This document shows positions 1-64,000 of a stretch of DNA of 64,000 bases, one piece after another. The first letter of the stretch is position 1; the number at the start of each line of letters is the position of its first letter. Under the pieces are notes generated by a model. The model did not search any database, had not been told where the DNA came from, and saw nothing but the letters and a program-made list of their open reading frames with translations. The DNA comes from Candidatus Bathyarchaeota archaeon. Lineage in GTDB: Archaea; Thermoproteota; Bathyarchaeia; Bathyarchaeales; Bathycorpusculaceae. The stretch is from positions 1 through 64,000 of the forward strand of contig JAOZHU010000015.1 of the NCBI GenBank assembly GCA_026014705.1, given 5' to 3'. A program made the translations under genes and the position numbers.

Positions 1-28
1 TTGTTCTCTTCGGTTTTCGGTCGAAACG

Positions 29-38
29 TTCATAAATG
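29..38 (+). promoter_or_regulatory. Probable TATA box of the L7Ae-S28e-L24e cluster
   Basis: An AT-rich TTCATAAATG element lies about 45 bases upstream of the L7Ae start. Archaeal initiation would then fall near base 60. A GGGTGAGG-type Shine-Dalgarno stretch sits just ahead of the ATG at 81. No other AT-rich box is present between the window edge and the gene. The call rests on position and composition only. Confidence 0.45.
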
Positions 39-80
39 AGAAGTGCGGTTAAGACTGTGCCTTAAAAGGGTGAGGCTAAG

Positions 81-461
81 ATGTCCAAACCATTCTATGT
101 AAAATATGAAGTACCGAAAGAATTAGTAGATGCAGCCTATGAAGCCCTCCAAATCGCTTCAAAAACAGGCCAAGTGCGAAAAGGCACCAACGAAGCCACA
201 AAAGCCGTTGAACGAGCCCAAGCAAAACTCGTAGTCATAGCCGAAGACGTTGACCCGCCAGAAGTCATCGCGCACCTACCGCTGCTCTGCGAAGAACGAA
301 AAATCCCCTACGTGTTCGTGCCCAGCAAAGACAAAATCGGCACAGCAGTAGGCATAGACGTGCCCTGCGCCGCAGTGTGCATACTCAAAGAAGGCGAAGC
401 ATCAGGCTTAATCAAAGAAATCATCACACGCATCGAGCAGGTTAAAAGAGGAGCTCAGTAA
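81..461 (+). CDS. rpl7ae: Large-subunit ribosomal protein L7Ae (eL8)
   Basis: This 126-residue protein is a full-length archaeal L7Ae. It carries the family's RNA-binding region around residues 30-45 ([15 protein letters not shown]) and the following [14 protein letters not shown] strand, both diagnostic of the L7Ae/L30e fold. In archaea L7Ae binds kink-turns in 23S rRNA and is also a core protein of C/D and H/ACA guide ribonucleoproteins and of RNase P. Its TAA stop overlaps the ATG of S28e by one base (TAATG), so the two are translationally coupled. L24e follows 27 bases after S28e, the usual archaeal order L7Ae-S28e-L24e. The NDK and IF2 genes that often follow in other archaea are absent here. 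Confidence 0.97.
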
Positions 462-691
462 TGAGCAAAGAAGCGAAAGCAGCCGAAGAACAGCTCATAC
501 CCTCCGAAGTCATCCAAGTAATCGGGCGCACTGGCGTGACAGGCGAAATCTCACAGGTGCGAGTGCGCATCTTAGAGGGAAAAGACAAGGGGCGCATAAT
601 AACCCGCAACGTTAAAGGACCCGTGCGCGTGCAAGACATCCTCATGCTCAGAGAAACAGAACGCGAAGCAAAGAAAATCTCCAGAAGATAA
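461..691 (+). CDS. rps28e: Small-subunit ribosomal protein S28e
   Basis: A 76-residue protein matching S28e over its full length: [20 protein letters not shown] forms the first half of the OB-fold barrel and [18 protein letters not shown] the second, ending in a basic tail (EAKKISRR). S28e sits on the platform of the 30S subunit near the mRNA exit. The N-terminus has a slightly longer acidic lead ([10 protein letters not shown]) than minimal archaeal copies. The start overlaps the L7Ae stop codon by one base. The gene lies between two other ribosomal protein genes in one transcription unit. Confidence 0.96.
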
Positions 692-718
692 AAAAAGCCA
701 TTAACAGAGGAAAACGCC

Positions 719-916
719 ATGCCAAAACCACGAAAATGTTCATTCTGCGGCAACGAGTTCCCAGGCGGCACAGGCATGATGTACGTCAAAAACGACGGAA
801 CAATCCTGTGGTTCTGCTCAAGCAAATGCAAGAAAAGCTCGCTGCACTTCGGAAGAGACGCCCGCAAACTCAAATGGACAACATACTTCGGCAAAGAAGA
901 AAAAGGCAAAGCCTAA
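719..916 (+). CDS. rpl24e: Large-subunit ribosomal protein L24e
   Basis: This 65-residue protein has the L24e zinc finger: Cys7-x2-Cys10 near the N-terminus and Cys33-x3-Cys37 after WF, with the family's [19 protein letters not shown] core and the following RDARKLKWT segment. L24e contacts 23S rRNA and helps bridge the subunits. It is the last gene of the small ribosomal cluster; the next gene downstream is on the opposite strand. The ATG at 719 is preceded by an AGAGG-type ribosome binding sequence. Confidence 0.96.
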
Positions 917-1072
917 CCCGCAACCTGCGCTTTCTAGTGCCCTATCCCAAGTTTAAACCACGCCATTCCTCAAATGTGTTCATACACCGATAAGCCAAGA
1001 CTCGTCATTGTCGTGTCTTCGCTCCTGAGAGACCAACAACTAGAAAGGTCATACTCCAGACCAGAAAAACTT
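917..1072. other. Convergent intergenic gap, no gene seen
   Basis: The 156 bases between the L24e stop and the end of the opposite-strand DUF4760-like gene hold no open frame with protein-like features in either direction. I see no tRNA fold and no clear hairpin. It is simply where the two transcription units converge. Confidence 0.5.
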
Positions 1073-1630
1073 TTACATACATTTTATCTCGTTTGACAGA
1101 AGACCTATCTCTTCTTCAATAAACTCGGCAATTTTCTCAGGCGTTACCACCACTTTCCTCTTTAGCTTTCGCCTTTCAAACTTTAACATCGTGTTAAATA
1201 GGAACTCGAATTCACAATAAAGCGTAGGGTCCTCGTCACTTCTTCTCGCCCAATCGATGTAGCCCCGAAAAGCACTCCAATACCACAATGTCCAAGCACA
1301 ATAATCCGACCACGCGAGATCCGTTGGAATAATTCTCTTCCTAACAAGCAATCCGACCTCTTCGAAAAAATCAAAAACATCGCGGTAAGTATCCATTCTT
1401 CGAAAATCATTTGGCGTCTCCTTCAAGATTAGAAGTATCTGCTTGCGTTTCACAAGCATGTCTGTAGCGCTGAAAGCGTTTTCCAACCTCAGAAGAAAAT
1501 CCGCCGCGGCGATTATCCTTGAAGCACGAAGCTGCAAGTAGGTTAAAATTAAAGCCACAAGCGCGCCTATTGCGCCTAGAGCAACCCAAAAAGTATCTGT
1601 CCCTATTATGCTCAATACCGAGTCCAACAC
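1073..1630 (-). CDS. Membrane-anchored DUF4760-like protein
   Basis: The protein starts with one transmembrane helix (TDTFWVALGAIGALVALILTYLQL), followed by a helical cytoplasmic part. The pattern after the helix, RASRIIAAADFLLRLENAF, resembles DUF4760-type proteins, where a short helix leads into a conserved FLL-x-L segment, and the aromatic YRDVFDFFEEVGLLV and DYCAWTLWYWS stretches fit too. Function is unknown. The frame stays open upstream to 1918, but that extension is Cys-rich and protein-unlike. I prefer GTG at 1630, which has GGAGAGG five to six bases upstream, giving 185 residues. It lies beside the toxin-antitoxin pair and the tRNA-derived repeat, so it may belong to an accessory patch. 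Confidence 0.6.
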   Translation of the reverse strand: MLDSVLSIIGTDTFWVALGAIGALVALILTYLQLRASRIIAAADFLLRLENAFSATDMLVKRKQILLILKETPNDFRRMDTYRDVFDFFEEVGLLVRKRIIPTDLAWSDYCAWTLWYWSAFRGYIDWARRSDEDPTLYCEFEFLFNTMLKFERRKLKRKVVVTPEKIAEFIEEEIGLLSNEIKCM

Positions 1631-1834
1631 GGCACGCCTCTCCAAATCAGCTACACTGTCTATCTTTTTACCTATTAAATAATTACACCCACAACGACCT
1701 GCACATCTTACGGGACACAAGCGGCAAACGGCACATGAGTAATTAAGGTCCAAGATGCAGGGCAAAAGCAAACAGCGCACTCCAAACGCACACCGCGCCA
1801 CCCTAAAGACCCAATTTGCAAAGGACGACAGGTA

Positions 1835-1848
1835 GTAGCGGGGAGTAG
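1835..1848 (-). repeat. Duplicated tRNA-Met 3' end (candidate attachment-site repeat)
   Basis: The 14 bases GTAGCGGGGAGTAG recur exactly, in the same orientation, at 2769-2782, where they form the 3' acceptor and T-arm of the initiator tRNA gene. The similarity continues weakly for about ten more bases (AACT shared at the same spacing). A direct repeat of a tRNA 3' end is the usual scar of site-specific integration. The roughly 920 bases between the copies hold the toxin-antitoxin pair. No integrase is visible, so this would be a decayed or minimal element. Confidence 0.5.
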
Positions 1849-1962
1849 CTCCAAACTCTCCAAACTCGGAAAACACAATTGCCAGTTTTCTGTTAATAAT
1901 AGTGAAATCAAATCCCAATAGTTCCGAGGATTAGCTTCGCATCTGTCGGTTGAACCGTCGCT

Positions 1963-2250
1963 TCAAGAGTATACCCTTTCGCGTGGTCCGATGTACAGTA
2001 TATTCACCGCTGCTTTGTCCCAGACAATTTCGTACACAATTCTGAAATCGCCAAGCCTAATCCGATAAGAATCTGCCAATCTCTTTAGCTTCTTTACGTC
2101 GTAATATTCTGCTGGGACAGGGTTTTCACGTAAGATAAAAAGGAGCTCGACAATTCTGCGTTTGATGTGTTCAGGTAGCTTCTTAGCGTTTCTCTGGGCT
2201 TGTTTTGCAATTGTAACGTTGAACAATGAGTCAGCAACCAAGTTCTGCAA
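1963..2250 (-). CDS. relE: RelE/ParE-family toxin
   Basis: The protein has the RelE fold signature: an N-terminal helix pair (AKQAQRNAKKLPEHIKRRIVELL), then strands with YRIRLGDFRIVYEI and a C-terminal VNILYIGPRERVY. RelE-type toxins are ribosome-dependent mRNA endonucleases. The R-x-R-x-G-D-F-R-I-V-Y core matches archaeal RelE. The longest frame begins at TTG 2250 and overlaps the antitoxin by 20 bases. TTG 2226 (87 residues, FNVTIAKQAQ) is an equally good start, just downstream of the antitoxin stop. The antitoxin gene precedes it, as expected for a type II pair. The pair sits between direct repeats derived from the tRNA 3' end. Confidence 0.85.
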   Translation of the reverse strand: MQNLVADSLFNVTIAKQAQRNAKKLPEHIKRRIVELLFILRENPVPAEYYDVKKLKRLADSYRIRLGDFRIVYEIVWDKAAVNILYIGPRERVYS

Positions 2251-2440
2251 TAAACTCTTGCAGATCTACCTTTGCTCCCTTCGCTAATTCCCGTTTAGCC
2301 TTTTTGATCTCTTTTTTTTCTATTTCGGTTGCTTCTTCCTCAGGTAGCAGCATCGCTCTTAATCGAAGAAGTTCAAGTTTAACTCCGTCTAACTTGTTGA
2401 GAACTATCTTCAAGTCTTCGTTGCTGACTGTAACGGTCAC
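2231..2440 (-). CDS. relB: RelB-like antitoxin
   Basis: A 69-residue, highly charged, helical protein. The N-terminal half has heptad-like leucines (LKIVLNKLDGVKLELLRLRAMLLPEEEATEIEKKEI), as in archaeal RelB antitoxins that wrap around RelE as a long helix. The C-terminal part (KGAKVDLQEFIAELG) would occupy the toxin groove. It ends in the toxin's start region, so the two genes are translationally coupled. There is no obvious DNA-binding ribbon-helix-helix motif, so autoregulation is uncertain. Confidence 0.75.
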   Translation of the reverse strand: MTVTVSNEDLKIVLNKLDGVKLELLRLRAMLLPEEEATEIEKKEIKKAKRELAKGAKVDLQEFIAELGC

Positions 2441-2769
2441 AACTTATCGCCTATCTCTCATATATAGGCACAGTAAGTAAAAAGATTTCTCTTCTACGAT
2501 TTTTTCTTCTTGAAGATTTTAATTTCTAATGGAATAGTCATGACCATGCGGTGTATTTGGTATCCTATGAAAATGCGGGATTGCAGCTCCAGAAATGAAA
2601 ACATGCTTGGAATAGGTTTTAATGCGCTTAGGGCTAGCTCAAAACGCGCTCTATCCCATGTTTAAACCGCGACGCAAAATCAAGACAATTCAAGAATCTA
2701 AACTCATATATTTCAGACTGAAAACCGAAAATAGCGATAAAATAGTGCTTATTTGCGAAATGGTTAATG

Positions 2770-2867
2770 TAGCGGGGAGTAGATTTGAACTACTGATCTC
2801 TGGGTATCTCACAGCCAAATTGGCGGTTATGAGCCCAGCGGGTTAATCCTGGCTACCCCACCCCGCT
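2770..2867 (-). tRNA. Initiator tRNA-Met (CAT) with a 22-base intron
   Basis: Read on the minus strand the gene folds fully: acceptor AGCGGGG/CCCCGCT, D-arm GGGT/ACCC, anticodon stem CTGGG/CCCAG with loop CTCATAA, T-arm AGTAG/CTACT, discriminator A at 2770. The A1-U72 pair and the run of three G-C pairs in the anticodon stem are the hallmarks of an archaeal initiator tRNA. The anticodon loop is 22 bases too long, which places an intron at the usual site between positions 37 and 38. The intron contains a short GCCA/TGGC hairpin. CCA is not encoded. A TATA-like ATATTAAT lies at 2901-2908. Confidence 0.95.
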
Positions 2868-2900
2868 AAACTTACGGCGTAAACTACTCTCTTCCGACAA

Positions 2901-2908
2901 ATATTAAT
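2901..2908 (-). promoter_or_regulatory. TATA box of the initiator tRNA gene
   Basis: On the minus strand ATTAATAT lies about 35-40 bases upstream of the tRNA 5' end, the spacing expected for an archaeal promoter driving a tRNA with a short 5' leader. The surrounding bases hold no gene. Confidence 0.5.
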
Positions 2909-2980
2909 AGTTTCTTTTTCACCCCAGCAAAAACATTTTAGAGGCGCCTCACACTCCTGTAGACTGTGGCACACAACCAA

Positions 2981-3637
2981 ATGGACAAGCCCTACCTCCG
3001 CGAAATAGCCAAACCCGCCCTCGAAAACCCCATCTTCATACAGGGGCTTCCAGGCTTCGGCAACGTCGGCAGAATAGCCGCCCATCTACTAGTAAAATTC
3101 TGCGAAGCCAAACCCTTCGCAGAGTTATACTCTCCCTCATTTCCAGATTACGTATCCATAACCTCCAAAGGAATCTGCCAACTACCCCGATACGAGTTCT
3201 ACTCTGCACCCTTGGAGAACAACAACCTCATAATCATGACAGGCGAAACTCAGCCTTCATTCGAAGATGTCCTCGCGCATTACCACGTCTGCAGTGAAAT
3301 ACTAGATTTCGCAGAGAAACAAGGCTGCCGCTTCATCATAACCATGGGCGGCGTACCGATAACCGAGGAAAAAGCCCAAGTCTACGTAGCAGCCACGTCG
3401 CCGAAGCTTGCAGCAGAATTCATGGAGAAAGGCGCAGTCATCTACAGCAAAGGCAAAATAGTCGGCGGAACAGGGCTCACCTTAGCGCTTGGCAAAGAAC
3501 GCGGCTTCGAAGGCGTATGCCTACTGGGCGCCACCATGGGCTTCAAGGCAGACCGCGGAGCGGCATTCCACGTTTTCAAGTTTTTAATGAAAGCCTTAGG
3601 AAAAGAGATAAAAGAAGGATTACCAGAAAAACATTAA
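2981..3637 (+). CDS. PAC2-family protein
   Basis: This protein matches the PAC2 family, the archaeal relatives of eukaryotic proteasome assembly chaperone 2. Diagnostic stretches are PIFIQGLPGFGNVGRIAAHLLV at the N-terminus, NNLIIMTGETQP, CRFIITMGGVPI and VGGTGLTLALGKERGFEGVCLLGATMG. Family members are oligomeric; their archaeal role is not settled. The frame opens with a GTG at 2966, but ATG at 2981 gives a normal N-terminus (MDKPYLREIAKPAL), so I chose that. The gene is followed on the same strand by a two-helix membrane protein after a short gap. Confidence 0.88.
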   Translation: MDKPYLREIAKPALENPIFIQGLPGFGNVGRIAAHLLVKFCEAKPFAELYSPSFPDYVSITSKGICQLPRYEFYSAPLENNNLIIMTGETQPSFEDVLAHYHVCSEILDFAEKQGCRFIITMGGVPITEEKAQVYVAATSPKLAAEFMEKGAVIYSKGKIVGGTGLTLALGKERGFEGVCLLGATMGFKADRGAAFHVFKFLMKALGKEIKEGLPEKH

Positions 3638-3665
3638 CCCTGAAGAATAATAGGACTGTGTAAGC

Positions 3666-3905
3666 ATGACTACAAACACCGAAGACAAAAACGCCAGCAC
3701 ATTCGATTTGGACTCCAAGTTCATGAGAGTTCTCTTAGTTCTCGTAGCGGTTCTCCTGATTTTCATCGGTCCAACCTATGTACCCTACGCCCTTTCAGAC
3801 TTGATGAAGGTAGACTACGCCGCCTCCGCAGTCCTCGGAATCATCCTACTCGCAACAGGTTTAGCGCTCGTGTGGTATCTCATCCGCAAAAAAATCATCG
3901 AATAA
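3666..3905 (+). CDS. Small two-helix membrane protein
   Basis: A 79-residue protein of unknown function with a polar N-terminus of about 18 residues and two clear transmembrane helices, VLLVLVAVLLIFIGPTYVPY and ASAVLGIILLATGLALVWYLI, ending in a positive RKK tail. The tail and hydrophobicity suggest both termini on the cytoplasmic side. It starts 28 bases after the PAC2 gene and may be co-transcribed with it. I do not recognise the family. Confidence 0.7.
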   Translation: MTTNTEDKNASTFDLDSKFMRVLLVLVAVLLIFIGPTYVPYALSDLMKVDYAASAVLGIILLATGLALVWYLIRKKIIE

Positions 3906-4040
3906 ACCCCATCGGCGATAAATGCCTCAGATACCCCAGGGCGCATCATAACTTCAGCTAAATGGATTCTTCATCGGCAATTTCTAGAAACCATACAGGC
4001 GGTTATAAAGTCTTCTTCCAAACTGCCACAGCTAGAAAGG

Positions 4041-4050
4041 CATATAAAAC
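4041..4050 (+). promoter_or_regulatory. TATA box for the gene at 4071
   Basis: CATATAAAAC lies about 25 bases ahead of the ATG at 4071. That spacing puts the transcription start at or next to the start codon, so the mRNA would be leaderless, which is common in archaea. Confidence 0.6.
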
Positions 4051-4070
4051 GTGCCCCGAGATATAGCAAC

Positions 4071-4667
4071 ATGCCAGAAGACGCCAAAAAAAGACCTAAA
4101 GACCTCCTAAACAGAGACGAAGAAACAACAAAAAGAACAACAATAATTCTGGAAAAAGACGAAAGAGACTTCGTAGACTCGCTAATAAAAGAAGGCAAAG
4201 AACCAGGCATCAAACCACTCATATCCAAAATGCTAGACGTTTACCGCAGCATGATGATTTACGACTGGCGCTTCCCCGGCGAATACTACTGCGGCATAAG
4301 CCGCATCGCCTTCGTCAACGTGGAACTCCTCAACATTCTAATCCAGCAAGCCCCCAGAGAAAAATGGCGCGAAATCGGAAAACAAATGGGCTGCGCCCTC
4401 AAGGTTTCCATGGAAACAACCCTAGGCATCCAAACCACACTTCAGGAAAACTGGGAAAACGTGTTCAAACGCCTAAGAGTTCAAGGCTTCGGAGACTTCT
4501 ACTTGAAAGACAAGTACCTGCTGATAAAAACGCCGTTTGTCGGCGACGCGGAACTTTGGGCAGGGATTCTGGAAGGCTTATTCGACATAGAATTGGACAT
4601 GAAAACTGCTGTGCCTCCTCTGGTTTTCGAGATAAAAACCAAACAAAACGTTACAGCCGCAAAATAG
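4071..4667 (+). CDS. Conserved-looking protein of unknown function, possible ribbon-helix-helix N-terminus
   Basis: A 198-residue soluble protein. The first 60 residues are charged and contain RTTIILEKDERDFVDSLIKEGK, a strand followed by helices that resembles a ribbon-helix-helix DNA-binding segment. The rest (RFPGEYYCGISRIAFVNVELLNILI onward) looks like an alpha/beta sensor domain ending in strands. It is preceded by its own TATA box with leaderless spacing and ends about 90 bases before the repeats upstream of the histidine operon. It could be a regulator, but this is inference. I do not recognise the family by name. Confidence 0.7.
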   Translation: MPEDAKKRPKDLLNRDEETTKRTTIILEKDERDFVDSLIKEGKEPGIKPLISKMLDVYRSMMIYDWRFPGEYYCGISRIAFVNVELLNILIQQAPREKWREIGKQMGCALKVSMETTLGIQTTLQENWENVFKRLRVQGFGDFYLKDKYLLIKTPFVGDAELWAGILEGLFDIELDMKTAVPPLVFEIKTKQNVTAAK

Positions 4668-4760
4668 CCTATGCCAGTTAAAACTTAACTATTGCCACTG
4701 GAAGATATGTTTATTAGGCAGCTTGGAGGTTAAGTGCGGTTCAGTGGTGCACATTGAGGG

Positions 4761-4837
4761 ATTGCGTTCATACAAGGCGATTGCGTTCATTAACCGCAAA
4801 GCCAATACGCGTTCAAACGCGATAACTTATTTTAAAC
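4761..4837 (+). promoter_or_regulatory. Promoter and repeated boxes upstream of the histidine operon
   Basis: ATTGCGTTCAT occurs at 4761-4771 and again at 4780-4790, a 19-base period, and a related inverted element GCGTTCAAACGC follows at 4810-4821. A TATA-like TTATTTTAAA comes right after (about 4827-4836), roughly 110 bases upstream of hisG. Tandem boxes immediately upstream of a TATA box are how archaeal activators or repressors are usually arranged. The regulator is unknown; the possible ribbon-helix-helix protein just upstream is one candidate. Confidence 0.45.
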
Positions 4838-4943
4838 CCTATACCCCCCCTCAGAAGAGAACGACACTTCTCCCAGAAAAAGCCCAGTTCACCCTAAACA
4901 CGCCACTGAAAGTCGCGTTAAAGAAAAAAATTGGTGATGAAAA

Positions 4944-5945
4944 ATGGAAAAAGTAAAATTTGCCATACCCGCGGGTTCTCTCGCCAAAGCAACCTTCGAA
5001 ATCTTGCAAAGGTCAGGCTACAAAGTTTCAGGGCAAGAACGAACCTACAGACCAACAATAAACGACCCGAAAATCGAACTGAAAATTCTCAGACCCCAAG
5101 AAATTCCAGTCTTCGTCAGCGAAGGCTTACAAGACGTAGGCATCACAGGACAAGACTGGATCAAAGAAACATGCGCCGACGTGGAAATTCTCGAGAATCT
5201 AGAATACGGAAAAATCAAACTAGTCGTCGCCGTCCCCAAAAGCTTCAACACAGCAGATTCCGTCGGCGGCATCATGGAGTCCATCTGGAGCAAGGGAAAA
5301 AACGTGCGCGTTTCCACCGAATACCTGAATATCGCAGCGGAATACGTCAAGACTAACCCTGCATACCAGAAGCGCTTCGGCAATTCCGAACCGTTACTGG
5401 TGACGCCGTGGTGGCGCAAAGGCGAAAACCCACGTGCAAAAATTTTCCTGTCTTTCGGAGCGACAGAAGCCAAACCGCCTGAAAACGCTGACTTCATAAT
5501 GGACGTTACTGAGACAGGCTCAACACTGGAGCAAAACAACCTGCGAATAATCGACACCGTGATGCAGTCTTCAGCCGTGCTAATCGCCAACAAGAAAGCC
5601 TTGACTGCACCAGAGAAGAAGGAGAAAATATACGACATCATGACCCTGCTGAAAGGCGTAGTAGACGGAGCAAAAAGAATCCACATATTCGTAAACGTAA
5701 AAAAAGAAAACCTCCAAAAACTCCTGAAAGACCTGCCCGCACTCAGAAACCCCACGATAGCGCCTTTAGCTGACGAAAACTGGTGCTCAGTCAACACGAT
5801 AATAGAAAAAGACCACCTCATAGAACTGCTGCCGAAAATCCGCAAACTAGCCCAAGGCATAGTGGTTTACGAACCGCGGCAAGTGCTGGCTTTAGATGAC
5901 GTGAAACGGAGAGAAGAAGACACATGTCCAGCCAGCTCCAAATAA
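4944..5945 (+). CDS. hisG: ATP phosphoribosyltransferase, long form (HisG)
   Basis: HisG catalyses the first step of histidine synthesis, joining PRPP and ATP. The 333 residues match the long, hexameric form: the periplasmic-binding-protein-like catalytic part (AIPAGSLAKATFEILQRSGY at the start, GITGQDWIKE, DVTETGSTLEQNNLRIID) and a C-terminal ACT-like regulatory domain from about residue 240 (GAKRIHIFVNVKKENLQKLL to LAQGIVVYEPRQVLALDD). The long form is self-sufficient and needs no HisZ. The start has GGTGAT five bases upstream of the ATG. The last 22 bases overlap hisD. Confidence 0.97.
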   Translation: MEKVKFAIPAGSLAKATFEILQRSGYKVSGQERTYRPTINDPKIELKILRPQEIPVFVSEGLQDVGITGQDWIKETCADVEILENLEYGKIKLVVAVPKSFNTADSVGGIMESIWSKGKNVRVSTEYLNIAAEYVKTNPAYQKRFGNSEPLLVTPWWRKGENPRAKIFLSFGATEAKPPENADFIMDVTETGSTLEQNNLRIIDTVMQSSAVLIANKKALTAPEKKEKIYDIMTLLKGVVDGAKRIHIFVNVKKENLQKLLKDLPALRNPTIAPLADENWCSVNTIIEKDHLIELLPKIRKLAQGIVVYEPRQVLALDDVKRREEDTCPASSK

Positions 5946-7219
5946 AAATCTGCAAAGCCTCAGCTTTGCCTGCAGACTGGCACAAAAGAACACATGTGAC
6001 CGACCCAAAAATTGCAGAAGCCGTTAACGTCATCATAACCACAGTCGCAGAAAAAGGAGACGCAGCGTTAATCGAGTACACAGAGAAATTTGACAAGGCC
6101 CAACTGAAAGTCGAAAGCCTCAGAGTAACCCACCAAGAAACTGAAGCAGCCTACCGCTTGGTCAGCGACGAACAAATTGCCGCCATCAAACTCATGAAAA
6201 CAAAAGTAAGCACATTCGAAAACCTCGTATTGAGCCAATGCAAGCTCCAAACAACCAGCGACGGCATAACCGTCAGAAACGTGCTGAAGCCAATAGAAAG
6301 CATCGGCTGCTACGCGCCAGGAGGCCAAGCCGCTTACCCCAGCACCGTGGTAATGACGGCGGTTCCAGCCAAAACCGCTGGAGTGCCACGAGTGGTCGTG
6401 TGTTCTCCCCCAACAGCCGAAGGCACAGTTAACCCGCTGGTTCTCGTTGCGGCTGACCTCTGCGGAGTGAACGAAGTGTACAAGGTTGGCGGTGCCCAAG
6501 CCATAGCCGCTTTAGCATATGGAACCGAAACCATTAAGCCCGTGCAGAAAATTGTGGGTCCAGGCAACAGGTATGTGACAGCAGCGAAAATTCTGGTTTC
6601 CAAAGATGTAGCCATCGACCTGCCTGCTGGTCCAAGCGAAGTTCTTGTTTTAGCTGACGAAACGGCTGATCCGCAGTTGGTTGCGTTGGACATGGTTTCA
6701 CAGGCGGAGCACGGTGCGGACAGCGTGGCAGGTTTGATAACCACGTCGGAGCAGCTTGCAAGCGAAGTTGCCGTTTGGCTTGGCAAAATTGCGGCTTCAG
6801 CGGAACGCGGCGCCATCGTTCGCGAAGCGTTAGCGGAGCAGGGTTTCATAATCACTTGTGGAAGCATAGCGGAAATGGTGGCTTTGGCGAATGTCTTTGC
6901 GCCAGAACACGTTGAAATAGTAACTCGTCGTCCCGCAGAAGTTGCGGACCGAATTACGTCAGCGGGCGTCATCCTTCTGGGCGCGTATAGCCCTGTCGCT
7001 TTGAGTGATTACGGTAGCGGAACAAATCATGTTTTGCCGACAGGCGGTTTCGGGCACGCGTTTTCAGGTTTATCCGCGCTTGACTTTGTGAGAAGAGTCA
7101 GCGTCGTCGAAAGCTCAAGAGAAGGCTTGTTGCGGTTGCGGCGTCACGTGCAGGTCTTAACGGAGGCAGAAAACCTTCCAAATCACTATCTAGCAGTGGA
7201 GGCGAGGTTCGCTAAATGA
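5924..7219 (+). CDS. hisD: Histidinol dehydrogenase (HisD)
   Basis: HisD performs the last two oxidations from histidinol to histidine using NAD and zinc. The 431 residues cover the whole family. Key parts are YAPGGQAAYPSTVVMTAVPAKTAGV (substrate and nucleotide site), VGGAQAIAALAYGTETI, VGPGNRYVTAAK, LPAGPSEVLVLAD, the zinc-binding QAEHGADS region, and the C-terminal APEHVEIV plus GTNHVLPTGG. The gene overlaps hisG by 22 bases and its stop overlaps the hisC start by four (ATGA). Confidence 0.98.
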   Translation: MSSQLQIKICKASALPADWHKRTHVTDPKIAEAVNVIITTVAEKGDAALIEYTEKFDKAQLKVESLRVTHQETEAAYRLVSDEQIAAIKLMKTKVSTFENLVLSQCKLQTTSDGITVRNVLKPIESIGCYAPGGQAAYPSTVVMTAVPAKTAGVPRVVVCSPPTAEGTVNPLVLVAADLCGVNEVYKVGGAQAIAALAYGTETIKPVQKIVGPGNRYVTAAKILVSKDVAIDLPAGPSEVLVLADETADPQLVALDMVSQAEHGADSVAGLITTSEQLASEVAVWLGKIAASAERGAIVREALAEQGFIITCGSIAEMVALANVFAPEHVEIVTRRPAEVADRITSAGVILLGAYSPVALSDYGSGTNHVLPTGGFGHAFSGLSALDFVRRVSVVESSREGLLRLRRHVQVLTEAENLPNHYLAVEARFAK

Positions 7220-8331
7220 CCATTGGAAGCGGGAAGTGGCTGAAGAAGAAACTTAAAGAGTTGCAGCTTGTTGAAAGTTACCACCGTGAATTAACTAATG
7301 AAACCGTAGCGAAGCAACTGGGAATTCCGCCAAGCGAAATCATCAAACTCAACTACAACGAGAATCTGTTCATTCCCAGAGCAAAGCTTGTTGAACTCAT
7401 GCGCGAAGTTGCGGAAGAATGTGATTTGAGGATTTACCCGCAGGAAGAGGAAAATAGGCTGAAAGAACAAATCAGCATCTACCTCGATGTGCCAGCGGAC
7501 TGCGTGGCTGTTGGCAACGGAAGCGACGAACTCATAGACCGCATTGCGCGGCTTTTCTTGGAAAAAGGCGATAAGGCGGTTTCGGTGGCGCCGACGTTTC
7601 CCGTGTTAAGACAATGCGTACAGCGTCAAGGCGCCGAATACACTGCTGTGCCTCTTCTCAGCAATTTTGAGCCTGACGTTAAAGGGCTCGCGGATGCTTT
7701 CACAGCGGATGCTAAACTGCTTTATTTGTGCTCACCTAACAACCCAACTGCAAACCAGTTCAGCAAAAGCGCTGTTACGGGTTTAATCGCGAAGTTTTCT
7801 GGCTTAGTTGTTTTGGATGAGGCTTACGCAGAGTACGCTGATTACTCCTTGGTTCAACTTGTAGAAAAGTACGACAATTTAGTTGTGCTGCGGACTTTTT
7901 CTAAAGCCTTCGGGCTAGCAGGACTTAGATTGGGCTACGCTGTGGCGAGTGCGCCTCTGGCGAAGGTTCTTGCAGAGAAGGCAGCTTTGCCTTTTCCTGT
8001 AAGCGTGTTCACTTTGGGCATGGGACGAAAGCTTCTCGAAAACCGCAGCATGGTGGAAAAGAGCGTGGAAGAGCTAAAGGCTGAACGGGGAAAACTCGTG
8101 CAGCGCCTTAACGCCATAAGCGGCATCGAAGCTTTTGATTCGAAAACAGACTTTGTGCTCTTCAACACGGCTAAGCCTTTTGAGGAGGTTTACGAGAAAC
8201 TTCAGCGGCAGGGCATTCTCATAAAGAAGTTCGGCAAGCTCTTGCATCTTGAGAATTGCCTCAGAACCACCGTGGGGTTGCCTGAGATGAACATTAAGCT
8301 ATTAGGAGCGTTAGAGGAAATATTTAGGTGA
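7216..8331 (+). CDS. hisC: Histidinol-phosphate aminotransferase (HisC)
   Basis: A fold-type I PLP enzyme converting imidazole-acetol phosphate to histidinol phosphate. Visible motifs: NYNENLFIPR near the N-terminus, VGNGSDELIDRIARLF (phosphate-binding loop), LCSPNNPTANQFS, LDEAYAEY, and the PLP lysine in TFSKAFGLAGLRLGYAV. The C-terminal LENCLRTTVGLPEMN carries the substrate-carboxylate arginine. Length is 371, slightly longer than typical because of an extra 20-residue N-terminus. It is coupled to hisD by a four-base overlap and followed by hisB after six bases. Confidence 0.97.
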   Translation: MTIGSGKWLKKKLKELQLVESYHRELTNETVAKQLGIPPSEIIKLNYNENLFIPRAKLVELMREVAEECDLRIYPQEEENRLKEQISIYLDVPADCVAVGNGSDELIDRIARLFLEKGDKAVSVAPTFPVLRQCVQRQGAEYTAVPLLSNFEPDVKGLADAFTADAKLLYLCSPNNPTANQFSKSAVTGLIAKFSGLVVLDEAYAEYADYSLVQLVEKYDNLVVLRTFSKAFGLAGLRLGYAVASAPLAKVLAEKAALPFPVSVFTLGMGRKLLENRSMVEKSVEELKAERGKLVQRLNAISGIEAFDSKTDFVLFNTAKPFEEVYEKLQRQGILIKKFGKLLHLENCLRTTVGLPEMNIKLLGALEEIFR

Positions 8332-8337
8332 TGAATA

Positions 8338-8913
8338 ATGCGTGTAAATGAAGTTTACAGGAAAACTCGTGAAACAGAAGTTCGTGTGAAAGTAAACTTG
8401 GACGGTGAAGGAAAAGCCGATGTGGACACAGGCGTGCAGTTCCTCAATCACTTGGTGACTTCGCTGGCTACACACAGCTTAATTGACTTTACTGCCAAAG
8501 TGACGGGCGACTTGAAGCACCACGCCACCGAAGACCTAGCCATATGCCTAGGCGACGCCCTGAACAAAGCTTTAGACAGCCGCGAAAGCATAACAAGATT
8601 CGGCTACGCCGCTGTGCCTATGGACTGTTCCTTAGCTTTTGCAGCCATAGACTTAGTCAAACGCCCTTATGCCAAAGTTGACCTGAACCTTCGAGGAAAA
8701 AAAATCGAAGACATGCCCACCGAAGACATTTATCACTTCCTCGAAACCTTAGCAACTTCCTTAGCTGCGAATGTTCACGTGTGGGTTGAATACGGCAGCA
8801 ACGACCACCACAAAACAGAAGCAGCCTTCAAAGCTCTTGCGCTTTCGCTGCGGCAAGCAGTGGCTTTCGACGCACGGAGAAAAGGCGTACCCAGTTCAAA
8901 GGGAGCAATCTGA
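8338..8913 (+). CDS. hisB: Imidazoleglycerol-phosphate dehydratase (HisB)
   Basis: This is the single-domain dehydratase (191 residues), without the histidinol-phosphatase domain fused to it in enterobacteria. It has the two manganese-binding histidine clusters HHATED and DHHKTEAAFKALA, the conserved GVQFLNHLVTSLATHS, and the GYAAVPMD and FLETLATSLAANVHV segments. The ATG follows a clear GGTGAT. The TGATG junction couples it to hisH. A separate phosphatase is required for the pathway and is not visible in this window. Confidence 0.97.
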   Translation: MRVNEVYRKTRETEVRVKVNLDGEGKADVDTGVQFLNHLVTSLATHSLIDFTAKVTGDLKHHATEDLAICLGDALNKALDSRESITRFGYAAVPMDCSLAFAAIDLVKRPYAKVDLNLRGKKIEDMPTEDIYHFLETLATSLAANVHVWVEYGSNDHHKTEAAFKALALSLRQAVAFDARRKGVPSSKGAI

Positions 8914-9518
8914 TGCCTGAAGCAGTGATAATCGACTATGGAGTTGGAAACCTCCTGAGCCTAAAATGCGCTTTGGAGAAAGTCGGCTTAACCGTGACGG
9001 TTGGCTTGTCAACGAAACAGCTGAAAAAAGCAGACGCAATAGCGTTGCCAGGCGTTGGAAGTTTTCCAGCCGCAGCGGGCAAACTTGACACCGTGAAAAC
9101 TGCGCTGGTCGACGCAGTTCAGAGCGGGGTTCCGCTGTTGGGGATATGCTTGGGTTTACAGTTGTTCTTTCCAGAAAGCGAAGAAGGCAAGGGAAAGGGA
9201 TTAGCGCTCTTCGACGGCAAGAACATTTGCTTGCCGAACTCTGTCAAAGTGCCGCACATGGGGTGGAACACACTCAACATAGTTAAGCACAGCGAGCTTT
9301 TAGACGGCATCGCAGATGGCGCTTACGTATATTTTGTGCATTCGCTTTACCCCGTTCCAGTTGACAAAAGCATAGTGTGCACAGAAACCGAGTACGGCGC
9401 AACTTTCACTTCGGCAGTAGCAGCGAAAAACGTGTATGGCACTCAGTTTCACCCTGAAAAGTCAGGCGACACTGGAATACGCATATTGGCTAACTTTGCC
9501 AAGGCAATTGTGAGGTGA
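8913..9518 (+). CDS. hisH: Imidazoleglycerol-phosphate synthase, glutaminase subunit (HisH)
   Basis: HisH is a class I glutamine amidotransferase that feeds ammonia to HisF. The 201 residues contain the nucleophile loop GICLGLQLFFPESEEG (Cys in GICLG), the conserved DYGVGNLLSLKCALEKVG at the start, PHMGWNTL, YFVHSLYP and the catalytic FHPEKSGDTG at the end. The start overlaps the hisB stop by one base. The partner hisF is two genes downstream with hisA between, a common archaeal order. Confidence 0.97.
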   Translation: MPEAVIIDYGVGNLLSLKCALEKVGLTVTVGLSTKQLKKADAIALPGVGSFPAAAGKLDTVKTALVDAVQSGVPLLGICLGLQLFFPESEEGKGKGLALFDGKNICLPNSVKVPHMGWNTLNIVKHSELLDGIADGAYVYFVHSLYPVPVDKSIVCTETEYGATFTSAVAAKNVYGTQFHPEKSGDTGIRILANFAKAIVR

Positions 9519-9525
9519 AGCGCAG

Positions 9526-10251
9526 TTGCAGGTGATTCCAGCAGTTGACTTGATGGGCGGCAACATCGTCAGGTTGTCCCGCGGCGACCCAAAAACGGCA
9601 AAGGTTTATGCGCAGTTCGGCACGGCTGTGGAAACCGCGAAAAAATGGGAACGCGACGGCGCAAAAAAACTGCATATTATCGATTTAGACGCAGCGTTCG
9701 ACGCAGGCGACAACCTTTCAGTCATAGCTAAAATCGCGGAAAGCGTAGACTTGCCAATCCAGGTGGGCGGCGGAATCCGCAGTATAGCCGCTGTTGAGAG
9801 ATTGCTTGCGCTCGGAATTAGCCAAGTTATCCTAGGTGCGTTAGCGTTCAGCGCCCCAAACGCAATATCTCAAATCCAGAGGAGATTCGGAGCCAACCGT
9901 GTAATCGTTGCTTTGGACAACAAAGATGGCAAAATAATGGTTGCTGGATGGAAAACGCCGACAACCTTCGGCATGAAAGACGCCTTGGAAAAATTTGCCG
10001 CACTCAAAGTTAGCACGTTTCTTGTAACTTCAATTACAAAGGACGGTACGCTTTCTGGTCCAGATTTGGAAACGCTCCGCGAGGCATGCGGTTATCCGAA
10101 TGTGGAGATAATTGCGGCAGGCGGTATCGGCGCCTTAAAAGATTTGGTGGCGCTTAAGCGTGTAGGCGTGGCGGCTGCGGTGGTCGGCAAGGCGCTTTAC
10201 GAAAACAGATTTACTTTCAAGGAAGCTTTGAAAGCGGTGGAAGGAGAGTAG
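9526..10251 (+). CDS. hisA: ProFAR isomerase (HisA)
   Basis: HisA is a TIM-barrel isomerase of the fourth histidine step. The 241 residues show the phosphate-binding half-barrel repeats: IPAVDLMGGNIVRLSRGD, LHIIDLDAAFDAG, QVGGGIRSIAAVERLLALG, TSITKDGTLSGPDLE and IIAAGGIGALKDL, the last four lying at the barrel mouth. The catalytic aspartates fall in VDLMGG and TSITKDGT. The gene starts at TTG 9526, preceded by GAGGTGA, so the unusual start is well supported. The following hisF gene begins six bases after its stop. Confidence 0.97.
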   Translation: MQVIPAVDLMGGNIVRLSRGDPKTAKVYAQFGTAVETAKKWERDGAKKLHIIDLDAAFDAGDNLSVIAKIAESVDLPIQVGGGIRSIAAVERLLALGISQVILGALAFSAPNAISQIQRRFGANRVIVALDNKDGKIMVAGWKTPTTFGMKDALEKFAALKVSTFLVTSITKDGTLSGPDLETLREACGYPNVEIIAAGGIGALKDLVALKRVGVAAAVVGKALYENRFTFKEALKAVEGE

Positions 10252-10257
10252 ATAGCT

Positions 10258-11061
10258 GTGCCTTTGGCGAAACGTATAATTCCGTGTTTAGATGTGGACC
10301 ACGGCAAAGTCGTGAAAGGCATCAACTTCGTAAACTTGAAAAAAGCTGGCGACCCTGTCGAGTTGGCAAAACGCTATTCGGATGAAGGTGCAGACGAACT
10401 CGTTTTCTTAGACATAACCGCCTCCTCAGAAAAGCGTGACATCCTGCGAGGCGTAGTCGAGGGCGTGGCAAGAGCCATAAATATTCCATTCACCGTCGGC
10501 GGTGGTGTCCGCAACGTTTCAGACGCTAGACTAGTCCTTTGCAGCGGCGCAGACAAAGTCTCCGTGAACACAGCAGCAGTGGAAACCCCAGATGTGGTTA
10601 CTATGTTAGCGGATGTTTTCGGGCGCCAATGTGTAGTAGTGGCTATAGACGCAAAACGGCGCTTTGAACAGCGTGCGGATAGGGTTACGGTGGAAACCAG
10701 TGAAGGTTCAGTGTGGTTTGAAGTTTACACTTACGGCGGAAGAAAACCAACAGGCATAGACGCGGTCAACTGGGCGGTGCGGGCTGCGGAGCTTGGAGCA
10801 GGCGAATTCCTCGTAACTTCAATGGACAAGGACGGAACAGAAGACGGCTACGACCTGGAGTTGACGCGAATAATTTCTGAACGGGTGAACGTGCCTGTCA
10901 TCGCAAGCGGCGGCGCCGGGAAACCTGAACATTTCCGCGAAGCATTTACCGCTGGCAAGGCAGACGCAGCATTGGCGGCTTCTGTTTTTCACTACAACAA
11001 GTATCCTGTGCCTATGTTGAAGGATTACCTGCGCAAACAGGGGGTGACCGTTAGACCTTGA
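10258..11061 (+). CDS. hisF: Imidazoleglycerol-phosphate synthase, cyclase subunit (HisF)
   Basis: HisF closes the imidazole ring using ammonia delivered from HisH. It is a TIM barrel homologous to His[20 protein letters not shown] with the catalytic Asp in [60 protein letters not shown] with the second catalytic Asp, and [17 protein letters not shown]. The 267-residue length is normal. It starts at GTG 10258 after GGAGAG, and its TGA overlaps the hisI start. Confidence 0.98.
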
Positions 11062-11393
11062 CTAGCGACGAATTGTTGAAGAAAGTGGATTTCAAGAAAG
11101 GCGGCGGGCTGGTTCCAGTGGTTGTTCAAGATGCCGCCACTAAAGAAGTGCTCATGGTGGCATACGCAAACGCTGAAGCGCTGGAGAAGACTTTGACCAC
11201 GGGCTACGCACATTACTGGAGCCGTTCACGGGGAAAACTGTGGATGAAGGGCGAAACCTCAGGGCATACCCAGAAAATCCAAGGCGTATTCGCAGACTGC
11301 GACTACGACACGTTACTGTACCTGGTAGAACAGACGGGACCTGCATGTCACACTGGCAACTACACCTGCTTCCACAATAAAATAGAGCGATAA
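11058..11393 (+). CDS. hisI: Phosphoribosyl-AMP cyclohydrolase (HisI)
   Basis: HisI opens the adenine ring of phosphoribosyl-AMP and is zinc dependent. The 111-residue stand-alone form is intact: [22 protein letters not shown], the conserved [14 protein letters not shown]-like stretch ([24 protein letters not shown]), the metal-binding DCDYD, and the zinc Cys pair in [13 protein letters not shown]. The HisE pyrophosphohydrolase that acts one step earlier is fused to HisI in many bacteria; here it is neither fused nor adjacent. The start codon is TTG overlapping the hisF stop. Confidence 0.97.
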
Positions 11394-11477
11394 CCAATAG
11401 TTTTTAAGAAATAACAACCTATTCTTAAGCGTAATCCACGTGAGTAACGTCTTATCGCACTTGCAGGTGCAAAACCC

Positions 11478-12533
11478 ATGTCACTGCATGAAGCCATGCT
11501 CTACGAGAAACAAGCTGAAACAAAAGTGAAGTGCAATTTGTGCGCGCGCCGCTGCCTAATAAGCGATGGTGCAACAGGATTCTGCCTAGTTAGAAAGAAC
11601 GAGGGCGGCGTGCTCTACTCACTTGTTTACGCGCGCGCTGTGTCCGCTGGTGTTGATCCCATAGGCAAGAAGCCGCTGTCGCATTTCAACCCTGGCGCAC
11701 AAGTCATGTCCATAGCCGCGGCAGGCTGCAACTTCCGCTGCCAATTCTGCGACAACTGGATGATAAGCCAAGACCGAGAGGTAGCGGGAAGGCTTTTTCC
11801 TCCAGCGGAAGTCGTGAAGGCGGCTGAAGCCCGGAAATGCCAAGGAATAAGCTACACGTATACGGAGCCAACCATTTTCATGGAGTATGCGTACGACACG
11901 GCGAAACTCGCACACAAAACCGGCTTATTCAACACTTTCGTGACGAACGGGTACATGACGCCTGAAGCCGTGCGGACGATTGCACCTTACTTGGACGCGG
12001 TGACGGTTGACTTCAAGGCTGCAGGAGACCCTGCATTCTACAAAGACATTTCAGCCGTTCCACGAGTCGAACCGATCTACGATGCGTTAAAAGAGTTCAA
12101 GCTGAACGGCGTGCACATAGAGATCACTAACTTAGTTATCCCCAAAATCGGAGATTCAATGGACAAAATAAAAAAGATGGCGACGTGGATTAAAGACTAT
12201 TTGGGCAAGGACACGCCGTTCCACTTGCTGCGCTTCCACCCCGACTATAAAATGACCGCCACACCAGCAACTCCCATTGAAACCATGGAAAAAGCATACA
12301 TGACCGCTAAAAACGCGGGCTTAAACTACGCTTACCTTGGCAATGTCCCCGGCCACCCCGCGGAAAACACGTATTGCCCCAACTGCAACGAACCCGTCAT
12401 CAAACGCAGCAGCTTCGAAGTCACCCAGTGGAATCTGAACAAAGACATGCGGTGCCCTGTGTGCGGACGTGAAATCCCAATCAAAGGCAAACTGCACCCC
12501 AGCGGAGGCGCATTCCCGTACGCTCTATTCTAA
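11478..12533 (+). CDS. amrS: Radical SAM enzyme of the AmrS (AMMECR1/Memo-associated) family
   Basis: This 351-residue protein has the radical SAM cluster motif CNFRCQFC (Cys84, Cys88, Cys91), preceded by a four-Cys N-terminal element (CNLCARRCLISDGATGFC) typical of the AmrS branch of pyruvate-formate-lyase-activase relatives. DPIGKKPLSHFNPG, YTYTEPTIFMEYAYD and LLRFHPDYKMT are characteristic of AmrS. A C-terminal zinc ribbon (YCPNCNE ... RCPVCGREI) follows. The family often sits with Memo and AMMECR1 genes; neither is here, and the reaction is not known. A second radical SAM gene follows on the same strand after 36 bases. Confidence 0.9.
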   Translation: MSLHEAMLYEKQAETKVKCNLCARRCLISDGATGFCLVRKNEGGVLYSLVYARAVSAGVDPIGKKPLSHFNPGAQVMSIAAAGCNFRCQFCDNWMISQDREVAGRLFPPAEVVKAAEARKCQGISYTYTEPTIFMEYAYDTAKLAHKTGLFNTFVTNGYMTPEAVRTIAPYLDAVTVDFKAAGDPAFYKDISAVPRVEPIYDALKEFKLNGVHIEITNLVIPKIGDSMDKIKKMATWIKDYLGKDTPFHLLRFHPDYKMTATPATPIETMEKAYMTAKNAGLNYAYLGNVPGHPAENTYCPNCNEPVIKRSSFEVTQWNLNKDMRCPVCGREIPIKGKLHPSGGAFPYALF

Positions 12534-12569
12534 CGCACTGGCGCAACAACAATTTGTGGTTAGAGCCCG

Positions 12570-13661
12570 ATGTGGAAACTGTTAAGGTCAGACGCTGAAG
12601 CTGTTCTCCACAACAAACTGGCGCAGAAGAGTCTAGCGCGCTACTTTTCAGTCATGAAAAATTCAAAACCCGCCAAGTTCGCCATAGCTAAAAAACTGCC
12701 CGCTGACTTCGCTGCAGCAGAGCCGCTGGGAACCCTCTTGAAGACACACGTAAAATGCACAGAAGAATTCAGCAAAGTTGAACACGAAATTGACACACAC
12801 CAAACACTGCTCCAAAACTTGCCTACTCCAGTGAAATCATATCTTGACCTGAAAACCGCAATAGCACAGAAAATTCTGGCAAGCTGCCATTTCTGTAACC
12901 GCAACTGCCAAACAAACAGAACCAAAGCCGAACACGGCTACTGCAAATGCGGTAACACAATAGCTGTATCCAGCATTTTCGTGCACATTGGCGAGGAACC
13001 TGAGCTCGTGCCTTCAGGAACAATCTTCACCATGGGCTGCACGATGCGTTGTTTGCACTGCCAAAACTGGACCATTTCGCAGTGGTTGGAAAAAGGCGTC
13101 GAATGCGCCCCGAAAGACTTAGCCGCAGAGGTGGAGCATTTGCGTCTCAGCGGATGCAGAAACGTGAACCTCGTAGGCGGAGAGCCGACGCCGTGGCTAC
13201 CGCATTGGCTGGAAACCTTCAAGCACGTTAACGTGAACGTGCCCGTGGTTTGGAACTCGAACACGTATTACAGCCCAGAAACCGCTCGGCTCTTAGCAGG
13301 GTTTGCTGACGTTTACCTCTTAGACTTCAAATACGGACCTGGCGACTGCGCCGAGAGAATTTCTGACGCGCCAGATTACTGGGAAGTGTGCACGCGCAAT
13401 CATCTGGAAGCCAAACGACACGGAGAACTCGTAATCCGCGTGCTGGCTTTGCCCGGCCACTTAGAGTGCTGCGCAAAGCCGATATTGGAGTGGATTGCTT
13501 GCAATTTAGGCGTTGAAACACGAGTCAACGTCATGTTCCAATATCGTCCTGAATGGCGAGCGCACGAAATTCCTGAATTGCGCAGAAGGCTTACGAAGGA
13601 CGAGAGGCAGAAAGCGGCGCAGTTGGCTGAAGAAGCGGGATTACAGAATTTCATAACCTAA
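12570..13661 (+). CDS. Radical SAM protein, PflA-like (COG1313-type)
   Basis: This 363-residue protein has the radical SAM motif CTMRCLHCQNW (Cys157, Cys161, Cys164), and upstream a cysteine set CHFCNRNCQTN ... GYCKCG that mirrors the AmrS N-terminal element. NLVGGEPTPWLPHW and YLLDFKYGPGDCAERIS fit the COG1313 branch, whose substrate is unknown. The first 100 residues are a helical extension. It follows the AmrS-like gene closely, so the two probably form one operon. Its product is unlikely to be a true pyruvate-formate-lyase activase, since no formate lyase is near. Confidence 0.85.
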   Translation: MWKLLRSDAEAVLHNKLAQKSLARYFSVMKNSKPAKFAIAKKLPADFAAAEPLGTLLKTHVKCTEEFSKVEHEIDTHQTLLQNLPTPVKSYLDLKTAIAQKILASCHFCNRNCQTNRTKAEHGYCKCGNTIAVSSIFVHIGEEPELVPSGTIFTMGCTMRCLHCQNWTISQWLEKGVECAPKDLAAEVEHLRLSGCRNVNLVGGEPTPWLPHWLETFKHVNVNVPVVWNSNTYYSPETARLLAGFADVYLLDFKYGPGDCAERISDAPDYWEVCTRNHLEAKRHGELVIRVLALPGHLECCAKPILEWIACNLGVETRVNVMFQYRPEWRAHEIPELRRRLTKDERQKAAQLAEEAGLQNFIT

Positions 13662-13719
13662 ACAGATGTTGCTAAGGCTTATTTGTTCAAAGTGCAAATG
13701 TTTACTTGGGTTATAGCAT

Positions 13720-14523
13720 ATGGTTGAAAAGGGCGTTTTCGGCAACGGCATTCCTTATGTCCGCTTCGGCGAAGGCGAGAAGACCCTCCTGGTTTTCAGC
13801 GGCGGACCAAGCAACACTCTTCCATCAGGTTTTCTGCTTCGGATATCCAGCCAATTCAAACACATATCTAAAAGCTACTTAGTGTACATGCTGGGACGCA
13901 AAGCTGGATTGCCTGAAGGCTACACCACGCGGGATATGGCGGAAGACTACGCCACATTGATTAGAGACGAATTTGAGGGCGGGCCCATTGACGTAATGGG
14001 CACATCGTACGGCGGGCTAATTGCGCAGCATCTAGCTGCTGACCATCCTGAACTAATCCGCAGTTTAGTAATAGCCATATCCTGTCACCGATTTAGCGAC
14101 GAAGGAAACGAGTTGGACATGAACTCTGCCCAACTGCTAAGCGAAAGCAAAAAACGGGCAGCCCTTAAAAGTTTGTATCCCCTAATAGAAGGCGACAAAG
14201 CAAAAAAAGCGCTAATGAAGTTTTTCATGGCGTACATTGGTCCTCTCGTGTGGAAACCGCACGATCACCCGTCAGATTTGCTAGTGGAAGGTAAAGCTGA
14301 AATAGCACATAACTCCAAGAGCAGGCTTGCCGAGATTAAAGCGCCCACGCTTGTGATTGCTGGAGACAAAGACTACTTTTGCCCAGTGGAAAGGCTCCGT
14401 GAAACAGCCGCTGGAATACCCAACGCTAAACTTGTCCTCTAAGAAGGCAAAGGCCACATTAGCACAATGGGGAAAAAGTTTGACGAAGACGTGCTTGTCT
14501 TCTTAAAAGCTAACCAAGACTAG
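13720..14523 (+). pseudogene. Alpha/beta hydrolase interrupted by an in-frame TAA
   Basis: The N-terminal 240 residues are a typical alpha/beta hydrolase: FSGGPSN oxyanion-type loop, the nucleophile elbow MGTSYGG (Ser96), and an acid residue in IAGDKDYF (Asp216 or Asp218). At 14440-14442 a TAA ends the frame, yet the same frame continues without a break through EGKGHISTMGKKFDEDVLVFL to TAG at 14521. That tail carries the expected catalytic His (GHIS) and last helix. One base change from TAT or TAC (Tyr) explains the stop. Either the gene is a recent pseudogene or the base is an error. Confidence 0.75.
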
Positions 14524-14584
14524 TTTCTTCGCCAAGGATTTATTAGGAATAAGCAGAAATGTGCCTCTATACAAGTGTTGCTTG

Positions 14585-15430
14585 ATGGTCAAGTATTATG
14601 CGTTGGCGGTAACCACAAAATACTGGACGCCGAAGACGAACTACCTGAAGGAGATTATTGACGCCTTAGCAAGTAGAGTGGACAACAGCGATTTCGTGGT
14701 TGTCTCCGAAAAGGCAGTTTCCACAGCCTTAGGCAACATCGTGGACGAAAACCGCATAAACCCAAGCTTCAACGCAAAGTTAATCGCAGAGGTGTGGATG
14801 CGGTTCATGTGGGGTTATGCGTTGGGTATAATGTGCCGTTTTGGGCAACGTTTGCTGAGAAGACTACGTGAGTACCCTGTTGGCGCTGGCAGTCGACATA
14901 AGCAATTGGCACTGCAGCATGCTGGGCTTTTGCAGGCGTTGATGTTCGGCTCTGAAGGCGGCGTAGACGGGTCTAACTTGCCCTATGCCTACGTGAGCTT
15001 GCCCTTGAAAAACGCTTACGCTCTTGCAGAGGCGATTCAGCAGCAGATTTGGAGTGAGTTGCGAAAGAAAGTAGTAGTTATCATCGTGGACACTGACAAG
15101 ACATATTCCTTCAGAAACTTTCATTTTACGCCTCGCCCGAACCCGCTGAAGGGTATTCATTCGCATGGCGGCATCTGCGCCTACGTCGTGGGTAGACTGT
15201 TCAAGCTTAAACGCCGTTCTACTCCATTGGCGGTTGCAGGCTGCCGTTTGCAGGCGGAAGAAGCTTTGAAGATTGCCGCTGTCTCAGACCGTGCAAGAGG
15301 ACCTGGTGCTGGCGCTACGGTGTGGGATATGGCTTCCAGATTCGAAGTAGCCGTTACAGAAGTAAGCTGGGATATGCTTATGCAGTTTAAGCATAAACCC
15401 ATAGTACTCGTACGAAAAAGTGTGAAGTGA
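14585..15430 (+). CDS. cofE: F420-0:gamma-glutamyl ligase-like protein (CofE family)
   Basis: CofE adds glutamates to coenzyme F420-0. This protein matches the family in several blocks: SDFVVVSEKAVSTALGNIVDE (nucleotide-binding region), SEGGVDGSNLPYAYVSLPL (compare the family's GIDASN loop), and VVVIIVDTDKTYSF (metal-binding DTD). It is longer than typical CofE, with an insertion at residues 70-120 (GYALGIMCRFGQRLLRRL) and a divergent C-terminus. The true partner reaction could therefore differ. The longest frame opens with GTG at 14561, but the family N-terminus fits ATG at 14585. CofD lies far away at 44061. Confidence 0.75.
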   Translation: MVKYYALAVTTKYWTPKTNYLKEIIDALASRVDNSDFVVVSEKAVSTALGNIVDENRINPSFNAKLIAEVWMRFMWGYALGIMCRFGQRLLRRLREYPVGAGSRHKQLALQHAGLLQALMFGSEGGVDGSNLPYAYVSLPLKNAYALAEAIQQQIWSELRKKVVVIIVDTDKTYSFRNFHFTPRPNPLKGIHSHGGICAYVVGRLFKLKRRSTPLAVAGCRLQAEEALKIAAVSDRARGPGAGATVWDMASRFEVAVTEVSWDMLMQFKHKPIVLVRKSVK

Positions 15431-15506
15431 TCAAGTGCTGTAATTGGATTCTTTGGAGGATAACACATAAACGTGTGCTGTTGTTTAGAGAAAGTGGGGC
15501 AGAGTA

Positions 15507-17000
15507 ATGGCTGAAGTTAAGCGCTTAGACGCTTTTTTCGATCCGTGTTCGGTCGCCATAATCGGCGCCACCAAAAAGATAGATAAGGCTGGGCACGTGA
15601 TTTTCAGGAACTTCGCAGCTAATAAGTCGCGGGGGATTTTCAAAGGAGAAATTTATCCAGTGAATCCTAATGAAGAATCTATTCTCGGGTTCAGGTGCTA
15701 TCCATCTATCTCCGAGATTCCCGGCGAAGTGGAAGCGATAGTGGTTGTGGTTCCTGCGAAAATTGTGCCTTTAATCATGGAGGAAGCTGCGGCGAAAAAA
15801 GTCAAAACCGCGATAATAATTACTTCAGGCTTCAGAGAAGTGGGCAATGTTGCGCTTGAAGAGCAGATAGTTGCCACGGCTAAAAAAGCTGGAACCCGCA
15901 TCTTGGGACCCAACTGCCTAGGTGTGTACTACTCGAAGACTGGCGTGGATACGTTGTTTCTTCCCGAAACCAAGGTGCTGACAACAGGCGACGAAGTGAT
16001 TGCCACACCGCGTCCCATGTCGGGAAACATCGCCATAGTCACGCAAAGTGGAGCCTTCGGTGTAGCCGCATTGGACTACTTGGCTGGCCGTCAAATTGGT
16101 ATCAGTAAATTCGTGAGCTTCGGCAACAAGTGCGACGTAACCGAGTCCGAAATGATGCACTATTTGCTGTTTGATAAGGAAACGCGTGCTATTCTGCTTT
16201 ACGTTGAGGACATAAAACATGGGCGTGAGTTTCTCCGAGTAGCTGGAAAAGTGACTCTGAAGAAGCCTATAGTGGCGCTTAAGGCTGGTAGAAGCGCGGC
16301 AGGCGCACGGGCTGCGGCGTCGCATACCGGTGCCATTGCAGGTGCTGACAAGATTTACAGTGCAGCCTTCGAGCAGTCGGGTGTGATCAGGGCGAGGGAT
16401 ATGGAAGAGTTCTTTGACGCTGGGAAAGCCTTGGCTATGCAGCCTCCTGCTTTGCGCAGGAACATCGGCGTACTAACTGATGCTGGAGGACCAGGCATAA
16501 TGGCAGTTGATGAATGCGAAAGCAACGGTTTGTCCGTGGAGCGCTTTTCTGATGAGACGTTGCAGAAGTTCCAGAAGTTGAAGGACGAAGGCATGTTGCC
16601 CAAGTTTGCGGCTACAGGGAATCCTGTTGACCTTACGGGTTCAGTGACTGACGACATGTATGAGGTGGCAGCTGACATAATGTTCCAAGACCCTGCGATT
16701 GACGGCATAATTCTGCTTGGGTTGCATCATTTGCCTGCTCTGCGGGAGAAGTACATTGACAGTGTCGGATTAGTCGCAAGCAGGTACAGCAAGCCTATCG
16801 TTATGTGCGACATTGGCGAGACGGAGATGGCTTTGTATACGCGGTTCAGGTTCGACAAGTTGGGTATTCCTTCGTATCCTTCGCCTGAAGATGCGGCGCG
16901 TGCTATGGCAGCGCTTGTTAACTATGGAGCCTACTTGCGGAAGAATGGCTGCTTAGATGAGTACATCAGCGAGTTTCTGAAGAAGCGGAATAAGCCGTGA
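15507..17000 (+). CDS. acdA: ADP-forming acyl-CoA (acetate-CoA) synthetase, alpha subunit
   Basis: This 497-residue protein has the three domains of the alpha subunit: an N-terminal CoA-binding Rossmann domain (SVAIIGATKKIDKAGHVIFRNF), a succinyl-CoA-synthetase-like domain (MSGNIAIVTQSGAFGVAALD), and the second ligase domain. The phosphorylated histidine is in AAASHTGAIAGAD (His273). The enzyme makes ATP from acyl-CoA in archaea. The ATP-grasp beta subunit (acdB) is not adjacent, so the two subunits are encoded apart. The preceding CofE-like gene is on the same strand, 76 bases away. Confidence 0.92.
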   Translation: MAEVKRLDAFFDPCSVAIIGATKKIDKAGHVIFRNFAANKSRGIFKGEIYPVNPNEESILGFRCYPSISEIPGEVEAIVVVVPAKIVPLIMEEAAAKKVKTAIIITSGFREVGNVALEEQIVATAKKAGTRILGPNCLGVYYSKTGVDTLFLPETKVLTTGDEVIATPRPMSGNIAIVTQSGAFGVAALDYLAGRQIGISKFVSFGNKCDVTESEMMHYLLFDKETRAILLYVEDIKHGREFLRVAGKVTLKKPIVALKAGRSAAGARAAASHTGAIAGADKIYSAAFEQSGVIRARDMEEFFDAGKALAMQPPALRRNIGVLTDAGGPGIMAVDECESNGLSVERFSDETLQKFQKLKDEGMLPKFAATGNPVDLTGSVTDDMYEVAADIMFQDPAIDGIILLGLHHLPALREKYIDSVGLVASRYSKPIVMCDIGETEMALYTRFRFDKLGIPSYPSPEDAARAMAALVNYGAYLRKNGCLDEYISEFLKKRNKP

Positions 17001-17009
17001 AGTGCGCTG

Positions 17010-17396
17010 TTATGTGTGGACTGTGACGGTGACTTCGTCGCCGTCTGACAGCTGAAGCTGTTGGCGCAGGTTGATTGATGCAATTATTTCTAGAACGTTG
17101 TGTGGGTAGCCTGCGACTTCGGGAATTACTACGGCGCAGTTGACTGTGCTGATTGTGGCTTTGAAGAGTTTGCCGCTGAAGTAGCCTTCTGTAGGGCGAA
17201 TGCTCATTGTCTCAGTGGTTTCCAGCACTTTTCTGCGTGCGGCGTTTTTGTCGGATAACCTGATGTTTAGCGTTCCCGCATACGGAGTGAAGCCTGCTTT
17301 TGCTTCTATTTGCGTTCTAACCCACTGCAGGGTGATGAATTTTGCGCCGTTGCCTTTTCCAGTGAATACTTTGCCGCTGATTTCTATGTTTTTCAC
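17010..17396 (-). CDS. ribK: CTP-dependent riboflavin kinase (RibK)
   Basis: A 128-residue protein of the archaeal riboflavin kinase family, which phosphorylates riboflavin with CTP instead of ATP. The family core is present: GKVFTGKGNGAKFITLQWV, GFTPYAGTLNIRL (CTP-binding loops) and EGYFSGKLFKATI. The C-terminus NVLEIIASINLRQQLQLSDGDEVTV closes the barrel. It lacks the winged-helix domain found fused N-terminally in some archaea. It ends only ten bases from acdA on the other strand, and the next gene upstream on its strand (17833) is a small unknown. Confidence 0.92.
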   Translation of the reverse strand: MKNIEISGKVFTGKGNGAKFITLQWVRTQIEAKAGFTPYAGTLNIRLSDKNAARRKVLETTETMSIRPTEGYFSGKLFKATISTVNCAVVIPEVAGYPHNVLEIIASINLRQQLQLSDGDEVTVTVHT

Positions 17397-17464
17397 GATA
17401 TTTGTGCCTCAGTTGTCGCTTTCAGTTGATGAATGCTGCATTGATGTGTAGTTTGTTGTGGCTT

Positions 17465-17833
17465 TTATTTCTGTTCTTTTAGCCATTGGGCGACTTTTTT
17501 GAGAATCGTGTCGGATGACATGTTTATTATGGGTACGATCATTTTTTCTTTTGTTTCTATTGTCGGTTCGTATTTTGGCATAAGCGCGAATCCGACGAAT
17601 GTCCAGTATACTCTGCCTGTTTCTATTAGTGCTTTGGCGACTGATGTTGTTGAGGCTGGAAGCGGGAAGTACAGGAAGACTACGCCGTCTGCCCAGTATA
17701 GTCCTGCGAGTTTGCCGCCTGCTATGACCGAGGTGAACCGTGCTAGTTCTTCGGTGGTTGCAAAACAAGTGCGTTCCATTATGACGATTTCTTTGAAAGG
17801 TGCGTATTTGACGGTGACTTCTTTTTCGCTCAT
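17465..17833 (-). CDS. Protein of unknown function
   Basis: A 122-residue soluble alpha/beta protein (EIVIMERTCFATTEELARFTSVIAGGK, then GVVFLYFPLPAS, then VYWTFVGFALMPKYEP). The spacing of strands and helices looks like a small sensor or enzyme fold, but I recognise no family. It lies 68 bases upstream of RibK on the same strand and may share its transcript. An ATG at 17833 gives a normal start. Confidence 0.65.
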   Translation of the reverse strand: MSEKEVTVKYAPFKEIVIMERTCFATTEELARFTSVIAGGKLAGLYWADGVVFLYFPLPASTTSVAKALIETGRVYWTFVGFALMPKYEPTIETKEKMIVPIINMSSDTILKKVAQWLKEQK

Positions 17834-17955
17834 GATAATGCTTCACCAGTCTGAATAGACTATGTACTGCGTGTTCCCTTTTAACCTTGCCATAGGTTTA
17901 GAAAACGTTATAGCGCAGACAAACATTAAGCCTTCACTAACAGAGGTTAAACGAT

Positions 17956-19035
17956 TTGCCTGAAATCCGTGTAGCACTCGTAGGCGTAGGCAACAGCGCA
18001 TCCGCCCTCATCCAAGGCACCCAATACTACAAAAACGCCGAAGAAAACACCACTGTACCAGGCTTAATGCACGTAAATTTCGGCGGATACCACATACGCG
18101 ATATCAAGTTCGTCGCCGCCTTCGAAGTCAACAAAGCCAAAATCGGCAAAGACCTGTCGGAAGCTGTATTCACCAAACCAAATTGCGCCGTCAAATTCTC
18201 CGCTGTCCCGCGTCTAGGCGTCAAGGTTTCACCCGCACCGATTCTAGATGGCGTAGCGCCCCACATGCGCGAACCTTTCAATGTCTACGACGACAGTAAC
18301 TACGATAAAGCAAATGTTGTTAAAGTGCTTAAAGAAACTAAAACTCAAGTGCTCGTTAACTATTTACCCGTGGGAAGCCATGAAGCAACGCGGTTCTACG
18401 CGCAAGCCGCAATGGACGCAGGCTGCGCCTTCGTAAACTGCATGCCCGAATTCATCGGGTCAGACTCGGAGTGGGCGAAACGGTTTGAAAATGCAGGCGT
18501 GCCCGTGCTCGGTGACGACATAAAAAGCCAAGTTGGCGCAACAATTCTGCACAGGACGCTTGTGCGGCTTTGTTTGGATCGCGGCGTGATAGTGGACGAA
18601 ACCTACCAGCTTAATTTAGGCGGAGACACAGATTTCTTGAACATGACCGTGGAAGAGCGGCTGAAGACGAAACGCATTAGCAAAACCGAAGCCGTGACCA
18701 GCCTCGTGCCCTACGAATTACCCACACGAATCGGACCCTCAGATTACGTGGGCTTCCTAGAAAACAAGAAAATATGCTATCTGACGCTAAAGGGCAGGAA
18801 ATTCGGCGACCGCCCCATAACAATCAACGCCAAGCTAGAAGTTGAAGATTCACCTAACAGCGCAGGCGTCGTCATCGACTTGATACGCGCCGCAAAAATC
18901 GCTTTAGATAGAAAAATCTCTGGTGCCCTACTGAGCATGGCAGCTTACGCGTTTAAGCACCCGCCTATTCAGGTGCCTGACCCAGTGGCGCGGCAGTGGA
19001 CTGAGGACTGGATTGCAGGTAAAAGAGAACGCTAA
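17956..19035 (+). CDS. ino1: Myo-inositol-1-phosphate synthase
   Basis: The enzyme converts glucose 6-phosphate to inositol 1-phosphate with NAD. The protein (359 residues) fits the archaeal length. Motifs: VALVGVGNSASALIQG (dinucleotide loop), VNYLPVGSHEATRFYAQAA, FVNCMPEFIGSD, GDDIKSQVGATILHRTL with the family's catalytic lysines, and YQLNLGGDTDFLNM. The TTG start has GAGGTT upstream. Together with the AIP synthase at 49028 it would supply inositol for archaetidylinositol lipids. Divergent to the unknown gene at 17833, with an AT-rich promoter between. Confidence 0.93.
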   Translation: MPEIRVALVGVGNSASALIQGTQYYKNAEENTTVPGLMHVNFGGYHIRDIKFVAAFEVNKAKIGKDLSEAVFTKPNCAVKFSAVPRLGVKVSPAPILDGVAPHMREPFNVYDDSNYDKANVVKVLKETKTQVLVNYLPVGSHEATRFYAQAAMDAGCAFVNCMPEFIGSDSEWAKRFENAGVPVLGDDIKSQVGATILHRTLVRLCLDRGVIVDETYQLNLGGDTDFLNMTVEERLKTKRISKTEAVTSLVPYELPTRIGPSDYVGFLENKKICYLTLKGRKFGDRPITINAKLEVEDSPNSAGVVIDLIRAAKIALDRKISGALLSMAAYAFKHPPIQVPDPVARQWTEDWIAGKRER

Positions 19036-19129
19036 ATGTCTCAGAGCTTGAACAGCTAAACAGCGCCATTAAGATTTTTAAGCGTCGACAAGCTAACAGA
19101 GTACACATCAAGCAAAGGTGTATACAAGC

Positions 19130-19540
19130 ATGGTGAAAGTAGACGGATACGAAGTGCCAGAAGGGCTCTACTACTCCAAGGATTTTGCGTGGATAAAAAT
19201 CGAAGGAGACAGCGTGCGGATGGGCATAACCGACTACGCGCAAAAGTCGCTCAGAGAAATCGTCTACGCTGAACTGCCAAGCGCAGGCGCAACCGTGAAG
19301 CAGAACGAGCCATACGGTACGCTAGAGTCAGTGAAAGCCGTTTCTGACTTAGTTGCCGCAGTAAGCGGAACAATTGAATCAGTAAACGAAGAAGCCCAAT
19401 CCAAACCCGAAATCCTAAATGAAGACCCCTACGGGAAAGGCTGGCTGCTCGTTGTGAAACCAGCGAACCTGCAGGCTGAACTCGCGAACCTCATGGATTT
19501 TGCTGCAGCAGTAGAGTGGCACAAGAACCAAGCAAAATGA
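19130..19540 (+). CDS. gcvH: Glycine cleavage H-like lipoyl protein (GcvH)
   Basis: This protein has the lipoyl-domain motif TLESVKAVSD with the lipoyl lysine at Lys69, and the H-protein start YSKDFAWIKIEGDSVRMGITDYAQKSLREIVYAELP. The length of 136 residues is typical. ATG at 19130 has AAGGTG nine bases upstream; the GTG at 19118 gives a four-residue extension and is less likely. The stop overlaps the start of a CoA-disulfide-reductase-like flavoprotein by four bases (ATGA). No glycine-cleavage P, T or L gene is close by, so it may act in a different lipoate-dependent process. Confidence 0.92.
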   Translation: MVKVDGYEVPEGLYYSKDFAWIKIEGDSVRMGITDYAQKSLREIVYAELPSAGATVKQNEPYGTLESVKAVSDLVAAVSGTIESVNEEAQSKPEILNEDPYGKGWLLVVKPANLQAELANLMDFAAAVEWHKNQAK

Positions 19541-20898
19541 AGGCGCTTCCGATGGCTAGGCGCATAATCGTAATAGGCGCAAACGCAGCAGGCGTTGAAG
19601 CCGCTTCAGCAGCCCGCAAGAAAGACCGCACAGCAGAAATCACCTTGATAACGCAGGAGAAAACTGCAGGGTACTCACGCTGCGGATTACCCTTCGTGAT
19701 AGGCGGGCAAATCCCCAGTTTTAAGGATTTGGTAGTTTACCCGCCAGCATACTTCCAAATGCTGAAGTTAAGCTTGAAGAACGAAACAAGAGTCACCGCA
19801 ATAAACACTAAAGATAAAACAGTCACCGCGGTTGACAAGGCAGGTACCGCAGAAATATTGCAGTACGACAGCTTGGTGATAGCTACTGGTGCAGACGCTT
19901 TTATGCCGCCGATTAAAGGTAGAGAAAAGCTGGGAATACTTTCGTTGCGCACTTTGGAAGATGGCGAAAGAATAGACCAAGCGGTCAAGAACGGAGCTAA
20001 ATCTGCTGTAATTATGGGCGCAGGCTTGATAGGGTTGGAAACAGGTGTGGCGCTCATGGAACGCGGTTTGAAAGTCACCATCGTGGAGATGCTGCCGCAG
20101 ATTCTGCCTCAGATGCTTGACGCCGACATGGCGAAAATGGTTCATGAAGCGCTTCAGGACAAGGGCATGTGCGTTCTCACGGGAAAAACCGTTGAGGAGT
20201 TTCTGGGTGACGAGAAAGTGACGGCGATAATGGCGGGCGGCGAAAAAATCGAAGCAGATTTATTCCTCAGCGCTTTCGGTGTGCGGGCAAACACGAAACT
20301 CGCGGTTGACGCAGGCATACCCCTCGGCGAAACCAGAGCCATAAAAACTAACGCGCGAATGGAAACTGACGTGAAAGACGTTTACGCTGTAGGCGACTGC
20401 GCTGAAGCTCCCAACATAATCACCCATAAACCAATGTGCGCGCAGCTTGGCACGATTGCGGTTAGGCAAGGTAAAGTCGCAGGTATAAACGCTGCAGGCG
20501 ACTACGCGCAGTTCACGGGCATTCTCGCATCAGCAGTAACGCGGTTATTCGATATTGAAGCAGGTGTAACAGGCTTGACTGAAGCAGCCGCGGCAAGGGC
20601 GCGCATCGAAGTAATCACAGGAGCCATCAGCTCAAAAACAGCGGCAGATTACTATCCGGCTGCGAAGCCCATAAGAGTTAAACTTGTCGTGGAAAAAGAG
20701 TCTCAGCGCATAGTAGGCGCGCAGATAGTCGGCGGTGAGCAAGTGACCCAGCGCATAAACGCTTTATCCTTTGCTATTCAAAAGCAGATGACCGTGCGCG
20801 AATTAGCCAAAGCAGACACGGCTTATGCGCCGCCGTTGAACGAAACATGGGAGCCCATGGTTTTAGCCGCAGAAATGGTCCTAATGAAACTGCGCTGA
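19537..20898 (+). CDS. CoA-disulfide-reductase-like FAD/NAD(P) oxidoreductase
   Basis: A 453-residue flavoprotein of the pyridine nucleotide-disulfide oxidoreductase superfamily. It has the FAD Rossmann loop IIVIGANAAGVEAASAARK, the single active-site Cys49 in YSRCGLPFVIGG (the CoADR/NADH oxidase/NADH peroxidase type, not the CxxxxC pair of dihydrolipoamide dehydrogenase), the NAD loop IMGAGLIGLETGVALMERG, and DVYAVGDCAEAPN. The ATGA overlap with gcvH picks the start at 19537. The strict pairing with an H-like protein is unusual and is discussed as a finding. Confidence 0.9.
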   Translation: MKALPMARRIIVIGANAAGVEAASAARKKDRTAEITLITQEKTAGYSRCGLPFVIGGQIPSFKDLVVYPPAYFQMLKLSLKNETRVTAINTKDKTVTAVDKAGTAEILQYDSLVIATGADAFMPPIKGREKLGILSLRTLEDGERIDQAVKNGAKSAVIMGAGLIGLETGVALMERGLKVTIVEMLPQILPQMLDADMAKMVHEALQDKGMCVLTGKTVEEFLGDEKVTAIMAGGEKIEADLFLSAFGVRANTKLAVDAGIPLGETRAIKTNARMETDVKDVYAVGDCAEAPNIITHKPMCAQLGTIAVRQGKVAGINAAGDYAQFTGILASAVTRLFDIEAGVTGLTEAAAARARIEVITGAISSKTAADYYPAAKPIRVKLVVEKESQRIVGAQIVGGEQVTQRINALSFAIQKQMTVRELAKADTAYAPPLNETWEPMVLAAEMVLMKLR

Positions 20899-21054
20899 CC
20901 AAACATTTTTTCTCTTTTCCACTTTTTAGAAGCGACTTCGTCTTATAGTGGCCTACCAAATGCCTATTGCACTTGCTAGACTGTTTCGTAATTATTCACA
21001 GCTTGCGCTGAAGTGAAAACTGAAGAAAAGGAGTTTCTTTTCTGTTTTTGTGGC
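20899..21054. terminator. Convergent gap with pyrimidine-rich tail
   Basis: After the oxidoreductase stop the plus strand runs into T-rich tracts (ATTTTTTCTCTTTTCC, then ACTTTTTAG), the usual archaeal intrinsic termination signal. The metK gene ends on the opposite strand at 21055. I see no gene in between. Confidence 0.4.
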
Positions 21055-22218
21055 TTATTTCAGTGCTTTTCTCAGTTCTTCTGCTTTGTCGGTTTTTTCC
21101 CACGTGAAGTCAGGGTCGTCTCTGCCGAAATGCCCGAACACAGCGGTTTTTCTGTAAATCGGTCTGAGCAACTTCAAGTGTTCTATTACGGCTTTGGGTC
21201 TCATGTCAAAGTGCTTCTTTACTAAAGCGAGAATCTCGTCGTCAGTCAGTTTTCCTGTGCCCGCAGTGTTCACGAACACGGATATCGGCTGTGCCACCCC
21301 GATGGCGTAGGATATTTGAATTTCACATTCATCCGCCAAACCCGCAGCAACAATGTTTTTGGCAATGTATCTTGCCATGTAACAGCCTGAGCGGTCAACT
21401 TTTGACGGGTCTTTCCCTGAGAAGCATCCGCCGCCGTGGCTTCCAACGCCGCCGTATGTGTCAACAATGATTTTGCGCCCTGTTAACCCTGAATCAGCCA
21501 AGGTTCCGCCAACAACAAATCTTCCTGTTCCGTTAACGATGTATTTCGTTTCGGCATCCAGCATTTCTGGAGGTATGACTTGTTTGACTACGTTGTTAAT
21601 TACGTCCTCCTTAATCTTCTCCAGTTTCACATTTGCGGTGTGCTGAGCGGCAATCACGACAGCGTCTACTCTCTTCGGTTTTCCATTAAAATATTCAACT
21701 GTAACCTGAGATTTGCAGTCAGGTCTTAAATACGGCAAAATTTTGGTTTTTCTGCATTCCGCCAGTCTCTTTACAAGCTTGTGCGCAAGCATTATTGGCA
21801 GCGGCATCAGTTCCTTGGTTTCGGTTGTGGCGTAGCCGAACATCATCCCTTGGTCTCCGGCGCCCTGCTCATGCGTTTCAGTCTCGTTTACTCCCAACGC
21901 TATGTCAGGCGACTGTTCTTCCAAGGAAACGAGTATGCCGCAGGTTTCCCAGTCTAAACCGTCTTTGGCGTTGTCAAAACCTATTTCTTTCAACGTGTTT
22001 CTAACGATTTTGGGTATGGACACGTAGCAGTTGGTGGTGATTTGACCAGTGACCACCACGTTTCCCTGCATCACCAAGGTTTCGCAGTCAACTCGTGCTT
22101 TCGGATCTTGCCGCAAGATAGCGTCTAGAACGCTGTCGGATATTTGGTCGGCGACTTTGTCTGGGTGTCCCTCGCCAACAGATTCTGAAGTGAACAAGTA
22201 CTTCCCATTTTTTCTCAT
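21055..22218 (-). CDS. metK: S-adenosylmethionine synthetase, bacterial type (MetK)
   Basis: The enzyme makes SAM from methionine and ATP. This 387-residue protein is the bacterial/eukaryotic MetK, not the divergent archaeal family. All key motifs are present: [21 protein letters not shown] with His18 and Asp20, the [12 protein letters not shown] metal/ATP loop (residues 119-130), the later GGKVIVDTYGG-type stretch ([20 protein letters not shown]), [20 protein letters not shown], and the C-terminal [17 protein letters not shown] at 22218 has AAGGGG five bases upstream; the upstream TTG at 22236 is less likely. Confidence 0.96.
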
Positions 22219-22390
22219 TGGAACCCCTTCAGCCAAGTTTACGATGAGGGGTTTAATAACTCAGTGCTTTTCTTAAAAGGCTTTCTCCGTAATCCGAACA
22301 ACTCAAACAACAGGGCGTAACGCTACACGAAAGCTTATCACCACAACACACGAATATACCTATTTGAAAATCCGCAAGGAAGAATCATCC

Positions 22391-22768
22391 TTGAAAAGAG
22401 TCATACAAACCGCAAACGCACCTAAACCCGTAGGACCCTACAGTCAAGGCATACAAGCCGACAAGTTCCTGTTTGTTTCAGGGCAAGTGGCAATAGACCC
22501 CGCAAAAGGCAAAATAGTCGCCAGCGACATACGAGGACAAACCGCCCAAGTCATGGAAAACCTAAAAGCAATACTTCAAGCCGCAGGCTACACCATGAGC
22601 GATGTCATCCAAGCAAACGTGTATCTATCATCTATGACGCTGTTCAGCGAATTCAACACCGAGTACGCCCGATACTTCGACAAAGAATTCCCAACTCGAG
22701 CAACAGTAGGCATAGAACTGATGCCCAACGCTCTGGTGGAAATATCAGTAGTCGCCTACAAAGAATGA
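22391..22768 (+). CDS. ridA: RidA/YjgF-family enamine/imine deaminase
   Basis: RidA hydrolyses reactive 2-aminoacrylate and related enamines made by PLP enzymes. The 125 residues match throughout: APKPVGPYSQGIQ at the start, LFVSGQVAIDPAKGKIV, QTAQVMENLKAILQAAGYTM, and the active-site FPTRATVGIELMPN with the conserved arginine, then VEISVVAYKE. TTG 22391 gives the standard N-terminus (KRVIQTANAP) and is preceded by AAGGA. The longer frame from TTG 22364 adds nine charged residues. It is divergent to metK. Confidence 0.94.
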   Translation: MKRVIQTANAPKPVGPYSQGIQADKFLFVSGQVAIDPAKGKIVASDIRGQTAQVMENLKAILQAAGYTMSDVIQANVYLSSMTLFSEFNTEYARYFDKEFPTRATVGIELMPNALVEISVVAYKE

Positions 22769-22836
22769 AACCGCTTGGCTAATCGATAATCTTAAACATC
22801 ATTACGCCCAATTGACTTATCGCGAGTGGACGAGTT

Positions 22837-23847
22837 ATGGACGCCGCTGAAGCTGCAAGAAACGCTTTAGAATGCGTTCTGGACGCGAAAAAAGGCGAAA
22901 GCCTCGTCATCTTCTCTGACGAGGCGAAAAAAGGTGTAGGCGAAGCCTTTGAAAAAGGCGCACAGGAACTGAAACTGCAGGCAAAACTGGTTTTGCTTTC
23001 GAGTGAACCTCGGGTTTTCCGAAAAGAAATCCCGCAGCAACTCGTGAAGTTTTTGACGGCGCAGAGACCTAACATTTACATAAACCTCTTGCGGGGACTC
23101 AGCGAAGAAACACCGTTTAGAATAAAGCTCATCCAAATGGAAACCCGCGACAAGAAAACACGTCTCGGGCACTGCCCTGGCGTAACCGAAGACATGCTTA
23201 CGAAGGGCGCCTTAGCGTTAACGGTAAATGAGCATCTGCAGATGCAAACTTTGGCTGAACGACTGATCAGGAAGCTGCAAACAGCGGCTAAAGTGAGAAT
23301 AACAAATCCCGCGGGAACAGAAATTTCCCTAAACGTTAAAGAACGACCGTTCTTCACAGACGCCAAATTCAACTGGAAACTAATGAAGTGGCTGAACTTG
23401 CCAACTGGCGAAGTAATGGTTGCGCCAGTGGAAAACTCGCTAGAGGGCAAATTGGTATGCGACATGGCCATCGGTGGAATAAGCCCAATACGTTCACCTG
23501 TCACCATAGTCGCTAAAGACGGCAAGGTTCAAAACGTGTCTTCAGCAAACGCTGGAGTGCTTAGAAAAGTGCGGCTTTCTTTGGGTACTGATGAGATGGC
23601 GAGCGTTGTGGGCGAATTTGCGTTCGGAGTGAACGCCAAAGCAAGGTTTGTGGAAGAGTTTCTCGAGTCTGAGAAGATACTGGGCACAGTGCACATAGCC
23701 TTTGGCAACAACTCCGACATGCCTAAAGGAAAAAACAACTCAGCGAACCACATGGATTTTCTGTTGGCTAAACCCACCGTGGACATAATCACAGAAGATG
23801 GCGGCTCCTTTACTATCCTCAAAGACGGCGTTTTCCGAGACCTGTAA
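22837..23847 (+). CDS. Aminopeptidase of the thermophilic M29 type
   Basis: A 336-residue enzyme. The C-terminal metal-binding part is clear: LPTGEVMVAPVENSLEGKLV, VVGEFAFGVNAKARF with the glutamate ligand, and GTVHIAFGNNSDMPKGKNNSANHMDF with His and the final metal-site Asp. These match the COG2309/M29 aminopeptidases, which remove N-terminal residues from peptides using cobalt or zinc. The N-terminal 140 residues form the alpha/beta domain of the family. Gene ends are clean; no partner gene is obvious nearby. Confidence 0.85.
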   Translation: MDAAEAARNALECVLDAKKGESLVIFSDEAKKGVGEAFEKGAQELKLQAKLVLLSSEPRVFRKEIPQQLVKFLTAQRPNIYINLLRGLSEETPFRIKLIQMETRDKKTRLGHCPGVTEDMLTKGALALTVNEHLQMQTLAERLIRKLQTAAKVRITNPAGTEISLNVKERPFFTDAKFNWKLMKWLNLPTGEVMVAPVENSLEGKLVCDMAIGGISPIRSPVTIVAKDGKVQNVSSANAGVLRKVRLSLGTDEMASVVGEFAFGVNAKARFVEEFLESEKILGTVHIAFGNNSDMPKGKNNSANHMDFLLAKPTVDIITEDGGSFTILKDGVFRDL

Positions 23848-23909
23848 TTTAGAAGTGTAAAATGTTTAAATGTTTGAAGACAGCCCTTAAACGTGGGTGA
23901 CGCAGCAGC

Positions 23910-24170
23910 ATGAGTGAGTCAACTGAGAAACTGCCCATATCCGAATTCTACAAAGTAATCGAGTACATAACGATTTTTAAAAGCAGCAAATGGTGGGAAG
24001 CCGTAGTCGTCTACGAAACGGCTGGAAAACGCTCAATAGGGCTGTATCTCTGGGAGAACCGGAACAACAATTGGAAACGGAAGAACAAGTTCAGCGTGAG
24101 AAACCTTGAGGAATGGAACAAAGTTAAAAACGCTATAGAACAGCTTGCGCCGAAACTTGCTACAAAATGA
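23910..24170 (+). CDS. Small protein of unknown function
   Basis: An 86-residue protein with a compact beta-rich middle (WWEAVVVYETAGKRSIGLYLWENRNNNWKRKNKFSVRN) and a helical end (EEWNKVKNAIEQLAPKL). The W and Y content and alternating strands look like a small folded domain rather than chance. It is not recognised. It sits between the aminopeptidase and the DUF4443 gene on the same strand, and the GTG-like upstream sequence is followed by a good ATG at 23910. Confidence 0.7.
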   Translation: MSESTEKLPISEFYKVIEYITIFKSSKWWEAVVVYETAGKRSIGLYLWENRNNNWKRKNKFSVRNLEEWNKVKNAIEQLAPKLATK

Positions 24171-24245
24171 AAGCTACACCACCTAACAGGCTTCCGCATG
24201 ATTCTTGAGTCATAAATTATAATAGTCAGCCGCCTCAAAATAGAG

Positions 24246-24896
24246 ATGGGGCGCACTATGACCTCTGCGTTTAAACAGTTCATCGAAAACGTCGCTGGAG
24301 AAAAGGCTCCTGGTCCTTCTACGACGTTTTCCGTTGCCCACATCTTTTACGCGCTGGAACTCGTAGCTGAGAAGCCAATCGGACGCAACAAGTTGGCTGA
24401 AAAACTAGGTGTGGGCGACGGTGCAATCCGCACAATAATTAACCATTTGAAAGACGCGGGCTTAATTGAAACTTCAAAAGCAGGTTGTACGCTCACCTCC
24501 AAAGGTTTAGATGTCTGGAAAACATTCGAAGAGTTTTTCCCAAAAAGAGGCGAAATTGCAAAGACAGAGTTAACCACAGCAGAACACAACTATGCCTTTT
24601 TAGTTAAGAACAGTGGGCACAAAGTCAAGTCAGGCATAGAGCAGCGGGACGCTGCCGTAGTCGCAGGCGCAAAACGCGCCGTCGTCATCGTGTCGAGAAA
24701 TGGGCGCTTAATCATTGAGTCTGTGAGCAACAACATCGAAAAAGAGTTCCCAAAAGCGACAAGACAAATCCTTGATGTCATTCAGCCAGAAGATAATGAC
24801 GTGATAGTGATTGCTGGCGCTGACGCCTTGCAGAAAGCTAAAAACGCTGCGTTTGCCGCAAGTTGGGCGCTTCTGAATGGTGACGCGAAAAAGTAG
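24246..24896 (+). CDS. DUF4443-type winged-helix protein
   Basis: A 216-residue protein with an N-terminal winged helix (AEKPIGRNKLAEKLGVGDGAIRTIINHLKDAGLIETSKAGCTLTSKG) and a C-terminal alpha/beta domain (KSGIEQRDAAVVAGAKRAVVIVSRNGRLIIESV, then VIQPEDNDVIVIAGADALQKAKNAAFAASW). This combination is DUF4443, an archaeal family likely to be ligand-sensing regulators. The ligand is unknown. An ATG at 24258 (MTSAFKQFIENV) is an alternative start. The GPN-loop GTPase lies convergently downstream. Confidence 0.85.
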   Translation: MGRTMTSAFKQFIENVAGEKAPGPSTTFSVAHIFYALELVAEKPIGRNKLAEKLGVGDGAIRTIINHLKDAGLIETSKAGCTLTSKGLDVWKTFEEFFPKRGEIAKTELTTAEHNYAFLVKNSGHKVKSGIEQRDAAVVAGAKRAVVIVSRNGRLIIESVSNNIEKEFPKATRQILDVIQPEDNDVIVIAGADALQKAKNAAFAASWALLNGDAKK

Positions 24897-24908
24897 GTTG
24901 ACGGCTTG

Positions 24909-25667
24909 CTAGGTTGTGTATTTTTCTCCGCCTGTTAAGATTCGCTCCAATGTCGTGTTGAAGTTTATCATTCCTTCGTTTGTTCGTGCTGATACAGGAA
25001 TCAGCAGGAATTTTAAGCCGATTTGGCTGATTGCGCGCATGATGTTTCTGCTGAAAAGCCGTTTTGAGTCTTCTAACTGCTCAATCGAGTTCTCTAATGT
25101 CTTTGGGTTAGCTGCCCAATCGGTGATTTTTTTGACTTCTTTTTGCGGCAGCAAATCGCATTTTGAAAGCAGATGCACTTGAGGTTGGAAAAACCTGTTA
25201 TACACGGCTGCAGAAAGAAACATGTTGGAAACATAGTTAAGCGGGTTTATTGAAAACACGGCGTCGAACAGGTAAACCATGGCCTTGGGTTCTTTTGTCA
25301 GCTCTTTCACTATGTAAGGTCCGCTTGCTCTGAAGGCGAACAACTCCATTTGTCCAGGTGTGTCCACCAGCACAATATCCGCGTTTGCTGCTTCTATGTC
25401 CCGCGTGATGTTCTCAATTTCATCGGCTATTAGGTCAGCAGCCATAATCAAGGCGCCGTTTGGTCCTAAACCGTATTGTTCCATCAAGTTGCCTACGTCC
25501 ACGTAGTTGCGGATGTCTACGTCTGGCGAATACGGAAGCTTCAATGCACCTGGGTCCAAGTTTACAACGGCTACGTCTTGTTTGGACATTTTTAGCCATT
25601 CGCTGCAGGCTGCTGTGAACAGGGACTTGCCTGAACCTGCAGTTCCTATTATGAACGCAACTGGCAT
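24909..25667 (-). CDS. GPN-loop GTPase
   Basis: The archaeal GPN family of dimeric GTPases. The protein shows the P-loop GTAGSGKSLF, the signature Gly-Pro-Asn insert (GLGPNGALI), switch motif DTPGQMELF, and SKCDLLP for guanine recognition. The 252-residue length is normal. Eukaryotic homologues help assemble RNA polymerase II; the archaeal role is not settled. The gene ends 12 bases from the DUF4443 gene on the opposite strand. Confidence 0.92.
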   Translation of the reverse strand: MPVAFIIGTAGSGKSLFTAACSEWLKMSKQDVAVVNLDPGALKLPYSPDVDIRNYVDVGNLMEQYGLGPNGALIMAADLIADEIENITRDIEAANADIVLVDTPGQMELFAFRASGPYIVKELTKEPKAMVYLFDAVFSINPLNYVSNMFLSAAVYNRFFQPQVHLLSKCDLLPQKEVKKITDWAANPKTLENSIEQLEDSKRLFSRNIMRAISQIGLKFLLIPVSARTNEGMINFNTTLERILTGGEKYTT

Positions 25668-25734
25668 TTTCTTTTCCTTCTAAAGGTGATTCTGCATTTA
25701 ATCTTGTTTTCAGGCGTAAATAACTTTGCTTTTG

Positions 25735-26877
25735 TTATGAAAGCGTTGGCGTCTCTTCGGTTTCTGGTTCTCGCATTTCCTGTTTCGACCGCCGCAAAGC
25801 GAAAACTGCAAGCGGAGTAATAACTGCTACGGCAACAACAGCGGCTATTACCGCGCCTAAGGCATAGGAGATGATGAGCGCGTTTTTCGTTGGGCTAACT
25901 GCGCCTCTGTAAGAGTCGTCGCCTATCCAGCTTGCCCGAACCGCGTATATGCCTGCGGCTTCAGCCTTCCACACGTACTCAAAGCGTCCGTCTTGTTGCG
26001 TTATTGCGGTGCCTAGTATCGTCCACGGTGACCCACTGGCGCCCAAATATATCGTGACGTTTTCGTCTGGTTTGGCGGGAGTGAGTTGCCCGCGGAAAGT
26101 GATTGTGTTTTCTTGGAAGGTAACGGGCGGAGAAATCTCCAAAGCGATTGCGCTGGGTTCCAGCGGGATGAAGCTCGCAGATATCTGTCCAGGTGACATC
26201 TTTTCGCTGTCTTCCAGCGTGATTACTTGTGCTTCTGCTTCTTTCAGGTTGCTGGGGCATTCGCCGATTCTCCAGCCGTATGTCCAGTTTCCGCCTGTGC
26301 ATTCGGCAATATAGTATGTGATGTTGTTATGGGTTACCGAGTAGATGTTTTCTCTGGCTTTTTTTGGCGCTTCGGCCAGGTGAACTCCAATGTTCATGTG
26401 TTTTTCCTCTTTGTAATGCAGAAGCACAACATTGAGTTCTCCTGCTTTGATTATTGATGCTGCCGTCAAAGCGAAGAGGTCACAGTCGCCCTTGTTGTCA
26501 GCAATTGTTTCCAGTGGGTATTTCACTGGCGTAGTCTCTTGGTAGGGTATCTGGTGGACTATCATTAGGGCGCCGTTGACGAAGTCTTCATCTTTCGCGT
26601 ATAGTTCTCTGAGGTTGTCGGCTATTGGTTTCAAGGCGTAGGGTGTAACAAACTTGGCGAAGTCTTTTTCTGAAGTTAACCTGTGGCTTTTTTCAATGTA
26701 GTATTCCAGAAGCGTTTGGGGAATTGCCACGTTCAGCTTGTAGGCTGCTGTGCCGTCTATCTTGTCTAAAAGCTGATACGCGATTGTGTAATCTCCCGCT
26801 CGGCAAACTGGGCTTGCGGCAAGGATTGCCAGAACTATTGAGGCGGTTGCTGCCGCTTTTGTATATTTACGTTTCAT
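25735..26877 (-). CDS. Secreted transglutaminase-like protein with C-terminal membrane anchor
   Basis: The protein opens with a signal peptide (KAAATASIVLAILAASPVCRAG) and ends with a transmembrane helix followed by a basic stop (LIISYALGAVIAAVVAVAVITPLAVFALRRSKQ). The middle has a transglutaminase-like core: NKGDCDLFALTAASIIKAG with the active-site Cys, and KEEKHMNIGVHL with the His. After it comes a beta-rich Ig-like domain (FRGQLTPAKPDENVTIYLGASGSP to SWIGDDSYRGAVSP). It is probably a cell-surface protein, perhaps a cysteine protease or cross-linker. I chose ATG at 26877 over TTG at 26886. Confidence 0.75.
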   Translation of the reverse strand: MKRKYTKAAATASIVLAILAASPVCRAGDYTIAYQLLDKIDGTAAYKLNVAIPQTLLEYYIEKSHRLTSEKDFAKFVTPYALKPIADNLRELYAKDEDFVNGALMIVHQIPYQETTPVKYPLETIADNKGDCDLFALTAASIIKAGELNVVLLHYKEEKHMNIGVHLAEAPKKARENIYSVTHNNITYYIAECTGGNWTYGWRIGECPSNLKEAEAQVITLEDSEKMSPGQISASFIPLEPSAIALEISPPVTFQENTITFRGQLTPAKPDENVTIYLGASGSPWTILGTAITQQDGRFEYVWKAEAAGIYAVRASWIGDDSYRGAVSPTKNALIISYALGAVIAAVVAVAVITPLAVFALRRSKQEMREPETEETPTLS

Positions 26878-26941
26878 TTTTCTCAACGATTAATTGGCAA
26901 GCAGTTTTATTGGTTTTGCGGATGGCTAATTATTAGTGAAG

Positions 26942-27772
26942 CTATTCATGCGTCGTTTGTTTGTCGCGGATGGTTTTGCCGCCGTTTTCTTCTATCAAAC
27001 TTGAGAGTTGGGCTATGGCTTTTTGCAGGGTTTCTTGTGGCTTTTCCGCGTTCTCCGCCGTAGTAGAGAAGTGAATTTCCATGTGTGGTTTATTTTCCTC
27101 GCCTTTTGGGTGCGATTTTATGTAAACGCCGCGGTTGTCATGCATTACTTTGTCTATTAGTGGCGCCAAAGTTGACTCCATAATGTTGTCTGCATATATG
27201 CTCTTTTCGTAGAACGCGTTGCTGCTTGAAGCTTGCTTAAGCAGAGGCGCTATTGTGGCTTTGAATATGGCTTCCATCTCTGCTGGGACTCCTGGCAACG
27301 CTATTAGGATTGTTTTTTTCAGGTTTACGCTGACTGCGGGTGCAGTTCCCACAGGATTGGCGATGGCTTCTGTTTTTTCTGGGATAGTTGCCATTTTAAT
27401 TCGTGGTTGGGTCAGTTCAACTTTGCCTATTCTTCTTTCTTTAGCGTAGGCTTCGTATCTTTCTTTCACCATTTGCAGTGCTTCGGGGTTGATTTCGAGT
27501 TTGCGGTTTAAAGCTTTGGCTACGCCTTCTAATGTTTTGTCGTCGAAGGTTGGTCCAAGTCCTCCTGTGGTTATTATGAACTGCGGTTTTCTCTTCAGTG
27601 CTTCGCGGACGGCGTTTGCGATTTCGTCTACTTCATCAGCCACCACGGTAATCCGCTTTACAGTGATTCCGAGATCAGTTGCCTGTTTAGCGAGCCACTG
27701 TGCGTTCGTGTTCAGAGTTTTACCTATGAGCAGCTCGTTGCCAACGCAGATTATTTCCATTTCTTGCGTCAT
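26942..27772 (-). CDS. cinA: CinA-like molybdopterin-binding-fold protein
   Basis: A 276-residue stand-alone N-terminal CinA domain (COG1058): EIICVGNELLIGKTLNTNAQWLAKQATDLG, TTGGLGPTFDDKTLEGVAKAL and LPGVPAEMEAIF are the family motifs, sharing the MoaB/MogA fold. Family members include ADP-ribose and NMN-processing enzymes; the C-terminal NMN deamidase domain of bacterial CinA is missing, as is usual in archaea. A 29-codon stretch of this gene (about 27299-27385) is also found as a copy in a debris segment at 28884-28968. Confidence 0.9.
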   Translation of the reverse strand: MTQEMEIICVGNELLIGKTLNTNAQWLAKQATDLGITVKRITVVADEVDEIANAVREALKRKPQFIITTGGLGPTFDDKTLEGVAKALNRKLEINPEALQMVKERYEAYAKERRIGKVELTQPRIKMATIPEKTEAIANPVGTAPAVSVNLKKTILIALPGVPAEMEAIFKATIAPLLKQASSSNAFYEKSIYADNIMESTLAPLIDKVMHDNRGVYIKSHPKGEENKPHMEIHFSTTAENAEKPQETLQKAIAQLSSLIEENGGKTIRDKQTTHE

Positions 27773-27917
27773 TATCTCACGGTTAACTGTAACATGGTTA
27801 AAGGTGGGTATTATTTTTTCTTTCTTTGCTCTCTTTTTTGATAGTCAATGTGTGTATGCGGATTTTCGGGGTTATAAATAGCGAAGAAATCTCGGCGTTT
27901 TTGCTTGTTTCTGGTTG

Positions 27918-28667
27918 TTACCCGCCGTAAGCCATGAGTTCCATTTTCATCAGCAAGGAGCCGCCAGAAACAACTTCTTGCTTTACCAAGCCAAGGATTG
28001 GCACGTTTGCGCTTGCCCACTGCGTTGTTGTGGTTTTTGTTCCTGCCACGGTGCTGGTGATGGTGATTTTGCCGCAGTTGAATGTGCCTGCGGGAACTGT
28101 GATTGTTTCGTAGCTAGTGGCGGTGCTTAGATTGATTGGGTTGGGGATGCCCTCTGAAGCACCGGGTGATATGTCGTCTTCATCTTCAAAGAGTAATTGA
28201 CCATCCATGTACGCTTGTGTCTTGAAGTGTACGCCTTCGAGAGTGTATTTGTTTATCCAGTAGGTCGTCAACGTCCTCACTATGCTGGCGTTTTCAGTCA
28301 TGAGAGTTTCTATTTTCAGTAGCCAGCAAGCCACTCCTTTGTGGCTGCCTTCAGCCACGGCGTAGTTCATGCGGCTTTCGATTGCGGTTCCGTTTTCGGT
28401 GTAGGTTGTTGCGGTGTAGTTCACCCATGTTCCTGCTTTGAAGTTTGTCATTTGGTTGCTGCCTGTTGGCGTGGGCGTTGCGGTGGGTGCGGTTGAAGGC
28501 GTCGGCGTCGGGTTAGCGGACGATTGACTGGTCGACAGGTAAAAAAGAACTCCTGCCGATACAATTATGATGATGAGTAGAAGGGCAGCAACAAGTAGTT
28601 TTCGTGAGTCTTTTTTAGATGGCGGTGAAGGTGGATGCGGTGCAGCGGTTGGCGTTCTTGTTTTCAT
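27918..28667 (-). CDS. Membrane-anchored surface protein, copy B
   Basis: The 249-residue protein has a Pro/Ser-rich start, a transmembrane helix (KLLVAALLLIIIIVSAGVLFYL), a Thr/Pro-rich linker (TPTPSTAPTATPTPTG), and then an extracellular domain with beta strands, several Asn-x-Ser/Thr sites and a Cys pair (ACWLLKI and FNCGKI). It is a paralogue of the protein at 29125-29910, sharing SETITVPAGTF-type motifs and GLVKQEV. Function is unknown; it looks like an S-layer-associated or adhesion module. The ATG is preceded by AGGAAAAA. Confidence 0.8.
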   Translation of the reverse strand: MKTRTPTAAPHPPSPPSKKDSRKLLVAALLLIIIIVSAGVLFYLSTSQSSANPTPTPSTAPTATPTPTGSNQMTNFKAGTWVNYTATTYTENGTAIESRMNYAVAEGSHKGVACWLLKIETLMTENASIVRTLTTYWINKYTLEGVHFKTQAYMDGQLLFEDEDDISPGASEGIPNPINLSTATSYETITVPAGTFNCGKITITSTVAGTKTTTTQWASANVPILGLVKQEVVSGGSLLMKMELMAYGG

Positions 28668-28694
28668 CGTTTTTCCTCAGTTTAGTGGGCGTCA

Positions 28695-28718
28695 ATGTTT
28701 TGATAAGACTTTCGGTCA
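28695..28718 (-). repeat. 24-base promoter-region repeat, copy 1
   Basis: The 24 bases from ATGTTTTGATAAG to GGTCA are identical to 29943-29966. Each copy lies 28-56 bases upstream of one of the two paralogous surface-protein genes. On the coding strand it reads CTTATCAAAACAT, a possible TATA-type promoter with flanks. The perfect match between otherwise diverged flanks suggests that the promoter is under selection, or that gene conversion keeps the copies alike. Confidence 0.7.
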
Positions 28719-28784
28719 TCCTAAAGCAATAGTGGGCACTTGAGTAAAGCGACCAAGCTGACAAAAACGCCGCGTTGTGTTTTT

Positions 28785-28970
28785 GTGTGGTTACTTTTTC
28801 TTGCTGAGCCGCCATTTCAGGTATTCTTTTCTTCGGTTTTCTTTTTCTTCTTCGGCTGTTTCTCCGCTGAGACACTTGGTAGCGCCATTAGGGTTGTTTT
28901 TTTCAGGTTTGCGCGGACTGCGGGTGCGGTTCCTACATGATTGACGGTTGATTCTGTTTTTTCGCTTTTT
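28785..28970 (-). pseudogene. Mosaic gene remnant: zinc-ribbon tail plus a cinA fragment
   Basis: Bases 28785-28869 match 30031-30115 at 83 of 85 positions, which is the 3' part of the zinc-ribbon gene (ETAEEEKENRRKEYLKW). After a small deletion, bases 28884-28968 match the middle of the cinA-like gene (27299-27385): in the cinA frame it reads SEKTESTVNHVGTAPAV versus PEKTEAIANPVGTAPAV. The two parts are in different frames, so no functional protein is likely. It is duplicated gene debris between the two surface-protein paralogues. Confidence 0.8.
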
Positions 28971-29124
28971 CTGTTCGCTTATTTTATCGTCGTTTGGTTC
29001 AATCAACCTGTAGAACCAAATAATTTCGTGCTGTAAATAAAAAATGGGGAACGGGAAACCGCAGTCGTGTTCCCTAGTGCTTACCTATTTGCGTGCTTAT
29101 CTGCCACTGAATTGTAGCCGTCTC

Positions 29125-29910
29125 TCACTGGCCGTAGCCTGTAAGTTCCGTCGTTGATACCAAGGAACCTGCAGAAGTGACTTCTGTCTTCACTAAGCCA
29201 ATAACAGGTATGTTCGAGTTGTACCATGCTGTTGAGGTGCCTCCCGATGTTGTAGCAGTGATTTTGGCGCATGTGAATGTGCCAGCTGGAACCGTGATTG
29301 TTTCAGTGCTAGTGACGGTGCTAATGTCGATTGGTTCAGGAATGTCTCCGTCTTCACCGGGTTCAATGTCCTCTTCGTATTCATTAGCCAATTCGCCATT
29401 CATGTACGTCTGCGTTTTCATGTGAATGCCCTGACCGGTGCTTTTGCTAATCCAGTAGGTCATTACTATTTTCATTGTGCCGCTTTCTTGGTTCATTGTC
29501 ATTTCTACGGTCATTACCCAGCAAGCGGTTCCGCTGTATGTTCCTTCACTAATGGCATATTTCATGGTGTTTTCCGCGGTTACTTCGCCTGCATCATAAC
29601 TTTTTATTACATAAGTCGCCCAGCCGGTTCGAAAGTTCGCTGTTGTGCCGGTTCCAGAGGGCGTGGCACTCGGTGAAGGAGTAGAGGTTCCGCTTGGAGA
29701 GGCAGTAGGTGTTGCTGAAGGGTTAGGAGTCGGATTGGTTGATGACGATTGATTCATCATCAAGTAAACGAGAACACCCGCGGATACAACTACAATAACG
29801 ATGAGAAGAACTACAACGAGCAGTTTGCGAGAATCCATTTTGGATGATGCTTGCGGTGGAGGCGGTGGTGGCGGCGGGTAAGCCAATGTGGTTATTGTTT
29901 TCGCTTTCAT
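29125..29910 (-). CDS. Membrane-anchored surface protein, copy A
   Basis: This 261-residue paralogue of copy B has a proline run (YPPPPPPPP), a transmembrane helix (KLLVVVLLIVIVVVSAGVLVYL), a Ser/Pro/Thr linker with about four TPSPS-like units, and an extracellular domain with the shared blocks YWISKSTGQGIHMKTQTYMNGEL, DISTVTSTETITVPAGTF, and NIPVIGLVKTEVTS. The Cys pair ACWVM/FTCAK is conserved. The SD GAGGAG precedes the ATG. The copies are closer to each other than to anything else in the window, so they arose by local duplication. Confidence 0.82.
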   Translation of the reverse strand: MKAKTITTLAYPPPPPPPPQASSKMDSRKLLVVVLLIVIVVVSAGVLVYLMMNQSSSTNPTPNPSATPTASPSGTSTPSPSATPSGTGTTANFRTGWATYVIKSYDAGEVTAENTMKYAISEGTYSGTACWVMTVEMTMNQESGTMKIVMTYWISKSTGQGIHMKTQTYMNGELANEYEEDIEPGEDGDIPEPIDISTVTSTETITVPAGTFTCAKITATTSGGTSTAWYNSNIPVIGLVKTEVTSAGSLVSTTELTGYGQ

Positions 29911-29942
29911 TTTTTCTCCTCAGGTTTAGTGTAGTGTCGTTG

Positions 29943-29966
29943 ATGTTTTGATAAGACTTTCGGTCA
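29943..29966 (-). repeat. 24-base promoter-region repeat, copy 2
   Basis: Identical to 28695-28718 and placed in the same position upstream of the paralogous gene (29910). Together they support tandem duplication of a unit that includes promoter and gene. Confidence 0.7.
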
Positions 29967-30036
29967 GCTAAAACTAGCTTAGATTCACGGAAATAGAGTG
30001 TAGACTAACAAAATGCCGTGTTGCGTGTTCGTGTGG

Positions 30037-30243
30037 TTACTTTTTCTTGCTGAGCCACCATTTCAGGTATTCTTTTCTTCGGTTTTCCTTTTCTTCTTCG
30101 GCTGTTTCTCCGCTGGGGCGCATTTTCTCCCGCAGCTCCATGAGTTCCTGTTGTGTCACTGATAAGCCGCAGCTTTTGCAGACATAGTGCTTGGTAGCTA
30201 TCGCGTAGTGCATTTCTCCACCGCATTCTGGGCAATACGTCAT
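30037..30243 (-). CDS. Small zinc-ribbon protein
   Basis: A 68-residue protein with a zinc ribbon formed by CPECGGEMHYAI and YVCKSCG at the N-terminus, followed by a coiled-coil-like, highly charged helix (VTQQELMELREKMRPSGETAEEEKENRRKEYLKWWLSKKK). The two-Cys-pair ribbon is a common nucleic-acid or protein-binding module. It heads the unit of which a degraded copy lies at 28785. It could be co-transcribed with the surface protein that follows after 126 bases. Confidence 0.8.
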   Translation of the reverse strand: MTYCPECGGEMHYAIATKHYVCKSCGLSVTQQELMELREKMRPSGETAEEEKENRRKEYLKWWLSKKK

Positions 30244-30587
30244 TTTCGCTCACTTATCAGAAAATACAGCGTTAACAGACAGATATTAGTCTTCGCTTAA
30301 CTTTGCTCTCATCTTAACCTGCAAAAACGCGCAACAGACATTTCGTGAAACGTGAACGCAAATGCGGCTGGTTATGTATTTTCCGCTTCCCTTCAGTACT
30401 CTCTTTCTCGTAGCGGTAGTATTACGCTTGCCGTCTATGCCGTGTTGTTTTTTTGTCAAAGTGTTATCTGTTTTCAAAATTATTCTAAATTCGAAGTTGA
30501 ATCTGAAGTGTTAAAAAAAAGATATATGCCGCCGCGCGTTGAAATACTGACGTTGCAGGAAACTAAGGCTCTTGCGAGAGAAGGGTT
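30244..30587. other. Divergent intergenic region
   Basis: About 340 bases between the zinc-ribbon gene and the secreted-protein gene. It is AT-rich in the middle and holds no convincing reading frame in either direction. A cluster AAGTGTTAAAAAAAAGATATATGCC near 30510-30530 could be a TATA element for the plus-strand gene. I see no tRNA fold or strong hairpin. Confidence 0.4.
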
Positions 30588-31005
30588 ATGCTGAAGAAAG
30601 CAATTTCTGCAGCGCCAACGGCTTTAACCATTAGCGCACTACTGCTGCTATCCCTGTTTTTGGTGACTGCCCCAAAAGTTGAGAGCGCCTCCCTTGCTCC
30701 AGTGATTGACGGAAATAGAGTATACGTGGAAAACGCAGATTGCTACATTTCGGTAGCTCCTCACACGCTAAACGGAGATGGCTACGTCTACTTCAATATA
30801 ACCAGCAAGACGTATCAAGGAATAGCAGACTTTTGTTTCGGCTTTAGCGGCTGCGCGATATACGCATGGTTCGATTTATGATTATGATGAAATACAGCTT
30901 TATTATCCAACTAAAGGATATTGGATGTATAATTCGCAGGGTGGAGGAGTAATGAAATGCTGCATGCGTGTTTGGGGTGACGGAAATCACGTCATACCAC
31001 AGTAG
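30588..31005 (+). pseudogene. Secreted small protein with a probable frameshift
   Basis: The first 97 residues have a signal peptide (ALTISALLLLSLFLVTAPKVESAS), then a beta-rich part ending with CFGFSGCAIYAWFDL. The frame stops at 30881, but from about 30850 the +1 frame reads on as ...IYDYDEIQLYYPTKGYWMYNSQGGGVMKCC... to TAG at 31003-31005, with the same style of aromatic and Cys-rich composition. A single-base shift would give a secreted protein of about 138 residues. It is either a sequencing error or a real frameshift. Confidence 0.6.
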
Positions 31006-31025
31006 GAAGGAGGAGAAGCAAACAG

Positions 31026-32168
31026 ATGGCTGTACATAAGAAGTTTCAAAAAACTATGATTCTCACTATAGTTTTAATATTCTCCAGCATGAACCTTCCT
31101 TTTGCGTTTTCAGAAGAAACAGTCGATACAAGTGAAGTGCTGTACTTCTTGAAAAACGTCGCTAATGTTGATGTAAGCAAATACGAACCAAAACTAGTTA
31201 CAACAACGTCGGAAAAGCCCCCTGAATTTGGTGGTCTCTCGCACGTAACGGGCAAGTATACCCTTGAATCCGAAAAAAGCACCATAAACGTACTATTTAT
31301 GTTCACAGACAATACTCTTAGCTATTGCAAAATAACTGTGGTTGAGGGCGAGATTTACCAGCTCGAAGAGTTATCTGCTGATATTAAGGTTCAAGCTGAC
31401 GTTTTCCTTCAAAGGTACCAAGCATATACTGGTGACCCAACCATAGAAGCAATGAGAAATATCTTGGACACGGTTGATGTAACAGAAAACGGCGTAAAGG
31501 TAGCAGGCAACATAAAGATAGAGACTGCAATCGAAGTCTACTCGTCCTCTACGCGTCTATCTTGTAAGAACACTTTTAACGGTGCAGACTACACAAGCTT
31601 GAGCGTCCGCTTTATAAATGGAAGTTTCGCTTCTTTCGGTGATGATCGGAGTTACTATAAGATAGGGGGCACCGACGTAAACCTTTCTAAAGAAGACGCA
31701 GTTACCCTCGCATTGCGCCACGCAAAGAATTTGTCGTGGGAACTTCTAAACGGAACAAAAGTCACGGATTTCACCATAGTAGAAGACAAAATCGGGGCCC
31801 AGTTGCTCACCCAACCCAGAGAACCGTTAATGCTATATCCGTACTGGCTGGTCATTTTGCCCCTTGACAAAATGTACCCAGGCTTCATCACACAAATAAT
31901 GTTCCAAGTGTGGGCTGACACCGGAAAAGTAATCACCTGCACCCCCCTTAGCCAAGGCGGAGACGTACCGTTAAACGTGTCCTCTCCAACACTTGAAGAC
32001 AACTCTGCAGCGCCAGTTCAACAGGAAAATGAACCTGCGCCCTCAACGGCTACACTAATAGCCAGTATAGCTATCGCTGCCACAATAGCAATAGTCATTA
32101 CAATTGCGGCTTTCAAGAAAAGACACAAGAAATCCATCGCCTTTTCTAATCACCCACATGTTCAATAA
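31026..32168 (+). CDS. Secreted, C-terminally anchored protein of unknown function
   Basis: The 380-residue protein has a signal peptide (MILTIVLIFSSMNLPFAFS), a long extracellular region with alternating strands (TGKYTLESEKSTINVLFMFTDNTLSYCKI; YPYWLVILPLDK), and a C-terminal transmembrane helix (ATLIASIAIAATIAIVITIAAF) with a KKRHKK stop. It resembles archaeal surface proteins of unknown role that often occur in paralogous sets. A strong GGAAGGAGG ribosome site precedes the start. Its gene follows the frameshifted small secreted gene. Confidence 0.75.
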   Translation: MAVHKKFQKTMILTIVLIFSSMNLPFAFSEETVDTSEVLYFLKNVANVDVSKYEPKLVTTTSEKPPEFGGLSHVTGKYTLESEKSTINVLFMFTDNTLSYCKITVVEGEIYQLEELSADIKVQADVFLQRYQAYTGDPTIEAMRNILDTVDVTENGVKVAGNIKIETAIEVYSSSTRLSCKNTFNGADYTSLSVRFINGSFASFGDDRSYYKIGGTDVNLSKEDAVTLALRHAKNLSWELLNGTKVTDFTIVEDKIGAQLLTQPREPLMLYPYWLVILPLDKMYPGFITQIMFQVWADTGKVITCTPLSQGGDVPLNVSSPTLEDNSAAPVQQENEPAPSTATLIASIAIAATIAIVITIAAFKKRHKKSIAFSNHPHVQ

Positions 32169-32318
32169 AAAATGCAGCAAACCTGTCACATGCGCCTCTG
32201 CCCAGAAAAACATTTCTCGGCAACACCGCTCTTCCCCTAAAGGGCAACAACCAACAGGAGACTGCCGCAATAAGCCTGCTGGGGTACCTCGCAAAACTCA
32301 AGAAAAACGGGCAACGCG

Positions 32319-33368
32319 CTAAATGCGAGCGTAAATGCGGTTGGCTGCGTATTTTCCGCTGCCCATTTCTTGTTCTATTTCCCTTAGCAGCAGTATCCGC
32401 TTGAACGTTGGCGGGTGCGTCGCAAACCAGCTATTCATAGCAGCCCACGTGTCCTTGGATTCCCTTTCCATCGCAAGCTCCAGCTCGCGCTCATCTAAAA
32501 CGCCGTCCCTGTCCAAATCATAATCCTGCTTGCTGTTCATTATCTGCTGGATCTCCCGCTTCGCCGTGGCTGGGTCTCCAATGTAGAACGCTCTGGCGCC
32601 TTCCGTGGGCTTAGGCGAAATCGACAACCCATAAGTGATTTTCGACAGTGCACTCTGGAGGCTACGCGGAGAACCAGTCACATACGCAGCGTAAGCATCA
32701 GCATAATGCTCACGCAAGCGGCTCAACCTCATGACGCTTAGAAAAGAAATCACGTAAACAATGAACGCGATTACACCTATGGCTATCAGCGCCGCGCCAG
32801 CGTTGCCCTCCTTGTTTCGACCTCTGGAACGCGAGCTGAGCAATCCCACCCGCAGCGTGGTCTGCGCTATTATGTAGGCAATCAACGGCAACGCCGAAAG
32901 CACAGTCATCACAACGTAATCCTTATGCCTTATGTGGGCTATCTCATGGGCTATCACGGCTTTAACTTCATCCTTATCCAGATTCCTCAGCAACCCCTCA
33001 TGCAAGGCTAAAACTGCGCTCTTGGAGGTTCTGCCGAAAGTAAAAGCGTTCGGCGTGTTGTTCGGAACTATTGCTAGCTTGGGCATCGGCAAACCGCTTT
33101 TATCGCAAAGCTCCTTAACCGTTGATTCCAACCACGGGTTTTCGTTCGGCTTCAAGTAATGCAGCCGTGTTGTGCTGGCGACAACCGCGGGGCCAATAAG
33201 ATACTGCAACAGTATAAAAAGTCCCACGCCGCCTAAACCGATGACTAAGCTGGTTACCGTGTCAAACTGCAAGAGGTATATTATGCCGAACAAGAAAAGC
33301 CCAAATATGAAGGTCGCTACGAATATTGATGTTCCCATCGCAAGTTTCAGTTCAGACAGCCTAGCCAA
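32319..33368 (-). CDS. htpX: HtpX-type M48 membrane metallopeptidase with an EF-hand
   Basis: The protein has two N-terminal transmembrane helices, the zinc motif HEIAHIRHKD (His141, His145) with the third ligand in LREHYADAYAAYV (Glu220), and further membrane segments between, as in HtpX. HtpX proteases degrade misfolded membrane proteins. Near the C-terminus is a textbook calcium-binding EF-hand loop, DLDRDGVLDERE (residues 284-295), flanked by helices, which most HtpX lack. The 349-residue length is about 50 more than typical bacterial HtpX. Confidence 0.93.
   Translation of the reverse strand: MARLSELKLAMGTSIFVATFIFGLFLFGIIYLLQFDTVTSLVIGLGGVGLFILLQYLIGPAVVASTTRLHYLKPNENPWLESTVKELCDKSGLPMPKLAIVPNNTPNAFTFGRTSKSAVLALHEGLLRNLDKDEVKAVIAHEIAHIRHKDYVVMTVLSALPLIAYIIAQTTLRVGLLSSRSRGRNKEGNAGAALIAIGVIAFIVYVISFLSVMRLSRLREHYADAYAAYVTGSPRSLQSALSKITYGLSISPKPTEGARAFYIGDPATAKREIQQIMNSKQDYDLDRDGVLDERELELAMERESKDTWAAMNSWFATHPPTFKRILLLREIEQEMGSGKYAANRIYARI
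32484..32519 (-). other. EF-hand loop coding segment in htpX
   Basis: Twelve codons encode D-L-D-R-D-G-V-L-D-E-R-E, with acidic residues at loop positions 1, 3, 5 and 12, Gly at 6 and a hydrophobic residue at 8. This fits the canonical EF-hand consensus and suggests that calcium affects the protease. Confidence 0.8.
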
Positions 33369-33478
33369 ACGCCACGCTTCTCCTGCTGACTCAGTGGAAA
33401 AGCACTTGTAGAATTAAATCTTTCTAAGCAAAACCGGAAAGTTATGCGCCTCTTTCAGATATGCACTTGAAGCGACGT

Positions 33479-34459
33479 TTAGATTGGGTACGCTCCGCAT
33501 ACCTTGCAGAATTGGATGCGCGTTTTCACGTAGCTCTTGCAGTAGGGGCACTGTATTCCGCCGTTGTCAGGGTAAACCTCAGATGGTTTCCCGAAAAGCT
33601 TCCTGAAATGTTCATAATACAGCAGCTGCTCCTTGTCCTGAATTTTCACGTCATCTTCTTCGAGAATGGCTTTCTTTTTCTCGGCGAATTCTTGGTCAGT
33701 GTACTCTTTATCAAAGAAGGTGCGTAGCACAGCGGTTCCTGTTCCCTCCTCTAACGGCGCCTTAGGCCTCCAAATGACTTCCTTCGGTATCAGGTTCTCG
33801 TATGCCTTGCGGAGTATCCATTTGCTGTATCTTATGCCTTCATGCATGTTAATCTTCAGCTTGATCGGCAGTTTCTTGGCCCAATCCATGAAAAGGGGGT
33901 CCAAAAAGGGCGCCTTTATGCTCATGTCAAGTGATTCAGCCATTGGTATTGAAGAGAAACCCATTTCTGCCCACATCTCTTCCTGTTTCTGCTTAAACTC
34001 CGCTTCTGACAGGTGGAACTGCCATGGGTAACCGAAAAGCTCATCCAGCGCGTCGCCTGTGAAAACGCTTTTGACGCCTTTTTTCTTCAGCAGCGTTAAG
34101 CCGATGTATACGGGCATGCTGTTTCTTATTTCCATTGGGTCGAATTTTTTCAGAGCTTTCACGACTTTTGGCGCGTTGCTGAGTACTTCGTCGCGGTCGA
34201 ACACGTGTGTTTCATGGTTAAGTTTCAGGAAAGCCACCATCTTCTTCACGTATTCGGTGTCCTTCGGGTTTCCATGCTTGAACGCCAAGGTCAAACATGG
34301 GATAGTGGGCTTGTACTTTATGGCTTCGTAGGCTATTATTGTGGTGTCTGTTCCCGCTGAGAACAAGAAGCCGTCAGCCATGTTTCTTTGTACGACTTTG
34401 TTCACTAAAGCTGGAATTTCAGGTAGAAGGTTAATGTACTCTTTTTCGTCAAGTGCCAT
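33479..34459 (-). CDS. Asparagine-synthase-like ATP-pyrophosphatase with zinc ribbon
   Basis: The 326-residue protein corresponds to the C-terminal synthetase half of asparagine synthase: a PP-loop FLFSAGTDTTIIAYEA (residues 31-46, SAGTDTT in place of SGGLDSS), VFTGDALDELFGYPWQ, MSIKAPFLDPLFMDWA and GIRYSKWILRKAYENLIPKEVIWRPK. There is no glutaminase domain. A C-terminal zinc ribbon (CPYCKSYVKTRIQFCKVCG) follows instead. It may use ammonia or a sulfur donor, and its substrate is uncertain. A zinc ribbon on a PP-loop enzyme is typical of tRNA-modifying enzymes such as TtuA, so tRNA could be the substrate. Confidence 0.8.
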   Translation of the reverse strand: MALDEKEYINLLPEIPALVNKVVQRNMADGFLFSAGTDTTIIAYEAIKYKPTIPCLTLAFKHGNPKDTEYVKKMVAFLKLNHETHVFDRDEVLSNAPKVVKALKKFDPMEIRNSMPVYIGLTLLKKKGVKSVFTGDALDELFGYPWQFHLSEAEFKQKQEEMWAEMGFSSIPMAESLDMSIKAPFLDPLFMDWAKKLPIKLKINMHEGIRYSKWILRKAYENLIPKEVIWRPKAPLEEGTGTAVLRTFFDKEYTDQEFAEKKKAILEEDDVKIQDKEQLLYYEHFRKLFGKPSEVYPDNGGIQCPYCKSYVKTRIQFCKVCGAYPI

Positions 34460-34671
34460 GCTTTTTCCCCCGTGATATTAGAGTTTGTCGCCTCTCGGCT
34501 ATTTAAGTCTATCCGTATGCATATAAAAGCTGAGAAATTGTAAACATACGTGTGGAAAATTCAGCAAAGTCTGGACATGCAAATCTTGGTTTTCTGAATT
34601 AAACAGCGGCGGCTACGTAGGTAACTTTAAAAGTTTTGAGACTTCGTTCTTATTGAAAGGTGCAACGTTAA

Positions 34672-35946
34672 GTGCGTTATGATAGTCACGACGGATGGCC
34701 ATACAGCAAGATTGAGCACTGGCCTCCAATGACTTACCGAGACCGTTCCGTTCCTACTCCTGAGGCTCTGGCTGCGTTTGCTGATTTTCTTAAGACCGAC
34801 AATTCAGCCAGCCAAAACCGGGAACTGCAGCCTTGGCTTCCATTCTGCGAGGGTAGATGCGCCTTCTGTTATTTTCCTGTAAGCTGTGAAAAACAAAATG
34901 TCGCCGCGTATATTGCCGCTTTGAAAAAGGCCTTAGGATTTTACGCTAAGAACAGGTACGTGCAATCAAGTGTTTTCAACGAACTTTACGTAGGCGGCGG
35001 AAGCCCCACGGTTCTCGCCAGTCACTATTTAATGGATATTTTGCAGTTTTGCCGCGGCAACTTCAACTTAACCCGAGACTGCACAACGAAAGTCACCGCT
35101 TGTACCAACAGCCTTTCCGACGACAAAATTCGCTTGTTGTCTGCAAGCAAAGTTAACCAGTTAGACATAGGCATCCAGACGTTTGATGATTCCTTGCGCA
35201 AGATGCTGCTGCTTCGTGACAGCGGCGGAGACGCTAGGCAAAAACTGAAGGTTGCTAAAAAACATGGTTTAAGCGTCAGCATCGACCTGCTGTACAATCT
35301 CCCAAAGCAGACAAAAAAGCAGTGGGTTGAGGATTTGAAACAGGCTTTGGAGTTGGAAGTTGAAAGTGTAGATTGCTATCCGCTGGATTTATATGCGGAT
35401 ACGCCGTTAGCGCGGCGAATTGCGGCAGGCGAGTTGCCGCCGATTGGTGATGACGCGGCGGAGATGGAAATGTATGTTGAGGCTTATCATCTTTTTAAGG
35501 AAAACGGGTATTTGCCTACTTGCCATAACAGGTTTTCGAGGATTAAGGAAGACTTCGATAAGCCTTCGTCGGAGGTTGTGGGTACGGGCGCTGGGTTTTT
35601 CATGGGGCACATAGGCAGTTACCTTTACTCGGACATTGATGATGTTAAAGACTATGTTGCTGCCGTGGATCGTGGCGTTTTGCCGATTGCTAGGCTTGCC
35701 ACGCTTTCGCAGGAAGCTGAAATGCGTAAAGCAATGATGTTGATCTATCTTCGTGTTCCCGTGGAACGTGAAGAATTCAAAATGCAGTTTGGCAAGTTCC
35801 CTGAAGAAGCGTTCCCTGATGCTTTGCGCCGGTTGCAGGAGAAACAGCTGATTGAAATAGCTGATGGCAAAATATGTTTAACTGAGAAGGGTGACCCGTG
35901 GCGGTTTAACATCGCTTGGGAGTTCTTTAAGGACTGTGAGAATTGA
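34672..35946 (+). CDS. HemN/HemW-like radical SAM protein
   Basis: A 424-residue protein with the radical SAM motif CEGRCAFCYFP (Cys59, Cys63, Cys66), the glycine-rich ELYVGGGSPTVL, VNQLDIGIQTFDDSLRKMLLLRDSG, and SIDLLYNLPKQTKKQWVEDLKQALEL, all typical of the coproporphyrinogen oxidase/HemW family. The C-terminal winged helix (EEAFPDALRRLQEKQLIEIADGKICLTEKG) is also typical. HemN decarboxylates coproporphyrinogen; HemW chaperones heme. Which activity applies cannot be told. It starts at GTG 34672 after a TATA-like TAACTTTAAAAG at about 34621-34632, and is followed by the nitrilase. Confidence 0.85.
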   Translation: MRYDSHDGWPYSKIEHWPPMTYRDRSVPTPEALAAFADFLKTDNSASQNRELQPWLPFCEGRCAFCYFPVSCEKQNVAAYIAALKKALGFYAKNRYVQSSVFNELYVGGGSPTVLASHYLMDILQFCRGNFNLTRDCTTKVTACTNSLSDDKIRLLSASKVNQLDIGIQTFDDSLRKMLLLRDSGGDARQKLKVAKKHGLSVSIDLLYNLPKQTKKQWVEDLKQALELEVESVDCYPLDLYADTPLARRIAAGELPPIGDDAAEMEMYVEAYHLFKENGYLPTCHNRFSRIKEDFDKPSSEVVGTGAGFFMGHIGSYLYSDIDDVKDYVAAVDRGVLPIARLATLSQEAEMRKAMMLIYLRVPVEREEFKMQFGKFPEEAFPDALRRLQEKQLIEIADGKICLTEKGDPWRFNIAWEFFKDCEN

Positions 35947-35958
35947 GGGGGTTCAAGA

Positions 35959-36708
35959 GTGAAGGTCAGCCTGATCCACCTGAAAGTCCGCGGTTCGCTT
36001 AGCGGCAATCTTGAAGCGGCTTCGGCTGGGATTCGCAAAGCCGCTCAGCAAAAACCCGCGTTTATCGCTCTTCCCGAGTATTTTTCTGTTCCCAACAACA
36101 TGGAACAATTCAATTCTGCAAAAGAAATCAGCAAACAAACCTACGCGGTGACGATTCGCTTTCTCGCGGAAATCAGCAAAGAGTTTCCAAGCATTTACAT
36201 TATAGGCGGTACCGTGCTTGAGGAGGACAACGGCGTGTTCTATAACACTAGCACGTTGTGGCGAAACGGCACATTGATCGGCACGTACCGCAAGCGGAAT
36301 CCGATAGCTGCTGAGCTGCGGGCTGGGGTAAGCCGCGGCGACAAGGCTGCTGTGTTCGCTACTGAGTGTTGTAAGGTTGGTTTGCTTGTTTGCGCGGACA
36401 TGTTTGACCCACCGACCATTAAAGCGGTTGTTGATTTAGGTGCGGAGCTTGTGTTTTTGCCTGTTGCTGCTATGGGGACGCATCCGCATGTGACGGGGCA
36501 TCCGTTGACTGAGAAGCTTGCTACAGAAAACGGCATTTACGTTGTCAAAGTTGGCAATGTTAGCTCCAATGCGCGGGGTGGAAGAAGCGCGTTCATCACG
36601 CCGTGGGGTGTTGCGCAGGAGGCGTCGGACGAGGTGGAGGATTCTGTTTTGAGTATCGATTTTGACTTGCAGAAGCTCAAAGCGTATCGAGAATCGCTGA
36701 AGAGATGA
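35959..36708 (+). CDS. Nitrilase-superfamily carbon-nitrogen hydrolase
   Basis: A 249-residue amidase-type enzyme with the catalytic triad of the family: Glu in FIALPEYFS, Lys in TLIGTYRKRN and Cys in VGLLVCADMFDP. The pattern is that of small-amide hydrolases. The GTG start is preceded by GAGGGG and lies 13 bases after the HemN-like gene, so the two are probably co-transcribed. The substrate is unknown. Confidence 0.88.
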   Translation: MKVSLIHLKVRGSLSGNLEAASAGIRKAAQQKPAFIALPEYFSVPNNMEQFNSAKEISKQTYAVTIRFLAEISKEFPSIYIIGGTVLEEDNGVFYNTSTLWRNGTLIGTYRKRNPIAAELRAGVSRGDKAAVFATECCKVGLLVCADMFDPPTIKAVVDLGAELVFLPVAAMGTHPHVTGHPLTEKLATENGIYVVKVGNVSSNARGGRSAFITPWGVAQEASDEVEDSVLSIDFDLQKLKAYRESLKR

Positions 36709-36746
36709 TTTTCCTCGGAAAAGCAGATGTCTCTGCATCTGCGTGT

Positions 36747-37631
36747 TCAGTAAAGTTTGGCCCATTCGTCTATTATGCGCGCCATTTCGGCGAAGTCGTA
36801 TCGTTTGAGCCACTCTCGGAGTTCAATGTTGTTTACAGCGAACTTTGCTACTTGCCTCGCGTTTTCTGCGTCGTGCACGAGCAGCAGCACAGCCATCAAG
36901 TTGTGCCTGCTTAGGTAGGCTACCGTTTTCAGCAGTGCCTCAGTTTTTTCGTTGTTCAGCATCTCTGCACTCAATTCCACAACTGCAGGTTTCTTCAGGA
37001 TTTTGAGGAAGTTTCTTGTTAGGAGGTCTACCCAGTAATTTGTGAAGTAATCCCGCGATGAAAGAGGCACATGGAAGTAGTCCACCAGTTCCGCTATGCT
37101 TTCAAAGTCTATGCCGAAGCGTTCTTTGGCGAGAACTGGGTCTGGATACATTTCCACGGCGAAAGTGCCTTTAACTAGTCGTTTGGCTTTTTTCAGGAAA
37201 CTGGTTATTTCCTGTGCGCGCCATTCTGTCCAGTTTAAGCCGCTTTGGCGCCATAGTTCCACGCAGCGTGGGCACACGCAGAATTCTTCTTCCGGGAAAT
37301 GGTAAAGGTTCAGCGTTACGCCTTGAATATCTTCCTTGTTTAAAGTTTCGACGTAGTTTAGGACTTTGGTTTGGTAGTCGGGGTTTGTGGGGCACACGAA
37401 GTCGAAGGGCACGTTTATCCGCCTATTCTTGCGCAATGCTGGACCATTTTTTGAGACCGCCACCATGTCCGGTTTTTCCCTGATGGCTTTTGCATCGCAG
37501 AAGCATGTGGCATCGTTTTGCATTTTTCTTGCGGCTGGGAAAACCGCACCGTCTGCCCATTTCGAGTAGTAAACATGTGGGTTGAACCCTGCGACTTCTT
37601 CCGGTGTGTACGTGACTAGTCCGATTTGCAT
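36747..37631 (-). CDS. Unknown TIM-barrel-like protein with CVCPRC motif, paralogue 1
   Basis: A 294-residue soluble protein of unrecognised family. It shares with the 39064-39963 protein the blocks VAVSKNGPALRKNRR (ISVSKDGPAFRTNKK), a CxCPRC motif inside EEFCVCPRCVELWRQSGLNWTEWRA, AEMYPDPVLAKERFGIDFESIAE-like segment and C-terminal EWAKLY. The alternating strand-helix order suggests a glycoside-hydrolase-like TIM barrel, with a cysteine cluster that could bind metal. The two paralogues flank the ferredoxin and CbiZ in opposite orientation. Confidence 0.65.
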   Translation of the reverse strand: MQIGLVTYTPEEVAGFNPHVYYSKWADGAVFPAARKMQNDATCFCDAKAIREKPDMVAVSKNGPALRKNRRINVPFDFVCPTNPDYQTKVLNYVETLNKEDIQGVTLNLYHFPEEEFCVCPRCVELWRQSGLNWTEWRAQEITSFLKKAKRLVKGTFAVEMYPDPVLAKERFGIDFESIAELVDYFHVPLSSRDYFTNYWVDLLTRNFLKILKKPAVVELSAEMLNNEKTEALLKTVAYLSRHNLMAVLLLVHDAENARQVAKFAVNNIELREWLKRYDFAEMARIIDEWAKLY

Positions 37632-37690
37632 GTTTCTTCACTTGCGCGGAAGAGATATATTCTTGCGGCTTATTTAATTGTTGATTCGCT

Positions 37691-37915
37691 ATGGGCAAAC
37701 CTAAAGCCTATGTTTCTTTTGATTATGCTAAGTGTCCGCCATGTTCAGGTACCGTCTGCGTAGGCGTTTGTCCGCTGGGTGTTTTGGAGGTTGGTTCCGA
37801 TGGTAAGCCACATGTTGCTGATGCCGCTGAATGCACCGTGTGCGGTGTGTGCGCAGACTTGTGCCCGTGTAAGGCGATTGCGATAGTGCATAACGAAGAG
37901 CTCTGTCAAAAATAG
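37691..37915 (+). CDS. 2[4Fe-4S] ferredoxin-like protein
   Basis: A 74-residue electron carrier. The first cluster uses CPPCSGTVCVGVCP and the second CTVCGVCADLCPC, giving eight or more cysteines in the ferredoxin spacing with an extended first loop. The start ATG lies only 60 bases downstream of the divergent TIM-barrel-like gene, and cbiZ begins ten bases after its stop, so ferredoxin and cbiZ are likely co-transcribed. Confidence 0.9.
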   Translation: MGKPKAYVSFDYAKCPPCSGTVCVGVCPLGVLEVGSDGKPHVADAAECTVCGVCADLCPCKAIAIVHNEELCQK

Positions 37916-37925
37916 TGGTGAGGTC

Positions 37926-39014
37926 ATGCGACAGTTTGAACTTGTTGGGAAAGGCGTGAAGTTAGTTCTGAGCGATAACGTGTTAGCTGTTTTATCCGAT
38001 GCCCCGCTTACTACGGTGAGTTCCGCATTTCATAACGGTGGCGGCGTGAAGACAACAAAGGTCATAATTAACGCTGAAGTGACTAAAGCTTACAGCGACC
38101 GTGTGCTTCATGCGAACCCGGAGGCGTTTCTCGAGGCTTCTGCAAGGAAATTCGGCGTTACTGAAAGCTATATTGGCATGGCTACGGCGGCAGCGGTGGA
38201 CAACTTCGCATTGGTTTCCAAAAAAACTAGCCATATAGGCGTCAGTGTGATGGCTACCGCAGCAGACAATGCAGGCAACACTTGTAACCATTCTGAGTCG
38301 GCAGGTGAACCTATTGAGATTATGGAGCACACTGGAACAATTAACATAATCGCCATAATAGATGGTAATCCGACTGAAAGCGCCTTAGTGGGAACAATTA
38401 TCACAGCGACTGAGGCAAAGATGGCGGCGTTGCGGGAACTGGATATCCGCAGCCGTTATTCTGGCGATGAGGCTACGGGCACGGTGACTGACGCCATAAC
38501 TGTTGCTGCGACTAATCGTGGAGCGCCGATTGTGTATGGCGGTCCTGCATCAGAGTTAGGGCAGCTTGTCGGGTTCTGCACAAAGAAGGCAGTTAAAGAA
38601 GCAGTCATGAAGGCGAACGAGTGCATGCCCAGCAGGTCTATCTTGAGCAGACTGAAGGAGCGGCATTTGCCTGTCGAACACTTGGCTTCTGAACTTGCCA
38701 AGGTCAAGAGCTTAGGCGTTGAGGAGAGTGCTATCGCAGCCTTGCTGGTTAAGGTTTTGCAGAGTGATGCGTTAGCGGCTTCAGTTGTGTGGGCGGCTGT
38801 GAAAATAGCTGAGGACATCGAAAAAGGCGTGGTCCCGCCAGAATTCGGGAAGCCCGAAACTTTGAGCAAACGGTTTGGCGCTTTTTTCACGAAACAGGCT
38901 GGCGTTTCAGATGAAGAGCATGTTGCAGTGGATTTGCCTCTTTTCCTGAAAGACGTGTTAATCGGCATTGTGCATAACGCGCTTTCCACGGGAAAAACTG
39001 AAAGCCTTAAATAA
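37926..39014 (+). CDS. cbiZ: Adenosylcobinamide amidohydrolase (CbiZ) with C-terminal extension
   Basis: CbiZ removes the aminopropanol side chain from adenosylcobinamide, which lets archaea salvage incomplete corrinoids. The N-terminal part (residues 1-235) is CbiZ: LTTVSSAFHNGGGVKTTKVIINAEV, GMATAAAVDNFALVSKKT, GTINIIAIIDGNPTESALVGTIITATEAKMAAL, VAATNRGAPIVYGGPASELG. A further 120 residues of predominantly helical sequence of no recognised family follow (SRLKERHLPVEHLASELAKVKSLG to LIGIVHNALSTG). The ferredoxin precedes it closely. Confidence 0.88.
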   Translation: MRQFELVGKGVKLVLSDNVLAVLSDAPLTTVSSAFHNGGGVKTTKVIINAEVTKAYSDRVLHANPEAFLEASARKFGVTESYIGMATAAAVDNFALVSKKTSHIGVSVMATAADNAGNTCNHSESAGEPIEIMEHTGTINIIAIIDGNPTESALVGTIITATEAKMAALRELDIRSRYSGDEATGTVTDAITVAATNRGAPIVYGGPASELGQLVGFCTKKAVKEAVMKANECMPSRSILSRLKERHLPVEHLASELAKVKSLGVEESAIAALLVKVLQSDALAASVVWAAVKIAEDIEKGVVPPEFGKPETLSKRFGAFFTKQAGVSDEEHVAVDLPLFLKDVLIGIVHNALSTGKTESLK

Positions 39015-39063
39015 CCTGCAATTTTATTCCGTAAACACAACACTGTAAAGATGGTGGAAACAT

Positions 39064-39963
39064 TTGAAGTTTGGAGTCTTCTTGTATCAACCAGAACCCG
39101 TTGAGGGTGTAGACATTAACTTTTACCGCATAAAGCCCGAATCAGGAACCGTTGGGAAGCCTAACCCTGAGATGTATACAAACATCGCGGTTTTCGGCGA
39201 TAACGCTTTGGCGGCCAAGCGTCCTGAATGGATTTCCGTGTCTAAGGATGGTCCCGCTTTCCGCACCAACAAAAAGTACAATTTGCGCTGGGATGTCTTA
39301 TGCATGACGAACCCTGAAGTGCGCGAATACAACCTCAAGTTAATCGAGGAATGCGCGCGGAAAACACCAGGCATCAGCATCAGTAGCCAGCATTTTGCTG
39401 AGCGTGACTTCTGCGTGTGCCCAAGGTGCGTTGAGCAGTGGCGCACGAGCGGGTTGAACTGGGTAGACTGGCGCGCGAAAACCGTTACCGCCTTCCTGAA
39501 AGAAGTTCGTGAACGCGTAGTGGGTAAACCCTTGTTTGTGAACTGCTTGCCTGACCCATTGCTGGGCAAAGTGCGGTTCGGATACGATTTTGAGGCTATG
39601 GCTGAATACGCCGACTACTTTGTCATTCCAATGTTCAGCAAAGCGTACCCGACGCCGTGGTACTGGGAAACCATCGCTCGAGGCTACAAGAGCTTCTTGA
39701 AGAAGCCAGTTTTCGTGAATTTCTATGTGCGTGGTCCAGGCGAAACATGGGAGACAGTTGCGCCGCACAGGCAGATTATGACAGTGGCAACGCGCGCAGC
39801 GAGAACAGGCATTGACGGCGTAATCTTCTTGGCGGAGAAAGCGCAGTGGATACGGGAGTTCCAGCAGAAAGTCGTTGAGGACAAGGAGTGGCGGAAAGAA
39901 CTGGAAGGCTACGGCGGAGACGAAGTCCTAGAACTTTTCAACAGATGGGAAAAACTGTTCTAA
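39064..39963 (+). CDS. Unknown TIM-barrel-like protein with CVCPRC motif, paralogue 2
   Basis: This 299-residue protein is the paralogue of 36747-37631. Shared blocks include ISVSKDGPAFRTNKK, CVCPRCVEQWRTSGLNWVDWRAKTVTAFLKEV, and a C-terminal LFNRWEKLF. FVNCLPDPLLGKVRFGYDFEAMAEYADYFVIPMF and VFVNFYVRGPGETWETVAP look like barrel strands ending in polar loops. It starts at TTG 39064 after GGTGG and lies 49 bases after cbiZ, so it may be in the same transcript. Function unknown. Confidence 0.65.
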   Translation: MKFGVFLYQPEPVEGVDINFYRIKPESGTVGKPNPEMYTNIAVFGDNALAAKRPEWISVSKDGPAFRTNKKYNLRWDVLCMTNPEVREYNLKLIEECARKTPGISISSQHFAERDFCVCPRCVEQWRTSGLNWVDWRAKTVTAFLKEVRERVVGKPLFVNCLPDPLLGKVRFGYDFEAMAEYADYFVIPMFSKAYPTPWYWETIARGYKSFLKKPVFVNFYVRGPGETWETVAPHRQIMTVATRAARTGIDGVIFLAEKAQWIREFQQKVVEDKEWRKELEGYGGDEVLELFNRWEKLF

Positions 39964-40375
39964 ACGTCTCCTTTCCCTTTTTCTGCTGTTACTTCTTGCT
40001 GGAAAACCTCAACACTGTGCCACACAAAAACGGCTCATGCAAAAACCGACCCCAAAGGCAGACCTCATCTTCTCACCTGCACAAACAAAGCCGAAAACCA
40101 AACACAAAAACCCCAAAAACCAACAAACAACTCACCCACTCTCAAACGCCGCACAACAACAAATACCCAATCGCCGCTTAACAGCCCAATCGCGTTTCAC
40201 GGCAGAAACCCTTCAGACGGTTCATACCACACAGCGCCTCCAACACTATATAAATCACCTTTAAATAGGGGGGCTATAAACTGCCTCAAACGCTAGCACA
40301 CACAACTCCGAAAAACCACTACAAACACGATTTTCCAATGAATCACTCACAAATAAAAAAGAAAATGGGGAAAGT
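39964..40375. other. Convergent gap with a TATA-like element and low-complexity stretch
   Basis: The 412 bases between the CVCPRC paralogue and the pgk stop hold no convincing gene. Around 40080-40135 the plus strand is almost free of G and T (ACAAACAAAGCC, then repeated AAC and CCC), a strand-asymmetric stretch. At 40247-40267 there is TATATAAAT, then TTTAAATA followed by GGGGGGCTATAAA. A transcript from there would run antisense into the pgk 3' end. Confidence 0.4.
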
Positions 40376-41608
40376 TTAAACTGCTTTCTTCTTAACAGCG
40401 GTTTCCAAAGCCACAACGCCTGGAAGCTTCTTGCCCATCAAAAACTCAATCAACGCACCGCCAGCAGTGCTGATGTAACTGACTTTGCCGCTTAAACCAT
40501 ACTCCTGAATAGCCGCAATCGTGTTCCCGCCACCAGCAAGCGAAAACGCCTTCGAACCAGCAATAGCCTCAAACACTTTCTTAGTGCCGTAATTGAACTC
40601 CTTATTCTCGTACACACCCATTGGACCGCTAACCACGATGGACTTGGCTTTACGGATTAATCCTGCGTAATTCTCCACGGTCTTTGCACCAATGTCAAAA
40701 ATCGAGTACTCCGTTGGCAGTTCAGCCACGCTGATCTCCTTCCGCTTGCCGTTAACGTCCAACGCAACATCTACAGGAACCACGACGTTGCTAGGATACT
40801 TCTGCATCAACTCCTTAATCCCAGGAATCAACCCTGTCAACTCTTTCTTCGCCAAGAAATCCATGTTTTTCCTGCCTAAATCCACACCTTTCGCTGCGAG
40901 AAACAGCTGCGAAGTCACACCGCCAACCACCACATAATCCGCAATTCCGTTGCTCAGCACGTATTTGCTGATTTCCAGCGAATCATCTGCTTTCGCCCCA
41001 CCCATGACATACACACAGGGTTTCTCAGGTTTCTCCAACGCCCGTGAAAGCGACTTGAGTTCACGCTCCATGATGCGTCCTGCAGCAGAAGGCAACACGG
41101 CAGTGAAGCCTACCATCGAAACGTGTCCACGATGTGCAGCCGCAAACGCGTCATTCACAAACAAGTCCGCCAATGGCGCAAGATTCTGCACCAACTCAGT
41201 TTTAGCGTGCTGTTCGGGTGTGCCGCTTTTGGTTTCCCCATCGAAACTGCGTACGTTTTCAAGAACCAAGATCTCTCCACTTTTCAGCGCTTTGATTGCG
41301 GTCTTGGCTTTTTCACCGTAAACGTCGTCAACGTATTTGACCGGCAATCTGAGGATTTTAGCTAGAATAGCCGCGTGTTCTTTTAACGGTGTGTAATCTG
41401 GATCACCTTTCCTGCCTTGGTGTGCAAGGATGACGGTTTTAGCGCCTTTTTCCACCAGTTCCTTTATTGTAGTTTCTGCGTGTGCTTTGATGCGTACGTC
41501 GCTTGTGACTTTTTTGGTTTCAGGATCAATTTCGCTGTTAAAGTCTACTCTTACAAGGACAGTTTTGTTTTTGACTTTGAAGTCGTCTAGGGTCAGGTAC
41601 TTTGCCAT
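40376..41608 (-). CDS. pgk: Phosphoglycerate kinase
   Basis: The archaeal 410-residue form. Motifs: TVLVRVDFNSEID at the N-terminus, VILAHQGRKGDPDY, VNDAFAAAHRGHVSM, VMGGAKADDSLEI, DIGAKTVENYAGLI and GGGNTIAAIQEYG for nucleotide binding. It catalyses 1,3-bisphosphoglycerate to 3-phosphoglycerate with ATP formation. It lies 70 bases downstream of gap on the same strand, so both probably form one operon. Stop is convergent with the CVCPRC gene side. Confidence 0.97.
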   Translation of the reverse strand: MAKYLTLDDFKVKNKTVLVRVDFNSEIDPETKKVTSDVRIKAHAETTIKELVEKGAKTVILAHQGRKGDPDYTPLKEHAAILAKILRLPVKYVDDVYGEKAKTAIKALKSGEILVLENVRSFDGETKSGTPEQHAKTELVQNLAPLADLFVNDAFAAAHRGHVSMVGFTAVLPSAAGRIMERELKSLSRALEKPEKPCVYVMGGAKADDSLEISKYVLSNGIADYVVVGGVTSQLFLAAKGVDLGRKNMDFLAKKELTGLIPGIKELMQKYPSNVVVPVDVALDVNGKRKEISVAELPTEYSIFDIGAKTVENYAGLIRKAKSIVVSGPMGVYENKEFNYGTKKVFEAIAGSKAFSLAGGGNTIAAIQEYGLSGKVSYISTAGGALIEFLMGKKLPGVVALETAVKKKAV

Positions 41609-41678
41609 TTTTTCACTCTCATTTTTTGTTGAAAAAGAAAAATAGGTTGTGGGTTTTAAAGTTTGGGTTCGCCGGTGT

Positions 41679-42704
<1,026 letters not shown>

Positions 42705-42877
42705 TCACCTTTTTGCTTTCGAGTGTAACAGCGGGTTTGTCTTAATTAATTTTCCGACGGAGAAATGCTTGTTGATGCTGTGAAAAAACGATTTTTCGGT
42801 TTTTTGTTGCTGATGGTGTTTTTGGTTGTTGTTGTGGGCTTTGCCTTTTTAGTGCGTGGAAGAGACTATAGCCCCCT

Positions 42878-42887
42878 TTATAAATAA
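42878..42887 (-). promoter_or_regulatory. Probable gap promoter TATA box
   Basis: On the minus strand TATTTATAAA is followed by GGGGGCTATAG. The gap ATG is about 180 bases downstream, so the leader would be long. The same GGGGGCTATA follows a TATA box in the opposite direction at 40260-40277, so the two ends of the gap-pgk operon carry similar motifs pointing inward. Confidence 0.4.
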
Positions 42888-42962
42888 GGGGTGAAAGGTA
42901 ATTCTAAATGCCAGAGAACATGTCTTATGCAAACAGCGAAAAATGGTGCAAAAAATGTTTGT

Positions 42963-43631
42963 TTATTCTCTGCTTGAAAGCACCACAATGTAATCCGCTG
43001 TGTCTGCACACATGTCCGCAGCATGCTCAATGAATTCGATCAAATCGTCGAATATCACCATGGCGCCGCAATTGATTTCCCCGCCGTATTTGACGAACAA
43101 TGCTTTTGCCTTGAGGTATTCTGTGTCTAAGTCGTGTTCAATGTCCTCGACTTTTTTTGCCTCTTCAATGGCTTCAGCAGGATTGGTGGAGATTTTCTCA
43201 ATGCTGCCGCGCAGAGTCTGAGCAGTTTCCACAAGCTTCGATGTCATGAACACTGTTTTCTTGCATAGTTCTTCTGGAATTTGTGTTTCGGAAAGCATCT
43301 CTAAGCATCTTGCAGCGTCTTTCGTGTGGTCTGCCAAAGTGTCCAGTCTTTTCACGAGGTGTAATAGATCTTCACGGTAATCAGCAACTAAAGCCGCACC
43401 TTTGGAAAGTTCCTTGAAAACCTCGGTGCGTAATTTGTCTACCTCTTCTTCAGCCTTATACAAGTTTTCGATGTGATTCTTGGCTTCTGCAAATTTGTTC
43501 TCTGAGAAGCTTTTCATAGCTTTATGGAGCCAAGTCACAGTGTCAAAGGCTTTAGTTATCTGCTCGTGAGCTAGCTCTAACCCTTTTGTTCTGCGACGCT
43601 TCTCAAACCAATCATAGCTTCTTCTTTCCAT
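42963..43631 (-). CDS. PhoU-like DUF47 protein
   Basis: A 222-residue all-helical protein of the DUF47 family (PhoU-like, TIGR00153 type). Typical stretches: LELAHEQITKAFDTVTWLHKAMKSF, DYREDLLHLVKRLDTLADHTKDAARCLEML, EDIEHDLDTEYLKAKALFV, and FDDLIEFIEHAADMCADTADYIVVL. These proteins usually work with a neighbouring PiT phosphate transporter; none is present in this window. The ATG is preceded by GGAGATGTG. An inverted repeat lies just upstream. Confidence 0.9.
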   Translation of the reverse strand: MERRSYDWFEKRRRTKGLELAHEQITKAFDTVTWLHKAMKSFSENKFAEAKNHIENLYKAEEEVDKLRTEVFKELSKGAALVADYREDLLHLVKRLDTLADHTKDAARCLEMLSETQIPEELCKKTVFMTSKLVETAQTLRGSIEKISTNPAEAIEEAKKVEDIEHDLDTEYLKAKALFVKYGGEINCGAMVIFDDLIEFIEHAADMCADTADYIVVLSSRE

Positions 43632-43656
43632 GAGTCACATCTCCGTTGATACAATT

Positions 43657-43675
43657 ATGTGAGATGGTTTCACAT
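43657..43675 (-). promoter_or_regulatory. Inverted repeat next to the TATA box of the DUF47 gene
   Basis: ATGTGA and TCACAT are separated by seven bases (43657-43662 and 43670-43675). On the minus strand this lies immediately downstream of a TATA-like TTATATG (43674-43680) and about 25 bases before the start codon, so a bound factor would block initiation. It looks like an operator. Confidence 0.45.
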
Positions 43676-43699
43676 ATAACCCTTCTCTTGAAAATACTG

Positions 43700-44060
43700 C
43701 ACTGAGCACTCTACTCCAGCACTCTTTTTCATTTGGCTGCGTCATGCAAGACAACCGTCAATTGCCAGAAACCAATCCACCAGATCTGTAGTGCTTAATT
43801 GTGCCTGTTTTTTCTTGTCCTTCTTTGCTTCTGCGACTTTTAACATCATCAACATATCCTGTTTCTTGGAATTGCTTCTACACATGCGCGAAATACCATG
43901 ATTCGGCGAATTTTATTTCATGGTTCTTCTTTTCACGTGTTTTAAATTGCTTCATTCAACTTTTCCTCAAATAGCACTTTACACGTCTCGTTTATTTAGA
44001 ATCCCCAAATAGTATATAGACCACATATTAGTCTCTATGACACACCTAATTCTCGCAAAA
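43700..44060. other. Intergenic region without a visible gene
   Basis: About 360 bases between the DUF47 promoter and the end of cofD. I see scattered T-rich tracts (TTTTTTCTTGTCC, TTCTTCTTTTC), which would terminate leftward transcripts from cofD, and no protein-like frame or tRNA fold. Confidence 0.4.
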
Positions 44061-44978
44061 TCAGCTTCCAAGAACGATTTTCGCCAAATGAACCTTATCT
44101 TCCAAAGTCCGCATTATAGTGTTCGCCACTCTCACCTTTATCCCGAGTTTCTCTATTTCCCCTTTCTGCGCCAAGTCAGCTGTATCAATTATAAACGTGT
44201 CTATGAAATCTGCATAAAGCTCAGCCACGGCATACGCTGAAACTTCCAGCCTTAACCCCCATAAAAGCTTGTCTGCTGGTCCCTTAATGGGTGCACCAGC
44301 CACTATCGGGCTTACCGCTACTTTATCTGCGTTCGTTTTCTTTAACGCGTCTCTGACGCCCTTCAGGGCTAGAATCGTGCCTATGCTGACTATTGGGTTA
44401 CTTGGGCAAACTACCACTTTCGTAGTGTTCATAATCGCGTCTATTACCCCTACTGCTGGTTCCGCCGTGTCCGCGCCGAGAAACTTGACGCCATAGACCG
44501 CATCTCTTGCCTGTCTCTTAACCAAGTATTCTTGAAAGTGAATTTCCCCGCGTTTGGTCACAATTCTTGTCTCAAATCTGTCATCGGTCATAGGCAAAAT
44601 CGCTACATTCAGCCCTAACAGCCTTGTGGCTTCAGCGGTGACCTCAGACAGCTTACATCCCTTCTTAAGAAGGTTGGTTCTGAAAACGTGCATGGCAAGG
44701 TCTTTGTCGCCGAGGGCGAACCACGTTTCTTGCCCAAGTTTGCCAAGCGCGGTTAAGCAGTGGAAAGTGTCGCCTTTGATTCCCCACCCCTTTTCTTCGT
44801 CGACTATGCCTGCTAACGTGTAGGCGATTGTGTCGATATCTGGTGATATGTGTAGCCCGTGGAGTTCAATGTCATCGCCAGTGTTCACAATTATCGTCAC
44901 GTTTTTCTCGTCAACGAGTTTCACAAGTCCTGTGAGAAACCTTGCAGCGCCTACCCCACCAGCTAACGCCGTAATCAT
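44061..44978 (-). CDS. cofD: 2-phospho-L-lactate transferase (CofD)
   Basis: CofD transfers the phospholactyl (or related) group from its guanosine-diphosphate-activated form to Fo, making F420-0. The 305 residues match throughout: ITALAGGVGAARFLTGLVKL, VNTGDDIELHGLHISPDIDTIAYTLAG, GDKDLAMHVFRTNLL, VVCPSNPIVSIGTILALKGVRDAL and VSPIVAGAPIKGPADKLLWGL. The ATG at 44978 is normal. The enzyme indicates a real F420 pathway, and the CofE-like gene lies at 14585. Confidence 0.96.
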   Translation of the reverse strand: MITALAGGVGAARFLTGLVKLVDEKNVTIIVNTGDDIELHGLHISPDIDTIAYTLAGIVDEEKGWGIKGDTFHCLTALGKLGQETWFALGDKDLAMHVFRTNLLKKGCKLSEVTAEATRLLGLNVAILPMTDDRFETRIVTKRGEIHFQEYLVKRQARDAVYGVKFLGADTAEPAVGVIDAIMNTTKVVVCPSNPIVSIGTILALKGVRDALKKTNADKVAVSPIVAGAPIKGPADKLLWGLRLEVSAYAVAELYADFIDTFIIDTADLAQKGEIEKLGIKVRVANTIMRTLEDKVHLAKIVLGS

Positions 44979-44999
44979 CGACTTTCACACAGGTTTGCG

Positions 45000-45497
45000 T
45001 TATGGCGAGTGTTCTTTTTCGGAAACCCAGTATTCGGCTGCTGAGCCTTTTTTGGTAATTATTTGCTCTTTCTTGAATATGGGTGCTTCTTTTTTGTATC
45101 TTTCCACAGCTTCTCTCAGAACTGGAAAAACATCCGTTCTGTGTGAACCAGCAACTGAAACGTAAACTAGGTCTTCGCCGACCGTGAACTCGCCGAGTAA
45201 ATGGTGAATTTGGACATCGACTATACCCGGCTTCCGGGACAAGTCGCTGCAGATTGTATTGAGAACTTCATTTGCCTTCTCTTCATAAGCTTGCAGTGTA
45301 AGCTTCTGAACCTTTTCGCCTTCCAAAGTCTCTCCGCGCGCTACACCGATGAAGAGCGCTACGGCGCCCATCTTCTCAGAATCGCCGCTTTGCCTGATGC
45401 TGCTTAACAGATCCTGAACTGAAAATGTACCCTTCTCATGAACACTTGCATGGTGAACCAAACATCTCCCCCATTCTTTTCTAACTAACACTAACAT
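45000..45497 (-). CDS. moaE: Molybdopterin synthase large subunit (MoaE)
   Basis: MoaE forms molybdopterin synthase with MoaD and inserts sulfur into precursor Z. Conserved parts are MGAVALFIGVARGETLEGEKVQKLTLQAYEEKANEVLN, VDVQIHHLLGEFTVGEDLVYVSVAGSHRTDVFPVLREAVERYKKEAPIFKKE, with Arg/His/Lys of the active site in GSHR and the KKE region. The frame extends to 45587, but that upstream part is unlike protein; the ATG at 45497 gives a normal length (165). It follows CofD closely on the same strand. MoaD and other Mo-cofactor genes are not in this window. Confidence 0.92.
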   Translation of the reverse strand: MLVLVRKEWGRCLVHHASVHEKGTFSVQDLLSSIRQSGDSEKMGAVALFIGVARGETLEGEKVQKLTLQAYEEKANEVLNTICSDLSRKPGIVDVQIHHLLGEFTVGEDLVYVSVAGSHRTDVFPVLREAVERYKKEAPIFKKEQIITKKGSAAEYWVSEKEHSP

Positions 45498-45626
45498 ATA
45501 ATCTATTTTGCCTCTAAACAGATTCCGCACGTTGCCGCCACCAGAGCAGAACTCAGTTAAACCTCTATAGCAAGAATTTCTTTGCATTCCTCAGGTTATT
45601 GGGACTGTGAACACTATTAGCGAGTT

Positions 45627-46022
45627 TTATTGTTTCATTTCTTGTATTTTTTCTTGGTAGTGAACCGTCGCTGGGCAGCCGCTGCAACTGTACTGAACCC
45701 GTAACGGGCAGGTTTTGCAGTTTGCCCCACAGGGAGCAGTTTCTGTCTTCTTTTTGGGAAGTGTATACACAGTTTTTTCTAGGTGCTCAATGTTCTTGAT
45801 AATATAGACTTTTGCGGTTTCTAAGCCTGTCTCTTTTGGGTGTCTTTCTGGGTATGTTAGCCACCACTCTTTTTCTGAAGAGACAATGTAGACCGCGTAA
45901 ATTGTGTCCGCTGTTGTTCCTGAAAAGAGAAGGTATGGGCAGTTTTTCATATTTTCTGCTCGTCTTTTTGCTTCTTGCGGTGAACTTGCTTCGCCAATCA
46001 TTATCCCGCAGATGCTTTTCAA
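45627..46022 (-). CDS. Unknown protein with a DUF3795-like cysteine end
   Basis: A 131-residue protein. The N-terminal 90 residues are an alpha/beta domain (PYLLFSGTTADTIYAVYIVSSEKEWWLTYPERHPKETG). The C-terminus contains APCGANCKTCPLRVQYSCSGCPA, five closely spaced cysteines as in DUF3795-type small cysteine proteins. It lies between moaE and the S3Ae gene on the same strand. Function unknown, possibly metal or Fe-S binding. Confidence 0.65.
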   Translation of the reverse strand: MKSICGIMIGEASSPQEAKRRAENMKNCPYLLFSGTTADTIYAVYIVSSEKEWWLTYPERHPKETGLETAKVYIIKNIEHLEKTVYTLPKKKTETAPCGANCKTCPLRVQYSCSGCPATVHYQEKIQEMKQ

Positions 46023-46167
46023 GGAGTTACTTCCTTTAGCTTCAACAGCCTCTTTTACTGTATTAATTTTGGTCGATTTTCCTTTATAAGTCAGTATTAT
46101 TTCTCTTGTTTCTTCGCGAAACTAGTGGGACACTCGTTGTTTCAGCAGGGCATTGATGAAATTGGGT

Positions 46168-46782
46168 TTATTCCTGCTTTACTTCTTGTAGCTTTTCCTG
46201 CGCTGGTTGTGCGACCAGTTTGGATTTTCTGATGCCCACGTGCCTAAGCGGCGCCACTTGCTTAGCTTCATTGTAGATGTCCGAAGCTATTTTCCCGAGC
46301 ACCATTTCTTGAACGAATTGGTCTAAGGTTAGTGCCGCTGCTTTTTCGTTGATAGTCTTCGTCATCATGCCGCGGATGACTTTTTCTTGAGACGTCCTGA
46401 TTCTCGAAAGCGTGAGAGCCGAAACTGATATCCTCAGTTTGTAGCCGTCTTTTGTAGTTAGATTGAAGAGTCCATCAACTTTTGTGGTTCTTCGCCTGAC
46501 CAAGCTTCGCAGGTAATCCCGTGAGTACTCGTGCCCTTTAAACAGCGTATGCGCGGTTTTGCCTTCTATCTTGTTTATCTGGAAAAACATTTTCAAGTAT
46601 TGATGCGAGAAGTCGCCTGTTATGTCGTAAAGCGTTGCTTCGACCACTCTTCCAATAAGCTGTTCCTGTTCTTCGGCGGGCACGGTGCCTAACTCGACGT
46701 TTCCAAAGAACGGCGGTGCAACTACCATGTACCATGCTTTGCCTCGCCATTTGTCGCGTACGTGTTTCGCTTTTGAAGACAA
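46168..46782 (-). CDS. rps3ae: Small-subunit ribosomal protein S3Ae (eS1)
   Basis: The 204-residue protein matches archaeal S3Ae. DKWRGKAWYMVVAPPFFGNVELGTVPA, LYDITGDFSHQYLKMFFQINKIEGKTAHTLFKGHEYSRDYLRSLVRRRTTKVDG, and the C-terminal HVGIRKSKL are characteristic. The protein sits near the mRNA exit of the 30S subunit. It starts at TTG 46782 and ends with a charged tail EKLQEVKQE. The gene is upstream of the S26e, AIPS, Alba block but on the same strand as SerRS. Confidence 0.95.
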   Translation of the reverse strand: MSSKAKHVRDKWRGKAWYMVVAPPFFGNVELGTVPAEEQEQLIGRVVEATLYDITGDFSHQYLKMFFQINKIEGKTAHTLFKGHEYSRDYLRSLVRRRTTKVDGLFNLTTKDGYKLRISVSALTLSRIRTSQEKVIRGMMTKTINEKAAALTLDQFVQEMVLGKIASDIYNEAKQVAPLRHVGIRKSKLVAQPAQEKLQEVKQE

Positions 46783-46833
46783 AGTCTATCCCTCGAGCGT
46801 GCCTTGAAGATTCACAATGGGATATTAAAAGGT

Positions 46834-48123
46834 TTACCGTTTTAAGTTTATCTTCTCGATGGCACCCATGTATTTTCTCAAAACTTTTGGCACCACAATT
46901 GTACCGTCTTCTTGTTGATAGTTTTCCATGATTGCGACGATAGTTCTCCCCGTGGCTATGGCGGTTGAATTCAAAGTGTGCACAAATCCTTTGACGGGTG
47001 CACCTTCTTTTTCTCTGTACCGTATATTTAGACGCCTAGCCTGATAGTCTGTGCAGTTGCTGCAGGAGACTACTTCCCGGTACGCGTTTTGCGCAGGCAT
47101 CCAAGCTTCGATATCGTATTTCTTAGCGGCTACTGTTCCTATGTCGCCTGTGCACACGTTGACGACGCGGTAAGGTATACCGAGTTTTTGGATAAGCTCC
47201 TCCGCATTGTGGACCAATTCTTCATGCAGTCGCCATGAGTCCTCAGGGGTACAGAAAATGAACTGTTCTATCTTGTTGAATTGATGTGTTCGGAATATTC
47301 CGCGCGTGTCTTTACCATGCACCCCTGCTTCCTTCCTGAAGCATGCGCTTACTCCAGCAAGCTTAATCGGCAAGTCTTCTTCCTTCAACACTTCGTTCTG
47401 GTGCATTGCCGCCATCGGATGCTCAGACGTTGCGATTAAGTAGAGATCTTCTTTTTCGATTTTATAGAGCACATCTTCGAAGTCGCTTAGTGCCGTGACT
47501 CCTTCATATGCATCTCTCCGCATGAGGTACGGCGGCTCCACTGGTACGTAGCCTTTTTTGACCAATTCTTCTAAAGCAAAATTCAGCAGCGCCATATCTA
47601 GCAGCGCGGCTTCCCTTTTCAGGTAGAAGAATCTAGCGCCTGCGACTTTTCCTGCTCTTTCAACGTCGATTATATCTAAGTTTAGGCTCAAGTCTATGTG
47701 GTTCTTGGCTGGAAAGCTGAATTTGGGGATTTCACCCCATGTGCACACTTGAACATTATCGTTTTCATCCTTTCCAGTGGGTACGGTTTCATGCAGCAAG
47801 TTTGGCAGCCTCATGAGGTAATCGCGTGTTTTCTCTTCTGCAGCGGCTACTTCTTTTTCTATGCTTTTGATTTCAAGGTCGGTTTGTTTTGCCTTTTCGA
47901 CTTGGTCAGCGGCGTCTTTTCCAGTTTTCTTTAGTTCGGCGATCTTGGAGGTTATCACTTTTCTTTGGTGGCGGAGGTCATTTAGCTTTGTTAAACCTTG
48001 TCGCCATCTCTTGTCTTCGTCGAGCAGCGCATCAAGCATTACGCTGATTTCAGGGTTTCCCCTTTTCGCCAAGTTTCCTCTCACAAGTTCTGGGTTTTCT
48101 CGGATAAGTTTGATGTCTAACAT
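46834..48123 (-). CDS. serS: Seryl-tRNA synthetase, bacterial/eukaryotic type
   Basis: A class II synthetase of the common type (not the rare methanogen type). The N-terminal tRNA-binding coiled coil is visible (EKAKQTDLEIKSIEKEVAAAEEKTRDYLMRL), followed by class II motifs: motif 2 as SACFRKEAGVHGKDTRGIFRTHQFNKIEQFIF and motif 3 as LNSTAIATGRTIVAIMENYQ. The core GTHQFNKIEQ is the catalytic signature. ATG at 48123 (MLDIKLIRENPELV) is the normal start; GTG 48132 adds three residues. Confidence 0.97.
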   Translation of the reverse strand: MLDIKLIRENPELVRGNLAKRGNPEISVMLDALLDEDKRWRQGLTKLNDLRHQRKVITSKIAELKKTGKDAADQVEKAKQTDLEIKSIEKEVAAAEEKTRDYLMRLPNLLHETVPTGKDENDNVQVCTWGEIPKFSFPAKNHIDLSLNLDIIDVERAGKVAGARFFYLKREAALLDMALLNFALEELVKKGYVPVEPPYLMRRDAYEGVTALSDFEDVLYKIEKEDLYLIATSEHPMAAMHQNEVLKEEDLPIKLAGVSACFRKEAGVHGKDTRGIFRTHQFNKIEQFIFCTPEDSWRLHEELVHNAEELIQKLGIPYRVVNVCTGDIGTVAAKKYDIEAWMPAQNAYREVVSCSNCTDYQARRLNIRYREKEGAPVKGFVHTLNSTAIATGRTIVAIMENYQQEDGTIVVPKVLRKYMGAIEKINLKR

Positions 48124-48132
48124 GTTTCTCAC

Positions 48133-48433
48133 GGAGCTACAGTTGTAGTTTTAGATTTGCTGGACTATTTAAACTTGCGATGCACGTGGTTCGCTGGTTA
48201 CTTTTCCCTGCTGATTTTTCCTTTGTTACCATATAGGTGGTCCACGGCGGGGTTTTTTCTGCCCTCAGAGTTTTTAATGGCGCAGAAAGTGTTGCTTGAA
48301 AGTGCTGTCCTTTCCTTCTTAAATAGGCTGGTTTGCTGCTGAAATCAATGTTCTCAACTGGGTGCAAGATTCAAAAAAATGGAAGAAAAAATTAAAAACG
48401 GGTTTTCAGTTTCGGTTTCTGCTTTGCATCGGT
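48133..48433. other. Gap between alba and serS
   Basis: About 300 bases with no gene-like frame on either strand. It contains a T-rich run (TTTTTTCTTCCA-like on the minus strand) that could end the alba transcript. A weak open frame on the minus strand lacks conserved features. Confidence 0.4.
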
Positions 48434-48721
48434 TTACTTTTTGCTCAGCGTTATCTCCATCGTTGAAACCATTCTGGACTTGTTCTCTCCTTCCCTCGGC
48501 GGCATTTCTGCTGTGCCTATCGCGATGCTTGTCACTTTCAAATCTTTTACGAATCTGTTTCTGGCTATTTCAGCCACATCAACTGCGGTCGTTATTGCTT
48601 GTCCTCGGGCTTTCAGCGTTATTTCTTTGGTTTTTCCGGAGGAGAGACTCGTTATGATTGCCAGCACATAGCTCATGGGTGGTTTGTTTCCAACGAAGAT
48701 AACATCTGCATTTTCTGACAT
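48434..48721 (-). CDS. alba: Chromatin protein Alba
   Basis: Alba is a small nucleic-acid-binding chromatin protein of archaea. The 95 residues carry the typical sequence: DVIFVGNKPPMSYVLAIITSLSSG at the start, with the acetylatable/modified lysine region, EITLKARGQAITTAVDVAEIARNRFV, and MVSTMEITLSKK at the end. It forms dimers bound to DNA or RNA. ATG 48721 has GGAG at a good distance. Two inverted repeats lie in the 250 bases upstream and may regulate it. Confidence 0.95.
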   Translation of the reverse strand: MSENADVIFVGNKPPMSYVLAIITSLSSGKTKEITLKARGQAITTAVDVAEIARNRFVKDLKVTSIAIGTAEMPPREGENKSRMVSTMEITLSKK

Positions 48722-48755
48722 TTTCTTCACTCCTTTTTTTGGTTGTTTCTCTCGT

Positions 48756-48836
48756 GTAACGTTGCGATGCCTGCGTTCTGTTCGCGGCGGAACGTTACTG
48801 CCTCTATGTAATCTGTGAACTTCCTTATAAGTTCAC
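48756..48836. promoter_or_regulatory. Two inverted repeats in the alba upstream region
   Basis: GTAACGTT (48756-48763) pairs with AACGTTAC (48791-48798), separated by 27 bases. GTGAACTT (48815-48822) pairs with AAGTTCAC (48829-48836) across six bases; the loop region on the minus strand contains CTTATAAGG, a TATA-like box for the alba direction. The first is 8 bp and so could be an RNA hairpin or operator; the second straddles a promoter and looks like an operator. Confidence 0.45.
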
Positions 48837-49027
48837 TGAAAAGTAAGGCGTTTTCAGAGCAGAATTTGACGCTTCAATCGCGTTTTGAGCCAACTACGTG
48901 AACTGTTTCTGCAGAAAGCTTGCTGTTGCCGCTTTCGTTTGCATGTATTGAGTTTTTGGCTGGTCCTTTTATTCAAACACAGTCCTGTTTATAATACACA
49001 TCAGCATACAAAATACAACGAGAACTC

Positions 49028-49645
49028 ATGCTGACGAAACTGAAGGTGAAGGTTCAGGCGGCGTTGACTGGCGCTGCGCACGCCGCACATAAAATAGGCT
49101 TGACACCAAACATAATAAGCGTGATAGGGTTGGCGCTTGCGCTTTTTTCAGCTACGGCTTACGCCTTAGCCTACAATCAACCTTGGCTACTGTTGCTGGC
49201 TGTGGCTTTGCTTTTAGCTTCGGGCTTTTGTGATACCTTAGACGGCGTGTTGGCTCGGACGCATCAGCAAGCAAGCGTTTTCGGTGGTTTTTTTGATTCG
49301 CTTTTAGACAGGTACGCCGACGCTGCCGTATATGCTGGCGTGATACTTGGCGAATTGTGCGACCCTATGTGGGGTTTAGCTGCCTTAGCTGGTTCTTTAC
49401 TGGTCAGTTACAGCAGAGCAAGAGCGGAAGCGGCTGGAATAAAAATGGAATCTATTGGCGTTGCTGAGAGGGCTGAACGCATGATAATTCTGGCAGTTAC
49501 GAGTATAGCCGCATTTTTTTATCCATCAGTTTTGAATTTTGGCACTTTGAATATTGGAATAATGTTACTTGCCCTGTTGTCAAATTTTACTGTGCTTCAA
49601 AGGGCAGTGCATGTTTACCGAGTGCTAAAGAAAAGGGAAAATTAG
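49028..49645 (+). CDS. Archaetidylinositol phosphate synthase (CDP-alcohol phosphotransferase)
   Basis: The enzyme couples CDP-archaeol to inositol phosphate, producing the precursor of archaetidylinositol. The CDP-alcohol motif D-G-x2-A-R-x8-G-x3-D-x3-D is present as DGVLARTHQQASVFGGFFDSLLD. It has about six transmembrane helices (IISVIGLALALFSATAYAL, LLLLAVALLLASG, MIILAVTSIAAFFY). It fits with the inositol phosphate synthase at 17956. The 3' end overlaps the S26e gene on the other strand by four bases. Confidence 0.88.
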   Translation: MLTKLKVKVQAALTGAAHAAHKIGLTPNIISVIGLALALFSATAYALAYNQPWLLLLAVALLLASGFCDTLDGVLARTHQQASVFGGFFDSLLDRYADAAVYAGVILGELCDPMWGLAALAGSLLVSYSRARAEAAGIKMESIGVAERAERMIILAVTSIAAFFYPSVLNFGTLNIGIMLLALLSNFTVLQRAVHVYRVLKKREN

Positions 49646-49932
49646 CGTCTTCGCCTATATCTCGTGTGCCGTTCGTTTTCAGCCCTAACTTTGACGATGC
49701 CGCGGTGCACGGCGCATGAAATGCAGTAGTATTTTGTGTCTACCCACGAAGACAGGTAGGTGCCTTTTTGCCGCAGCTCTTTGGCGAGTTGTGGTTCTAC
49801 GAAGGATACGCGGCGGGTGTTTTTCTTGGCTTTGTCGCGCGGCACCATTGACCCACAACTGGCGCATTGTACGAGGCTGCTGCTGCCTTTGCCTCCTTTG
49901 GATCTTCCTCGGCTCTTTCGTTTGAAGGGCAT
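49642..49932 (-). CDS. rps26e: Small-subunit ribosomal protein S26e
   Basis: A 96-residue zinc-binding ribosomal protein known from TACK/Asgard archaea and eukaryotes. The zinc site is CASCGSMVP and, later, YYCISCAVHRGIVKVRAENERHTRYRRRR. The basic N-terminus (PFKRKSRGRSKGGKGS) is also typical. S26e sits at the mRNA exit of the small subunit. A TATA-like TATATAAG lies at about 49980-49990 on the minus strand, about 50 bases upstream. Confidence 0.94.
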   Translation of the reverse strand: MPFKRKSRGRSKGGKGSSSLVQCASCGSMVPRDKAKKNTRRVSFVEPQLAKELRQKGTYLSSWVDTKYYCISCAVHRGIVKVRAENERHTRYRRRR

Positions 49933-50329
49933 CTATTGTGAACCCCTTGATTCTCTGTCTCCAATTAGTTTATTCACTGCCTTATATATCTGCTCTCATC
50001 TGCAAGAGATAAGCTATGTTGGCTTTCGGGTTGATTGGCGGCGTGATTTTGCCTGATGTAGATGTCCTTAGACTTGTGATCCGTGCCCCGCGATTGTGCA
50101 ATTTGTGTCCACAACTGAAATTTTTAACAAGTCTGCTTGCGCGTGTCCTCAGCATTTTTGGCCACCTCTGAATGCTGTTTACTCGCTGGGCGCTAATGAG
50201 ATTTACATGCTGTTTGCAGTTTCGTCGCTGCCTTGCAGGTTGGGCATTTGGCAAACTCTTAAATCCACGATTATTACTTTTCAATTGTGATACCTGAATT
50301 TATCTATACTGACGGGAGCAGTCAACGCA
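49933..50329. other. Divergent gap between S26e and the CBS gene
   Basis: About 400 bases. I see the S26e promoter box (TATATAAGG on the minus strand near 49981-49990). A short plus-strand frame near 50014 reads LIGGVILPDVDVL, a motif of membrane hydrolases, but it stops after about 50 residues and is rejected. A minus-strand 100-residue frame is basic, without conserved features. Confidence 0.4.
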
Positions 50330-50911
50330 ATGTCTGAAATTGGATTAAGACCAAAAATGATAGTCAAAGACGCGATGAGTAGCCCAGTCATAACCACGGA
50401 CGAGGAAGCGTCCTCGAACAAAGTCGCCCAGCTCATGGACGCAAACAAAGTAGGCGCAGTTGTAGTAACGAATAAAGAAGGGAAGCCGCTGGGGATAATC
50501 ACTGAAAGAGATTTAGTAATTCGTGTTCTCTCAAAGAACCTTACGCCGAATACCGTTAAAGCAAAAGACATAATGACCGCCCCGCTGGTCACCATCGAGC
50601 CTGAAGCGACCATAAGCGAAGCCGCTAGAAAAATGAGCAGCATAAGCATCAGGCGACTCGGTGTGCTCTATAAGGGCAACCTCGTGGGCTTAATCTCGAG
50701 CAAAGACATTTTGGGCATAATGCCTGAACTCATAGAAATAATTCAAGAACGAAGCCGCATAGAAAGCGCCAGTAGTTCAGAAGAAACCGAAGAAGTCGAA
50801 GAAACGCCTCTCTCAGGATACTGTGACCGTTGTGGCGTTTACTCTGATAATCTGAAAGATGTTAACGGCGAAAACTTGTGTGAAGACTGCCGCATTGAAC
50901 TTGAAACCTGA
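50330..50911 (+). CDS. CBS-domain protein with C-terminal zinc ribbon
   Basis: A 193-residue protein with two CBS repeats (KDAMSSPVITTDEEASSNKVAQLMDANKVGAVVVTNKEGKPLGIITERDLV at about 13-65; DIMTAPLVTIEPEATISEAARKMSSISIRRLGVLYKGNLVGLISSKDIL at about 80-130), an acidic linker (SSSEETEEVEET), and a zinc ribbon (YCDRCGVYSD ... LCEDCRIE). CBS pairs bind adenine nucleotides or SAM. The partner enzyme is unknown. The dihydroorotase gene follows about 110 bases downstream. Confidence 0.85.
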   Translation: MSEIGLRPKMIVKDAMSSPVITTDEEASSNKVAQLMDANKVGAVVVTNKEGKPLGIITERDLVIRVLSKNLTPNTVKAKDIMTAPLVTIEPEATISEAARKMSSISIRRLGVLYKGNLVGLISSKDILGIMPELIEIIQERSRIESASSSEETEEVEETPLSGYCDRCGVYSDNLKDVNGENLCEDCRIELET

Positions 50912-51023
50912 AGCGCCTTGTTTCAGTCTTTTGCTTCGAAACCGTTTAGCCTTGCGTATTGGAAAAGAAAACAAACCTTAATTACAGTATCCACTCGTTA
51001 TTCACTTATCGAGTGCGTTAACC

Positions 51024-52370
51024 TTGATTGTGGACTCGCTGCTGAGTAATGCTAAAGCATACTTGAACAGGGAAATAGTGGACTGTAATTTGGCGATTGA
51101 AAACGGCAAGATCTTTAAAATCGGCAAAGAAGCACACATGCCGCAAGCTGACGAAACAACCAACCTCAGAAATCTCCTAGTGTTACCCGGTCTAATAGAC
51201 GCTCACGTGCACTTGCGTGATGAAGGCAAAGCCTACAAGGAAGATTTCTACACTGGAACTGCAGCAGCAGCCGCAGGGGGCGTAACCACAGTCTTGGACA
51301 TGCCCAACAACGCGCCTGTAACTATGAGTGCCGAAACTTTAAGGAACCGCATGAAAATCGCGGAAAAGAAAGCTTTGGTAGATATTGGATTTTACTCAGA
51401 GTTTCCCGCCAGCACAGACGAGATTGCAAGCATTGTTGCCGAGGGCGCAATGGCTTTTAAGCTTTTTATGGCTTGCCAAATTGGCGGTTTAAACATCGAT
51501 GATGATAGCGCTTTGGAAAATGCGTTCAGCAAAGTCAGCGAGTTAAATGTTCCAGTGGTAGTGCATGCAGAAGACAGAGCTTTGCTGGCAACGGCTGAGG
51601 AAAAACTAAAGAAACGAAGACATCACGACGCCGCAGCCTTTCTCGAAGCACATTCAGAAAACGTTGAGCTCAAAGCCATCGAACGCTTGCTGAAGCTCGG
51701 CGCCAAAACAAAAGCGCGCCTGCATATCTGCCACGTGACCACTAGCACAGGTTTAGCTGCCGTAGCCGAAGCAAAAAAAGCGGGTCGAGCAGTAACTTGT
51801 GAAGTGACGCCAAATCACCTCTTGCTGTCAAGCGAGGATTTCAAGCGTTACGGCTCCTTATTTGCCATTATGCCGCCGCTTCGGAGCAGCAACCACATCG
51901 AAGCCCTTTGGAGAGGCGTCACTGACGGTTGGGTCGACATAATAGGCTCAGATCATGCCCCTCACACTTTAAAGGAAAAAACAGCGAGCAGCATTTGGGA
52001 AGTCAAAGTGGGCGTGCCTGGTTTAGAAACAACTCTTCCCCTTATGTTAACGATGGTGCACAAAAACCGCTTGGGTTTAGCTACGATGGTTGATTTGCTC
52101 TCAGAAAAACCAGCCCGCCTCTTCAACTTAACCGATCGCGGCAGAATAGACAAAGGCAAACGTGCGGATTTAGTTGTCTTAGACTTCAACCGAAAATTCA
52201 AGGTTGACGCTGCAAAATTCCATTCTAAAGCAAAATACTCGCCGTATAACGGGTGGGAACTGCAGGGTAAACCCGTGAAAACCTTTGTTAACGGGTTGTT
52301 AACTATGGATGAGGGAGAAATCTTGGCAAAGGCTGGTAGCGGTGAGATACTGCGGAGAAATCACGCGTGA
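51024..52370 (+). CDS. pyrC: Dihydroorotase (PyrC)
   Basis: The class I type enzyme of pyrimidine synthesis, cyclising carbamoyl-aspartate. The 448 residues contain the metal motif LIDAHVHLRDEG, GFYSEFPAS, FKLFMACQIGG, the second metal histidines in VVHAEDRALL and HICHVTTS, and GSDHAPHTLKEK with the catalytic Asp. The length suits the archaeal monomer. It begins at TTG 51024. Its end overlaps the Mut7-C gene by four bases. Confidence 0.94.
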   Translation: MIVDSLLSNAKAYLNREIVDCNLAIENGKIFKIGKEAHMPQADETTNLRNLLVLPGLIDAHVHLRDEGKAYKEDFYTGTAAAAAGGVTTVLDMPNNAPVTMSAETLRNRMKIAEKKALVDIGFYSEFPASTDEIASIVAEGAMAFKLFMACQIGGLNIDDDSALENAFSKVSELNVPVVVHAEDRALLATAEEKLKKRRHHDAAAFLEAHSENVELKAIERLLKLGAKTKARLHICHVTTSTGLAAVAEAKKAGRAVTCEVTPNHLLLSSEDFKRYGSLFAIMPPLRSSNHIEALWRGVTDGWVDIIGSDHAPHTLKEKTASSIWEVKVGVPGLETTLPLMLTMVHKNRLGLATMVDLLSEKPARLFNLTDRGRIDKGKRADLVVLDFNRKFKVDAAKFHSKAKYSPYNGWELQGKPVKTFVNGLLTMDEGEILAKAGSGEILRRNHA

Positions 52371-52849
52371 AATTTCTTGCGGACGGGATGCTTGGAAAAC
52401 TGACGCGATGGCTCCGGATGCTGGGGCATGATGTCAAATACTCAAGCAAGCTGGACGATGACGAGTTAATGACGGTTGCGAAAAAAGAACGGCGGATTCT
52501 CCTTACACGCGATTTGGCTCTTTTTCAGCGCGCAGCAGCCAAGGACGTTGAGGCTTTTTACGTGATAGGCGAAACAGAGGTGGCAAGACTCTCGGAACTG
52601 GCGCGAAGATTCGGTTTTTCTTTGGTAATAGATTTAGACAATTCTCGCTGCCCCAAATGCAACACCAAGCTGCTGAATGTGCCCAAAAATCAGATCGCAG
52701 ACAAAGTGGAAAAAAACACGTTTACTCACTACAATGATTTCTGGAAATGCCGTCAATGCGGACAAATCTACTGGCGAGGCGCCCACTGGAGCCGTATAAA
52801 CGCTACGCTGGACGCAGCAGAAGAATTAAAGAAAACGTGTGGGGCTTAG
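52367..52849 (+). CDS. Mut7-C/PIN-like RNase-domain protein
   Basis: A 160-residue protein of the Mut7-C family: [56 protein letters not shown] is the PIN-like nuclease half with the conserved Asp residues at 6 and 49 region (ADGML, TRDLAL). A zinc ribbon closes it ([11 protein letters not shown] ... [17 protein letters not shown]). Such proteins are predicted RNases. It starts at GTG 52367 overlapping the pyrC stop, so they are likely coupled. Confidence 0.9.
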
Positions 52850-53037
52850 TTTTCTTTTAGAAGCCACTTCAGCGGGATATCTTGGAATGTTCCGTCAGGT
52901 AATGTGCGTCTGATGGTGATTGGTAATATACCGCTTTCAAGCTCTTTTAGTGCGATATCAATGGGACTTGAGAAGCCTTCGTCGACTGCCACAATTATTG
53001 GGGCGCCCATGGAAATCTGGAGTGCTCTTGCTCCCAC
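52846..53037 (-). CDS. rpoK: DNA-directed RNA polymerase subunit K (RpoK/Rpb6)
   Basis: RpoK stabilises the polymerase. The coding strand reads [46 protein letters not shown], which is the conserved core. The first codon available, GTG at 53037, cuts the family's universal TRFEKARI start; those residues ([10 protein letters not shown]) are encoded immediately upstream (53038-53067) in the same frame, but no ATG, GTG or TTG precedes them. The frame is open back to the thermosome stop at 53107-53109. A rare start (ATA 53083 or ATC 53062) or another mechanism is needed; see findings. Confidence 0.85.
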
Positions 53038-53106
53038 TATACGCGCTTTCTCGAACCTCGTGATTTTCGGAGGACCGACCGTTATTTTTTGTAGTTTAGA
53101 CGTAGT

Positions 53107-54762
53107 TTAATACTCTCCAGCGCCTGGGTACATTCCGCCTGGTGCCCCTCCTGGCGGAGTCGGCGGCGCCTTCATTTTTCCAGCGGCGATGACGTCGTCG
53201 ATTTTGAGGATCATCGAAGCCGCCTCGGTTGCTGATTTGACTATCTGTTTTTTAACTATGAGAGGCTCGAAAACGCCCATTTTCGACATGTCCCGGATTT
53301 TTCCTTCGCGAACTTCTATTCCAGCCCACGTTTCGCCTTTTTCATGTCTTGCTCTAAGTTCAGACAGTATATCAATAGGATCCAAGCCCGCGTTTTCCGT
53401 AAGTGTCACGGCAATCGCCTCAAGTGCCTCAGCGAAGATTTTGACCGCGAGTTGCTCTCTGCCCGGCAAGGTTTCTGCGTATGCCTTAAGGACGCGTGAC
53501 ATTTCAAGTTCTGGAGCGCTGCCGCCGGCCACGATCTTTGGCTCCTCAATCAAGTCTTTGATTACGCATAAAGCATCGTGAAGTGAGCGTTCTGCTTCTG
53601 CTGTCATGCGGTCTGTTCCGCCTCTTATCAAAATGGTGACCGCCAGCGGGTGTTTGCAGCCTTCAATAAAGGTCATCTTGTCTTTGCCGATTTTGCGTTC
53701 TTCCACAACGGCTGCATAGCCAAGATCTACCGGAGTTATGGCTTCCAAGTTGGTTACTATTTTTCCACCCGTGGCTTTTGCCAGTTTCTCCATATCTGAT
53801 TTTTTGGCTCTGCGCACCGCCAGTATCCCTTTGCGTGCAAGGAAATGTTGCGCCATGTCGTCGATGCCTTTTTGGCATATGACTACATTTGCGCCTGTTT
53901 TAATGATTTTTTCGGTCATGTCTTTGAGCATGGCTTCCTCTTGTTTGAGGAACGCCTCGATTTGATCAGGGCTTTCAATGTTGATTTTCGCGTCGAACTC
54001 TGTCTTTTCAATCTCCAATGACGCGTCAAGCAAAGCAATTTTGGCTTTTTCTATGCGTTTGGGCATGCCCGAATGAGTGACTTCTTTGTCCAGAACTATG
54101 CCGTTTATGAGGTTTGTGTCGCCGAGTGAATCCCCGGTTTTCTTTTCCACTTTGACATCGTCCACATCCACTTTGTACGTGTTGCCTGTTTTCTCTGCAA
54201 CCGCCAGCATTGCCTTGACGGCGATATCTGCTAAGTGCTCTTTGTATTCCGCTACAAGTTTGCTTGCCATAGAGGTTATGGCGGCTTTTTCCAAGTATTC
54301 TGAAGTCTTCAAATCTACAGGTATCGCTATTTTCTCCAGAGTTTCCAATGCTTTCTCAGCGGCTTTTTTGTAACCGTCGATTATTATGGTTGGATGTATG
54401 TTTTTGTCTATTAATTCCTCAGCCTTATTCAGCAGTTCACCTGCGATTATGACGGCTGATGTAGTTCCGTCGCCAGCTTCGTTGTCTTGCGTCTTAGCAA
54501 CTTCAACCAGCATTTTGGCGGATGGGTGCTGAATATCCATTTCGTCCAAAATTGTGCGTCCGTCGCTTGTTATTGTCACGTCGCCGAAGCTGTCGACCAG
54601 CATTTTATCCATGCCCTTCGGACCCAAAGCGCTTCTGACGCTTTCTGCAACGATTTTCGCGGCAGTTATGTTTGCATGTTGCGCTTCTCTTCCGCGTGAA
54701 CGATTGGAACCTTCCTTTAATATGAGAACGGGAACTCCACCTGTTTGTGTAGGTGCTGACAA
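53107..54762 (-). CDS. Thermosome (group II chaperonin) subunit
   Basis: The 551-residue chaperonin subunit assembles into a double ring and folds proteins with ATP. Motifs: [67 protein letters not shown], and [19 protein letters not shown]. The C-terminus is a flexible Gly/Met/Pro tail ([19 protein letters not shown]), normal for archaeal thermosomes. It begins at TTG 54762. The rpoK frame directly follows its stop, in phase. Confidence 0.96.
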
Positions 54763-54885
54763 ATCAAGTAACCCCCTTTGGTGCGAACAACAGAAAACAC
54801 ATTTACCATATAAGTTTTTCTAGTGTGCGCATGCCGAACTGAGCATAAGCTGTGAAGTCTTTCACTCTGCCCCAGTTTATTGCGG

Positions 54886-55389
54886 TTAATACACTGAGAC
54901 TTTGGCTACCCCTTTGATTTCCAACAGTTTAGGAATTAGTTCTCCAGGGATTTTCTTTTCTACAATCAGTGTGAGTTTCGGTTCTGGCGAAAGTTCAGGG
55001 TCATCCACGATTGCTTGCCTGACGCTTAAGCCGCTATTGGTGAGAAGCATTGCTGAATGCGCCAAGATTCCAGGCGTTTTCGCATCAACAGGCGTTATCT
55101 CCACGACGCCCAAATTCAAGTGCTTGGCAATTTCTTTCAGCGAGTGCCCCGCTGACCGTATTTCCTCGAATATTGACTTGAGTTCGCGGTTGTTTTTAAT
55201 GACGTTGAGTGTTTCGTTTACTGTCCGCCTGTCCACTCCAGCAGCTCTTGCAATGCGTACAGGCGGAATCTCAATCTGGTTTAGAAAAATTTTGTTGTTC
55301 TTTGTGCTTAATCCATTTTCCACGAGGACTCGAGCCACTTTGAGCCTTTCCGGGTATCCTTCTAAATGCTTCTTGATGGTGTTCCACAT
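54886..55389 (-). CDS. HTH plus ACT-domain amino-acid-binding regulator
   Basis: A 167-residue protein: an N-terminal helix-turn-helix-like segment (IPPVRIARAAGVDRRTVNETLNVIKNNREL) and a C-terminal ACT-like part (GVVEITPVDAKTPGILAHSAMLLTNSGLSVRQAIVDDPE onward). This matches the archaeal COG2061 type, often linked to amino-acid metabolism. It is divergent to trpB2 with a 210-base promoter region between, suggesting that it controls trpB2 in response to an amino acid. Confidence 0.8.
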   Translation of the reverse strand: MWNTIKKHLEGYPERLKVARVLVENGLSTKNNKIFLNQIEIPPVRIARAAGVDRRTVNETLNVIKNNRELKSIFEEIRSAGHSLKEIAKHLNLGVVEITPVDAKTPGILAHSAMLLTNSGLSVRQAIVDDPELSPEPKLTLIVEKKIPGELIPKLLEIKGVAKVSVY

Positions 55390-55599
55390 AACCGCGCCTT
55401 ATAGATACCTCTAGCTGCATTAAGTATAAATGTGTTGATAGTCTTGTAAAACTGCCTTATTCCCCTCTTTTGCATTCAATAACGCTTTTCCGCGGCTACT
55501 TCATAGATCAAGCACCGCTTCATGTACAGATATGTGCACAAAAGATTTAATATGGCATCAACGTACGATTTACAACTTATACAATTGGAGACAAACGAC

Positions 55600-56997
55600 A
55601 TGACCAACCGAAAAATACTTCTAGACGAGGAAAAGCTACCGAAGCAATGGTACTGCATACTCCCTGACTTGCTTAAACCTCTCCCGCCGCCGATAGATCC
55701 AATGACGAAAGAACCTGGTCCAGGGATAGTTCCCAAGATATTCCCAAAGCAAATTCTATCCCAAGAGATGAGCACCGAAAGATGGATAGACATCCCCGAA
55801 GAAGTGAGAGATGTCTACAGGCTATGGAGGCCTACACCGCTTGTCAGAGCCATCGGCTTAGAAAAAGCATTGAAGACACCTGCCAAAATTTACTATAAGT
55901 ACGAAGGCGTCAGTCCACCAGGAAGCCACAAAGCAAACACTGCAATTCCCCAAGCTTACTATAACATGAAGGAAGGCATAACACGTATATCTACCGAGAC
56001 AGGCGCTGGTCAATGGGGGTCATCTCTAGCCTTTGGATGCATGCTATTCGGATTAGAAGCTACAGTTTATATGGTCAAAGCGAGCTACCAACAGAAACCG
56101 TACCGAAGAGTTATGATGGAATCTTACGGAGCGAAAGTCTACGCAAGCCCCAGCACACAAACGGAGAGCGGAAGAGCAATATTGAAAGAACAGCCCAACA
56201 GCTCGGGCAGTTTGGGAATCGCCATAAGCGAAGCCGTTGAGGATGCCCTATCACGCGCTGACACCAACTACGGCATAGGCAGCGTTTTCAACCACGTTCT
56301 CCTACATCAAACAGTAATCGGCTTAGAAACCAAAGAGCAACTGGCAACAACAGGAGACTACCCCGACGTAATATACGGCTGCATAGGCGGAGGCAGCAGT
56401 TTCTCAGGGCTTTTCTGGCCTTTCTACTACGACAAAATGGTTACTAAGAAAGCGCCGAAAGACGTTCGGTTCGTAGCAACCGAAGCCACAGCTTGCCCGA
56501 AGGTTACAAAGGGAGAATACACATATGACCACGGTGACACAGCAAAGCTAACTCCATTGGTTCCAATGCACACTATAGGACACGACTTCATACCCGCGCC
56601 AATTCACGCTGGGGGGTTGCGCTACCACGGAATAGCGCCTACAATAAGCAACTTGGCTGCAACAAAACAGTTAGAAACAGAAGCCTACAATCAACTGGAC
56701 GTGTTCAATGCCGCTAAGCTTTTCATTCAATCGGAGGGTATTATACCTGCTCCAGAGCCATCTCATGCCATAAAAGGTGTCATTGACGAAGCCTTAAGGT
56801 GCAAGAAAACAGGGGAAGAAAAGGTTATTCTGTTTCTGCTGTGCGGACACGGCTACTTCGACATGCAAGCCTACGACGACTACAATCATGGCAAGATCCT
56901 TCCTTATGAATATCCGACAGAAAAAGTCGAAGCCTCAATGAAAAAACTCAGACAACTCTATCCTTGGCTAGACGAAGTCAAAAAGAAGTTCATCTAA
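55600..56997 (+). CDS. trpB2: Tryptophan synthase beta chain, TrpB2 type
   Basis: The PLP enzyme condensing indole with serine. TrpB2 hallmarks are a longer N-terminus ([25 protein letters not shown]), the PLP lysine in GSHKANTA, the catalytic [15 protein letters not shown], and [20 protein letters not shown], GSxHAI-like [22 protein letters not shown]. No trpA lies near; TrpB2 often works without it. ATG 55600 has GGAG nine bases upstream; the longer frame from 55522 is less likely. Confidence 0.93.
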
Positions 56998-57124
56998 AAC
57001 TTTAATGTGTCTCAATATCCATACAATAGAGGGAATGCCGCGGCAACGCGCAACCTCTCAGTTTTTTATGTTACTTGTTACTACTTACTCTTTACTCAGG
57101 CAGCATATCGGACTGGAATAAACA

Positions 57125-58264
57125 TTGTTTACAAAACTTGAAAATGGAATTTCCGTGAAGAATCTTGGATTCATCGTTAATCCCGTCGCAGGGATGGGTG
57201 GCGCTGTTGGGCTTAAAGGAACAGATGGAAAAACGGTTTTGGATAGAGCGGTAGAGCTTGGCGCGAAACCCATCGCTCCCGCAAGAGCGGAAGCCTTCCT
57301 TTCAGCGCTGTATCCTGCTAAAAACAGCGTTCACCTGTTTACGGGTTCTGGAAGCATGGGTGAAGACGAAGCTAACAACTGTGGTTTCGCGTGTATCGCT
57401 GTTGGTAAGAGGAAAAAAGAAACTTTTGCAGAAGACACGCAGGAAGCGGCTAAGAAAATGGTTGAACACGGCGTTGATCTTCTTGTTTTCTGCGGCGGAG
57501 ACGGAACAGCGCGCGATATAATGAAAGCCATCGGTAGCTCTGTTCCCGTTCTAGGCGTTCCAACAGGCGTCAAGATGCACAGCGCCCTTTTCGCCATTAG
57601 CCCTCAAGCCGCAGCAAAGGTTGCAGCGGGCTTCCTTTGGAGTGGGCTTCCGCTGAAGGAAGCAGAGGTGATGGATGTTGACGAGCAGGCTTTCAGAGAG
57701 GGACACGTGTCCGCAGCGCTTTACGGCTATGTGCTTACGCCTTATGAGCCTCATTTGATTCAGGATAACAAACTGGCAAGCCCGATGACGGAAAGCGAAC
57801 TGCGCAATCAAGCCGCCATCGCTATATACATAATTGAACGCATGCTGCCTGATGTGCTTTACATTGTAGGTCCGGGAACCACTACGCGTACGATTGGCGA
57901 CCTGTTGGATGCGAAGAAAACACTTTTGGGTGTGGACATTTTCTGTAACCGTCGGATTGTAGCGGGCGACGTGAACGAGAAGCAAATACTTGCTGCTATT
58001 GAAGGAAAGGCGGCGCAGATAATTGTCACGCCTATTGGTGGGCAGGGTTTCATATTTGGGCGGGGTAATCAGCAGATAAGCGCTGAAGTAATTCGCCGCG
58101 TCGGCTTAGACAACATAATTGTGGTGGCTACGGAAAGCAAACTGCGTGGTATGAAGAGCTTGCGTGTTGACACGGGTGACTCCAGTTTGGATGAGGCGTT
58201 TCGAGCACGCGGCGTTACCGTTGTTGCTGACTATAAAGTTGAATATCGAATGTCTATGGAATAG
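57125..58264 (+). CDS. ATP-NAD kinase-family protein (COG3199 type)
   Basis: The 379-residue protein has the NAD-kinase GGDGT motif (LVFCGGDGTARDIMKAI), an N-terminal LGFIVNPVAGMGGAVGLKGTDG loop, GVPTGVKMHSALFAISPQAAAKV, and TPIGGQGFIFGRGNQQISAEVIRRVG. This matches the archaeal poly-P/ATP-NAD kinase-like family. It could phosphorylate NAD or a related substrate; the exact one is not known. TTG 57125 is the likely start. Confidence 0.85.
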   Translation: MFTKLENGISVKNLGFIVNPVAGMGGAVGLKGTDGKTVLDRAVELGAKPIAPARAEAFLSALYPAKNSVHLFTGSGSMGEDEANNCGFACIAVGKRKKETFAEDTQEAAKKMVEHGVDLLVFCGGDGTARDIMKAIGSSVPVLGVPTGVKMHSALFAISPQAAAKVAAGFLWSGLPLKEAEVMDVDEQAFREGHVSAALYGYVLTPYEPHLIQDNKLASPMTESELRNQAAIAIYIIERMLPDVLYIVGPGTTTRTIGDLLDAKKTLLGVDIFCNRRIVAGDVNEKQILAAIEGKAAQIIVTPIGGQGFIFGRGNQQISAEVIRRVGLDNIIVVATESKLRGMKSLRVDTGDSSLDEAFRARGVTVVADYKVEYRMSME

Positions 58265-58353
58265 CACGCTGTAACTCCTTCTGGGCAATCAAAGGTAAAC
58301 CAAAATATACCCGTATGCGCAGAGTATTTTGCTAAATTGAAGAGGCTGAAAAA

Positions 58354-59457
58354 GTGATTCCCATCAATCTCCCGAAAATCGGCGAAGAAGAAGTTGAAGC
58401 CGTTGTCAAAGTTTTGCGTGATGGTCCCTTAACTAACGCATTAGGCGCGGGACCCATGGTTACCGAATTTGAAAAGAAATTCGCAGCATTCGCGAATGTG
58501 AAGCACGCTGTAGCAGTAAACACTGGCACGGCTGCACTGCACATGGCCATCGTGGCAGCAGGCGTGAAACAGGGAGACGAAGTTATTCTGCCCAGTTTCA
58601 CTTTTGTGGCTACTGCTGAAGCTGTGGTCATGGCTGGAGGCAAACCTGTGTTCGTAGACATCGATCCGGAAACATACACCATTTCTCCAGTGGCAATTGA
58701 GAAAGCCATAACTCGGAAAACCACGGCGATTGTTCCAGTGGACCTTTATGGTTTGCCTGTGGACATTAAACCCATCAGAGAAATCGCTGCTGAGCACGGT
58801 TTGGCTATTGTGGAGGATGCGGCTCAAGCGCACGGTGCAACTTATGGTGGGAAATCAGCTGGCGCATTCGCCGATGCAGCGTGCTGGAGCCTTTACGCAA
58901 GTAAAAACATAACCACTGGCGAAGGTGGCGTCGTAACCACCGATGATGATGAACTGGCTGAAAAACTGCGTATGCTTAGGACTCATGGAGAAAAAGCGAA
59001 ATATTCGTCGCTCATGCTCGGTTATAACTACCGCATGTCAGAGATACAGGCTGCTATAGGTGTGGTGCAGCTGGGTAAGTTGCCTTCTTTCGCTGCGAAA
59101 CGTCGAGAGAACGCTCAGAGGTTGACTGAATCTCTTCGTAAAACGGAGAAATTGCAGTTGCCGCATGAGCCTAAAGGTTGCAGACATAGCTGGTACTTGT
59201 ATACTGTCAGGTTCAAGAACTCCACAGAGGACGAGAGGAACAAGGTTGTTGCGGAACTGAAGAACAAAGGTATCGGTGCCGAGGTGTATTATGCTAATCC
59301 TGTGCATCTTATGCCGTTTTACCGTGATAGTTTCGGTAAGCGTGAGCTGCCTGAGACGGAGAAGGCGGCGAAGCAGGTTTTCTCTTTGCCTGTTCACCCG
59401 GGGGTCACTGAGGAGCAAGCAGACTACATAGCGGCGACGCTGTTGCAGTTGCTTTAG
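58354..59457 (+). CDS. DegT/DnrJ/EryC1-type aminotransferase
   Basis: A 367-residue PLP aminotransferase that usually transfers an amino group to a keto-sugar nucleotide. The PLP-lysine region is CWSLYASKNITTGEGGVVTTDD; other family blocks are VAVNTGTAALHMAIVAAGVKQGDEVILPSFTFVATAEAVVMAGGKPVFVDIDPETYT, VEDAAQAHGATYGGKSAG, and LGYNYRMSEIQAAIGVVQLGKL. The protein probably makes an amino-sugar for surface glycans. Starts at GTG 58354 after AAAAA. No other sugar-nucleotide gene is near. Confidence 0.9.
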   Translation: MIPINLPKIGEEEVEAVVKVLRDGPLTNALGAGPMVTEFEKKFAAFANVKHAVAVNTGTAALHMAIVAAGVKQGDEVILPSFTFVATAEAVVMAGGKPVFVDIDPETYTISPVAIEKAITRKTTAIVPVDLYGLPVDIKPIREIAAEHGLAIVEDAAQAHGATYGGKSAGAFADAACWSLYASKNITTGEGGVVTTDDDELAEKLRMLRTHGEKAKYSSLMLGYNYRMSEIQAAIGVVQLGKLPSFAAKRRENAQRLTESLRKTEKLQLPHEPKGCRHSWYLYTVRFKNSTEDERNKVVAELKNKGIGAEVYYANPVHLMPFYRDSFGKRELPETEKAAKQVFSLPVHPGVTEEQADYIAATLLQLL

Positions 59458-59529
59458 CGTGCTTTTTTGCGTCAAGGTGTGCGATTGGCGTTTCTGCTTT
59501 GGCGCATACCTTGCGGTTTTTCTCTGCTG

Positions 59530-59555
59530 AGTAACTGTTGCAGCTGAGAGTTACT
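59530..59555. promoter_or_regulatory. Inverted repeat upstream of the cyclophilin-like gene
   Basis: AGTAACT (59530-59536) and AGTTACT (59549-59555) form a 7-bp inverted repeat with a 12-base gap, just ahead of a TATA-like TTAAATATG at 59576-59584. The layout (repeat then TATA) fits an activator or repressor site for the gene at 59653. Confidence 0.4.
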
Positions 59556-59652
59556 GTCTGCGTAAACTGTAAGAGTTAAATATGGACTGTGGGTATTATT
59601 ACCAGTCTGTCTTGGAAAAGTGCGGATGGTTTTCTCGGAAGGAAAGTGAAAG

Positions 59653-60045
59653 ATGGTGAGTAACGAGGAAAGTGTTTCGCGTGTTAAAGTGAAATTTCTT
59701 ATGGAAGGTGTGGGCGAAGCAGAAGGCGAATTGGTGCGGTTTATGGCACCGCGAACCGTGGACGCCATACTTCGCAAGTTGCCAGTTGAAGGCAGAGCGG
59801 CTTTATGGAAAGAAGAAGTCTATTTCGAGATTCCGATAAAGATGGGTGAAGAAAAAGCCAAGGCCACGGTGGAAACGGGCGCCATCGCATTTTGGCCCAT
59901 GGGAAGCGCGTTATGCATTTTTTACGGGAAGTCTCAGCCTTACAGTCCCGTAAGCGTTTTGGGTAAGGTTACGCGGAACTTGGAATTGTTTAAGCAGGTG
60001 AAAAGCGGAGCAACAATAAAAGTTGAGCTGCTAGTAAGCCAGTGA
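59653..60045 (+). CDS. Cyclophilin-like fold protein (DUF369 type)
   Basis: The 130-residue protein matches the archaeal/bacterial cyclophilin-like family (PF04126 type): VKVKFLMEGVGEAEGELVRFMAPRTVDAILRKLPVEGRAALWKEEVYFEIPIKMGEEKA, and GAIAFWPMGSALCIFYGKSQPYSPVSVLGKV. The fold is that of cyclophilin, but the prolyl-isomerase active site is not conserved, so function is unknown. It ends inside the 3' part of the gene at 60031 on the opposite strand. Confidence 0.88.
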   Translation: MVSNEESVSRVKVKFLMEGVGEAEGELVRFMAPRTVDAILRKLPVEGRAALWKEEVYFEIPIKMGEEKAKATVETGAIAFWPMGSALCIFYGKSQPYSPVSVLGKVTRNLELFKQVKSGATIKVELLVSQ

Positions 60046-60510
60046 GCTTTCTTCCCACATCTTCAGGAGCCGTTGGCATTCAGTCTTAACCGCGGCGTCT
60101 GAGCTTTTGCCATGCAGTACTTGGAGGAATTCTATGCGTTTTTCGATTGAGCGTTTCTCGGCTGTGCCTCCGTAGTACAGTTCGCCTTCTAAGTATTCTT
60201 TCATTTGGCTTGTTTTTTGAATGAAAAGGCTCGCTGCGTCTACGGGGTTTTCCACTGCAAACTTGTTCGCCCATATGGCGGCTTCTGTTTCGCGGAGTTG
60301 AGTTAAACCATCAATTTCTATTATTTGCCTAATGTATGTCCTCAAGAAATCATAGTATCCAGCGGTTTTTATAAGCTCGAGGGTTTCGGCGACTTTTTGC
60401 TTAAAGTTAGGGCTGCCTTCCACGGTTAAGAGGTGCTTATAGCCGTTTTCTACGAGTTCCTTAGCCTTTTTAACCTCTTCTGTAGTGTAGACTTTTTCTG
60501 GAAATTTCAA
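60031..60510 (-). CDS. Helical protein of unknown function
   Basis: A 159-residue, helix-rich, soluble protein (TEEVKKAKELVENGYKHLLTVEGSPNFKQKVAETLELIKTAGYYDFLRTYIRQIIEIDGLTQLRETEAAIW). No signal peptide, membrane helix or metal motif is visible. It overlaps the cyclophilin-like gene by 15 bases at the 3' ends and lies upstream of S25e in the same direction. I do not recognise the family. Confidence 0.7.
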   Translation of the reverse strand: MKFPEKVYTTEEVKKAKELVENGYKHLLTVEGSPNFKQKVAETLELIKTAGYYDFLRTYIRQIIEIDGLTQLRETEAAIWANKFAVENPVDAASLFIQKTSQMKEYLEGELYYGGTAEKRSIEKRIEFLQVLHGKSSDAAVKTECQRLLKMWEESSLAY

Positions 60511-60568
60511 ACGTGGTTGTGCTCCTTTTCTTGATGGAAAATTTGGAGAGTTTGATGAACTGTGAGGG

Positions 60569-60901
60569 CTAGTCGGTTACGGGTTTGTATATTTTTATGT
60601 TGTGGCTTCCCGACACCAACTGCACGGCGCCTACGTCTTCCAGTTGCTCTAGGAAGTCTTTAGCTGCGCTCATGCGAATGTTGAACCGTGTTGCGACAGC
60701 GTAAGGGGTTAAAACGTTCATTTTTTTGATTTCGGCGACGATTTTCTCGTTTTTTGCGTCTGGCGGGATTACGCTAACTGTTCTCTTTTCTCTCGGCGCT
60801 CCAGCTTTCTCTTTTTTCTTCTCTTTTGATTTATCTTCTTCGTCTTTCTTTTCTTGCATGCGTTCCATTTGTTTCAAGCCGAGCTTCTTTTTTCCACCCA
60901 T
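60569..60901 (-). CDS. rps25e: Small-subunit ribosomal protein S25e
   Basis: A 110-residue protein with a lysine/glutamate-rich N-terminus (GGKKKLGLKQMERMQEKKDEEDKSKEKKKEK) and the winged-helix S25e core (KIVAEIKKMNVLTPYAVATRFNIRMSAAKDFLEQLEDVGAVQLV). It is found in TACK and Asgard archaea and in eukaryotes, where it binds near the head of the small subunit. Together with S26e it supports the taxonomic placement. Confidence 0.94.
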   Translation of the reverse strand: MGGKKKLGLKQMERMQEKKDEEDKSKEKKKEKAGAPREKRTVSVIPPDAKNEKIVAEIKKMNVLTPYAVATRFNIRMSAAKDFLEQLEDVGAVQLVSGSHNIKIYKPVTD

Positions 60902-60935
60902 GTTCTTTGTGCTCCTGTAGCTGATATTTCCTGAA

Positions 60936-62435
60936 TTAGAATGGCTGAGTTATTTCAACCTTGTGCTTACTTTGCCACTCTTTGATTGGCACGCCGAGTT
61001 TTCTTTCAATTTCAGGTCTATGAATGGAATTCATCGTGCAGAACGGGATTATGCGACCGTCAGGCACTGCGTAATGAATCACGCAGCGTTGCACGCGTTC
61101 CAAATCGAAATTATACGGGTCCATGAAGTGCATGGAAGACACCATCAGCGCGTTCCGCGCGAAGTCGCCCAGAGATTGATAATCGCCGCTCATGAGCACG
61201 CCTAGCACGTATTTTCGGAGGAAACTGAATTTGAGATGACGCGCTGAGCCGATGAGGCGCAGTTTGGCTTTGCTTTTGCTTCCTTTCATTGCGTCAGTGT
61301 AGACTTTCTGCAGGGTGTCCCTGAATTTTTCGATGTTTCCGTACCGCGTGACGGGCGTAATTTTGCCGTTTTCCACCAAAGCGAAAGTCGCCATGCCGCA
61401 GTGTGGATGCGCTGTGAATTCTACATAGCGTTTGTCCTTCAGGGCGCCTACGGCTTTGGATACTGGGACAACGACGGGAACTGGGTAGAAGTCGGATACT
61501 TTGATGTCTCCGTTTGTTTGGTCCTCGACGAGTTGCATGAAATCCGTGATTGTGATGCGCATTTTTTCGCGGTCTTGCGGGGGCAGTCTTCCGCATAATG
61601 AAACGGGCTGCACGTTTACACAGCGGATTACGTCGAAGTTTTTGGCGGCGAATTTGATGATGTCGCCAAGTTGGTTGTCGTTGACTCCTTTGACGAGTGT
61701 GACCACAAGCACGATGCTGTTGTAGCCCGCTGCACGTAAGTTCTCGATGGCTTTCATCTTCATTTCGAGCAAGTCTAAGCCACGGATGAATTTGTACACT
61801 TCAGGCGTTAAGCCATCGAATTGCAGGTAGATTGTGCTTACTCCTGCGGCTTTCAGCTGTTTCGGGTATTCTGGGTCTTGGGCGATTCGAACTCCGTTCG
61901 TATTCACTTCCACGTGGCGGATGCCGAGTTCTTTTGCTTTTCGAATAAGGTCGAACAAGTCGTTGCGGATGGTGGGTTCACCGCCTGAAAACTGCAGCGC
62001 AGTCGCGGGCACAGGTTGATTAGCCCGCAAGTTCTCCAGCATCCCCGTGATTTCTTCTTTGCTGGGCTCATACACGTAGCCTGCAGCCGCAGCGTTGGCG
62101 AAGCACACGGGACATTTCAGGTTGCACCTGTTTGTTACGTCGATTATAGCCAGCGCCGTGTGCGATTTGTGCTCGGGGCATATGCCGCAGTCGTAGGGGC
62201 AGCCTTTCACGGTTTTCGTCCGCGGATTAGCCATGCCGTCGCCGTCGTACCTGAACTTCTCCGCCCGCTGGTACTGCTCGTAACTTGACCAGTATAACTC
62301 TTGGAAAGCGCCGTGCTCAGCGCATTCTTTTTTGATGTAAACTTTGCCATCGTCCTCGAATATTGTTGCGTCCAGAACTTTGAGGCATTCAGGACAGATG
62401 GTCTTCGTGTTTTTGATTACGTTCATGTTTTCCAC
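60936..62435 (-). CDS. tes: Tes-like radical SAM enzyme (tetraether lipid synthase family)
   Basis: A 499-residue radical SAM protein of the MJ0619/Tes family. The N-terminal zinc-ribbon-like part (CPECLKVLDATIFEDDGKVYIKKECAEHG), an extra Cys group (GCPYDCGICPEH), and the radical SAM site CNLKCPVCFANA (Cys104, Cys108, Cys111) are present, plus LQFSGGEPTIRNDLFDLI. Tes joins the biphytanyl chains of two archaeol lipids to make tetraether lipids. Substrate assignment rests on family similarity. The start is GTG 62435 or ATG 62426. A TrmB-type regulator is divergent. Confidence 0.85.
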   Translation of the reverse strand: MENMNVIKNTKTICPECLKVLDATIFEDDGKVYIKKECAEHGAFQELYWSSYEQYQRAEKFRYDGDGMANPRTKTVKGCPYDCGICPEHKSHTALAIIDVTNRCNLKCPVCFANAAAAGYVYEPSKEEITGMLENLRANQPVPATALQFSGGEPTIRNDLFDLIRKAKELGIRHVEVNTNGVRIAQDPEYPKQLKAAGVSTIYLQFDGLTPEVYKFIRGLDLLEMKMKAIENLRAAGYNSIVLVVTLVKGVNDNQLGDIIKFAAKNFDVIRCVNVQPVSLCGRLPPQDREKMRITITDFMQLVEDQTNGDIKVSDFYPVPVVVPVSKAVGALKDKRYVEFTAHPHCGMATFALVENGKITPVTRYGNIEKFRDTLQKVYTDAMKGSKSKAKLRLIGSARHLKFSFLRKYVLGVLMSGDYQSLGDFARNALMVSSMHFMDPYNFDLERVQRCVIHYAVPDGRIIPFCTMNSIHRPEIERKLGVPIKEWQSKHKVEITQPF

Positions 62436-62513
62436 TTACTTTTTAGTCGTTAAACTTTTCGAAGCACTTAAGAATAATACAGCACATAATAAGGTTTCCA
62501 AACGTTTCCTAAG

Positions 62514-63287
62514 GTGAGTGAGGGGAGAAAAAGCGATTTGTCCATAAGCGAGAACACGCGCGTGACCCTGCGAGAAATGGGCTTGAATGCTTACGAAATC
62601 GACGCCTACACAGCGCTGCTTGAAGAAGGCGAACTGACCGCCATGGAGATAAGCCAGAAAGCCTCAGTGCCTTACTCGAAAATCTACGAAGTCTTAAACT
62701 CGCTGAAAGAGAAAGGCTGGGTGAAAAGTTCAGAAAGCCGCCCCACCCGATACTATCCAGTATCGCCAGTCGAAGCCGCAGCGTTTACCAAACTGAAGAT
62801 TGAGGACCAGTACCACCGCTGGGAGCAAGCGGTTGCCAATGAACTACAGCCCCTTTACGAGAAGCGGGAGCTCGTGGAACGCGCTGACATACTCATGCTT
62901 CACGGACAGCTAGCGGTCACGGCTAAGCTGGAAGAAGTTCTGAAAAAAGCCACAAAGGAAATCATGGTTGCAGCGCCAGAATTCGCCCTACCCATAATGA
63001 CCGCGGCAGAATCACTGATGAATAGCGTAAAAAAAACCGTTAACGTTAAGCTCATGGTGGCTGGGAAAACAGACAACTGGCTTTTCCTCAAGAAATCCGC
63101 CAGCGTAAGCGAGCTACGCGTGAGAGACCACATGTTCGGCGGCGGCGTAATCGCTGACGGCAAAGAAGCCATGCTTTTCCTCGGCGAAAACAAACCCAGC
63201 CTAGTAATATGGAGCAACCATGTGGGCTTAGTCGGGTTTGCGCGTGAATATTTCCAGTTTCTATGGGACACCTCTGCCGCCGTATAA
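62514..63287 (+). CDS. TrmB-family transcriptional regulator
   Basis: A 257-residue regulator. The N-terminal winged helix (LREMGLNAYEIDAYTALLEEGELTAMEISQKASVPYSKIYEVLNSLKEKGWVKS) and the C-terminal sugar-binding-like domain (ADILMLHGQLAVTAKLEEVL to FLGENKPSLVIWSNHVGLVGFAREYF) are typical of TrmB. Start options are GTG 62514 and TTG 62538, the latter with GAGGGGAG upstream. It is divergent to the Tes-like gene with only 78 bases between, so both could be regulated together. Confidence 0.9.
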   Translation: MSEGRKSDLSISENTRVTLREMGLNAYEIDAYTALLEEGELTAMEISQKASVPYSKIYEVLNSLKEKGWVKSSESRPTRYYPVSPVEAAAFTKLKIEDQYHRWEQAVANELQPLYEKRELVERADILMLHGQLAVTAKLEEVLKKATKEIMVAAPEFALPIMTAAESLMNSVKKTVNVKLMVAGKTDNWLFLKKSASVSELRVRDHMFGGGVIADGKEAMLFLGENKPSLVIWSNHVGLVGFAREYFQFLWDTSAAV

Positions 63288-63626
63288 ACTTTGGCTTCAA
63301 GCAAAAAGCCGCAGAAATAACACACAGAAAACTGCAAACAACTAATTCTGCCGTAAAATGTCTCCAAGAAACAAGCGCGTTAGGTAAGTAGTATTCAACA
63401 AACGAGGCGACAAGGAACTGGGCAAAGCTAACGGAAACCGCTCCAGCTTCCTCAAATAGGTACATCGCTCTTTCCGAGCCGCTTTTTCGTTCAAGTCTCT
63501 TTTGCTCCGAGAAGGCACACACATTTCGTTATGCAATGGTGAATTATGGTTTTTTGGATGGCAACGGTTAAAAACTCTGGGCTACACAGAAATATTTAGA
63601 TACTTGCCGAAGGTGTGATAAGAGCA
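63288..63626. other. Intergenic region before the ferredoxin gene
   Basis: About 340 bases without a convincing gene. Near the end, AAATATTTA (about 63588-63597) fits a TATA box with initiation close to the ATG at 63627, so the next mRNA would be nearly leaderless. Short minus-strand frames across this stretch lack conserved features. Confidence 0.5.
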
Positions 63627-64000
63627 ATGTCGCCTGCAAAAATTGAATCGCGGAAATTCGTTGCGGTTGACCCTGACAAGTGCACTGGATGTGGCATCTG
63701 TGAGTATGCATGCGCAACTGAAAAGGAAGAGTCTCTTGGAAACCCCATTTGTTCTCGAATCCGCGTTGTTCGAATGAAGCCTCTGTTCAATTTCGCTCTT
63801 GCTTGCCGCGCTTGCGAAGACGCCCCATGCGTGAAATCTTGCCCTGAAAAAGCGCTGGTGCAGTCTGATGTTACTGGCTTGATTATGGTTAAAGACAAAC
63901 AGTGTAAAGGCTGCGACTGGTGTGTGCAAGCTTGCCCGCATGGCGGCATCATGATTCACTCTGACACTGGGAAAGCTGTGGTCTGCGACCTTTGCGGCGG
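63627..64000 (+). CDS. 4Fe-4S ferredoxin-type protein, cut by the window edge
   Basis: The visible 124 residues start at ATG 63627 and run off the right edge. They contain CTGCGICEYAC, CRACEDAPCVKSCP, CKGCDWCVQACP and CDLCGG, the four cysteine groups of a multi-cluster electron-transfer subunit such as the beta subunit of a DmsB/HycB-type oxidoreductase. The catalytic partner would lie beyond the window. A nearly leaderless TATA box precedes it. Confidence 0.88.
   Translation, partial: MSPAKIESRKFVAVDPDKCTGCGICEYACATEKEESLGNPICSRIRVVRMKPLFNFALACRACEDAPCVKSCPEKALVQSDVTGLIMVKDKQCKGCDWCVQACPHGGIMIHSDTGKAVVCDLCG

Follow-up and report, generated by a model that had tools for sequence, protein, structure and literature searches.

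The window analysed here, a stretch of 64,000 nucleotides from a Candidatus Bathyarchaeota archaeon (genome G000), carries two paralogous genes, A and B, on both sides of a gene for a 2[4Fe-4S] ferredoxin and a gene for a CbiZ-domain protein (Table 1). As the preliminary description had noted, both paralogues encode proteins of about 295 residues with a CVCPRC motif (FCVCPRC, residues 117-123 of A). From end to end the two proteins shared 35% identity (BLASTP, E=7e-64), and at the level of sequence their homology goes far past the common motif. The divergent gene A is separated from the ferredoxin gene by 59 bases, where 60 had been given. The gaps between ferredoxin and cbiZ (10 bases) and between cbiZ and B (49 bases) make the proposed co-transcription of these three genes plausible. 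A third family copy (C) lies elsewhere in the genome (G000:C32:20285-21172), and one close relative has a copy of paralogue B that is 90% identical. Elsewhere in the window (4944-11061), a histidine biosynthesis run (hisG, hisD, hisC, hisB, hisH, hisA, hisF) was recognized by eye.

Table 1. Genes at the locus in the window and putative partner genes on contig C36 of the same genome
Feature	Position	Strand	Remarks
Asparagine-synthase-like protein with zinc ribbon	33479..34459	-	Frequent neighbour; relative in L039 matches PF00733 (2.7e-42)
HutW/HemN-like radical SAM protein	34672..35946	+	Best NCBIfam match HutW, E=1.7e-59
Nitrilase-superfamily hydrolase	35959..36708	+	E=8e-27
Paralogue A	36747..37631	-	294 aa; putative divergent MtgB-family protein, probably the published 'group 3'
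2[4Fe-4S] ferredoxin	37691..37915	+	74 aa; eight cluster cysteines
CbiZ-domain protein	37926..39014	+	362 aa; CbiS relative, degenerate CobZ-like C-terminal half
Paralogue B	39064..39963	+	299 aa; TTG start; putative MtgB-family methyltransferase 1
MtgA, MtrH-family	G000:C36:13889-14791		Adjoins the corrinoid protein gene
MtgC-type small corrinoid protein	G000:C36:14830-15249		

The protein previously named CbiZ does contain a CbiZ domain (PF01955, E=5.7e-42, 144.3 bits against a cut-off of 27), but it is not a plain CbiZ. It scored 113.5 bits against the NCBIfam CbiS model, below the equivalog cut-off of 250, and no match to the CobZ half was found in it. In relatives, this half was intact in one deep-branching member (L221, 142.7 bits) and weak in another (L219). 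Judged by these profile scores, the protein is a CbiS relative of CbiZ plus CobZ layout with an eroded phosphatase half, and it is referred to below as the CbiS-like protein. Its structural model (pLDDT 79) showed a weak fold likeness to amidases of the NylC/DmpA type (best E 6e-7, TM ~0.37), which would suit an amide hydrolase and is perhaps a hint to the mechanism of CbiZ.

Further corrinoid genes were found in the same genome. A second cluster on the contig of the window (G000:C4:137430-144593; L296:13430-19988 and L297:3-593) comprises genes for CobZ-like, BtuF, BtuC, BtuD, ATP-binding, CobT-like, CobS and CobY-like proteins. A CobN-type chelatase, a CbiZ of canonical length, BtuFCD, a CobD-like aminotransferase, CbiB and CbiD are encoded on another contig (L268, G000:C22:1-20000, and G000:C22:27158-27928). 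Since CobN and CbiD are present in this gene list, which is partial and rests on 1.34 Mb of genome, the organism is probably capable of both cobamide synthesis and salvage. CbiZ acts on adenosylated corrinoids, and members of the corrinoid adenosyltransferase families PF01923 and PF02572 were found neither in G000 nor in most of the relatives that belong to one large genus; a substitute may exist. The paralogues were considered as this substitute and rejected: both families are also missing in relatives without paralogues and present in some with them, so that there is no anticorrelation. Nor does the paralogue family mark the loss of de novo B12 synthesis, CbiD being present in 37 and missing in 16 of the genomes that bear it.

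The distribution of these proteins was assessed in 189 Bathyarchaeia genomes, each at least 80% complete. The paralogue family was detected in 53 genomes, the short corrinoid protein in 60 and the CbiS-like protein in 68. All 53 family-bearing genomes also encoded a CbiZ/CbiS-type protein, which bears out the suggested corrinoid connection; a family found mostly away from cbiZ and tied to polysaccharide degradation was not what emerged. Family and short corrinoid protein occurred together in 49 genomes, the family without the corrinoid protein in 4 and the reverse in 11. The Fisher values for co-occurrence were tiny, computed over genomes that are related and hence not independent. Multi-copy genomes held 3-5 copies, and A, B and C were all present in well-sampled genomes. 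No strong match outside Bathyarchaeia was obtained among 397 genomes of the phylum, and members were also found in two families outside the main order.

In the 37 named loci, defined by a CbiZ gene and at least two family copies, the order A(-), ferredoxin(+), CbiS-like(+), B(+) was kept. The ferredoxin was present in all 37 complete loci, in 36 by tblastn and in L115, a short contig outside the tblastn search, by comparison of open reading frames. The HutW-like and nitrilase genes adjoin the locus in the window as had been reported; as parts of the group they hold up less well, the nitrilase being common though not universal (30 of 37 loci) and the HutW-like gene only an occasional neighbour. 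In 18 of the 37 loci, the same 20 kb also encoded MtrH and the short corrinoid protein. In many relatives the paralogue pair stands beside genes for MtrH (PF02007, 2e-83), for a B12-binding protein (PF02310, 1e-12) and for a membrane protein of the DUF1616 type. The cluster often runs on into genes for a radical SAM protein of the B12-binding kind, for DUF1616, MtrH and the corrinoid protein, and for large membrane proteins. G000 has DUF1616 and the MtrH/corrinoid pair on the separate contig C36 (L078).

In members of one genus with the corrinoid protein only, the CbiS-like gene still adjoins the MtrH/corrinoid pair, and ferredoxin, nitrilase and paralogues are all missing at the locus. The ferredoxin was likewise not found at nine loci without paralogues that retain the CbiZ-type gene (L207-L215), nor at three single-copy loci (L219-L221). 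Thus the occurrence of the CbiS-like gene follows that of the corrinoid protein, and the ferredoxin goes with the paralogues. In CbiS-bearing genomes without the family, nothing obvious replaces it beside the CbiS-DUF1616-MtrH-corrinoid protein genes.

These features correspond to a published system. A corrinoid protein/MtrH couple was described in Bathy-6, where the substrate methyltransferase could not be named (Loh et al.; PMC7886697). According to a later study, MtgB of Ca. Baizosediminiarchaeum ligniniphilus is a Bathyarchaeia-specific methyltransferase 1 (MT1) of about 300 aa, present in two copies that are 44.85% alike and neighbour mtgA, mtgC and a transmembrane gene; it has no homology to known MT1 proteins, is confined to one order of Bathyarchaeia and forms three groups, of which one is distant and the function of group 3 is called unclear (Yu et al., 2023; PMC10989822). 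The same study reports that MtgB_2 demethylates guaiacol and vanillin, the methyl group passing to Co(I)-MtgC in assays that relied on an activator taken from a bacterium, and its MtgC assay figures (1.2 mg/ml = 79 uM) imply a protein of about 15 kDa. In L040/L041, from the same genus as the published system (strain M17C was assigned to it in PMC12694404), adjacent B and C proteins of 300 and 302 aa were 45.0-45.6% identical, and the corrinoid protein on L039 has 142 aa and 15.1 kDa. The reported pattern of 2-5 MtgB in Bathy-6A/C, with MtgA and MtgC yet no MtgB in Bathy-6B (PMC11697101), recurs here as 3-5 copies and 11 genomes with the corrinoid protein that lack the family. No other gene of the cluster fitted the description of MtgB. 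Because of this match and the lack of another fitting gene, we infer that the paralogues are MtgB, the comparison being one with the published description (size, copy number, clustering and taxonomic range). In a maximum-likelihood tree, A-like proteins were split from B-like and C-like ones with strong support, the A-like branch including a distant set from one genus; B and C are probably MtgB groups 1/2, and A the distant group 3. Against this identity we counted the calculated mass of the paralogues (34-35 kDa versus 'about 32 kDa' in PMC10989822), the position of mtgA/mtgC on another contig in G000, the identity of only ~35% between A and B, and single-copy relatives in B12-uptake operons without the short corrinoid protein. 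On balance, we assign a probability of about 0.85 to the reading that the locus belongs to a cobalamin-dependent O-demethylase system of the Bathyarchaeia type with B as an MtgB-type MT1. The preliminary description was probably right that the paralogues handle a substrate, whereas the system it put forward as a candidate undescribed one matches a published one. This would place the locus in the anaerobic utilization of methoxyl groups from lignin, and Bathyarchaeia are thought to be important in this carbon flux.

From family, fold, gene content and co-occurrence, the following roles are proposed. Paralogue B, like the copy on contig C32, would bind a methoxylated aromatic compound and transfer its methyl group to the Co(I) of MtgC, from which the MtrH-family MtgA would hand it to H4MPT. 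Paralogue A is probably a like methyltransferase for another substrate or a partner in a complex. The CbiS-like protein may serve as an accessory in corrinoid supply or repair and the ferredoxin as a source of low-potential electrons; being constant in the genomes and at the locus, respectively, they are candidates for corrinoid supply and for reduction. According to PMC10989822 and PMC10477458, no activating enzyme was identified in the Bathyarchaeia strains examined there, and this gap makes the ferredoxin and the CbiS-like protein a testable candidate. With or without A, the two might be the module, so far missing from the Bathyarchaeal O-demethylase, for reductive activation or for loading of the corrinoid. 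In it, the phosphatase half having been lost, a CbiZ-type corrinoid-binding protein and a ferredoxin would reduce Co(II)-MtgC back to Co(I), with no need of the ATPase that usually serves as activator. We regard this extension as rather doubtful; it does name two proteins to test for a published system without a recognized activator.

The salvage role suggested earlier is less likely than substrate methyl transfer. The paralogues would in that case be enzymes of corrinoid salvage or remodelling, for example hydrolases with a TIM barrel that would open the nucleotide loop of cobamides after import, together with a CbiS-like amidohydrolase, as functional analogues of CbiR. CbiR shows that cobamides can be remodelled by a TIM barrel, and 25% of its genes are found next to transporters (PMC7733943); the strict nesting of the family in CbiS-bearing genomes would also suit such a role. 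Single-copy members were moreover found in three deep-branching genomes (G078, G079 and G170), which belong to two families outside the main group. There they lie in B12-uptake operons, flanked by BtuF and BtuC/BtuD and near CbiB, CbiZ/CbiS and CobS (L219:12754-13548, L220:13543-14337 and L221:3143-4045). These genomes contain MtrH-family genes, and the short corrinoid protein was not found in them; either the single-copy members act with another corrinoid protein or the older role of the family was corrinoid handling. Against salvage stand the demethylation of guaiacol and vanillin by MtgB_2 (PMC10989822) and the association of multi-copy forms with MtrH and corrinoid protein. Furthermore, corrinoid supply does not require the family, since relatives without mtgB retain the corrinoid protein, CbiD-type synthesis and a CbiS-like gene. 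We consider salvage improbable for the paralogues of the window, and it is kept alive by the single-copy members in salvage clusters, which hint at the origin of the family. As separate observations, a fourth, distant copy in the genus Bathyarchaeum (L046:9727-10620, with relatives in G054, G057 and G092) resembles the uptake-operon type (51% to G078) and adjoins arginine/carbamoyl-phosphate genes, and around position 111648 of G170:C2 (L330) small membrane-anchored proteins and an MtrA-like one were seen by eye upstream of MtrH, which suggests that this deep-branching Bathyarchaeon has a complete Mtr complex.

The structure prediction called for in the preliminary description gave a clear fold. 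An AlphaFold2 model of paralogue B, built with 45 family members, was predicted as an alpha/beta (TIM) barrel with a mean pLDDT of 95.9, and its closest folds in the PDB were Cwp19, GH164 and GH42 enzymes. Weak Pfam matches of the paralogues comprised DUF4015, GHL10, DUF4838 and GH42; B passed the DUF4015 cut-off narrowly (PF13200, 30.0 versus 27), and a sequence search against solved structures gave marginal matches only. Across 50 family members Cys80, Cys117, Cys119 and Cys122 (B numbering; Cys80 and Cys118/120/123 in A) were invariant, as were Asp46, Ser60, Asn69, Pro163-Asp164-Pro165, Arg171, Tyr195 and others. The resulting C...CxCxxC pattern presumably resembles the zinc site of GH42 enzymes. 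A role of the paralogues as glycoside hydrolases of plant polysaccharide is nevertheless highly implausible, since the conserved Glu/Asp pair that clan GH-A enzymes have where strands 4 and 7 end is absent from the family (position 110 is His, Tyr or Gly, the end of strand 7 is variable, and the invariant residues are instead Asp46, Asp77, Asp164, Arg171, Tyr195 and the four cysteines), the N-terminus is modelled as the first barrel strand and leaves no space for a signal peptide, and the neighbourhood is one of corrinoid and not of polysaccharide genes. For the O-demethylase reading, this DUF4015/GHL-like barrel with its Cys4 site gives structural work a place to begin on an MT1 that is said to be unlike any known methyltransferase.

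Comparison with known systems places the locus closest to MtgB (PMC10989822), with which the paralogues share length, paired copies ~45% alike, neighbouring mtgA, mtgC and membrane-protein genes, restriction to Bathyarchaeia and division into three groups. The window differs in having mtgA/mtgC on another contig and in a ferredoxin and a CbiS-like gene between the group-3-like A and B, an arrangement that the accessible text of that paper does not mention; the family described here also occurs in two families outside the one order given there. The bacterial-type O-demethylase follows the same logic (MT1, corrinoid protein, MT2), as outlined in PMC10989822, but its MT1 is unrelated to MtgB and it has an activating enzyme. 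CbiZ/CbiS (adenosylcobinamide amidohydrolase/alpha-ribazole phosphatase) shares the CbiZ domain and CbiS-type layout with the protein of the window, which departs from bifunctional CbiS by its degenerate CobZ half, its low CbiS score and a separate CobZ-like gene in the genome. CbiR of Akkermansia (PMC7733943) is similar as a TIM barrel tied to cobamide genes and transporters; it belongs to the AP endonuclease 2 superfamily, whereas the paralogues are DUF4015/GHL-like. The DUF4015/GHL putative glycosyl hydrolases and Cwp19 have the fold class in common with the paralogues and differ in conserved residues and function. New relative to these systems are the predicted high-confidence TIM barrel related to DUF4015/GHL glycosidase-like folds, the single-copy relatives within B12-uptake operons, the eroded phosphatase half of the CbiS relative, and the association of MtgB-family genes with a ferredoxin and a CbiS-type protein, which may be the missing helper of the system.
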